Assembly: GCA_016867815.1 (NCBI GenBank) | Contig: VGIR01000028.1 | Coordinates: 1 to 34,189 of the forward strand | Length of the DNA stretch: 34,189 nucleotides | Source of the DNA: a candidate division WOR-3 bacterium | GTDB lineage: Bacteria > Hydrothermota > Tepidihabitantia > Tepidihabitantales > Tepidihabitantaceae | Reading direction: 5' to 3' | Shown: positions 1 through 34,189 of the stretch, piece by piece | Numbering within the stretch: the first letter of the stretch is position 1 | Layout: every line of letters begins with the position of its first letter | The notes under the pieces: generated by a model | Seen by the model: the letters and a program-made list of their open reading frames with translations, nothing else | Told to the model about the DNA's origin: nothing | Database searches by the model: none | Position numbers and translations under genes: made by a program

Positions 1-191
1 GCATGAGTCAGTGACTCCTTTCATCCGAAGACCAGATTGTCAGGGGAAACCGCACTAACTATTAGACGTTGTCAGACACCGAAGGATGCGTCAAAAGGCA
101 CGAATCAGCTGGTTTTTAGACAAGCTCCACTTCCCTGTTTTCAGCATGAAGCGTGTCAAGAGCAGTTGGTCTTGGCCCACGTTGACTCTAG

Positions 192-389
192 TCTCCTGAT
201 TCTCCTCAGACAGCTCGGTATGGCAAGCTCGTGAATACACTGGCCAACGGTGAGGAGAAGCCGGGCTACTACAACCTGACCTGGAACCGACAGGACGCCA
301 AGGGGCGCAGTTGTGCCTGTGGTGTGTGCTTCTGCACGCTAGCGGGTGAGAACCAGCGGTTCAGCAGGAAGGTTGTGCTAGCGGAGTAG
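192..389 (+). pseudogene. C-terminal remnant of a sorting-domain (FlgD-like Ig) exported protein
   Basis: The frame ending at the TAG at 387-389 reads GKLVNTLANGEEKPGYY, then NLTWNRQDAKGR, and ends FSRKVVLAE. This is the last strand set of the FlgD-like Ig / T9SS type A sorting domain (pattern G-x-x-V-x-x-L, G-x-Y-x-x-x-W-x-x-x-D-x-x-G, then a basic C-terminal strand). The frame is closed by a stop at 189-191, so the domain's first half and all cargo sequence are missing. An unrelated-looking frame at 37-234 overlaps the break, which would fit a frameshift, but I cannot recognise cargo sequence there. The expected GVY-F core reads CGVCFCTLAG, with unusual cysteines. A second copy of the last 11 residues follows at 477-509. 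Decayed gene is the best reading; moderately sure. Confidence 0.6.
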
Positions 390-509
390 ACCCTGGTGCG
401 GAAGCTATACCAGTCCGCGTGGCAGACGCTTGGGACACGATCCGAAACGTCGGACGTTTCGGTCATGTCCCGCGCTCGCTTCAGCAGGAAGGTGATACTC
501 ACCGAGTAG
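357..509 (+). repeat. Direct repeat of a gene tail, 33 bp, period exactly 120 bp
   Basis: Bases 357-389 encode RFSRKVVLAE-stop and bases 477-509 encode RFSRKVILTE-stop; the two 33-bp blocks differ at about eight positions. The spacing is 120 bp, a multiple of three, and the frame between the two stops has no other stop. The second tail is preceded by the 40-bp palindromic element at 432-471. It looks like a duplicated 3' gene end with a palindrome between the copies. Confidence 0.7.
432..471. repeat. Palindromic element family A, copy 1
   Basis: This is a 40-bp inverted repeat. The core at 442-462 is a perfect palindrome with 10-base arms (CCGAAACGTC / GACGTTTCGG) around one central base. 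The outer ends GGGACACGA and TCATGTCCC are complementary with one mismatch. The same element in opposite orientation lies at 8291-8330. Such a sequence would form a strong hairpin in RNA or single-stranded DNA, like REP/BIME or RPE elements. Confidence 0.85.
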
Positions 510-530
510 GCCGAGCTACCCGTCGAACAG

Positions 531-567
531 AGGCTGCCCGCTACAATGCGGGCAGCCTGCTTCTTCT
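531..567 (+). terminator. Intrinsic terminator
   Basis: A perfect 11-bp stem (AGGCTGCCCGC at 531-541, GCGGGCAGCCT at 548-558) with a 6-base loop is followed by GCTTCTTCT. It follows the duplicated gene tail and faces the convergent minus-strand gene at 614-985, so it may serve both. Confidence 0.8.
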
Positions 568-613
568 GAGGGCGCCGTCTGGCTAGCTCACCAGCCGAGC
601 GGTGCGGTAGATG

Positions 614-985
614 CTATGGAGTTGGCGGTGGGGAGTTGAAGACCTGGGTTCGGATGGCTGCAAGCACGTCGGGGTTCTGGCCACGGCCAGCCCATTTCTG
701 GAGCAGGACCTCGCTTGCCATGGCGAAGCTCTCGCCGGTGATATGCTGCTGCCGCGAGAGCTTCCAAAGCTGGCGGGCATAGCTCAGATAGGGGACGTAG
801 TTGGTGGTGTGGACGCCCTGCTGGTTCAGCACTTCTTTGACCTTCATCTCCATGGCGGCCATCTCCACGGTTGCAGCTTCGTAGCGCTGTCTCATACCTT
901 CCTGCAGAAGGTCGAGAGTCGCCTTGGCCTGCGCTGGACTGTACTTTTTCTGCCAGCGCTCTATACGTCTCGTAACATCGGACAT
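614..985 (-). CDS. Hypothetical protein, 123 aa
   Basis: I do not recognise the family. The protein starts MSDVTRRIERWQKKYSP and is charged, alanine-rich and probably mostly helical. It has no signal peptide or membrane segment, so it is likely cytoplasmic. The ATG at 985 is preceded by AGGAG eight bases upstream, a good ribosome binding site, and the composition is protein-like throughout, which is why I accept it over the overlapping plus-strand frames. The C-terminus is proline-rich (NSPPPTP). It is convergent with the remnant gene to its left, and the 11-bp hairpin at 531-558 lies past its stop. Upstream is a long stretch without genes, so it is probably transcribed alone. Confidence 0.65.
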   Translation of the reverse strand: MSDVTRRIERWQKKYSPAQAKATLDLLQEGMRQRYEAATVEMAAMEMKVKEVLNQQGVHTTNYVPYLSYARQLWKLSRQQHITGESFAMASEVLLQKWAGRGQNPDVLAAIRTQVFNSPPPTP

Positions 986-1231
986 TTCCGCGCTCCTTTC
1001 ATGCAGCCTATGCCGTCACTTTGACCCTAGGGAAAGTCCCCGTCCAGGATCAGTCCCTCTAAGGAGCGGGCAGGCTGAAGCCCATTCGACAGGCTCAGGG
1101 CATGCCTGCATGCGCCTCGTCTGTCCGTTCTTAACCAGTTAGACGCACATGAGTTACATCCGATGCTGGTACGTCTAAGTGCTTGAGAATGCAACAGATA
1201 CAAGACAGGGCTATGGGCATTCGATAGAGGC
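986..1231. other. Non-coding stretch with a CCC-TTCGACA-like element
   Basis: No gene is seen. Bases 1080-1102 read GCCCATTCGACAGGCTCAGGGC, one mismatch from the imperfect palindrome CCCTTCGACAAGCTCAGGG, which I recall as very widespread in bacterial intergenic DNA. At 1139-1145 and 1172-1178 the 7-base arms TTAGACG and CGTCTAA form an inverted repeat with a 26-base spacer, a possible binding site upstream of the 614-985 gene. Confidence 0.4.
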
Positions 1232-1591
1232 AAGCGTCTGTGTCATCGTCTGGGGGACCGTCCCGGGGACGGTCTAGGTTACGGTCTCTGATACGGACTC
1301 ACTGACGGTCTGAGAATCTGTAAGGTAGATGGTTGCAGGGGTCGAGTCTGAGGTCGTCTGCGCGGTCGTGGCGGTGGTCGTTTGCCAAGCCGACTCTCAG
1401 ATGGTGTCACCATTGGTCAGCGCGGTGGTCATTCAGATGGTCAGGTGGGTCGTGACCGCGATGGTGGCTGAGTTGGTCTGTGCGGTCGTGGCGGAGATGG
1501 TGCCGGCGATGGTCAACTGGACGATGGCTGAGATGGTTGCTGAGACCGTCGCTGAGATGGTCTGTGCGATGATGACAGTGACGCTGACCAG
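1232..1591. repeat. Degenerate tandem array with 12-bp period, about 28-30 units
   Basis: Splitting the sequence into 12-base units from 1256 keeps one register to 1591 (28 units; two weaker units extend left to 1232). The consensus is about GAYGGTCNNTGA. Examples are GACGGTCTAGGT (1268), TACGGTCTCTGA (1280), GACGGTCTGAGA (1304) and, late in the array, units reading ATG-GTC-GCT-GAG. Because 12 is a multiple of three the array stays open in several frames on both strands; the plus frame from 1329 would give a repetitive V/M/A protein. Its ATG has no clear ribosome binding site, and I treat the array as non-coding. Confidence 0.8.
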
Positions 1592-1603
1592 GTGGCAATG
1601 CCA

Positions 1604-1916
1604 TGCCTGTGGTGCGAGTCCTTCTGGTTCTGGGCGATTCGTCTCACTCGCCGACTACCTGTCTGGTTTGGCGCGGGCTGGTCTCTTCACGCTGACCAGA
1701 GCTGCGTGGATGGTCGGAGACCAGCCGGCAGCAGACAAGCCGTTGGCTGTTCTGCGTTATGCCTTCTGAGTTCCGCTCTCCGACGCATCGGCTGGAGTCT
1801 CAGGCTAGGCGGCATCTGCTGCGCTTACCGGACTTCAGCATTCCGTCTCCCTACTCCTGCTTTCCGGACTGCCGGTGAGAGCCAGAGGTCACGCCCTGCG
1901 TTCTGGAGTGTCCGCT
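1604..1916. other. No recognisable feature
   Basis: About 310 bases with T/C-rich short-word sequence. Open frames on the plus strand (to 1769 and 1951) have no family resemblance, no good ribosome binding site and run out of the tandem array, so I do not call a gene. Confidence 0.5.
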
Positions 1917-1958
1917 ATTCTGCACTCTGGTTACTGGATTCTGGACTCTGAATTGTCC
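1917..1958. repeat. Heptanucleotide array, 6 units
   Basis: The 7-base units are ATTCTGC, ACTCTGG, TTACTGG, ATTCTGG, ACTCTGA and ATTGTCC. The same unit type, ending in the same ATTGTCC, occurs inside the MBL-fold gene at 12364-12405. Confidence 0.75.
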
Positions 1959-1981
1959 AGTGCAACGCTGCCTCCCCTTGC

Positions 1982-2010
1982 TTGACTCAGTACGATGGTA
2001 GCGGCATAGT
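1982..2010 (+). promoter_or_regulatory. Promoter of the P-type ATPase gene
   Basis: TTGACT at 1982-1987, a 17-base spacer and CATAGT at 2005-2010. Predicted +1 is near 2017, only about 8 bases before the ATG at 2025. No Shine-Dalgarno sequence fits between, so the transcript would be nearly leaderless. Confidence 0.65.
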
Positions 2011-2024
2011 CTTGTCCCACTCTT

Positions 2025-4655
2025 ATGGCGAACAGTGATTCGGGACGCCCACGACCCTCTGTGGACCGGGTACAGCCACTGTTTACGTCGGCCGGAGGCA
2101 GTGGCAGTCCCCGGGAGCGGTTTGTAGGGCTCACCAAGGCCGAGGTCGAGCAGCGACTCCGGACTGCCGGATACAACGAACTCCCGGTCACGAGTCGCCG
2201 TCGTACCTGGCAGATAGCCTTTGACGTCCTGCGCGAGCCGATGTTCCTCCTTCTGTTAGCTTCGGGCATCATCTATCTGATTCTGGGTGAGGCAAGCGAC
2301 GCGGCGATGCTGCTCGGGTTCGTCTTCGTCATCATCGGTATCACTCTCTACCAGGAGCGTAAGACCGAGCGGGCGCTGGACGCCCTGCGCGATCTGGCGA
2401 GCCCGCGCGCGCTGGTGCTCCGCGACGAGGAGGTGACACGTATCCCGGGACGCGAGGTGGTGCCGGACGACATCGTGCTCCTGGTTGAAGGTGACCGGGT
2501 GCCGGCTGACTGCATCGTGCTCGACTCCAATCATCTGATGCTGGACGAGTCGCTCCTTACTGGTGAATCGATGCCGGTGCGGAAGATTGCCGGCGACCCG
2601 CAGGGCAAGCTGGGAAGGCCGGGCGGGGACGACCAGCCCGGAGTCTATTCCGGCACTGTCGTCGTGCAGGGCAGCGGCGTGGCGCGCGTGCGCGCGACCG
2701 GGCTGGCCACGGAGATGGGAAAGATCGGCAGAACCCTGCAGGAGGAGAAGCAGGAGAGTTCACCTCTGGAGGTCGAAACCCGGCGGCTGGTGCGGAACTT
2801 CGCCAGCGCGGGGCTCATCGTCTGCGCGCTGGTGGTCGTGTTCTACCTGGTAACGCGCGGTAACCTGCTCGGGGGACTACTTGCCGGTCTGACCCTGGCC
2901 ATGGCTTTGCTTCCCGAGGAGATACCGGTCGTGCAGACCGTGTTTCTTGCCTTGGGTGCGTGGCGTATGTCCTTGAAGCAGGCTCTTACCCGGCGGTTGC
3001 AGGCGATACAGGCAATCGGCTCGGCCACGGTGCTCTGCGTGGACAAGACCGGCACGCTGACCTTGAACAAGATGGCGGTGTGGAAGCTTTACGGCCGGGG
3101 GCGGTTCTGTGATATCGACGGCGTCTCGGCCACGGCTCTTCCTGACGAGTGCCATGAGACGGTTGAGTACGCGATGCTCGCGAGCCAGGAGATACCGGTT
3201 GACCCGATGGAGAAGGCGCTCTCGGAGTTGGGCAAGCGGGCGCTTAACACCACCGAGCATCTCCACCCGGACTGGCAACTGGTGCGCGAGTACCCGCTGT
3301 CACGGCAGTTGATGGCGATGTCGCGGGTCTGGAAGTCGCCGGATGGACGCGACTACGTCATCGCGGCCAAAGGCGCGCCCGAGGCGATTGGCGACCTCTG
3401 CCATCTTGGTGCTGAGCAGACCCGGGAACTTTCGGAGCAGGTGAACGTCATGGCGGCAGATGGGCTGAGAGTTCTCGCGGTCGGGCGGGCCCGGTTCACG
3501 CTGGCCGGCCTGCCGTCCGAACAGCATGACTTCCAATTCGAACTCATCGGGTTGGTCGGATTCACTGACCCGGTCCGGCCCCAAGTCAAGTCAGCGGTCG
3601 AGAACTGCTACCGGGCGGGCATCCGCGTGGTGATGATTACCGGTGACTATGCCGGCACGGCTTCGAAGATCGCGCGCGAGATCGGCCTTGCCAGCCCTGA
3701 GACCGTCATAACCGGTCCCGAGATGGAGGAGATGAGCGAACCCGAGCTGCGCTCGCGGGTCCGGGACGCCGACATTTTCGCCCGGGTCGTACCTGAGCAG
3801 AAGCTGAAGCTGGTCAACGCGCTCAAGGCCAACTCCGAGGTCGTCGTGATGACCGGCGACGGCGTGAACGATGCTCCCGCGCTCAAGGCCGCGCACGTCG
3901 GCATCGCGATGGGCGGTCGCGGCACCGACGTGGCGCGCGAATCGGCGGCGATGGTCCTGCTCGACGATGACTTCTCGACCATCGTGCAGGCGGTGCGCCA
4001 GGGCCGGAGAATCCTCGACAACCTGAAGAAGGCGTTTGCCTACATCTTCAGCGTGCACGTGCCGATCGCCGGCATGTCGCTGATCCCCATCCTGTTCAAG
4101 TGGCCGCTGGTCCTCTTGCCGGTGCACGTGGTGTTCCTCGAACTCATAATCGACCCCGCCTGCTCGGTCGTGTTCGAGGCCGAGCCGGAAGAGCGCGGAG
4201 TGATGGACCGGCCGCCGCGCCGGCTGGACGCCCCGCTGTTCGACCGCAAGACGGTCGGCCTAGCCCTGCTGCAGGGGCTGTGGGTGCTGCTCATCGTGCT
4301 GGCGGTTTTCGCCGTCGCCCTCAATCGTGGTCTGGGCGAGAACGACGCACGCACGTTGACCTTCGTGACCCTGGTTCTTGCGAATCTCGGCTTGATACTG
4401 ACCAACCGCTCGTGGTCGCGTACCATCGTCAGCTCGATCCGGGTTCCCAACCGGTCGCTCTGGTACGTTGTTGTCGGCGCGCTGGCGTTCCTTGCGCTGG
4501 CGCTCTACGTCCCGTTCCTGCGCGGCCTGTTCAGGTTCTCCACGCTGCACCCGACGGACCTGCTCATCTGCGTTGGCGGCGGAGTCATGAGCATCGCCTG
4601 GTTCGAGGTTTTCAAGTACGTCCGCAATCACCTGCTGCCGCGTCGGTCTTCCTGA
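2025..4655 (+). CDS. P-type cation-translocating ATPase
   Basis: This 876-residue membrane pump is expected to move a cation, perhaps Ca2+, across the cytoplasmic membrane using ATP. It has the full catalytic set: TGES at 179-182 (actuator), DKTGT with phosphorylated Asp340, KGAPEA in the nucleotide domain and TGDGVNDAP at 610-618. About ten hydrophobic helices flank these domains, and the length suits the P2 group. The M4 motif is PEEIP (297-301) rather than the PEGLP usual in Ca2+ ATPases, and the M6 region reads ELIIDPACS rather than an N-x-x-x-D motif. Ion specificity is therefore uncertain. Residues about 15-29 come from a palindromic repeat (2068-2112), and the conserved fold starts near GLTKAEVEQRL. 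The promoter only 15 bases upstream supports the ATG at 2025. It appears to be transcribed alone. Confidence 0.93.
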   Translation: MANSDSGRPRPSVDRVQPLFTSAGGSGSPRERFVGLTKAEVEQRLRTAGYNELPVTSRRRTWQIAFDVLREPMFLLLLASGIIYLILGEASDAAMLLGFVFVIIGITLYQERKTERALDALRDLASPRALVLRDEEVTRIPGREVVPDDIVLLVEGDRVPADCIVLDSNHLMLDESLLTGESMPVRKIAGDPQGKLGRPGGDDQPGVYSGTVVVQGSGVARVRATGLATEMGKIGRTLQEEKQESSPLEVETRRLVRNFASAGLIVCALVVVFYLVTRGNLLGGLLAGLTLAMALLPEEIPVVQTVFLALGAWRMSLKQALTRRLQAIQAIGSATVLCVDKTGTLTLNKMAVWKLYGRGRFCDIDGVSATALPDECHETVEYAMLASQEIPVDPMEKALSELGKRALNTTEHLHPDWQLVREYPLSRQLMAMSRVWKSPDGRDYVIAAKGAPEAIGDLCHLGAEQTRELSEQVNVMAADGLRVLAVGRARFTLAGLPSEQHDFQFELIGLVGFTDPVRPQVKSAVENCYRAGIRVVMITGDYAGTASKIAREIGLASPETVITGPEMEEMSEPELRSRVRDADIFARVVPEQKLKLVNALKANSEVVVMTGDGVNDAPALKAAHVGIAMGGRGTDVARESAAMVLLDDDFSTIVQAVRQGRRILDNLKKAFAYIFSVHVPIAGMSLIPILFKWPLVLLPVHVVFLELIIDPACSVVFEAEPEERGVMDRPPRRLDAPLFDRKTVGLALLQGLWVLLIVLAVFAVALNRGLGENDARTLTFVTLVLANLGLILTNRSWSRTIVSSIRVPNRSLWYVVVGALAFLALALYVPFLRGLFRFSTLHPTDLLICVGGGVMSIAWFEVFKYVRNHLLPRRSS
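2068..2112. repeat. Palindromic element family B, copy 1, inside the ATPase gene
   Basis: This 45-bp segment matches 9840-9884 at 37 of 45 positions with no gap. It runs from GGGTACAGCCAC to GTGGCAGTCCC, whose inner parts are complementary. Here it is read in frame as the N-terminal tail of the ATPase, before the first conserved domain; the other copy is intergenic. Confidence 0.8.
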
Positions 4656-4673
4656 CTCGGATCCGGCATTCAT

Positions 4674-4754
4674 GCCACGAAGTCACGAAAGAGGATGAAA
4701 CGGATATCTGTGCGTGAGGATTCCGGCCGCTTCGTGATTTGGTGCTTTCGTGGC
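4674..4754. repeat. Imperfect inverted repeat of CACGAA words after the ATPase gene
   Basis: GCCACGAAGTCACGAAAG at 4674-4691 faces a 3' arm at 4730-4754 that ends CTTTCGTGGC. The outer eight bases pair perfectly, and the inner CACGAA words pair with offsets. It could fold at the 3' end of the ATPase mRNA, but there is no T-tract, so I do not call it a terminator. Confidence 0.45.
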
Positions 4755-4775
4755 TGTATTCGGTTCCGCTTCGCA

Positions 4776-4803
4776 TTGACTCCGGCCCATCATCGAATAA
4801 GAT
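4776..4803 (+). promoter_or_regulatory. Promoter of tRNA-Ala
   Basis: TTGACT at 4776-4781, a 16-base spacer and TAAGAT at 4798-4803. Predicted +1 is near 4810, about 15 bases before the mature tRNA 5' end. Confidence 0.65.
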
Positions 4804-4824
4804 AAGCGTGCGCATAGCGCGCGC

Positions 4825-4897
4825 GGGGCTGTAGCTCAGCTGGGAGAGCGCCGGCTTTGCAAGCCGGATGTCGCCAGTTCGACTCTGGTCAGCTCCA
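4825..4897 (+). tRNA. tRNA-Ala (anticodon TGC)
   Basis: All four arms fold. The acceptor GGGGCTG pairs with CAGCTCC and includes the alanine identity pair G3-U70. The D arm is GCTC...GAGC, the anticodon stem CCGGC/GCCGG encloses loop TTTGCAA, and the T stem GCCAG/CTGGT encloses loop TTCGACT. The discriminator is A73 at 4897. CCA is not encoded (TCA follows), so it must be added after transcription. Confidence 0.97.
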
Positions 4898-4939
4898 TCA
4901 GCGACAGAGCATGTCAAAGGGGACATCGGGTTATCGCTG
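4888..4939 (+). repeat. Direct repeat unit 1: tRNA-Ala 3' end plus flank
   Basis: The last ten bases of the tRNA (GTCAGCTCCA) and the following 42 bases recur at 5061-5113 with only a few differences. Blocks GTCAGCTCCATCAGCGACAG and CATCGGGTTATCGCTG are identical in both. Confidence 0.85.
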
Positions 4940-4947
4940 AACCCGGC

Positions 4948-4980
4948 GGGGCCGGCCTTCGGGCTGGCCCCGTCACTCTT
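4948..4980 (+). terminator. Intrinsic terminator with UUCG loop
   Basis: GGGGCCGGCC / GGCTGGCCCC (one G-U pair) closes a TTCG tetraloop, followed by GTCACTCTT. It is placed 50 bases after the tRNA. Confidence 0.7.
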
Positions 4981-5060
4981 GCGGCCGGCGACCAGACTGG
5001 ACTCGGACACTCACCACCAAGACACCAAGCTCGGATTAGAAGGTTGCGTATGGCGGCTCC

Positions 5061-5113
5061 GTCAGCTCCATCAGCGACAGAGGATGTCAAGAGGGAACAT
5101 CGGGTTATCGCTG
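5061..5113 (+). repeat. Direct repeat unit 2: copy of the tRNA-Ala 3' end and flank
   Basis: This is the second copy of 4888-4939, offset 173-174 bp. No tRNA body precedes it: the bases before it (TTGCGTATGGCGGCTCC) do not form a T arm. It too is followed by a UUCG-loop hairpin (5154-5179), so the duplication probably included the terminator. It is a decayed tandem tRNA copy or an attachment-site-like duplication; no integrase gene is nearby. Confidence 0.8.
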
Positions 5114-5153
5114 CTCGCCTCCGAGGCGGTGCCGTCTGATGGCTCAGCATGCA

Positions 5154-5179
5154 CGAGGCCGGCCTTCGGGTCGGCCTCG
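5154..5179 (+). terminator. UUCG-loop hairpin, probable terminator
   Basis: CGAGGCCGGCC / GGTCGGCCTCG is an 11-bp stem with one G-U pair and a TTCG loop, identical to the hairpin at 8519-8544. The following bases (TCCGCTCCTG) are T-poor, so termination may be weak. Confidence 0.55.
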
Positions 5180-5214
5180 TCCGCTCCTGCGTCGGTAGCG
5201 GCAAAGCCCGCCAG

Positions 5215-5242
5215 TTGACAGGTGATTGGGTAGGGGTAACAT
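5215..5242 (+). promoter_or_regulatory. Promoter upstream of the Cys-rich gene
   Basis: TTGACA at 5215-5220, a 16-base spacer and TAACAT at 5237-5242. It leaves a leader of about 100 bases before the ATG at 5353. Confidence 0.6.
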
Positions 5243-5352
5243 AGGGTGCTGGCCTTCAGGTCAGCAGTGGCTGACCCGGAGGCGGCTGGCAGCATGCCGG
5301 TCGGGACAGGGCCTGTTGCCGTAGAATACCTGCCCCGGAATAGGGAGGAACC

Positions 5353-5654
5353 ATGAAGCGCGGACCTGCAATAGCCGCCGTGCTCGGCGTCGTGCTGCTC
5401 GTCGCAGTAGCCGTCGCGGCGGAGTGGATCTGGGATTGCCCGCTCTGCGGAGTCTCGCCGACCGCGGGACCGCGTACTACACGTGCCCCACATGTGGCGT
5501 CTTTTCGAATACAGCCTACTACACGGACAACTACGTTGGTCCCCCTGACAGGAATTGCCCGTCGTGCAGTTCACCTTGTGACGTTGACTCGGCCGTGTGC
5601 AACGGCAATAGTACACATCGGTGGTACGCACCGTTCTGGGAAGGCTACAAGTAG
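5353..5654 (+). pseudogene. Small exported Cys-rich (zinc-knuckle-like) protein, frameshifted
   Basis: The ATG at 5353 has a strong ribosome binding site (AGGGAGGA) and begins a clear signal sequence or membrane anchor (MKRGPAIAAVLGVVLLVAV). The frame gives CPLCG and then turns into low-quality sequence. A second frame continues the protein from about 5466: TAYYTCPTCGVFSNTAYY, then NCPSCSSPC, ending WYAPFWEGYK with a stop at 5652-5654. One missing base between about 5450 and 5470 would restore a protein of about 100 residues with paired CPxC knuckles, which in other families bind zinc or iron. The function is not known. A true frameshift mutation or an assembly error fits equally; a programmed frameshift is less likely because no slippery site is visible. 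Confidence 0.7.
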
Positions 5655-5663
5655 TCCGCGAAC

Positions 5664-5700
5664 AAGGGGGCGGGCTCGCGCTCGCCCCCTTGCGCGTCTT
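5664..5700 (+). terminator. Intrinsic terminator
   Basis: A 12-bp stem (AAGGGGGCGGGC / GCTCGCCCCCTT) with a TCGC loop is followed by GCGCGTCTT. It sits ten bases after the stop of the frameshifted Cys-rich gene. Confidence 0.75.
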
Positions 5701-5859
5701 CTGTGGTAGCTCGACGAGGTCGACATTCCGTCTATGTGCCACACCCTGACAAGGAGCACTAGCTATGAGGTCATGCATACGGAGCGGATGCCCCGTGAGC
5801 CGCACGGGTCTGCCCCATGGTCCTGCTAAGACCGAAGCCAGTCTGTAAGAGGAGGATAC

Positions 5860-8493
5860 ATGTCAGCAAGGGCAGTTGTTCACGTAGCGTCCGCCTGCGC
5901 CGTAGTAGGCTTGCTCGTTAGCGGCGACGCACTGGCGTTCTCGGGCGTGAGTCACCAACCCCAGTGCTTGGGAGACGCTTTCATGGTTGATACCGGCGTG
6001 GTTCTCATACCGGCGGCAGGCTCGCAGTGTTCGTATAGTGCGGCGTCGAACGGCAACGGCTGGCGCGTGATGTGGGGGTACGGCTATTCTGTCTACACCA
6101 ACGGCATCAGCACTGACGGCAGCCTGCTGGAGACCTGGGGAGGCCTGGTCGGCCACGACTCCTACATGAGGGGCGGACTGACCCGCTCCATCGTGGGAAC
6201 AGGCTCTGGCTTCTTGGCCGTCTGGACTTCGAGGAGCGCGCCAAGCCGCATTTGGGCATCGAGGCTCGACTCGGCCGGTACGCTGGCCGACTCACTACCA
6301 GTCTTTGAAGGTGACAGCAACCAGGCCTGGCCGGCGGCTGCCTTCGACGGCGACTCGACATGTCTTGTCGTATGGGCGACCTTCCGGGGATCGGACCGTG
6401 ACATCTACGCCGCCCGGCTGACCGCTAGTGGGCAGGTGCTTGACACGAACCCGCTGCCTGTGGCACAGGTACCTTCACAGCGCGACATGTTCCCCACGGT
6501 TGCGTTCGGGCAGGGAGTCTACCTGGTGGCCTGGACGTCGTACGATTCGAGCAACTGGGCAACCGCCAAGGCAAGAAGAGTGTCTGCGGCCGGGGTCTTG
6601 CTGGATACCGCCATCTTCTTGCGTCGCGATTCAGCAATGAGGCAGGAAAGGCCCGCGCTTGCGTTTGGTGACACTTGCTTCCTTGCAGCATGGTCCGAGG
6701 GCATGGGCCGGCCTGATATCTACGCAGCCCGGGTTTCGGTATCCGGCAGCATCCTCGACTCGGCGGGCATGCAGTTGTCCAGTGGCCCGTTTCGTGACTG
6801 GTTCCCTTCAGTCGGGTTCGACGGGACGAGTTTTCTCGTCATGTGGCAAGAGACAGACACGATGGTCATGAATGCCGGCACTGTGTGCGGGCGACGGGTG
6901 ACCGCTGACGGGGTGCCGCTCGATTCAGTTCCCATTCGTCCCGCTCCCCCTCACAGCAGTTGCACGTATCCAAGTGTGGCCGCGGACCATAGGAACTTCC
7001 TGGTCGCGTTCTGCGCTTACGATAGCCTCACCCATGACGACAACGTATGCTGCAGGCGAATCAGCCCGGATGGAGCAGTTCTGGATTCCGGAATCTTCTT
7101 TCCCCTTGGGGCGGACGCCCAGACCGGCCCGAGCGGCGCCTCCGACGGCACTGACTTCCTTGTAGCTTGGACTGAGACGCGGCCACAGGGCCAGACGGTA
7201 GTTCAGGCCGCGCGGATCGCGGCCGACGGCACCCTGCTTGATCCGGTCGGATTCACGGTCAGCGATGCGCCGGGGGCCAAGAGCAATGTGGCGACCGGGT
7301 TCGGGGACTCGCTCTACCTGGTGGCTTGGGCGGACAATCGGAGCGCTGAAGGCGCGGACATCTACTGCGCGAGGGTGAGTCGAGACGGCCAGGTGCTGGA
7401 TATGGACGGAATACTCGTCTGCGATGAGTCGTTGTACCAGAACTCACCTGATGTGAGCTTTGACGGCCATAACTTCCTCCTGGTCTGGTATGACTACCGC
7501 ACGGGGACTGACGGCGATATCTATGCGGCGCGCGTCAGCCCGGGTGGCGTCGTGCTCGATCCGGGTGGCTTCCCGGTATCTGTCGATACGTGTGAAGACA
7601 TGTGGCCAAAGCTATGCTTCGCGGACACGGAGTATCTCGTTGTTTGGGGAAGTGGTTTCTCCCTGCAGGGCCCATACGACATCTATGGTGCGCTCATAGC
7701 CCGTGATGGGGTGATTACCAAGCCACGGTTCCTGGTCAGCGGCGCGACAGGGGAGCAGAGGTACCCGGCGGTTGCGAGCGGGCCGACGAGTTATCTCGTC
7801 GTTTGGGTGGATACGCGGTTGCCCAATACCAAGCCCGACATCTTCGGCACGCGGGTGAGTGCCGATGGTACGGTGCTCGATACGAATGGCATTGCGGTCG
7901 TTGAGAATAGCGGCGAGGAGCAGAGCCCCAGAGTCACCTCAGACGGGGCCGGATTCAGAGTGCTCTGGAGCCGCTGGGAATTGGGTACGACGGCAATCGC
8001 CACCGGCCGAGTTGACACGGCAGGCAATGTCAGCCACGTCTCAGACTGGTTCGCGGTGACCGTGTCCGGTCCCGACGCCAGCGTCGGGTACGACGTGGCA
8101 TATGGCGGCGGCCCAGAGCTGCTGCTCTTGTTTGACTTCTGGACGGACACGGCCGCGGCCACGTACTACGGCAACCGCCGGCTCTGGGCAAGACTCGGAG
8201 ACGTGCCGGGAGTGGAGCAGGCCGAAAGCTGGTTGTCGAGGAGAGCGACAGGCGGAGCTTCAATCGTCCGCGGCGTGCTGTTCTTGCCGCGGGACATGAC
8301 CGATACCTCCGACGTTTCGGATCGTGTCCCAAGACCCGTGCTGCTGGACATCAGCGGGCGGAAGGTGATGAGTCTGAAGTCCGGGGCGAATGACGTGCGG
8401 GCGCTGGCGCCGGGGGTGTACTTCCTCAGAGGACCGAAGACCGAAGACCGGAGCCCGAACGCCACCGTCCGCAAGGTCATCATCGCAAGGTAG
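5860..8493 (+). CDS. Exported repeat protein with C-terminal sorting-like domain, 877 aa
   Basis: A signal peptide (about residues 1-26, ending GDALA) precedes 12-13 degenerate repeats of 50-65 residues. Each carries a hydrophobic strand with a central Trp (F-L-V-V-W or Y-L-V-A-W), then DIYAARVS and G-x-V-L-D. Such repeats probably stack as blades or beta-solenoid turns; the substrate is unknown. The C-terminus (LLDISGRKV, PGVYFLRG, VRKVIIAR) is a short FlgD-like/T9SS-type sorting domain, so surface attachment or secretion is likely. GAGGAGG just before the ATG supports this start. Two repeat elements interrupt the C-terminal region: palindrome A, translated as PRDMTDTSDVSDRVPR, and a heptad array, translated around GPKTEDRSPNA. 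It is convergent with the downstream hydrolase gene, with a shared terminator between. Confidence 0.88.
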   Translation: MSARAVVHVASACAVVGLLVSGDALAFSGVSHQPQCLGDAFMVDTGVVLIPAAGSQCSYSAASNGNGWRVMWGYGYSVYTNGISTDGSLLETWGGLVGHDSYMRGGLTRSIVGTGSGFLAVWTSRSAPSRIWASRLDSAGTLADSLPVFEGDSNQAWPAAAFDGDSTCLVVWATFRGSDRDIYAARLTASGQVLDTNPLPVAQVPSQRDMFPTVAFGQGVYLVAWTSYDSSNWATAKARRVSAAGVLLDTAIFLRRDSAMRQERPALAFGDTCFLAAWSEGMGRPDIYAARVSVSGSILDSAGMQLSSGPFRDWFPSVGFDGTSFLVMWQETDTMVMNAGTVCGRRVTADGVPLDSVPIRPAPPHSSCTYPSVAADHRNFLVAFCAYDSLTHDDNVCCRRISPDGAVLDSGIFFPLGADAQTGPSGASDGTDFLVAWTETRPQGQTVVQAARIAADGTLLDPVGFTVSDAPGAKSNVATGFGDSLYLVAWADNRSAEGADIYCARVSRDGQVLDMDGILVCDESLYQNSPDVSFDGHNFLLVWYDYRTGTDGDIYAARVSPGGVVLDPGGFPVSVDTCEDMWPKLCFADTEYLVVWGSGFSLQGPYDIYGALIARDGVITKPRFLVSGATGEQRYPAVASGPTSYLVVWVDTRLPNTKPDIFGTRVSADGTVLDTNGIAVVENSGEEQSPRVTSDGAGFRVLWSRWELGTTAIATGRVDTAGNVSHVSDWFAVTVSGPDASVGYDVAYGGGPELLLLFDFWTDTAAATYYGNRRLWARLGDVPGVEQAESWLSRRATGGASIVRGVLFLPRDMTDTSDVSDRVPRPVLLDISGRKVMSLKSGANDVRALAPGVYFLRGPKTEDRSPNATVRKVIIAR
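8291..8330. repeat. Palindromic element family A, copy 2, inside a coding sequence
   Basis: This 40-bp element runs from GGGACATGACC to GACGTTTCGG and ATCGTGTCCC. It is the reverse complement of 432-471 apart from a few changes in one arm. It is translated in frame as a 13-14 residue linker between the repeat region and the sorting domain. Confidence 0.85.
8429..8463. repeat. Heptanucleotide array inside the 877-aa gene, 5 units
   Basis: Units are GAGGACC, GAAGACC, GAAGACC, GGAGCCC and GAACGCC. They encode the loop between the last two strands of the sorting domain. Confidence 0.7.
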
Positions 8494-8518
8494 CGAGAGC
8501 CGACCGACAATCAACGAA

Positions 8519-8552
8519 CGAGGCCGGCCTTCGGGTCGGCCTCGCTGTATTC
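8519..8552. terminator. Bidirectional UUCG-loop terminator between convergent genes
   Basis: The same 11-bp stem and TTCG loop as 5154-5179 (CGAGGCCGGCC / GGTCGGCCTCG), followed by CTGTATTC. It lies between the converging stops at 8493 and 8563. Confidence 0.7.
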
Positions 8553-8562
8553 GAGGTTGCGG

Positions 8563-9795
8563 TTACCTGACGCGCTCGGAGAGGTAGACGCCGATGCGGC
8601 CGGGCGGGAGACGGAGCGTGAGGCGCTTGCCTTCGCGCTCGATCACCATAGCAACATCTTTGACGCCGGGTTTGACCGCGGCGATGGCGTCGCGGAGATC
8701 GCTGGTCTTCTTCACCGCTCTGCGGTTGTATCTGACAATGACATCGTCCGGCTTGAGACCGGCCTTCTCGCCGTTGCCATCAGGCACAAGGCGGTCGGCG
8801 CAGACGACTCTCTGAGCCGCCTTCACGGTCTGCCATGCGGTAGGCGTGGCAAGTTTGATGAGAGCGGAGTAGGCGGTTTGGCGCAGCTTGCTCGGGGCCG
8901 AGCGATCCTTCATCACGGCAGTGAGCAGCGATTCCCCGCCGTCTATGCGGCGCGAGCCAAGCTGGTAGATGAACCTGGTGCGGGCGTCGAGGCTGGTGTC
9001 GGTCAGGTACGCGGCGGCGAGGTCCGACGGGATCGGCTGCAAGGGACGGGGGTCGGGGGACACGAGTGACCGGACGAAGTCGCGGGCGTCCTCGGTCATC
9101 TCCTGCGTTATCTCGTGCTTGGCCGGATAGCGGAGCAGTTCGGCCGGCATGCCGCGGTTGCGAAGGGTGTCAATAGATGCCTCGTCCGCCTTGAACTCGA
9201 TGACATCGTCATAGGCGCCGTGCAGGGCGCGGAGCGGCAGGCGGCGGCAGAGCGTATCGAACTGGTGGAGTGAGTCGAACTTGAGGTCGAGCAGGCCGCC
9301 GGCCGGTATCAGGCCGCGGAAGAGCCCGGGGTAGCGGACGCCGATTTCGTAGGTGAGCATGCCGCCCTGCGAGAAGCCGTAGAGGAAAACGGCGCTGGTG
9401 TCTACGCGGTACCTCGCCTTGACTCGTTCAATACAGGAGAGTATCCAATTGATGCTCTGTTCTTTGGTCGACTGTTGGGATATGCCTGATGCCGAGTCGG
9501 CCCAGAGCCACCAGGTCCAGCCGATCTTGCCTTCGTTCTCGAACGGAAACGGGCTTTCGGGATACAAGCCGATTGCGCCTTCGGGGCAGAGCTGGGTGTT
9601 CGTGCCGACGTAGGCTCCCATATGGTCGCCGTAGCCGTGGATGGCGACGATGAGCGGGTAGGTTCCCGTCGAGTCGTAGTTGTCGGGCAGTTCGACTGTG
9701 TAGCCGAGGGCGGTCGTGTACGGAGCCGACTCGACGAGCACTGAGGCCGGGGCGACGGCGAGACAGGCGATTAACAGCAGGACTGACTTCTTCAA
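8563..9795 (-). CDS. Exported alpha/beta hydrolase (esterase/depolymerase-like) with C-terminal PDZ domain
   Basis: The 410-residue protein has a signal peptide (MKKSVLLLIACLAVAPAS) and an alpha/beta-hydrolase fold: HGYGD near 53 (oxyanion region), nucleophile elbow GFSQGG with Ser142, probable acid in GAYDDVIEF and His in AKHEITQEM. This resembles the dienelactone hydrolase / polyhydroxybutyrate depolymerase / phospholipase-carboxylesterase group; the substrate is unknown. Residues about 315-405 form a PDZ-like domain (GLKPDDVIVRYNRRAVKKTSDLRDAI region), which is unusual in these esterases and suggests binding of a peptide terminus. The start is TTG at 9795, preceded by AGGAGG. It lies 93 bases downstream of the acyl-CoA synthetase gene on the same strand, with palindrome B between. 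Confidence 0.85.
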   Translation of the reverse strand: MKKSVLLLIACLAVAPASVLVESAPYTTALGYTVELPDNYDSTGTYPLIVAIHGYGDHMGAYVGTNTQLCPEGAIGLYPESPFPFENEGKIGWTWWLWADSASGISQQSTKEQSINWILSCIERVKARYRVDTSAVFLYGFSQGGMLTYEIGVRYPGLFRGLIPAGGLLDLKFDSLHQFDTLCRRLPLRALHGAYDDVIEFKADEASIDTLRNRGMPAELLRYPAKHEITQEMTEDARDFVRSLVSPDPRPLQPIPSDLAAAYLTDTSLDARTRFIYQLGSRRIDGGESLLTAVMKDRSAPSKLRQTAYSALIKLATPTAWQTVKAAQRVVCADRLVPDGNGEKAGLKPDDVIVRYNRRAVKKTSDLRDAIAAVKPGVKDVAMVIEREGKRLTLRLPPGRIGVYLSERVR

Positions 9796-9839
9796 TGCAC
9801 CTCCTGTCAGGTTGCGGTCATACAGTCCGGGTCCGGATT

Positions 9840-9884
9840 GGGTACAGCCACCGTTTTCGTAGGACGAAAGCGGTGGCAGTCCCT
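9840..9884. repeat. Palindromic element family B, copy 2
   Basis: CCACCGTTTTCGT and ACGAAAGCGGTGG form a 13-bp stem with one wobble and a 3-base loop, inside a 45-bp element shared with 2068-2112. It lies four bases past the end of the acyl-CoA synthetase gene, where it could stabilise or end that transcript. Confidence 0.8.
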
Positions 9885-9888
9885 GAGA

Positions 9889-12051
9889 TCACTTGAGCAG
9901 GAAACGGGCGTCAAGGACGAGAGCGCCTTTGCCTTCCTCGTACACGAGCAGCGGGTTGATGTCGAGCTCGCTGATTTCCTTGAAGTCGGTAACGAGCTGT
10001 GACAGGCGCTGCAGACATTCCTTTATCTTCACGACGTCGCGCGGGGCCTCGCCGCGATAGCCTTGCAGTATCTTCACCGCCTTGATGCCGTTGACCATCG
10101 AGTCGGTGGAGATATCGTTCAAGGGCGCGACCCGGAATGTCACGTCCTTCAGGACTTCCACGAGGATGCCGCCGAGACCGAACATCAGTATCGGGCCGAA
10201 GTGCGGGTCGCGGTTCATACCGAGAATCGTCTCGGTCCCCTTGGGCGCCATCTTCTGTACCAGCACGCCCCAGATGTCGGCGTCGGGCTTCTTGGCCATC
10301 ACGCCGGCGAGCAGGCTGGCGTGTTCCTCTCTTAGCCTGGTTTCGTTGGCGATGTTGACCCGGACGCCGCCGAACTCTGTCTTGTGCAGGACGTCGGGGG
10401 AGACGATCTTCAGGACGACCGGGTAGCCGATGTCCTTGGCCGTGGCCAATGCTTCATCGAGGGTCTTGGTCAGCTTCGATGCCGGAACAGGCAGGCCGTA
10501 GGCGCGGAGGATTTCGTGGCCCTCGGGTTCAGACACGAACAGGGTGGGTCGGGAACGGACGTGCTTCAGGACTTCCCTCACGACCTCCGGCTTGACGTCG
10601 GCGAAGTCGCGGACTTCGCCCTGGGGGCGTTTGCTCCATTGGGCGAAGTCGGCCATCGTGGCCATGGCACGGGCTGCGTTCTCCGGGAATTGGTAGTGCG
10701 GTATCTTGTCGCGCAGAAGTTGACGGCGCACGGCCTGGGTGTTGGTCAGGGTCTGGACGCAGGCGAGGATGGGCTTGTCGGATTTCTGGCCGACGTCGGC
10801 GATGATGCCTGCGACGACAGCGGAGTCGGCCATCAGGGTCGGAGTCCAGATGGGGATGAGGCCGTCAACGTTCTCGTCCGCGACAAGGAGTTCCAGCGCG
10901 GCCCGGTACCGTTTCTCGTCCGAGTCTCCGATAACGTCTACCGGGTTGGCGGTTGCGGCCGTCACCGGCAGGTTTTCCCTGAGTCTGTCGCGGGTGTGCT
11001 GCGTGAGTTGAGCAAGCTCAAGGCCGTTTCTAACGCAGGCGTCGGTGGCCATTATCCCGACTCCGCCCGCGTTGGTGAGTATCGCGACGCGGCGGCCTTT
11101 GGGTGTGGGCTGGTAGGCAAGCGCCACGGCCTTGGCAAAGAGTTCATTGAGGGTGTCAACTCGGAGGATGCGGGACTGGGCAAAGAAGGCGTCGTAGGCA
11201 GCGTCCGACCCGGCCAGCGCACCGGTGTGAGACGAGGCAGCTCTTGCGCCTTCGGTCGTGCGGCCGGCCTTGATGGCGAGTATGGGCTTGGGTCGTTCCG
11301 GGCGGGACGTGGTCTCACGGGCCAGGCGCATGAACTCGGCCGGGTTTGACAGGTCTTCGAGGTAGAGCATTATCACGTCGGTCTCAGGGTCGTCGCGCAG
11401 GTAGGCGAGCAGGTCGCACTCGTTGATGTCGGCCTTGTTGCCGATGGAGGCGAACTTGGAGAGCCCGACTTCCTCGGCGATGGCGTATTCGAGCCCGTTC
11501 ACGCCGATTGCGCCGGACTGGGAGACGAGCGCGATGTTGCCGAAAGCCGGCATAGAGGGGCCGAAGGTGGCGTTCAGACGGATGCCGGGCGAGCCGGAGA
11601 TGATGCCGAAGCAGTTGGGTCCGATGAGCCGGATGCCACAGGAGCGGGCGCGTTCTCGCACCGCGGCCTCGAGTTCGGCGCCGGCGGGCCCCATTTCCTT
11701 GAATCCGGCGGAGATTATGATCGCGCCTTTGATTCCCTTCGTGCCGCACTCGTCGAGGGTGGTGGGCACGGACGCGGCAGGGACAATCAGGACCGCGAGG
11801 TCAACTTCGTCCGGAACGCCGAGTACAGACTCGTAGGCCTTGACTCCGAGCACACTGCGTTGCCTCTTGTTTACCGGGAACACGACGCCGGTATAGCCGC
11901 CGAAGAGGACGTTGGCAAACAAGACGCGACCGACGGAGCCGTCGCGATTGGATGCGCCGACCACTGCGACCGAGCGGGGCTTGAAGATGAAGTCCAGGGA
12001 ACTGACGATTGACGATTGGCGATTGACGACGGGTGGAGAGTCTCTCATCAT
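9889..12051 (-). CDS. ADP-forming acyl-CoA synthetase (acetate-CoA ligase type), fused alpha and beta subunits
   Basis: The 720-residue cytoplasmic enzyme interconverts acyl-CoA, ADP and phosphate with acid, CoA and ATP, typically conserving energy in fermentation. In order it has a CoA-binding Rossmann domain (about 20-110, VGASNRDGSVGRV), succinyl-CoA-ligase-like domains with the phosphorylated His275 in SSHTGAL, and a C-terminal ATP-grasp domain (about 500-720, GYPVVLKIVSPDVLHKTE). I place the start at ATG 12051, which overlaps the stop of the MBL-fold gene by four bases (ATGA) with AGGAGG upstream; an upstream frame to 12168 is only the shadow of that gene. The N-terminal PPVVNRQSSIVSSLD is encoded by a heptad array (12000-12027) and is probably not functional. 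Coupled translation with the hydrolase upstream is likely. Confidence 0.93.
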   Translation of the reverse strand: MMRDSPPVVNRQSSIVSSLDFIFKPRSVAVVGASNRDGSVGRVLFANVLFGGYTGVVFPVNKRQRSVLGVKAYESVLGVPDEVDLAVLIVPAASVPTTLDECGTKGIKGAIIISAGFKEMGPAGAELEAAVRERARSCGIRLIGPNCFGIISGSPGIRLNATFGPSMPAFGNIALVSQSGAIGVNGLEYAIAEEVGLSKFASIGNKADINECDLLAYLRDDPETDVIMLYLEDLSNPAEFMRLARETTSRPERPKPILAIKAGRTTEGARAASSHTGALAGSDAAYDAFFAQSRILRVDTLNELFAKAVALAYQPTPKGRRVAILTNAGGVGIMATDACVRNGLELAQLTQHTRDRLRENLPVTAATANPVDVIGDSDEKRYRAALELLVADENVDGLIPIWTPTLMADSAVVAGIIADVGQKSDKPILACVQTLTNTQAVRRQLLRDKIPHYQFPENAARAMATMADFAQWSKRPQGEVRDFADVKPEVVREVLKHVRSRPTLFVSEPEGHEILRAYGLPVPASKLTKTLDEALATAKDIGYPVVLKIVSPDVLHKTEFGGVRVNIANETRLREEHASLLAGVMAKKPDADIWGVLVQKMAPKGTETILGMNRDPHFGPILMFGLGGILVEVLKDVTFRVAPLNDISTDSMVNGIKAVKILQGYRGEAPRDVVKIKECLQRLSQLVTDFKEISELDINPLLVYEEGKGALVLDARFLLK
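12000..12027. repeat. Heptanucleotide array in the N-terminus of the acyl-CoA synthetase gene, 4 units
   Basis: Plus-strand units are AACTGAC, GATTGAC, GATTGGC and GATTGAC. They encode the unconserved residues before the CoA-binding domain. Confidence 0.7.
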
Positions 12052-13004
12052 GCACCTCCTGACGTTTGGCCGGGGCTGCGCGACAGGGGCTTCAGCACCG
12101 GCCTTCCATCTTCCTCTTCGATGACACCGCAGGCGTACTCCGGGTCGTGTTCGAGGAACGACAGCCACTTACCGGCGATGGCCTGCTGTACGAGCTTCTC
12201 CTTCTGCTCCATTGTCTCGAGCGGAGACAAATCATACCCCATAATGTAAGGTGTGGCAATATGTGAACGGGTGGGAATCAGGTCGCCCCAGAAGACGGCG
12301 GTCCGGCCTCGGAAGGGGTTCTGGGGTCCTGGGATTCCGGGGTTCAGGGGTTCAGCGTCCCCAATTCTGGATTCTGGTTTCTGACTTCTGACTTCTGAAT
12401 TGTCCTTGATCAGGACGATCTGGTGTCCGGGCGTGTGGCCGCCGGTTGGCACAAGCCTGAGACCGGGCACGAGCTCGACATCACCGTCAAGCAGTTGGAG
12501 AAGGCCGGCCTCGTGCACCGGCAGGTAGTCTGCGGGAACATAGGACGCGCGGGAACGGCGGTTCGGAGTCAGCGCGGCCTCCCACTCCCGCTGCTGAACG
12601 TAATGGCGGGCATTCGGGAAGCGGGGAACCAGCTTGCCGTGCTCGTTGAGCCTGGTGGTGGCTCCGGCGTGGTCGAAGTGAAGGTGGGTGAGCACAACCT
12701 TGGTGATGTCCTCGGGTTTGAACCCGGCACGGGCCAGCGATGATTCGACAGTACTCGATCTCTCTATGCTGTAGATGCTACGAGCCTTCTCGTCCCACTT
12801 GTCGCCGATACCGGTGTCGATGAGGATGCGCTCAGCCGCCGCGACTACGAGCAGCGGACGCGAGGCGAGCCTGATTCGGTTGCGGGAATCGGCCGGATTT
12901 GTTCGTTCCCAGACGGGTTTGGGCACGACGCCAAACATCGCCCCGCCGTCGAGTCCGAAGAACCCGTCGAGAAAGCTGTGTAGCTCAAACTCGCCTAGCC
13001 GCAT
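12048..13004 (-). CDS. Metallo-beta-lactamase-fold hydrolase
   Basis: The 318-residue protein has the zinc motif HLHFDHAG (107-114), a later His in GGHTPGH and Asp in FWGDLIPT, the usual ligands of the MBL fold. The layout resembles lactonase/AHL-hydrolase-like members; the substrate cannot be told. There is no signal peptide. I choose the ATG at 13004 over the GTG at 13010: the -10 box TACAAT ends at 13013, so transcription should begin near 13006 and the mRNA is essentially leaderless. No ribosome binding site is present. Between GGHTPGHQIVLIKD and FRGRTAVFWGD there is an insert of about 25 residues (SEVRSQKPESRIGDAE...) encoded by a heptad array. The stop overlaps the start of the acyl-CoA synthetase gene, so the two are one operon. 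Confidence 0.88.
   Translation of the reverse strand: MRLGEFELHSFLDGFFGLDGGAMFGVVPKPVWERTNPADSRNRIRLASRPLLVVAAAERILIDTGIGDKWDEKARSIYSIERSSTVESSLARAGFKPEDITKVVLTHLHFDHAGATTRLNEHGKLVPRFPNARHYVQQREWEAALTPNRRSRASYVPADYLPVHEAGLLQLLDGDVELVPGLRLVPTGGHTPGHQIVLIKDNSEVRSQKPESRIGDAEPLNPGIPGPQNPFRGRTAVFWGDLIPTRSHIATPYIMGYDLSPLETMEQKEKLVQQAIAGKWLSFLEHDPEYACGVIEEEDGRPVLKPLSRSPGQTSGGA
12364..12405. repeat. Heptanucleotide array inside the MBL-fold gene, 6 units
   Basis: Plus-strand units are ATTCTGG, ATTCTGG, TTTCTGA, CTTCTGA, CTTCTGA and ATTGTCC. The array is in phase with the array at 1917-1958 and ends identically. It codes for a loop insertion. Confidence 0.8.
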
Positions 13005-13012
13005 CGGCACAG

Positions 13013-13040
13013 ATTGTAGATGTCAGGGCTGCTCGGTCAA
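13013..13040 (-). promoter_or_regulatory. Promoter of the MBL-fold / acyl-CoA synthetase operon
   Basis: On the minus strand: TTGACC (13040-13035), a 16-base spacer and TACAAT (13018-13013). The ATG follows nine bases after the -10 box, implying a leaderless message. Confidence 0.65.
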
Positions 13041-13067
13041 GCCGCAGCCGAACCGGATACTGTAATG

Positions 13068-13093
13068 AACCGTCCGGGTTGCCCCGGGCGGTT
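13068..13093 (-). terminator. Hairpin after the M16 peptidase operon
   Basis: AACCGCCCGGG / CCCGGACGGTT on the minus strand encloses a GCAA loop with one mismatch, 20 bases past the stop at 13113. The tail (CATTAC) is T-poor. It probably separates the M16 operon from the MBL promoter just downstream. Confidence 0.5.
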
Positions 13094-13112
13094 ATGCGTC
13101 TAGTCCACGGTG

Positions 13113-14456
13113 CTATTCAATCCACTCTACATCAGTCAGGCCGAGGTCTTCCTTTGTCACGGGGCCGAGTACGACCATCCAGTACTGACCCGGGTGGATG
13201 TATTCGCGGGCCGTCTTGTTGACATCATCGAGCGTGACGGCGCGCACTTTGTCCGGGAACTTCTCCAGCCAGTCCATGCCGTAGCCGTACAACTCCATGG
13301 TGCGCACCTGGCCGAGCTTGCCGCCAGTGGAAGCGTAGGTCAGCGGGAAGGAGCCGGTGAAATAGTTGTGGGCTTTCTCAAGCTCTTTCCTGGTTGCGCC
13401 CGAGTCGTACATCAGCTTGATGTCGCGAAGCATCAGCCCGATTGCTTCAGCGGGTCCGGCGGTCTGGACCGTGGCGTGAAACCCGCCCTGCAGCCGATTG
13501 CGATCAAACCAGCAGCGTACGTCATAGGCAAGTCCGCCCTTTTCGCGCACGCTGATTCCGAGCCGAGACGACATCGCCCCGCCGCCGAGGACGTAGGACA
13601 TGAGGCGCGTGGCGAGCATCTTTTTGTCATCGGCTTGGATGCCCGGGTGGCCGAACTCGACGTACGTCTGGTTCATGTCGGACCGGGTGATGACCTTGGC
13701 GCGGATGCGGTCGGGCATTGTGAGCGGAGCCACGGTGAGCGTGGGGACGGGCGCGGGCGTCCACGCGCCGAGTCGCCTCTCCATTTCCGCCACGAATTCC
13801 TTGCGGCTGATGTCTCCCGCCGCGACGACGAAACAGTTGTTGGGGCGGAAGTGGGTGTTGTGGAAGGCGACCAGGTCTTCGCGCTTGATCAGCGGCAGCG
13901 AAAGCGTGTCGCCGCCAGACAGCCGACCGTAGGGGTGGTCTCCGTAGAGCAGTTTCATGAACTCGTAGCTCACCTCGGAGCCGGGGTCGTCAAAGAGGCC
14001 CCGCGCGTCCGTGATCATCCGGCTGCGCGCAAGCTCCATTTCTTTGACGGCAAACGCCGGGTGTAGCACCGCGTCGGCCATCAGATCCAGCGCAGTCCCC
14101 ATGTCCTTGGTCAGGACCCGGACTTCGATTGCGCAGTTGTCGTCGCCGGCGTGGCCCGAGAACCGCGCCCCGAGGAACTCGACCTGCGACTTGATCGAGT
14201 CTCCGGACATAGTCGCCGTGCCCCTGGTGAGCAGGTCGGACATCATCGCCGCCGTTCCGGACTTCTCCTCCGGGTCGAAGGCCGCGCCGGAGCGGCAGAC
14301 CAGCGAAACCGAGGCGGTCGGCAGCCGGTGCTCCTCGTAGGTCAGGATGATGAGGCCGTTGGGGAGGGAATCGCGATACAAAGGGAGCCCGAAGGCAGAA
14401 GTCAGAAGGCAGAAGGCAGAAGTCAGAATGACGAGTGAGGATCGACGGAGATTCAC
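13113..14456 (-). CDS. M16-family peptidase-like protein lacking the zinc motif
   Basis: This 447-residue exported protein has the M16 fold: an N-terminal NGLIILTYEEHRLPTASVS strand, the C-terminal half motif GGGAMSSRLGISVREKGGLAY and LGPVT near the end. Where catalytic members have HxxEH it reads EEKSGTAAMMSDLL, so it cannot bind zinc the usual way and is probably the structural partner, like the alpha subunit of mitochondrial processing peptidase. The start is GTG 14456, overlapping the stop of the active partner by four bases (GTGA) with AGGAGG upstream. The signal peptide (NLRRSSLVILTSAFCLLTSAFG) is largely encoded by a heptad array (14390-14438). It forms an operon with the upstream M16 gene. 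Confidence 0.9.
   Translation of the reverse strand: MNLRRSSLVILTSAFCLLTSAFGLPLYRDSLPNGLIILTYEEHRLPTASVSLVCRSGAAFDPEEKSGTAAMMSDLLTRGTATMSGDSIKSQVEFLGARFSGHAGDDNCAIEVRVLTKDMGTALDLMADAVLHPAFAVKEMELARSRMITDARGLFDDPGSEVSYEFMKLLYGDHPYGRLSGGDTLSLPLIKREDLVAFHNTHFRPNNCFVVAAGDISRKEFVAEMERRLGAWTPAPVPTLTVAPLTMPDRIRAKVITRSDMNQTYVEFGHPGIQADDKKMLATRLMSYVLGGGAMSSRLGISVREKGGLAYDVRCWFDRNRLQGGFHATVQTAGPAEAIGLMLRDIKLMYDSGATRKELEKAHNYFTGSFPLTYASTGGKLGQVRTMELYGYGMDWLEKFPDKVRAVTLDDVNKTAREYIHPGQYWMVVLGPVTKEDLGLTDVEWIE
14390..14438. repeat. Heptanucleotide array encoding a signal peptide, 7 units
   Basis: Plus-strand units are CGAAGGC, AGAAGTC, AGAAGGC, AGAAGGC, AGAAGTC, AGAATGA and CGAGTGA. Read on the minus strand they give the hydrophobic run LTSAFCLLTSAF of the exported M16 protein. 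Confidence 0.8.
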
Positions 14457-15802
14457 TTGGCCTCCTTTGCGGAAATGAGGATGCCGGTGGTGCGGTTGTC
14501 GGGCTTCAGCCATGCGGCGCAGTAGTCGCGCACCTGTTCGGCGGTCACGCGGTTGATGCGTTCCGAGTATTCGATGACCTGGCGCCAGGTGCCGAACAGG
14601 ATATGGCTCGAGGCCAGCCAGTAGGAAATGCCGAACATGTTGTCGCGCCTGAAGGCCTGGCCGGCCAGCACCTGGTTGCGCACCTGTTGCAGTTCACGCT
14701 CGGTAGCCAGTTCGGTGCCGGCCCTGTCCATCTCGGCCTGCACGACCCGTTCAATTCGGGGTATCAGGCTTTCGGCCTTGGGCGTGACGCCCACCTGGAA
14801 CAGGCTCGGGTCGCGACTGACTCCGCTGCCACTCCAGACACTGGTCGCCAGCCCAAGTTCCTTGACCAGTTTCCTGTGGAGGCGCGAAGTCTCCCCGCCG
14901 CCGAGTATGCTGCCGGCGACCTCGCCGGCGTACCAGGCCGAGTCGCGGATGCCGGGCACCTGGTAGCCTGTGATGAGGCTGGGCACGCGCACGCGCTTGC
15001 GGATGGTTATGCGACGCTCACCGTTCTGTTTCGGCTCTGAGTTGTAGTGGTCGGGGCGCGATACCGGTTGGCCCGTCAACTTGCCGAAGTGCTTCTCGGC
15101 GTTGGCCTGGACTTCATCGGGTCGGACATCGCCGGCAACAACCAGGAGTGCGTTCGCCGGGTTGTAGTGTCGCGCGTACCACTCCCGGACCTTCTCGACC
15201 GTGAAGTTGCGGACATCATCGGACCAGCCGATGGTCGGGTTGCGCTCGGGGTTCACGAGCTGCGCGGTCGCGCCGAATTGCTCCCACAGCTCGCCCGCCG
15301 GGTGGTTGTCGCGCAGGCGCCGCTCCTCGGATACGACCTGGTGCTCGCTGGCGAACTCGGAGTCTGGGAATACGCAGGTGCCCATCCGCGCAGCCTCGAT
15401 CTTCATGGCCAGTTCGTAGCGGTCTTTGGCGAAGTCCTCGTAGTAGCAGGTGAGGTAGGTCGATGTGAAGCCGTTGTTGTTGCCGCCAGCCGAGTCGATG
15501 ATACGATCGAGCTGGCCCGGTTTGTAGAAGTCGGTGTGCTTGAAGGTCATGTGTTCGAGCATGTGGGAAAGCCCGGTGTGGCCCAGCGGTTCGTCGTACG
15601 AACCGACTTTGTACCAGACGCTGGTCGTCGCCACCGGGGCCGACGAGTCGACGTAGACGATGATATGGAGTCCGTTCTTCAGGTCGTACTCGAAGACCCG
15701 TGACTCGATGTCGGAGGCAGCAGCCAATTGGATGGCTGCCAGTGACGCCAGGAGCGTCAGGCCGAATACAGAATGCCGGATGCCGTGTTTCTCAGGGTCC
15801 AT
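14453..15802 (-). CDS. M16-family zinc peptidase, catalytic member
   Basis: The 449-residue exported protein carries the inverted zinc motif HMLEH (His80, Glu83, His84) and the third ligand in VVSEERR (Glu159/160), so it should be an active metallopeptidase like the beta subunit of processing peptidases or PqqL-type exported enzymes. A signal peptide covers residues 1-29 (VFGLTLLASLAAIQLAAAS). I choose ATG 15802, preceded by AAAGGTGG; longer frames upstream have no ribosome binding site and would bury the signal peptide. The C-terminal half has GGGETSRLHRKLVKELGLA. It is translationally coupled to the inactive partner, so a heterodimer in the periplasm is likely. Confidence 0.92.
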   Translation of the reverse strand: MDPEKHGIRHSVFGLTLLASLAAIQLAAASDIESRVFEYDLKNGLHIIVYVDSSAPVATTSVWYKVGSYDEPLGHTGLSHMLEHMTFKHTDFYKPGQLDRIIDSAGGNNNGFTSTYLTCYYEDFAKDRYELAMKIEAARMGTCVFPDSEFASEHQVVSEERRLRDNHPAGELWEQFGATAQLVNPERNPTIGWSDDVRNFTVEKVREWYARHYNPANALLVVAGDVRPDEVQANAEKHFGKLTGQPVSRPDHYNSEPKQNGERRITIRKRVRVPSLITGYQVPGIRDSAWYAGEVAGSILGGGETSRLHRKLVKELGLATSVWSGSGVSRDPSLFQVGVTPKAESLIPRIERVVQAEMDRAGTELATERELQQVRNQVLAGQAFRRDNMFGISYWLASSHILFGTWRQVIEYSERINRVTAEQVRDYCAAWLKPDNRTTGILISAKEAK

Positions 15803-15996
15803 TTGCCACCTTTGTCTCTTCTTAGGACGAACTACACCACTACACTGATGTCGGCGTCTGGGGTGCGGAGTTCGCGCCACGGTCGTTCTGCTGAAACTGG
15901 CCCATGCCCGGCCGGTTCTCGCGATCCCACTGACCGTGCTGTGACCGATCCGCAACGCGCGGAATTCCAACTTCGGAATCCAACGCCAAGGCATAT

Positions 15997-16025
15997 AGTA
16001 TGTAGCCTGAATACCATGGAATCAA
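15997..16025 (-). promoter_or_regulatory. Possible promoter of the M16 operon
   Basis: On the minus strand: TTGATT (16025-16020), a 17-base spacer and CATACT (16002-15997). Each box matches consensus at four of six positions, and the leader would be about 190 bases, so this is tentative. Confidence 0.33.
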
Positions 16026-16120
16026 GTTCGGTCTGGTATCAATTGCCGGTCTTGCCAGCCGGGTTTTTCCGGGTATGCTTCTACTGGGTCCCCGCTGGGC
16101 GCGGGGATTGTAGCAGTCGC

Positions 16121-16148
16121 TTGACAATGAGCGACGATTGACTACAGT
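16121..16148 (+). promoter_or_regulatory. Promoter of the exbB-exbD-exbD-tonB operon
   Basis: TTGACA at 16121-16126, a 16-base spacer and TACAGT at 16143-16148. Predicted +1 is near 16155, leaving about 38 bases of leader with GGAGG before the start codon. Confidence 0.65.
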
Positions 16149-16192
16149 GATTCGGGCTCGAGTTTCTGAAGCTAACCAAACGGAGGCTGTTG

Positions 16193-16813
16193 GTGATCCA
16201 GGAGTTTAAAGACGGCGGCGACATAATGTGGTTCCTGCTCATCTGCGCCGTGATGGGCATAGCGCTTTCCATTGAGCGGGCGTACACGCTGACCTTTCGC
16301 CTGCGTCTCAACGTGAAGAGATTCGGTCAGGAGCTGATGGATACTATCGGCAAGAACGGCGTGAAGGCCGGCATAGAAATGTGCAACAGCACAAAGAGCC
16401 CGGCTGCCCGCGTTCTGGCCGCGGCCCTTGAGAAAGTGGATATGGGCAAGGGCGTGGTCGAGGATGCCATCGTGCGTACGGGCGCCAGCGAGCTGGCGTT
16501 CCTCGACCGGGGCATGGCGTTGATCTCCGGGCTGACAACGGTGGCGCCGTTCTTCGGATTCCTTGGTACGGTAACCGGGATGATCGGTGCGTTCAAGGCG
16601 GTCGCCGCGGTCGGCGAGGTTGAAGCGACCGTCGTGGCGTCCGGCATCGCTGAGGCGCTGATTACCACCAAGTGGGGCCTAATCGTCGCGGCACCGCTGT
16701 CCATCTTCTACATCTTGTTTAGTACTCGAGTGAGCAGTTACCTGCGCGACATGGAGACCGCCTCCGGTGAGCTGATTGATTTCCTGATGGCCAGGGGACT
16801 GCTGAAGGAGTAG
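16193..16813 (+). CDS. exbB: ExbB/TolQ/MotA-family proton channel protein
   Basis: The 206-residue inner-membrane protein has three helices: one near the N-terminus (IMWFLLICAVMGIALS), and a long pair around ALISGLTTVAPFFGFLGTVTGMIGAF and TKWGLIVAAPLSIFYILF. The GLLGT-like motif FLGTVTGMI and the cytoplasmic helix between TM1 and TM2 are typical of ExbB. With ExbD it converts proton flow into motion of TonB. GGAGG at 16182-16186 fits the GTG at 16193 (six bases) better than the TTG at 16190. The next gene starts three bases after its stop. Confidence 0.92.
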   Translation: MIQEFKDGGDIMWFLLICAVMGIALSIERAYTLTFRLRLNVKRFGQELMDTIGKNGVKAGIEMCNSTKSPAARVLAAALEKVDMGKGVVEDAIVRTGASELAFLDRGMALISGLTTVAPFFGFLGTVTGMIGAFKAVAAVGEVEATVVASGIAEALITTKWGLIVAAPLSIFYILFSTRVSSYLRDMETASGELIDFLMARGLLKE

Positions 16814-16815
16814 CC

Positions 16816-17283
16816 GTGGCCATAAGCCTGAGGAAAAAGGGAGGCGGAGGCGCTCCGAGCATCCCGACTGCCTCGACCGGCGACGTCGCCTTCCTCATCA
16901 TGATTTTCTTCATGTCCACCAGCATGTTCGCCAAGGAGAAGGGCCTCAAGATCGTCCTGCCGGAACCAACCCCTCCGGGGCAGGAGTCGCAGGTGAAGCT
17001 ACCCCCCCAGAACCTTCTCAATGTGGGCGTGAACTCGCAAGGACAGGTTCAAGTCAGCCTGGCAAGCGAGCCACAGAAGGCGGAGTACATTGATGTCCCG
17101 CAGCTTCGCGAGTTGGTGGTCGACAGGCTGGCAGCGAACAAGGACCTGGTGATCTCGCTCCGCGTCAGCCGGGGCGCGCCGTACCGCGTGATGATCGACG
17201 TCTTCGATCAACTGAAGCTGGCCAAGGCAAGTCGCATAAGCCTGCTCCACGTGGCGGATATGGGAGAGGAAGGTGGTCCATGA
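16816..17283 (+). CDS. exbD: ExbD/TolR-family protein 1
   Basis: This 155-residue biopolymer transport protein has a short cytoplasmic N-terminus, one membrane helix (VAFLIMIFFMSTSMF) preceded by the conserved Asp of STGDVAFL, and a periplasmic domain ending with the RVMIDVFDQLKLA helix. In ExbD the membrane Asp carries protons. The GTG start has AAGGAG five bases upstream. Its last codon overlaps the next exbD start (ATGA), so the two ExbD proteins are made together and may form a heterodimer. Confidence 0.92.
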   Translation: MAISLRKKGGGGAPSIPTASTGDVAFLIMIFFMSTSMFAKEKGLKIVLPEPTPPGQESQVKLPPQNLLNVGVNSQGQVQVSLASEPQKAEYIDVPQLRELVVDRLAANKDLVISLRVSRGAPYRVMIDVFDQLKLAKASRISLLHVADMGEEGGP

Positions 17284-17705
17284 AGCGGATAGCCCAGAGA
17301 AGAGGGCCGCAGCCGGACATACCGACCGCGTCTCAAGGTGATATCGCCTTTCTCCTTATCATCTTCTTCATGGTGGGCACGACTTTCCGCGCCTCGCAGG
17401 GCCTGAAGGTGATACTGCCCAACGCCATGTCCACAGAGCGGATACTGAAGAAACGGAACACGCACAGCCTCTGGTTGGACAAGACCGGCAAGGTCTCGGT
17501 GAATGACAATCTGGTCACGATCCCGGCGGTCACTCCGGTCATGAGCGAGCGGGTGGTTGAGAACCCGGACCTGGTCGTTGTGCTGCAGGCTGACAAGGAT
17601 GTTCCCTACGGCCACGTCACCGACGTGCTGGAGGCACTCAAGGCCGCCCGGGCACTGAAGGTCACTTTCGCCACCAACTACGAGATGGGGGGCGGAGGAG
17701 GATAA
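17280..17705 (+). CDS. exbD: ExbD/TolR-family protein 2
   Basis: This 141-residue second ExbD has the same plan: TASQGDIAFLLIIFFMVGTTF with the Asp before the membrane helix, then a periplasmic domain with VPYGHVTDVLEALKAA. It starts at ATG 17280, overlapping the first exbD stop by four bases. Paired exbD genes behind exbB recur in FCB-like genomes. It is distinct from the first copy in sequence, so the two are not a recent duplication. Confidence 0.92.
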   Translation: MKRIAQRRGPQPDIPTASQGDIAFLLIIFFMVGTTFRASQGLKVILPNAMSTERILKKRNTHSLWLDKTGKVSVNDNLVTIPAVTPVMSERVVENPDLVVVLQADKDVPYGHVTDVLEALKAARALKVTFATNYEMGGGGG

Positions 17706-17707
17706 TC

Positions 17708-18346
17708 ATGGCAATGAGTACCAGCAGCAGCATCGCCGCGCTGGAGTGGGAAGACAGGTATTACGGACTGGCGATCCGTGTAGCCACGGTCGCCGCGTTT
17801 GCCTTCACCATTCTGGCTTTTCTTGTTCTTCCCAAGGAGTTCATCGTTGAAGCCTACAAGCTGAGGAAGTCGATTGAGAGCATAACCGAGACACTGCCGC
17901 CGACTCTTCAGGAACTGGAAAAGCCGGCTGAGCCCGTGAAGCCGGCAGTCGTGCCGGTTGCGGCGGCGAATGAGGCAGAAGTCACCGCGACAACCATCGA
18001 CGCAACGGACGTCGTCGAAGTCGTGAAACGGACCGACGAGACTGATATCCCGGTCGTGCCATTCTGGAAGGTAGAAGTGAAGCCCCAACCCATCAACATC
18101 CCGGTGCCGACCTACCCGGATATGGCCCGAACCGCCGGTATTGAGGGCCAGGCGGTGGTTGAGGCGCTGGTCGACACGGATGGTGCGGTCGCCGACGCGC
18201 GCATTCTGAAGCCTTCCGGCAACGCGTCACTGGACCAGGCCGCGGTGGACGCGGCGATGAGGTCGAAATTCTCCCCGGCGAAGCAGCGGGACAAGGCGGT
18301 GCGGGTATGGGTTTCCATTCCGTTCCGCTTCACGCTGTCAAACTAG
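17708..18346 (+). CDS. tonB: TonB-like energy transducer
   Basis: The 212-residue protein has an N-terminal cytoplasmic tail, one membrane helix (about 23-42, VATVAAFAFTILAFLVLP), a short proline-containing linker (LEKPAEPVKPAVVPV) and a C-terminal TonB domain (about 135-210: YPDMARTAGIEGQAVVEALVDTDG, then ILKPSGNASLDQAAVDA, SKFSPAKQ and VWVSIPFRF). The linker is shorter than in E. coli TonB. GGAGGA stands six bases before the ATG, and the gene follows exbD2 by two bases. It should couple the ExbB/ExbD motor to the receptor encoded at 21399. Confidence 0.9.
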   Translation: MAMSTSSSIAALEWEDRYYGLAIRVATVAAFAFTILAFLVLPKEFIVEAYKLRKSIESITETLPPTLQELEKPAEPVKPAVVPVAAANEAEVTATTIDATDVVEVVKRTDETDIPVVPFWKVEVKPQPINIPVPTYPDMARTAGIEGQAVVEALVDTDGAVADARILKPSGNASLDQAAVDAAMRSKFSPAKQRDKAVRVWVSIPFRFTLSN

Positions 18347-18437
18347 GGTGAGACTGACGAGGCGAGAAGCGAAAGTAGCAGCCGTCAGGCCATGGGCCGA
18401 TGGTCATGCTGACAAACCACAACCTAGGAGGAGTCTG

Positions 18438-20204
18438 ATGAGAAACGTACTATGCTTGGCCTTGCTGGTGCCGATTCTGGCGCTGGCGGCGGGCACGACA
18501 CAGCCGGTCACGGCGCTCGCGCCGGAGAACGGAACTGCGCAGGCGACCGTAGCGCCTGTGCCGGCAGGCCAGGGGCAGCCGGACGTGGCGATGAAGGCCC
18601 TGGTGGGCACGCTCGACACAATCGGCGGCACGACTTATGACTGGTGGACCAACGGTCCGAGGTTGACCGCGATCGTGAATTCGCCGACGTTCGGAGTGCA
18701 TGCGCTCTGGATGTACTCGACCGCGACCACCGGCACGGATTTCCCGGATCGCAACATGCGGTACAACTTCTACGATATCACGTCGGACGCCTGGAACTGG
18801 GTTGATACGGACTACATGCAGTCGGGCGTGAACGTGTTCGACAAGCGGGCAGGATACGGCAACATGCAGGCCGACCCGGCTACCGGGAACGCGATTGTCG
18901 GTTCCCACACCTCGGGAACTGGCGGCATAACTCCGAGAGTCGCCAGGGATGCAGCCCCGGGCGCCGGCATCTTCGAGTACGCTGACGGCGAGCCGGTCCT
19001 GGGCGTCTGTCAGTGGCCGCCGGTTGCCGTAGGTCAGGATGGCAAGATCAACATCTTCCCCATTACCGATGCCTACGCACTGAGCTACAGTCACATCGCG
19101 TCCGGCGCGTGGCCGACGTTCACGACTCCGGTGACGGGGATTGCCCCGACCCCTGGTTTCCCCACCCACAACATCGCCGCCTCGAAGGCGTCGAACAAGG
19201 TTTCTCTCGTGTGGGAGATTTCCACCAATGTGCCGGAGGATGCGTACCAGTCGCACAGCACCGATGGCGGTATCACCTGGGACACGCCGTCGAACCTGGT
19301 TCCGCCGGTTGCCTTCGGCAACGGTTCTGACACGCTGACCAGTTTCCACATCACATCGCTGTTCCCGTGGTACGATGCGCAGGACAAGTTCCACGTCGTG
19401 GCCAACCTGATACCGATGGTGAACGATACCGGCTACATCATCCCATCGCAGATCTGGCACTACTGCCCGGACAATGCCGAGCCGTGGAGCCGCATCCATA
19501 TCGCGACGGCCGACAGCCTCGGTGCTCCGGTCGGCTACAACGCGACGTACGCCTGCCGGCCGAGCATGGGCCAGGATGACGACGGCAACCTGTTTGTGGC
19601 CTGGGAGCAGTTCGACGGCCTGAACGTAGAACAGACGACGTCACGCCTGCGTGCCGATATCTTCGCCGCGCTTTCGGACGACAACGGTGTCACCTGGGGC
19701 GAAGCGCTCAAGTTGACCGATGCCGGCACTCATTCGATGCGGTTCCCGGCGGTTATCGATCTGGCAATTGATGGTGGTTCAGATCCGGATACCGTCTGTA
19801 TCCTGTATGAAGACGATGCCATTGCGGGCTTCTTCGTGCAGAGCGAGGGTCCGGCTACCCCCAACCCGGTTGTGGTCCAGAAGGTGGCAATCACCGATTT
19901 TCCGCCACCGGGTGTTGAAGAGCAGTCGCCCGTCAGCCCTGTCGTCCGGCTGGAGGTTGCCGCCACGCCGAACCCGTTCGGAGGGCGCACGTCCATATCC
20001 TACGTGTTGCCGCAGGCAGGCAAGGTCTCGCTCGTGGTCTATGACGCTGCTGGACGTCCGGTCCAGACTCTTGCCTCGGGACGTCGTGCTACCGGCCGTT
20101 ACACCGCAACGTGGGACGCGAAAAACGCCGCTGCCGGCGTCTACTTCTACACGCTCACGAGCGGCAAGGCCTCGATAACCAGAAAACTGATTCTGGCAGA
20201 CTAG
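18438..20204 (+). CDS. Exported Asp-box protein with T9SS-type sorting domain, 588 aa
   Basis: Signal peptide MRNVLCLALLVPILALAAG is followed by a probable six-bladed sialidase-like propeller marked by Asp boxes STDGGITWDTP (about 275-285) and SDDNGVTWGEAL (about 412-423). The last 85 residues are a classical FlgD-like/T9SS type A sorting domain: TPNPFGGRTSISYVLP, VVYDAAGRPVQTL, then TWDAKNAAAGVYFY and RKLILAD. Secretion to the surface is likely. The catalytic residues of sialidases are not evident, so it may only bind glycans or protein. ATG 18438 has AGGAGGAG upstream; a longer frame from 18348 lacks a site and would displace the signal peptide. It follows tonB by 91 bases and ends at a strong terminator. 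Confidence 0.88.
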   Translation: MRNVLCLALLVPILALAAGTTQPVTALAPENGTAQATVAPVPAGQGQPDVAMKALVGTLDTIGGTTYDWWTNGPRLTAIVNSPTFGVHALWMYSTATTGTDFPDRNMRYNFYDITSDAWNWVDTDYMQSGVNVFDKRAGYGNMQADPATGNAIVGSHTSGTGGITPRVARDAAPGAGIFEYADGEPVLGVCQWPPVAVGQDGKINIFPITDAYALSYSHIASGAWPTFTTPVTGIAPTPGFPTHNIAASKASNKVSLVWEISTNVPEDAYQSHSTDGGITWDTPSNLVPPVAFGNGSDTLTSFHITSLFPWYDAQDKFHVVANLIPMVNDTGYIIPSQIWHYCPDNAEPWSRIHIATADSLGAPVGYNATYACRPSMGQDDDGNLFVAWEQFDGLNVEQTTSRLRADIFAALSDDNGVTWGEALKLTDAGTHSMRFPAVIDLAIDGGSDPDTVCILYEDDAIAGFFVQSEGPATPNPVVVQKVAITDFPPPGVEEQSPVSPVVRLEVAATPNPFGGRTSISYVLPQAGKVSLVVYDAAGRPVQTLASGRRATGRYTATWDAKNAAAGVYFYTLTSGKASITRKLILAD

Positions 20205-20211
20205 TAGCTAC

Positions 20212-20246
20212 GGCGGGGCGGGCAGCAATGCCCGCCCCGCCTCTTT
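20212..20246 (+). terminator. Intrinsic terminator
   Basis: A perfect 12-bp stem (GGCGGGGCGGGC / GCCCGCCCCGCC) with loop AGCAAT is followed by TCTTT. It closes the exbB-to-Asp-box transcript. Confidence 0.88.
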
Positions 20247-20319
20247 GGGGTCGGTGCGGCGGGGGTGAGGCGCGGTGCCGAGGCCTGCCTTCCGCACGGT
20301 TCACAAACAGGGAGGCAAT

Positions 20320-21390
20320 GTGCGGGCAGATCATGGTGCTCGAGTCAGAAATCGTCGGCTATCCCGAGTCAGACAATCCAGACGGCTGGGTCTGCTTGCT
20401 GCAGCGGCGCTGCTGGCCTGCGTTGGTTGCGGGTCTGAGCCGCCGGCTGACTGGCAGTGGTGGCGGACCGCGGACACAGCCGGCGTTAGGACGGAGCTGG
20501 CCGGCTGGCGCGGGGTGCTCGATGGGAAGCGGGCGCTGTCCAACCCGGTCACGCTGGATCTGTCGGTCGGTCTTTCCGCGGCTGACAGCACCTCGACCAC
20601 GGGTCTGACACTCTACAAGTTTGCTCACCTGCTGTCGGTGCGGCCGGAGCCGGCCGAGAGCGTGCACGCCGACGTGTACCAATTCGGCGTGGCGGTCGAC
20701 ACGATTGCGATGATCGATACGTTCTGCCAGGTTGACTATTGGGACAGCCTACAGGGAGCCGGGCTCCGCTTCAGCTATGACAGCCTTTGGCAGGTCACCT
20801 TCCGGCCCGACACCCAACCCGACAGCACCGTTGTCTGGCGGGTCCTGTCATCCGAGTTGGTGGGATTCACGACACCGCGGGAGACCTTGAAGGCCTTCGA
20901 CTGGACCGCGCGCCGGGTCCTGTTTCTGCCCAAGGACAGCGGCGCCGCGACGTACCACTTGCGTCGCATGACCGGATTTGCCGCATTCTGCCCCAGCCCT
21001 CAGGACGCCCCGAGTGTGACCACGGTCGTGCTGGCGCGTCCGGGTCGGGTCGACACGTTCTTCTATGCACCGCGTACCGACGGCCGCGGGCTCTACAACC
21101 TGCGGTCAGTCGACTCGCTCTACGAGGTCCAGTCGGGCGAACTGGTTGACGTGACGGTCAACACCGGCACGCCGGTCGACACGACGGCTGACCGGAACCG
21201 GTTCTTCCTCTCGGTCGGCACGACGCGGACCGACATCACATCTGGGGCTCTGCGTGGCGCCGGGAGCTTCAGCTTTGCTGATACCGGCTACCACAGTGTA
21301 TACATCGAGGTTGTGCCGCGGTCATCCTATGCCTACAAGGACGCCGCCCACGTCAGTACCACCTGGGCCATACCAGTGCGGGTGAGGTAG
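20320..21390 (+). CDS. Lipoprotein of unknown function, 356 aa
   Basis: A basic N-terminus and hydrophobic run (RRLGLLAAAALLACVGC) end in a lipobox with Cys37, so the protein is lipidated and periplasm-facing. The rest is beta-rich and Thr/Asp-rich with no family I recognise; residues about 255-356 (RNRFFLSVGTTRTDITSG ... YHSVYIEVVP) look like an Ig-type domain. GTG 20320 is the start because GGGAGG lies four bases upstream; the frame remains open further left to 20275 without a site. It is followed after eight bases by the TonB-dependent receptor gene, so it may be its lipoprotein partner, as SusD-like proteins are, though no SusD resemblance is seen. Confidence 0.8.
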   Translation: MRADHGARVRNRRLSRVRQSRRLGLLAAAALLACVGCGSEPPADWQWWRTADTAGVRTELAGWRGVLDGKRALSNPVTLDLSVGLSAADSTSTTGLTLYKFAHLLSVRPEPAESVHADVYQFGVAVDTIAMIDTFCQVDYWDSLQGAGLRFSYDSLWQVTFRPDTQPDSTVVWRVLSSELVGFTTPRETLKAFDWTARRVLFLPKDSGAATYHLRRMTGFAAFCPSPQDAPSVTTVVLARPGRVDTFFYAPRTDGRGLYNLRSVDSLYEVQSGELVDVTVNTGTPVDTTADRNRFFLSVGTTRTDITSGALRGAGSFSFADTGYHSVYIEVVPRSSYAYKDAAHVSTTWAIPVRVR

Positions 21391-21398
21391 GAGGCGAG

Positions 21399-24218
21399 AT
21401 GAGGACATTTACAGAGCTCAAGGCCCGCAGGACGAAGTCCGGGTTTCTCTTCATGGCTTTCGTCCTTGCCAGTCTGTCCTTGCCGGCGGCGGCTGAGACC
21501 GGACGGATTCAAGGACGGGTCAGTGATACCGCGACCGGCGAGCCGCTGGTCGGCGCCAGCGTGATGGTTGACGGCACGCCTTTGGGCGGGGCCACGGACG
21601 CGAACGGCGAGTACTTCATCGCCAACGTCCCGGTCGGGACCGTAACGCTGACCGCATCCTACATCAGCTACCAGTCGCAGCAGCTGACCGACGTACTGGT
21701 CATCATCGACCAGACCGTCTCCGAGGACTTTCGTCTGAGCACCGGGCGCATCGAAGTCGGGGCGGTAGTAGTCAAGAGCACCAGGCCGAACATCGTGCGC
21801 ACCGGCGCATCCTCGGGTGAGGTGATGGACGCGGAGCAGATATCCAAGCTGCCGGTCCAGTCGCTCGCCGACATCGTCAGGATGCAGACCGGCATTGTGA
21901 CCAGCCCCGCCTACGGTCAACACTTGCGCGGCGGACGGCCGGACGAGGTGGCTTACTTCGTGGATGGAGTCGCGACGTCCGACCCACTCTACGGATACCA
22001 GGCGGCGCGGGTCAACCCCGAGGCAACTGCCGAGGTGGTTGTCATCTCCGGAGGGTTCGACGCCGAGTACGGCGAGGCAATGTCCGGTATCATCCAGGTT
22101 ATCACCAAAGAAGGTAAGGACGTGACCCAGGGCCGATTCGGGTACATCACGGATGAGTTGTTCACCGGAGGGCTGAACTTCGGTGACAACCGCTATGAGG
22201 CCTCGGTCGGCGGGACGGCGCCCGGTCTTGGGAGGCTGCGCTACTTCGTGTCGGGCGAGCTCTACTTCAGTGACGACTACAACCCGATGCGCTACAGGCT
22301 CTCCCACCAGGACCGGCAGGACTACAAGGGCACGCTCAAACTGACCTACGCCCTGCCGCTGCAGGAGGGCATGCGCATCACCGCCAATGGTTTCGTGTCG
22401 CGCGAGCAGTACGGTCTCTACCCCTACACCCGCGACGACGAGAACCATCTCGGTTTCAAGTACAACCTCGACCATTTCTTGTCGCGGCGCGAGCGCGTGA
22501 AGAAGGCCGACATCTCGGTGAACCACATGCTCACCAAGGGCACGTTCTACACCGTGCGACTCGGCTACTTCGGCGACAGCCGCGGCCAGTCGGTGCGCGA
22601 CCTGGAACGCGAGGCGACCGAGCGCAACTACTCGCTTCGCTTCTGGGAAGACTACATCTTCAAGGCTGAGGATACGGTCCTCAAGGATACCTCGGTGCTT
22701 TTCCATCCGATGCCCGGATACGTCGAGCAGTCGAAGTCCAACACCAGGAATCCCTGGGGCGTGTACAACCTCTTCTATGGCGCAGGCGACTACCGCGGCT
22801 TCCTGCTGCACTGGGCGGATGTAGTCACACTGAAGGGAGATATCACTCACAACATCGGCAAGACGCACGAGCTCAAAGTCGGTCTCGAGGCGCGCCAGAA
22901 CTACCTCAGTCGCCGCTACAATTCACTGCCCTGGGACCCGGACCCGTTCGTTGACTCCTATGACGTGCACCCACTCACTGGGGCGGTTTTCGTGCAGGAC
23001 CGGATGGACTTTGAGGACCTGGTTGTGCGGGCAGGGCTGAGGTTCGACTACCTGGACCCGGATGCGTGGAAGCGGGCCGACCCGACCGACATCGAGGACA
23101 CGACCCTGGTGAAGGCGAAGCAGAAGTTCAAGCTCTCGCCGCGGCTCGGGGTTTCGTTCCCGATTGCTGCCGAGACCAAGTTCCGGTTCAGCTACGGGCA
23201 TTTCTTTCAGACTCCGTCCTACCAGTATCTATACAACAATATCACTACCGCGGCCTACTCGCGCGGCAACCAGATCATCGGCAATCCGGACCTTCTGGCG
23301 CAGCAGACGATCGCCTACGAACTGGGTCTCGAACAGGAACTGACACCGGTGTTGGTAGCGGATCTGACCGCCTACTACAAAGACATCTTCGACCTGATGG
23401 GGACCCGGTTCACTGAGGCGGTGCCGATGGGGTACTACCCGCTCGTGAACGAGGAGTACGGCAGCGTGCGCGGGTTCGAAGTTGGGTTGCAGAAGGCGCT
23501 CGAGCAGTTCTGGACCGCGCGCGTTTCCTACGGTCTGTCTCTGGCTCGCGGGACCGCGTCTTCGACCTACGAGTGGTACTATGAGCGCTACCGCTATGGT
23601 GTGGACCCGGTTACCGGCCTCGAGTTAGAGCCGCCCCGCCGCGACTACGCTCTCGAGTTCGACGAGCGGCACAACGCCAAGGTCAGCCTCGGGTGCGATC
23701 TCCCCGGTGACGTGACCTTCATCCCGGCCCGCGATGTCAGCGGCACCATCATGCTCAGCTACGGGTCGGGCCTGCCCTACACGCCGCGAGAAATCCGCAA
23801 GCTGAATGCAGGGCGCCAGACGGCGGAGCGGAATTCGGCCCGGATGCAGGGGCGGCTCAATGCCGACCTCCACGCGTCCAAGTTCATCCGGCTCGGGGGG
23901 CTCCGGCTGGGCCTGAACGTAACGGTCACCAACCTGTTCAACAACCAGACCGTGCAGTGGGTCTACGGTGCCACCGGCCTGCCCGACGACGACGGCTACA
24001 TCAGTACCTACTCGCCCGCCAACTGGATTCTCGACCCGGACGTGACCCTGCTCAATACCTCCAAGTACAATGCGGTGCGCGACCATAACCACGACGGCTA
24101 CATCACCGACCAGGAGGAATACGTCGCCTACAAGATGGGTTATCTTGACTTTGTTGACGACCCGGCCAACTGGGGCGCGCCCCGGCAGATCAAGCTGGGC
24201 GTGACGCTTGAATTCTAG
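21399..24218 (+). CDS. TonB-dependent outer-membrane receptor with carboxypeptidase-regulatory-like N-terminal domain
   Basis: The 939-residue protein has a signal peptide (to about 32, LASLSLPAAAETG), a carboxypeptidase-D regulatory-like domain (33-110, IQGRVSDTATGEPLVGASV), a plug (about 125-235, LPVQSLADIVRMQTGIV and SGGFDAEYGEAMSGIIQVITKEG) and a beta barrel ending in the outer-membrane signature Phe (IKLGVTLEF). This is the SusC/OmpA-type layout common in FCB bacteria. Residues 895-906 (DHNHDGYITDQE) make a complete EF-hand loop near the last barrel strands, suggesting Ca2+ binding at the surface. AGGAGG precedes the ATG. It should be driven by the ExbB/ExbD/TonB genes upstream; the ligand is unknown. 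Confidence 0.93.
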   Translation: MRTFTELKARRTKSGFLFMAFVLASLSLPAAAETGRIQGRVSDTATGEPLVGASVMVDGTPLGGATDANGEYFIANVPVGTVTLTASYISYQSQQLTDVLVIIDQTVSEDFRLSTGRIEVGAVVVKSTRPNIVRTGASSGEVMDAEQISKLPVQSLADIVRMQTGIVTSPAYGQHLRGGRPDEVAYFVDGVATSDPLYGYQAARVNPEATAEVVVISGGFDAEYGEAMSGIIQVITKEGKDVTQGRFGYITDELFTGGLNFGDNRYEASVGGTAPGLGRLRYFVSGELYFSDDYNPMRYRLSHQDRQDYKGTLKLTYALPLQEGMRITANGFVSREQYGLYPYTRDDENHLGFKYNLDHFLSRRERVKKADISVNHMLTKGTFYTVRLGYFGDSRGQSVRDLEREATERNYSLRFWEDYIFKAEDTVLKDTSVLFHPMPGYVEQSKSNTRNPWGVYNLFYGAGDYRGFLLHWADVVTLKGDITHNIGKTHELKVGLEARQNYLSRRYNSLPWDPDPFVDSYDVHPLTGAVFVQDRMDFEDLVVRAGLRFDYLDPDAWKRADPTDIEDTTLVKAKQKFKLSPRLGVSFPIAAETKFRFSYGHFFQTPSYQYLYNNITTAAYSRGNQIIGNPDLLAQQTIAYELGLEQELTPVLVADLTAYYKDIFDLMGTRFTEAVPMGYYPLVNEEYGSVRGFEVGLQKALEQFWTARVSYGLSLARGTASSTYEWYYERYRYGVDPVTGLELEPPRRDYALEFDERHNAKVSLGCDLPGDVTFIPARDVSGTIMLSYGSGLPYTPREIRKLNAGRQTAERNSARMQGRLNADLHASKFIRLGGLRLGLNVTVTNLFNNQTVQWVYGATGLPDDDGYISTYSPANWILDPDVTLLNTSKYNAVRDHNHDGYITDQEEYVAYKMGYLDFVDDPANWGAPRQIKLGVTLEF

Positions 24219-24227
24219 GAGGTGGAG

Positions 24228-27200
24228 ATGAAACGCCTGGGGTACATAGGACTCTTAGGACTCACAGGATTTGTCGCTGTTGCTTCGCTGTTCGCGCGGA
24301 CCGCGCCCGGCGCTCCCAAGCCTTCGCGCCTCTACGACTTCAAATGGTACCAGGCGAACCAGTGGAAGCTGCCGATTACGAACTACGGCACGTTCGGCTA
24401 CGCAATCGGCCGAGCGGGCGGCGAGTGGCCGGCTGGTTCCGGCGACATGTACATCTACGGAGCCGGTATCTGGATCGGTTGCATCAAGCGCACCGCAGCG
24501 GGCAAGGACACACTCGTGTCCAACGGCTACAACCCCAACTCGGGCAAGTCGGAGATGACTCCCGGCTGCTACGACAACGCCCCGGGGGGATACGGCTCGC
24601 GTGACTTCGAGCGCTGCTACATCTACCCCGACGACTGGCCGGCGAATCGGGTTCTCTTCCCTGCCGCGCTCCAGGAGTCGGTGGAGACGCCGCTGCGCCT
24701 TCCCCAGGGAGACGATACGCTCAAAGGCTACTTTCACCCCATCCCGCAGAACCCGGTTTCGGTCGCTGATGCCTGGACCGTGTTCAGCGACCGCGATCCG
24801 GCGCTCCACACCGCCGGCAAGTCACCGAGACCGATGGGTTTCGAAGTCTATCAGACCACCTACGTCTGGACTCTGCCCTGGAACCGCGACATCGTCTTCT
24901 TCAAGTACGATGTGAAGAACCGTGACACCGCGACGTTGAACGACCTTTACCTGGGTGTGGCTTGCGACGCGGACGTGGGCAACGCGACCGATGACCGCTG
25001 CGGACTCATCCTGCACAAGCACGTCTTCAACAAGGACCGTTCGGACTCGGCCTATGCCGATAACCTGGGCTACGTCTATTCCGAGGATGCAGTTCCGAGC
25101 GGATTCGTCGGTTTCGACTTCCTGCAGAGTCCGTTCCGGACCTGGCCGGACGGCACGTGGCGGGAGGCAGCCGACACCATGCAGTTCTACCCCAACGGCC
25201 GGGACGATAACGGCAACGGCCTGATTGATGAACCGTCCGAGGGCGTCCAGGTGGGCATGTCTGCGTTCAAGATATTCATTCTTTCCAACGATCCCACGAA
25301 CGATTTCGCGCAGTACCTGGCGCTCTCCGGCCACGACTGGGATCCGCCCTATGACTACAATCCGTTCGACTCGATCGACGCGACGCCCGAAGACAAGCGG
25401 TTTCTGCAGGCGACCGGTCCCATCACCCTGAAGCCGGGGGAGATGACCACGGTTACCATCGCCATGATCGGTGCGGAGGCCGACCGGACCGGTGATCCTT
25501 CGACCTGGCCCTATGGCCTGGCGCTGGCATCGCAATCGGCGCAGGCGGCCTACGACAACAACTGGGTGATGCCGGGGCCCCCGCCCGCACCGAATGTAAC
25601 CTTGATCCCGGGCGACGGGCGCGCGACGCTTGTCTGGGACGAACTGCCGGAGACGGCCAAGGACCCGTTCTTTCCGATTGCCGGAGTCATGAATCCGCAC
25701 TACATCCTGCAGGACTTCCAGGGGTACAAGGTCTACCGGAGCCGCTCCGGCCAGCCCGGAGACTGGCAGCTCCTGGGGCAGTGCGACAAGAGTGACGGCA
25801 TCACGTGGCAGGATACGACCACGGTTGAGAGCCTGCGCACCAACGCTTCTGACGCAGGTCTGTACCACAGCTTCGTTGACTCCAGCCGGCTGCGGCTCGG
25901 GTTTCCCTACCACTATGCAGTGACCGCCTTCGATATCAACTTCCTCTCCGACACGCTGATCGGCGGCAGCCACGTGCCCAGGGAAACGCTCTCGCTCGAG
26001 TCCGGGCTGACGCCGCTGCGGGTGACGCCGCGGACCGAGCCGGGCAACCTCAGGCCGCCCCGGGACAGCACCTATCAAGTGTCGGGCAACCCCCGTATCC
26101 CGCTCGGAATAGCGCCGCTGGCGCTCGCGCCCTACGCGGTCCGGGAGGAAACATACCGGATCCAGTTCGGCAGCCAGCTGTTCGACTCGGCCACGCGCCG
26201 GCCCTTGTACCGGTACTGGGTAACAAACAGCGCGGGTGACACGGTGCAGCCCGAAACCCGCTTCGTCGTGTACATCGACTCGGTCACCGACACCCTACGC
26301 TTCATGCCCACGGTGTTCGGCAACATCATCACCAGCATACAACGTGTGGTGCGGGCGCCGGGTGATACGGCAGTTGACACCACCTACGCCTGGCTGCCTG
26401 TCATCCAGATGACGATGAAGCTCAAGCTCGACCAGATACCGACGCAGTTTTTCGACCGGGTCAAGATCACGACCAACACCGGTGCGTACCCCGAGGAGTC
26501 GCTCGCGCTCCGCGACGACGCGGGCAACAACCGGGCGCTCTGGGCATATCGCGGCTCAGACTACCGCATCGTCTGGAAGAACCGGGGCGCGACGCGCACG
26601 GCCGAGGTCTACGATCTGGACAACGGGCTCGCCGTGCCCTACCGCTACCTGAAGCGCATGACCGAGGGCGACTCGGCCGACGGCTGGGCGCTGCAGACGC
26701 TCACCGACGCTGCCGACTCGATCGTCCTGGGCCAGACGCGGTTCTTCTACGTCTGCGGCTGCCGGTTCGCGTTCCGTGGCGGTGGCGCGATCCAGACCCT
26801 GCCGGCCGACGGCGACACCTGGGTTGTCTACGGCAAGGTGCTGACGCCGGCGCCCATCCTCGCGGCCTGGGACGTCAGTTTCGCGCCGATGGAATACCTG
26901 CCGACGATGGCCAAACTGGACGTCAAAGTCGTGCCCAATCCCTATCTCGTGCGCAACGAGTGGGAGCGCCACCCCGACTTCCGCAAGCTCAAGTTCATCA
27001 ATCTGCCCAGCCACTGCTTCATCTACATCTACAATCTGGCGGGCGACCTTGTGAAGACAATCGAGCATCACGATACCAGGCCGGAGGCGGGCAGCCTGCC
27101 GAACCAGTTCGGCGGCGACGAGGACTGGGACCTGCTGAACGAAAGCCGGCAGAAACCGGCTCCCGGCGTGTACCTCTTCCACGTCAAGTCCGACCAAGGC

Positions 27201-27233
27201 AGCCAGACCGGTAAGTTCGTACTGATCTACTAG
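24228..27233 (+). CDS. Large exported protein with FN3-like and sorting-type C-terminal domains, 1001 aa
   Basis: I recognise architecture but not a function. A signal sequence (MKRLGYIGLLGLTGFVAVASLF) leads an aromatic-rich first half with a possible Ca2+ loop DDNGNGLIDE near 325-335. A fibronectin-III-like domain spans about 449-575 (PAPNVTLIPGDGRATLVWDE ... GYKVYRSRSG ... YHYAVTAFDINF). The C-terminus from about 895 carries VVPNPYLVRNEWE, IYIYNLAGDLVKTI, PGVYLFHVKS and GKFVLIY, a FlgD-like/T9SS sorting domain. ATG 24228 is chosen because AGGAGG at 24217-24222 overlaps the alternative GTG at 24222. It lies between the receptor and a PorV-like gene with gaps of 9 and 14 bases, so it is probably co-expressed surface cargo of that pair. 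Confidence 0.87.
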   Translation: MKRLGYIGLLGLTGFVAVASLFARTAPGAPKPSRLYDFKWYQANQWKLPITNYGTFGYAIGRAGGEWPAGSGDMYIYGAGIWIGCIKRTAAGKDTLVSNGYNPNSGKSEMTPGCYDNAPGGYGSRDFERCYIYPDDWPANRVLFPAALQESVETPLRLPQGDDTLKGYFHPIPQNPVSVADAWTVFSDRDPALHTAGKSPRPMGFEVYQTTYVWTLPWNRDIVFFKYDVKNRDTATLNDLYLGVACDADVGNATDDRCGLILHKHVFNKDRSDSAYADNLGYVYSEDAVPSGFVGFDFLQSPFRTWPDGTWREAADTMQFYPNGRDDNGNGLIDEPSEGVQVGMSAFKIFILSNDPTNDFAQYLALSGHDWDPPYDYNPFDSIDATPEDKRFLQATGPITLKPGEMTTVTIAMIGAEADRTGDPSTWPYGLALASQSAQAAYDNNWVMPGPPPAPNVTLIPGDGRATLVWDELPETAKDPFFPIAGVMNPHYILQDFQGYKVYRSRSGQPGDWQLLGQCDKSDGITWQDTTTVESLRTNASDAGLYHSFVDSSRLRLGFPYHYAVTAFDINFLSDTLIGGSHVPRETLSLESGLTPLRVTPRTEPGNLRPPRDSTYQVSGNPRIPLGIAPLALAPYAVREETYRIQFGSQLFDSATRRPLYRYWVTNSAGDTVQPETRFVVYIDSVTDTLRFMPTVFGNIITSIQRVVRAPGDTAVDTTYAWLPVIQMTMKLKLDQIPTQFFDRVKITTNTGAYPEESLALRDDAGNNRALWAYRGSDYRIVWKNRGATRTAEVYDLDNGLAVPYRYLKRMTEGDSADGWALQTLTDAADSIVLGQTRFFYVCGCRFAFRGGGAIQTLPADGDTWVVYGKVLTPAPILAAWDVSFAPMEYLPTMAKLDVKVVPNPYLVRNEWERHPDFRKLKFINLPSHCFIYIYNLAGDLVKTIEHHDTRPEAGSLPNQFGGDEDWDLLNESRQKPAPGVYLFHVKSDQGSQTGKFVLIY

Positions 27234-27247
27234 GGAAGGAGGGAAAC

Positions 27248-28321
27248 ATGACAAACACGGAACCCGAAGCACGAAACCCGAAGCCGCTGGCCCGTCGTGT
27301 CCCGATCCTCTTCTCCGTCCTGGCGCTCCTGGCGTCCCTGGCGGTTCCCTCTTTCGCTGTCTTCACCAAGATCGGGATGGCCGGGCTGCCCTTCCTGAAG
27401 ATCGGCGTAGGCCGGTGCGCCGGGATGGGCGGAGCTTTCGTTGCCGTGGCCGACGACGCGACCGCAGCGTTCTGGAACCCGGCCGGGCTGGCGCTGCTCC
27501 AGAAACGGTCTGCCGTTGTCAACCACATCGACTGGGTGGCAGACATCAACCACGAATACCTTTCAATCGTCATGCCGACCAAGGTCGGCAACTTCGGAGT
27601 CTCGGTGACGGCACTCTCACTGGGAGGTTTCGAGGAGACCACCGTTGATACGTTCCAGGGCACGGGACGGACCTTCACGGGCAGCGATCTCGCGGCGGGA
27701 GTCTCCTATGCCCGGATGTTCACGGACAAGCTCTGTTTCGGGCTCACCGCCAAGGTGGTATCCGAACAGGTCTGGGACGTCGGAGCAGCGGGGGCGGCAT
27801 TCGATTTCGGTGTCCACTACAACACAGGCTGGCGCAACCTGCGGCTGGCGATGGCCATCGTCAACTTCGGGCCCGACTTGAAGTACTCGGGCGGTCTGCT
27901 CGACTTCACTCACGAGCCCGGCTGGTCGTGGCCCTGGTCGCGCGAACCGATTCCCGGTACCTACCTGACCGAGACTTTCCCGCTGCCGGTGACGTTCCGG
28001 TTCGGCGTGGCCTACGACTTCTTCCGCAACGACAATTCCTATCTGACAGCGGCCGCGGACCTGAACCACTTCAATGACGTCAATGAGAAGGTCAACGTGG
28101 GGTTTGAGTACAACCACAGACCGGTAAGTCTGCGCGCCGGGTACATCCTCAACACTGACTTCAACTACGCGCGTGATGTCGGCTGGACCACCGGGCTCTC
28201 GGCCGGCGCCGGTTTCCGGTTCACGCCCGTTGCGGGGCTGGGCCTCAACTTCGACTACAACTACCGGGACCTTGGTCGCCTCGGCGGTTCCCACCGCGTG
28301 ACCCTCTCTCTGGACTTCTAG
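27248..28321 (+). CDS. PorV/PorQ-family outer-membrane beta-barrel protein
   Basis: The 357-residue protein matches the PorV/PorQ (UPF0164, FadL-like) family: after the signal peptide come LKIGVGRCAGMGGAFVAVADDATAAFWNPAGLA and a barrel ending LNFDYNYRDLGRLGGSHRVTLSLDF. In Bacteroidetes, PorV carries T9SS cargo from the translocon to the attachment complex. Its place directly after a sorting-domain protein fits such a role. The first 20 residues (TNTEPEARNPKPLARR) before the hydrophobic stretch are encoded by a heptad array and make an unusually long signal-peptide n-region. AGGAGGG precedes the ATG. Confidence 0.88.
   Translation: MTNTEPEARNPKPLARRVPILFSVLALLASLAVPSFAVFTKIGMAGLPFLKIGVGRCAGMGGAFVAVADDATAAFWNPAGLALLQKRSAVVNHIDWVADINHEYLSIVMPTKVGNFGVSVTALSLGGFEETTVDTFQGTGRTFTGSDLAAGVSYARMFTDKLCFGLTAKVVSEQVWDVGAAGAAFDFGVHYNTGWRNLRLAMAIVNFGPDLKYSGGLLDFTHEPGWSWPWSREPIPGTYLTETFPLPVTFRFGVAYDFFRNDNSYLTAAADLNHFNDVNEKVNVGFEYNHRPVSLRAGYILNTDFNYARDVGWTTGLSAGAGFRFTPVAGLGLNFDYNYRDLGRLGGSHRVTLSLDF
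27255..27282. repeat. Heptanucleotide array in the PorV-like gene, 4 units
   Basis: Units are ACACGGA, ACCCGAA, GCACGAA and ACCCGAA. They code for the n-region of the signal peptide. Confidence 0.7.
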
Positions 28322-28338
28322 CCAGCAGCACAGTCCAA

Positions 28339-28372
28339 CCGGCCCGGAGTCCTGGCTCCGGGCCGGCCCTTT
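28339..28372. terminator. Terminator between convergent genes
   Basis: An 11-bp stem (CCGGCCCGGAG / CTCCGGGCCGG) with a six-base loop is followed by CCCTTTCG. It lies 18 bases past the PorV-like stop and faces the minus-strand flavoprotein gene. Confidence 0.75.
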
Positions 28373-28440
28373 CGAGCCGGTTCAGTATCTGGCGAGAGGG
28401 AGAGGGGGCCGGTAAGAGAGAGCCCGAGAGAGACGGACGG

Positions 28441-29535
28441 CTATTGCGTGTTCAGAGGCTGAGTGCGCAGGGCGGCGGCTGTTTCACTGACGAGTTCCTC
28501 GATCAACTCGTGGACCGAGACTATCTTGTTGCACCGCCAGGCGTTTGCTCCGCACATGGCGTACCCGTCCTGCATCTGGCCTCTGTAGCTCGCCACCAGC
28601 GCTTGGGCTATGCAGTATCCGGCCACTGCCGGCTCACAGGTCAAGAGACAGTGGTAGGGGCAGCCGAAGTTGACCTTCTCACCCTTGAGGTAGCGATCCA
28701 CAAAGTCATTCTTGATCACCCTCGCTGGCATGCCTACCGGGCTGTGGATGACGGCGATGTCCTCCTCGCGGCAATCGAGGTAGGCCTGCTTGTAGGCGTC
28801 AGAGGCATCGCACTCGTGAGTGCAGACGAATCTCGTGGCCATCTGGACTCCGGATGCGCCCAGCCGGAGAAACCTGGCGATGTCGTTGCCGTCATAGATG
28901 CCGCCTGCTGCCACGACGGGGATGCCGCCATACTCGCGTGCCACGACCAGAACCTCGGTGACCAACCGTTCGAGCCGATGGTTCTCGAGATTTTCGATCT
29001 CCTCGTGTGAGAAGCCGAGGTGGCCGCCGGCCAGGGGTCCTTCGACTACGAGCGCGTCGGGCAGCCGGTTGAACCGGCGCTGCCACGTCTTGCAGATCAG
29101 GCCCGCGGCCCGGGCCGATGAGACGATAGGTATCAGCTTGATGTGCCGGTCGGATATCAGCCCGGGCAGCTTCAGCGGCAGGCCGGCACCGGAGATGATT
29201 GCGGCCGCGCCTTCTTCGCACGAAACCTGGGCGAGGTTATCGTAGATGGTCAAGGCACACATGATGTTCACGCCGATCGGATTGCTGGTGTGCTCCTTCG
29301 CCTTGCGGATTGCCTGGCGCAGGCCGATTTCCGTGCGTTCGGAGTAGCTCGGCGTCATGTCGTCCAGTTCCTCGCCCAGACCGACGGTGGCGATTACCCC
29401 GAGCGCGCCCTCGTTCGCGACGGCGGAGGCCAGCCGTGACGATGATACCCGGACTCCCATCCCGCCCTGGATGATGGGCGGGTTGATGACGAGGTCGCCG
29501 ATTATCAGGTCGGGAAGCTCTTTGGCCGTCGTCAC
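28441..29535 (-). CDS. Nitronate monooxygenase-like FMN oxidoreductase
   Basis: The 364-residue cytoplasmic protein has the TIM-barrel signatures of the nitronate monooxygenase / FabK / YrpB family: PPIIQGGMGVRVSSSRLASAV at the N-terminus, AGGHLGF with the active-site His, and VVAAGGIYDGNDIARFLRLGA with VQMATRF for FMN phosphate. It could be a nitronate oxygenase or, like FabK, a flavin reductase; sequence alone does not decide. The C-terminal region adds a cysteine cluster (CPYHCLLTC, then YCI and MCG), which could hold an Fe-S cluster. The GTG start at 29535 has GGAGG seven bases upstream. It is transcribed alone from the promoter at 29606. Confidence 0.9.
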   Translation of the reverse strand: MTTAKELPDLIIGDLVINPPIIQGGMGVRVSSSRLASAVANEGALGVIATVGLGEELDDMTPSYSERTEIGLRQAIRKAKEHTSNPIGVNIMCALTIYDNLAQVSCEEGAAAIISGAGLPLKLPGLISDRHIKLIPIVSSARAAGLICKTWQRRFNRLPDALVVEGPLAGGHLGFSHEEIENLENHRLERLVTEVLVVAREYGGIPVVAAGGIYDGNDIARFLRLGASGVQMATRFVCTHECDASDAYKQAYLDCREEDIAVIHSPVGMPARVIKNDFVDRYLKGEKVNFGCPYHCLLTCEPAVAGYCIAQALVASYRGQMQDGYAMCGANAWRCNKIVSVHELIEELVSETAAALRTQPLNTQ

Positions 29536-29605
29536 TCCGTATCCTCCACTAGGGCGGAAATCCGCCGATTGCTTTGAACGGGAACGTTTTGCACGAGGAT
29601 GGCTG

Positions 29606-29633
29606 AGTATACTTAGCGACGGGCACTAGTCAA
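29606..29633 (-). promoter_or_regulatory. Promoter of the flavin oxidoreductase gene
   Basis: On the minus strand: TTGACT (29633-29628), a 16-base spacer and TATACT (29611-29606). It leaves a leader of about 60 bases. Confidence 0.7.
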
Positions 29634-29660
29634 GCCTGCGCCGTTCCTTGAAGGAGAGAG

Positions 29661-29692
29661 GGATCGAGGGATCAAGGCATCAAGGGATCGAG
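29661..29692. repeat. Octanucleotide array, 4 units
   Basis: Units are GGATCGAG, GGATCAAG, GCATCAAG and GGATCGAG. The array is intergenic, just past the small membrane gene stop. Confidence 0.7.
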
Positions 29693-29713
29693 TGGCTGGA
29701 AGCGGTCAGCCGG

Positions 29714-30004
29714 CTACTTCTTCAGCTTGAAGTCTGCCGTCATTATGCCTATCACGCCGCCGACTAGCAGGCCGACGGGTATGGCCATCAAGGCCATCGC
29801 TATTGCCAGCCCGCCCCTCAAGTCTGCGCCTGGTCCGCCCGTGCCGGACACAAGGCCCCAGGCAAGCAACGCGGAAATCAGGGCGCCGAGAATGCCCCCG
29901 CGCAGACCGCCAAGAAACCGCTGGCGCTCGCGTGTCTGGGGCCCTGGCCCGGCAGACTCACCAGCGGGTTCGACTGACCTCTATTCCTCTTCCGGCTCGG
30001 TCAC
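29714..30004 (-). pseudogene. Small two-helix membrane protein with an in-frame stop at codon 8
   Basis: From GTG 30004 the frame reads MTEPEEE, then TAG (29983-29981), then 88 more residues to the stop at 29714. The rest contains two glycine-rich membrane helices (GGILGALISALLAWGLVSG and LAIAMALMAIPVGLLVGGVIG) and a basic end (DFKLKK). No start codon with a ribosome binding site follows the TAG before the first helix. The promoter at 30011-30039 places +1 at or next to the GTG, so the mRNA would be leaderless. A single CAG-to-TAG change would explain the stop. A recent nonsense mutation is most likely; readthrough or sequence error are alternatives. The function is unknown. Confidence 0.6.
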
Positions 30005-30010
30005 GGCTCG

Positions 30011-30039
30011 ATTCTAGGATTGACGGAAACCGATGTCAA
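30011..30039 (-). promoter_or_regulatory. Promoter of the small membrane protein gene (cassette copy 1)
   Basis: On the minus strand: TTGACA (30039-30034), a 17-base spacer and TAGAAT (30016-30011). The GTG start lies seven bases past the -10 box. Boxes, spacer length and upstream bases match the promoter at 30813-30841. Confidence 0.75.
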
Positions 30040-30051
30040 ATCGGCGGGGGA

Positions 30052-30093
30052 GAGCCTGAGGCTGGTGGCTTGCGGCCTGAAGCTTGCAACTGC
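30052..30093. repeat. Heptanucleotide array upstream of promoter copy 1, 6 units
   Basis: Units are GAGCCTG, AGGCTGG, TGGCTTG, CGGCCTG, AAGCTTG and CAACTGC (about NNGCYTG). Confidence 0.7.
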
Positions 30094-30138
30094 GACGCAG
30101 TCGTCTGCTCGGAATCCGAACCGTCGTGACCACCGATC

Positions 30139-30732
30139 TCAGAATCCGCCACTGCGTTCCTCGGATCCGCGCAGCCTGCGGCGCATAACAGGCCTGGTTG
30201 GTCGTCGCCGCGCGACTTCCCTAAAACCTTCCCGCTCATACATGTGCTTGGCGCCGAACCACATGAAATCGTCGTGGCTGCGAGTCTTCTTGTCGATGGG
30301 ATAGGACTCCAGCAGCCTGGCGCCTTGCGAACGAGCGTAGGCGATTGCGCCCCGCAGCAGCGCCCGGGACACACCTTTGCCCCGCTCCCTACGGTCGACG
30401 AAGAAGCAGACGATCGACCAGACCGGCTTGTCGTCCACCGGCCTCATCACCTGCGAACGCTGGAGCCTTTCGTAGTCCTCACGCGGTCCGAGCGATATCC
30501 AGCCGACCGGTCTGCCATCCTTGTAGGCGAGCAGCCCAGGCACGACGTCCCGGTCGACAAGCGCCTTGAGCGCCCGCTTGTTCTTGTGACCCGCGGCGCT
30601 GGTCGCGCTCGCGCCTGGTTTGCGGTAGTACATGCACCAGCAGCCACGGACGATGGAACCGCCCGGACGGGTGAAGAGATCAACCAGATCGGGCCAGCGA
30701 GCGCTCATGAGAGGAAGGACGGTGAGTTTCAC
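30139..30732 (-). CDS. GNAT-family N-acetyltransferase
   Basis: The 197-residue cytoplasmic enzyme should transfer an acetyl group from acetyl-CoA to an unknown amine. Motif A is visible as IVCFFVDRRERGKGVSRALLRGAIAYA (the RxxGxG/A pyrophosphate loop), followed by the AKHMYEREGFREVARR strand and helix typical of the fold's end. An N-terminal block (GCWCMYYRK) is characteristic of a GNAT subgroup. The C-terminus is very basic (RRRPTRPVMRRRLRG). The GTG start at 30732 has no good ribosome binding site. A promoter at 30813-30841 gives a leader of about 75 bases. The gene is flanked on both sides by the same promoter-plus-heptad cassette. Confidence 0.88.
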   Translation of the reverse strand: MKLTVLPLMSARWPDLVDLFTRPGGSIVRGCWCMYYRKPGASATSAAGHKNKRALKALVDRDVVPGLLAYKDGRPVGWISLGPREDYERLQRSQVMRPVDDKPVWSIVCFFVDRRERGKGVSRALLRGAIAYARSQGARLLESYPIDKKTRSHDDFMWFGAKHMYEREGFREVARRRPTRPVMRRRLRGSEERSGGF

Positions 30733-30812
30733 GGGCGGCGATGGCGAGCACTGCCCAGACGAACGCCGGGGCTGGTGCTCAGCAGGGAACTATTCAGCAC
30801 AGTTTCACTCGG

Positions 30813-30841
30813 ATTCTAGGTCTCGCGGGCGGGGATGTCAA
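30813..30841 (-). promoter_or_regulatory. Promoter of the GNAT gene (cassette copy 2)
   Basis: On the minus strand: TTGACA (30841-30836), a 17-base spacer and TAGAAT (30818-30813). The 17 bases TCAAATCGGCGGGGGAG on the plus strand beside it are shared exactly with copy 1. Confidence 0.75.
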
Positions 30842-30860
30842 ATCGGCGGGGGAGGGTGTG

Positions 30861-30888
30861 CCGCTTGCGGCCTGAGGCTCCTGGGTTG
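30861..30888. repeat. Heptanucleotide array upstream of promoter copy 2, 4 units
   Basis: Units are CCGCTTG, CGGCCTG, AGGCTCC and TGGGTTG; CGGCCTG is shared with the array at 30052-30093. Confidence 0.65.
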
Positions 30889-30904
30889 GCGGGTAGCCCC
30901 TAGC

Positions 30905-31894
30905 CTATCTCACTTGGTGATTCCACATGCGCAGCGTGTCTGGCGGTCGAATGACGATTGTGTGTGGGTCAGACCATGAGGAGACTGCATCGCCGGTGTC
31001 CCTTGCCTGTGCCCGTACTCCATAGGTGTCGGCGACCGACCATGCGTGGGCTATCGTTGTCGGCATCCCCGAGGCCTGGAACTGGCCCCAGTTGGAGGTG
31101 TCGCCGTCGCCCCACTCGAACCTGATGCACACCGGCATGCTCTCGGGATGCGTGCCATAGGCGGTGAAACAATAGGCGGAATCCACGCCCCCTTGGTCGG
31201 GGCCTACCGGTTCACCCGGCGTGTCTGGTGGCAGCCGGAGCGTATCCGGAGGCAGTATGACGAGCACATGCGGGTCCGACCATTCGGAGAGGGCATTGCC
31301 CGTGTCCCTTGCCTGTGCCGTTAGCCCGTAGGTATCCGCTGTTGACCACGCGTGGCTCACCCGTACCGACTCACCGGAAGCGACGAAAGGGCTCCAGTCG
31401 GAAGTGTCGTTGTCACCCCATGCGAACCTGATCGCGATATCGATGCTGTCAGGGAGGAAGGCGACTGTCGCAAAGGCATAGCTAGAGTCCTGTCCTCCAC
31501 GGTCTGGCCCCGTCGGTGTTGACGGCGGGTCGGGCGGTCGGCCAACCACTATATGCATTGGCGGTACGTCGGGCCAGTCCGAACTAAGAAGCCGCTGGTC
31601 TCTTGCTTGAGCGGATACCCTGTAGCTGCCCGTACTGGACCACACATGCGTCACCGCGACCGTGTCACCGCTCGCGAACCAGTCGGTCCAGTTCGAAACC
31701 GTGGAATCGCCCCAGTCGAAGCGGACGGCCACACTGTCGCCGTCGGGATCGGTGGCGACCACTGAGAAGGTGTAGGTTAAGTCCTTGACAAAGTGCCCGG
31801 GTCCGGCCAACATGGCCGTCACCACCGGCGGGTGGTTCTTCTTGCAGCTCACCAGCAGCAGCGTAGCTGTCAGCAGCAGGAATATCTTCTTCAC
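30905..31894 (-). CDS. Lipoprotein with three PKD-like repeats, 329 aa
   Basis: The lipobox LLVSC at the end of MKKIFLLLTATLLLVSC shows a lipidated exported protein. Three Ig-like/PKD repeats of about 95 residues follow, each with a strand such as VAVRFDWGD, then S-x-W, SG, AHAWS-x-x-x-TYGVxAQARD and WSDPH. Repeats 2 and 3 are close to each other (ARDTGNALSEWSDPH, ARDTGDAVSSWSDPH) and look recently duplicated. PKD domains usually support binding to surface polymers or proteins. The GTG start at 31894 has AGGAGG four bases upstream. It has its own promoter (31917-31945). No catalytic domain is present. Confidence 0.9.
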   Translation of the reverse strand: MKKIFLLLTATLLLVSCKKNHPPVVTAMLAGPGHFVKDLTYTFSVVATDPDGDSVAVRFDWGDSTVSNWTDWFASGDTVAVTHVWSSTGSYRVSAQARDQRLLSSDWPDVPPMHIVVGRPPDPPSTPTGPDRGGQDSSYAFATVAFLPDSIDIAIRFAWGDNDTSDWSPFVASGESVRVSHAWSTADTYGLTAQARDTGNALSEWSDPHVLVILPPDTLRLPPDTPGEPVGPDQGGVDSAYCFTAYGTHPESMPVCIRFEWGDGDTSNWGQFQASGMPTTIAHAWSVADTYGVRAQARDTGDAVSSWSDPHTIVIRPPDTLRMWNHQVR

Positions 31895-31916
31895 AGGACC
31901 TCCTGTTCGCTGTCAC

Positions 31917-31945
31917 ATGATAGAACTGCATTCCGGTGTTGTCAA
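31917..31945 (-). promoter_or_regulatory. Promoter of the PKD lipoprotein gene
   Basis: On the minus strand: TTGACA (31945-31940), a 17-base spacer and TATCAT (31922-31917). The leader is about 17 bases and carries AGGAGG. Confidence 0.78.
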
Positions 31946-31980
31946 CCGTCTTCTCGCCCAACCGGGTCAAGGCCAATGGC

Positions 31981-32141
31981 GCTGTCAGCCGACGGCAGAC
32001 GCCCGACGGCTACCGGCTCACGGCTGACAGCTTGCGGTTTGGGGCCAGTGGGCTACGCCCGCGCCAATCTGCAGTCTGTAGCCGGCAATCTGTAATGCTC
32101 CAACGTGCTGCCTACTGTATGCTGTGTGTTGTCAGTTGACA
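31981..32141. repeat. Long degenerate heptanucleotide array, about 23 units
   Basis: A single 7-base register holds over 161 bases. The first units are GCTGTCA, GCCGACG, GCAGACG, CCCGACG, GCTACCG, GCTCACG, GCTGACA and GCTTGCG. A middle block has CAATCTG, CAGTCTG, TAGCCGG and CAATCTG. The last units are GCTGTGT, GTTGTCA and GTTGACA. Confidence 0.75.
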
Positions 32142-32168
32142 GGCTTCGGATTCATAAGAATGGAGGAG

Positions 32169-32198
32169 GTGTCCCGTCACGGAATAGGTGACTGTCCC
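32169..32198. repeat. GGGACA-ended inverted-repeat fragment
   Basis: On the minus strand it begins GGGACAGTCACC and ends GTGACGGGACAC; inner GTCAC/GTGAC arms pair. The GGGACA ends recall palindrome family A. It is a weak hairpin and a tentative call. Confidence 0.4.
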
Positions 32199-32268
32199 TC
32201 ATCCGCCATTTCCCTGCGAACCATCATCCCTGGTTTGCTCCGCCCGACGCGTGAGCGAGGAGCAGTCG

Positions 32269-34026
32269 TTACTGCCCAGTGATCCGGAACTCGGTCCGCC
32301 GATTCCTGGCCATACCATCGTCCGTATTGTTCGGGGCGATGGGTTGCGTGTCGGCGTAGCCGTGGGCGGTGAGCCGCTCCGCCGCAATGCCCCACGTTGC
32401 GGTCAGGTACTGCCTCACTGCGTCGGCCCGCGCCTGCGACAGTTCCCAGTTCGATGGAAACTCTGCAGTGGCGATCTCGCGCGGGTCGGTGTGCCCTGCC
32501 AACTCAACCGTGATGCCGGGATTGGTCCTGAGTATCTCTCCGGCCCGGGCAAGCACCGAGTCGAACTGGGGCAGCAGGTCGGCTTTCCCGGTTTCGAAGT
32601 TGATACCACGCAGCACGATTGTCTGATGGTGCCTCACCAGGTAGAAGTCCTTGTTCGTGACGCGACCGGGTTCCACCTTGAGCGTGCACTTCTGCGCGAC
32701 GTATTCGTCGCTCGGCCCGGTCGCGGTCATTTCATACTCACCGGCCGGCAGATTGCGCAGCGCGTAGCTGCCCAGCAAGGCATCGGCCGTCGTGCTGCTC
32801 TGCACCAACCCGCGATAGGCGACGTTGCCACCGATCGGCTTGCGGGTGCCGGCATCCGCAACCACGCCGGTGACCGCACCGTAGGCAGGTGGACTCAGGG
32901 CGATGATTGCGGTCTGCTCGCGGTCACCCTCGACAGACACCGAGTCTACACTCGGCAGGTAGTTCGTGCGGCTGGTGTAGATGACAAGGTCGCCGGATTG
33001 AAGCCGCGTCAGCAGGACTTCGCCGGTGATCCCGGTCTCGTAGTTTCTGGAAATCACTCCGGTCGTGGCCACGCTGGCGGCAAGCGGCCGCATGGTCGTC
33101 GCGTCAACCACCTTGATCCTGACTCTGCCCGACCCTTTCCGCGCGAATGTCGACCGCAGGCCGATGCGGTGCGCTATCCCGAGCTTGCCGTAAGGAGTGA
33201 TCGCGTAGTCCAGGCTGAGCGGACCAACGTTGACGCCGAGGCCTGCGGTCAGGCCACTGAGCACTCCCAGCGTGCCCAGGTCCTGCGGGCCGGTCCGATA
33301 TCCCAGTCGAACCGCAAGTTCGGGAACCGGCAGATACTCGACGCCGGCGTGCAGCGACGGGGCATTGTCCATCGTCGCGATGACGTCCAGCACCGCATTG
33401 ACCGGGCCGACCGCGAGGCCGCCGCCGACGCCGGCCTCGATCGGCATCGGTTCGCCACCCGCGCCGTACGCCGCAAATCCGATGTTCCGGCCGGTCGCAC
33501 CGAGCCGGAGATACGGCAGCGGCCGACAGGCGAAACCGAGGTCGATCGCTCCGCCGTAGCCGGAGGTCGTGTACAGGACCTGGTAGAAGCCCTTGAGGGC
33601 AACGCCGACCTGGTAGTTGGGAGCGACCGAGAGGCCGTAGCCGATCGACATGGCGCCGTTCCAGGTTCGAAAGGTGTCGCCGGGGACGTTGTTGGCGTCC
33701 CAGAACTCGACTCCCGGTTCACCGCTGTAGACCAGGCCCAGGCCGAGCGCACCTTGCCCCGAAGGGAGTGCCGCGTGTATGACCTCGTCCTTGATTCCCG
33801 CAAACCACTGGTGGTGCGAAAGCGCGCAGTGGTAGGATTGCGCCCGGCCCAGCCCGGCAAGATTCCAGTAGATGGCGCTGGCATCTTCGACCGCGCCGAT
33901 CCCGGCACCGCCCATCGCGGCCAGTCGTACCCCTTGCTCAATCTTCAGCACTGGCATGACCGAAGTGCCCGGCTGACCGAACCCGACAACACCGAACAAG
34001 ACGACGATTCCGGCAAAGCTACCCAT
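32269..34026 (-). CDS. PorV/PorQ-like barrel fused to regulatory-like domains and a C-terminal OmpA domain
   Basis: The 585-residue outer-membrane protein starts with a signal peptide and a PorV/PorQ-type barrel (about 20-290: LKIEQGVRLAAMGGAGIGAVEDASAIYWNLAGLG). Two carboxypeptidase-regulatory-like Ig domains follow (about 298-375, VRIKVVDATTMRPLAASV; and about 385-465, VTGVVADAGTRKPIGGNV ... LPAGEYEMTATG), and then an OmpA-like peptidoglycan-binding domain (about 470-585: INFETGKADLLP, GHTDPRE, NWELSQARADAV, MARNRRTEF). It would tie an outer-membrane barrel to the cell wall. The regulatory-domain plus OmpA pair resembles PorE of the T9SS. ATG 34026 is three bases after the stop of the sorting-domain gene, with its site (GGGAG) overlapping that stop, so the genes are coupled. 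Confidence 0.9.
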   Translation of the reverse strand: MGSFAGIVVLFGVVGFGQPGTSVMPVLKIEQGVRLAAMGGAGIGAVEDASAIYWNLAGLGRAQSYHCALSHHQWFAGIKDEVIHAALPSGQGALGLGLVYSGEPGVEFWDANNVPGDTFRTWNGAMSIGYGLSVAPNYQVGVALKGFYQVLYTTSGYGGAIDLGFACRPLPYLRLGATGRNIGFAAYGAGGEPMPIEAGVGGGLAVGPVNAVLDVIATMDNAPSLHAGVEYLPVPELAVRLGYRTGPQDLGTLGVLSGLTAGLGVNVGPLSLDYAITPYGKLGIAHRIGLRSTFARKGSGRVRIKVVDATTMRPLAASVATTGVISRNYETGITGEVLLTRLQSGDLVIYTSRTNYLPSVDSVSVEGDREQTAIIALSPPAYGAVTGVVADAGTRKPIGGNVAYRGLVQSSTTADALLGSYALRNLPAGEYEMTATGPSDEYVAQKCTLKVEPGRVTNKDFYLVRHHQTIVLRGINFETGKADLLPQFDSVLARAGEILRTNPGITVELAGHTDPREIATAEFPSNWELSQARADAVRQYLTATWGIAAERLTAHGYADTQPIAPNNTDDGMARNRRTEFRITGQ

Positions 34027-34029
34027 CTC

Positions 34030-34189
34030 TTACTCCCTTGTAACCACCAGTTTCTTGCGGATGCGGTCGGTCTTGCCCGAGTGCACATAGTCGAGCAGGT
34101 ACTCATACGTGCCGGGGGCGATTGTGCGGCCGTGGTCGTTGACGCCACTCCAGTCCAAGAAGTGGACTCCGGCCGCGAGGTCGGCGTTC
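34030..34189 (-). CDS. C-terminal end of a sorting-domain (FlgD-like Ig) exported protein, cut by the window edge
   Basis: The last 52 residues read NADLAAGVHFLDWSGVNDHG, then TIAPGTYEYLLDY, and end RIRKKLVVTRE. This is the second half of a FlgD-like Ig domain of T9SS type A sorting signals (G-x-H-x-x-x-W-x-G-x-x-x-x-G, P-G-x-Y, basic end). The 5' part lies outside the window, so the cargo is unknown. Its stop is three bases before the start of the barrel-OmpA gene, which suggests the two are made together. Confidence 0.85.
   Translation of the reverse strand, partial: NADLAAGVHFLDWSGVNDHGRTIAPGTYEYLLDYVHSGKTDRIRKKLVVTRE

Follow-up and report, generated by a model that had tools for sequence, protein, structure and literature searches.

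A palindrome present twice in a 34,189-nt stretch of the genome of a candidate division WOR-3 bacterium (the window) raises the question of what it is, and how one of its copies came to be translated within a protein-coding gene. The initial annotation described a near-perfect 40-bp palindrome recurring in inverted orientation, with the second copy read in frame before the sorting domain of an 877-aa protein. Both observations were borne out. The plus strand of copy 2 and the minus strand of copy 1, GGGACATGACCGAAACGTCCGACGTTTCGGATCGTGTCCC, are the same 40-mer with 2 mismatches, and the match extends to 46 nt with 96% identity (see the table). Shuffled window sequences contained no matches to the 40-mer. 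Copy 1 folds into a hairpin with a 3-nt loop and 18 pairs, one of which is a T.G wobble; a single A is bulged. In an Rfam search of the whole window, only a tRNA at 4825-4897 was found, and the element had no match above the gathering score.

Features of the window associated with the palindromic element
Feature	Position	Strand	Remarks
Palindromic element, copy 1 (consensus sequence)	432..471	-	intergenic; adjoins degenerate sorting-domain tail; top covariance-model score, 79.3 bits
Extended match of copies 1 and 2, including conserved GCGC / AAG flanks	429..474	-	inverted repeat, 46 nt, 96%
Palindromic element, copy 2	8291..8330	+	translated as RDMTDTSDVSDRVPR, sense, frame 1
Host of copy 2: gene for an 877-aa secreted repeat protein whose sorting-type domain is C-terminal	5860..8493	+	open reading frame; no Pfam family
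C-terminal sorting-type domain	8260..8490	+	insertions recur in the linker VRGVLFL...LLDISGRKV; the genome has 77 matches to the domain
3' end of upstream sorting-domain gene, RFSRKVVLAE followed by stop	357..389	+	direct repeat and sequence
Second sorting-domain tail, RFSRKVILTE followed by stop	477..509	+	direct repeat and sequence; in frame with plus-strand reading of copy 1; no start codon

The placement of both copies at the 3' end of sorting-domain genes is also a fair description. Copy 1 is outside any gene accepted by the codon-based caller; it lies just past the stop codon (387-389) of one sorting-domain tail and before the degenerate second tail. In the 877-aa protein, the peptide RDMTDTSDVSDRVPR stands between ...VRGVLFLP and PVLLDISGRKV.... 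Copy 1 is part of a duplicated 746-bp unit (96% identity between window positions 330-1075 and positions 1403-2148 of locus L025, contig C13 of the same genome), which contains a sorting-domain tail, the element and a 123-aa ORF. A fragment of 231 bp of this unit is present at 83% in the sister genome G003. The 123-aa ORF (614-985, minus strand) matches the Pfam family PF12193, Sulf_coat_C, the coat protein of a Sulfolobus filamentous virus, over the cut-off (E 9e-8). It is situated 143 bp from copy 1, the spacing being identical in L025, and its relatives occur close to element copies in L120, L175 and L189.

Further copies, on which the initial annotation had staked its reading, are numerous. 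The window belongs to a 3.37-Mb WOR-3 genome (G000) which, like all genomes compared here, is a metagenome-assembled genome (MAG). A consensus search of it found 10 copies within three mismatches, and a covariance model built from these produced 91 rows. Since both strands of many palindromes are hit, the rows reduce to about 50 separate places. The copies have nearly invariant arms, GGGACATGA...ATCGTGTCCC. The conserved unit is 39, 40, 42 or 43 nt long depending on variation of the core, rarely longer or nested, and about 48 nt with the flanks. Variants of the inner stem are compensated: AAACGT/ACGTTT, AAATGT/ACATTT, AATCGT/ACGATT, AATTGC/GCAATT and others. The core pairing in 55 distinct 40-nt copies is 95.4%, compared to 77.8% on average and 81.4% at most when the 3' arms were dealt among the copies, and the covariation score of the 10-copy alignment was attained in none of 500 shuffles. 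When the element is read from the GGGACATGA side, the T.G pair is retained, and on the opposite strand it becomes an A.C mismatch. Thus the element has a direction.

Long copies of 81-94 nt (L065 1999-2092, L067 1999-2091, L060 2005-2085) resemble the element with a nested palindrome of the GGGACTGTCCC type in the core; the one in L067 is read in frame in RecF. A sub-class with common outer arms and a different inner hairpin, TGCGGAAGCCCGC..GCGGGATCGC, was seen in deltaproteobacterial MAGs and viral contigs (L111, L205; viral contigs L348 and L355-L360). The integron attC site was considered as a candidate and dropped. Such sites have GTTRRRY-like conserved arms, and the conserved arms of the element are not GTTRRRY-like.

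Invariant arms, a covarying inner stem and a T.G pair favouring one strand would also suit a functional structured RNA or a DNA-binding site (a terminator, an mRNA stabiliser, or a site for a nucleoid or repair protein), selected by the host and tolerated in genes. The same may be said of the copy-1 element scoring 79.3 bits in both G000 and G003, while the surrounding 231 bp are only 83% identical. However, presence at the same site varies among close relatives, the copies lie in every orientation with respect to genes, no Rfam family matches, and the element was not hit at all in six genomes of the same family. We consider this explanation improbable.

The positions relative to genes were analysed for 101 copies from G000, G002 and G003, using our own codon-usage model trained on the long genes of the window. 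Of these copies, 63 (62%) are genic, compared to 79% of random windows. They are read in sense frame 1 (31 copies), antisense frame 0 (12), sense frame 2 (9), antisense frame 2 (6) and antisense frame 1 (5). None of the 63 is read in sense frame 0, the frame containing TGA. The peptides with the highest hydrophilicity come from sense frame 1 (RDMTETSDVSDRVP) and antisense frame 0 (GTRSETSDVSVMS). Ribosomal bypassing of hairpin inserts is described for some mitochondrial hairpins. Here it is unlikely, because no insert shifts the frame and none is read in the one with TGA.

The hosts go well beyond sorting-domain proteins. By sequence motifs or Pfam they include alanyl- and isoleucyl-tRNA synthetases (AlaRS and IleRS), RecN, MutS, RecF, a copper P-type ATPase, two NtrC-type regulators, ApbE and a TruA-like pseudouridine synthase; a single gene, that of AlaRS in G002 (L369), contains three copies. 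The copy at L030 1505-1544 overlaps the likely start of uvrA, and thus its translation is uncertain. It could itself provide the ATG start codon of uvrA (GTC ATG TCC CGC).

The sorting-type domain is found 54-94 times per genome, and the string RDMTE..SDRVP occupies the same place in several sorting-domain paralogues. This could be a protein-level linker motif, immobile by itself and spread by duplication of sorting-domain genes. However, that very site is read in at least four combinations of frame and orientation, and the same DNA is found in dozens of unrelated proteins and in intergenic regions. The distribution over many frames and many genes refutes the spread of a conserved linker peptide by duplication, and we regard this possibility as very remote.

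Other repeats were observed in similar positions. An apparent second palindrome family, of the GGGGACAGTCCC type, encodes peptides such as KMGTVPSGTVPTFGP in the sorting-domain linkers of L038, L274 and L282, and a similar insert occurs in L302 (AlaRS of G003); it is translated in frame in loops that are also used by the element. Strings resembling simple repeats (TCTGACTTCTGACTTCTG, RGEKREEGG, NRQSSIVNR, SAICNLQSAI) are read in frame in conserved genes, namely at window positions 12354-12405, inside a metallo-beta-lactamase-like gene (12048-13010), and in L048 MutS, L030 UvrA, L067 RecF and L300/L301 AlaRS.

Comparison of orthologues revealed both filled and empty sites. In RecN, the insertion site lies between the ABC signature and Walker B. 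It is filled in G000 (+45 nt) and G001 (+69 nt), and is empty, with nearly constant length, in four sister genomes and in the outgroups. The AlaRS element is common to G000 and G002, with two differences, and the site is empty in G001. The same AlaRS loop contains a different palindrome, GGGGACAGTCCC...GGGACAGCCCCC, in G003, and simple repeats in G004 and G005. The IleRS site has the element in G000 only, and other repeat-like inserts in G001 and G003. The check proposed in the initial annotation, for orthologues of the 877-aa protein that lack the segment, came out in its favour: the closest homologue in the sister genomes (L275 of G003, 58% identity over 607 aa) has a different linker, without the segment. 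The flanks of the filled and empty RecN and AlaRS sites are diverged or replaced, no target-site duplication, as would mark a MITE, is visible there, and no exact insertion boundary or target-site duplication could be defined. The inserts at these sites and in the multi-frame linker are independent insertions in permissive loops.

The location of the inserts was mapped onto protein structures. In alignments with PDB entries, the RecN insert corresponds to a short turn of Deinococcus RecN, and the AlaRS insert to a variable loop of a solved AlaRS (1riq). In the AlphaFold model of RecN from G000, the insert (residues 461-477) is the sole segment below pLDDT 50; it is placed between helix 445-465 and strand 481-485.

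The element was found in all five sister genomes of the genus (21-92 raw matches, both strands counted), in 6 of the 12 other genomes of the family, and in none of 43 genomes of other families. Among the matches listed in a scan of GTDB contigs with the exact arms, there were WOR-3, Aminicenantes/Acidobacteria (Acidobacteriota), Armatimonadetes, several deltaproteobacterial groups, Alphaproteobacteria, Myxococcales and one Clostridiales MAG. In viral contigs, 15 stretches contain the element arms. The cores are paired in 122 of the 145 exact-arm matches listed from genome and viral contigs. With 19 fixed bases, nine gap lengths and 257 Gb, a rough chance expectation is about 17 matches, and therefore single matches with non-palindromic cores (L159, L168, L187) were discounted. 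Some of the single arm matches in other groups are probably due to chance.

The initial annotation also suggested looking for a Y1 transposase gene. A link exists, but as gene adjacency it was seen only in three alphaproteobacterial MAGs. Clustering of the neighbours of 119 loci identified a Y1 (IS200-like) transposase as the sole recurrent mobile gene; the Y1_Tnp genes are 20-70 bp from the copies in L107, L144 and L172. In L144 (Magnetovibrio) the copies lie on both sides of the Y1 gene, which is flanked by the inverted repeat GGGACACGATCC, and in L172 and L107 on one side only. No element beside a Y1 gene was observed at about 30 loci of the WOR-3 genus, including the genome of the window, at 20 loci in the rest of the family, or at the loci scanned in 11 other genomes. 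Thus, for WOR-3, the mobiliser is one that we infer.

The Y1 genes of the WOR-3 genus have inverted ends of their own, GGGGACACAATACTTAATT, AGGGACACTTCCCTATTTTC or GGGGACGCTACCC, situated 50-62 bp upstream. These ends, GGGGACAC/GGGGACG, have a GGGGACA motif related to that of the element. Two Y1 loci of G007 have GGGGACATGATA nearby, and no matching inverted end was found at these two loci. Of 18 genomes in the family, 11 have both Y1 and the element and six have neither. The exception is G008, with six element matches and no detectable Y1 gene. The Fisher test for this co-occurrence gives 4e-4 with kinship ignored, the correlation being dependent on phylogeny. In the tree of Y1 proteins, the alphaproteobacterial proteins group, with moderate support, with those WOR-3 proteins whose genes have GGGGACACAATA ends, and the branching next to these three alphaproteobacterial proteins is poorly resolved.

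It might be argued that a mobile or gene-converted palindrome owes its spread to something other than Y1, such as another recombinase, replication slippage or template switching, or gene conversion, which would leave the conclusions on insertion and translation unchanged. Indeed, in WOR-3 and in most other hosts no Y1 gene adjoins the copies, G008 has copies without a Y1 gene, and the compensated changes in the core are consistent with template switching. On the other hand, the unbiased clustering of neighbours yields only Y1 as a recurrent mobile gene, the GGGGACA motif is common to the Y1 ends, and the presence of Y1 and of the element largely coincide in the family. A mover of a different kind is thus rather unlikely in our estimate.

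The best explanation, which we consider probable, is that the element is a mobile hairpin of the REP/TIR type that is not autonomous but mobilised by Y1, and that it behaves like a Rickettsia palindromic element (RPE) without being one. A Y1 (HUH, IS200-like) transposase of the RAYT/TIRYT group would recognise the conserved outer stem, probably as the GGGACA..TGTCCC feet with the T.G pair and the bulged A in folded single-stranded DNA, and would move the element in trans. Insertion would occur genome-wide, and copies disrupting a frame or a structured region of the protein would be lost. The survivors would be copies in a stop-free frame and a surface loop, where the insert may be neutral; as frames, orthologues and alignments show in silico, they are translated as a hydrophilic loop of 13-16 residues. 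The inner stem drifts while its pairing is kept, probably either through selection of the hairpin as a substrate or through template-switch correction of the palindrome. The outcome in the WOR-3 genus would be a generator of new loops in conserved genes. Weighing against this explanation are the Y1 loci of the WOR-3 genus and family, none of which adjoins a copy, the Y1-less G008, the failure to define a target-site duplication or exact boundary, and the share of genic copies, which is lower than for random windows.

Until now, translated palindromic elements in conserved genes were on record mostly for Rickettsia, apart from scattered cases among REPs. The present analysis finds translated insertion to be frequent in a candidate phylum that is uncultured: several sites have both filled and empty orthologues, one and the same AlaRS loop has taken up several unrelated repeat families, and the arms of the element are conserved across phyla. 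Two questions become testable: how often loops are built by mobile hairpins, and which Y1 enzyme recognises the element hairpin. For annotation, it should be kept in mind that such inserts can pass for conserved linkers. A broader possibility, which we offer only tentatively, is that a single hairpin with constant recognition arms travels between many phyla. In the WOR-3 genus, together with other repeat families that enter the same loops, it would then systematically supply new loops to essential enzymes of replication, repair and translation, and some of these loops may be in use.

The element is similar in different respects to several known systems. RPE are palindromes that sit in frame, and are translated, within conserved genes unrelated to one another (PMC10969869, PMC3733652), and in silico the same holds for the element. 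The likeness to RPE claimed in the initial annotation was thus upheld as concerns a dispersed palindrome inserted in frame in protein genes. Membership in the RPE family is not supported, since the element is shorter, has apparently different conserved arms and is present in other phyla. By their description, RPE are about 150 bp long, compared to 40 bp here, appear to differ in sequence, have no reported link to Y1 and are confined to Rickettsia (PMC10969869); a 2024 review called a similar process outside Rickettsia conceivable (PMC10969869).

GTAG REPs (RAYT, REPtron) are likewise dispersed palindromes of 20-40 bp linked to a Y1 transposase. Intragenic copies have already been described: Di Nocera et al. 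(2013) reported REPs within coding regions, of which many lie in genes for repair and some in those for tRNA synthetases and pseudouridine synthases, the GTAG examples including uvrA, recB and tRNA synthetase genes (PMC3733652). However, the arms of the element are different, and most of its copies are genic, whereas REPs are mostly intergenic. The GTAG tetranucleotide is absent at the foot of the hairpin, the flanks being GCGC/GGCG and AAGC in WOR-3 and variable elsewhere. CGTC REPs also are small dispersed palindromes, partly intragenic, but they are defined by an unpaired CGTC end and have no transposase association (PMC3733652). No unpaired CGTC was found outside the stem of the element.

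TIRYT are Y1 genes flanked by TIRs with the GGGGWSAS motif (PMC3733652), and their transposases correspond approximately to subclass 2.1 of TnpA_REP (PMC6006769). Like TIRs and TIRtrons, the element is short and inverted and can lie near Y1 genes, and outside WOR-3 it has a motif of the GGGGWSAS type (GGGGACAC); some TIR families are self-complementary and dispersed. Outside WOR-3 the motif is seen in antisense as GGGGACACGAT, e.g. in L096, L107 and L172; in most WOR-3 copies the first G is replaced by T, giving CTTGGGACAC. The published TIRs, however, flank a resident Y1 gene, which the element does only in the alphaproteobacterial MAGs, and translated copies in conserved genes are not known to be described for TIRs. 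Since the GTAG and CGTC signatures are lacking and the length is not that of RPE, the element is classed here as a variant rather than a member of the known families. It combines TIR-like feet, REP-like size and RPE-like behaviour.
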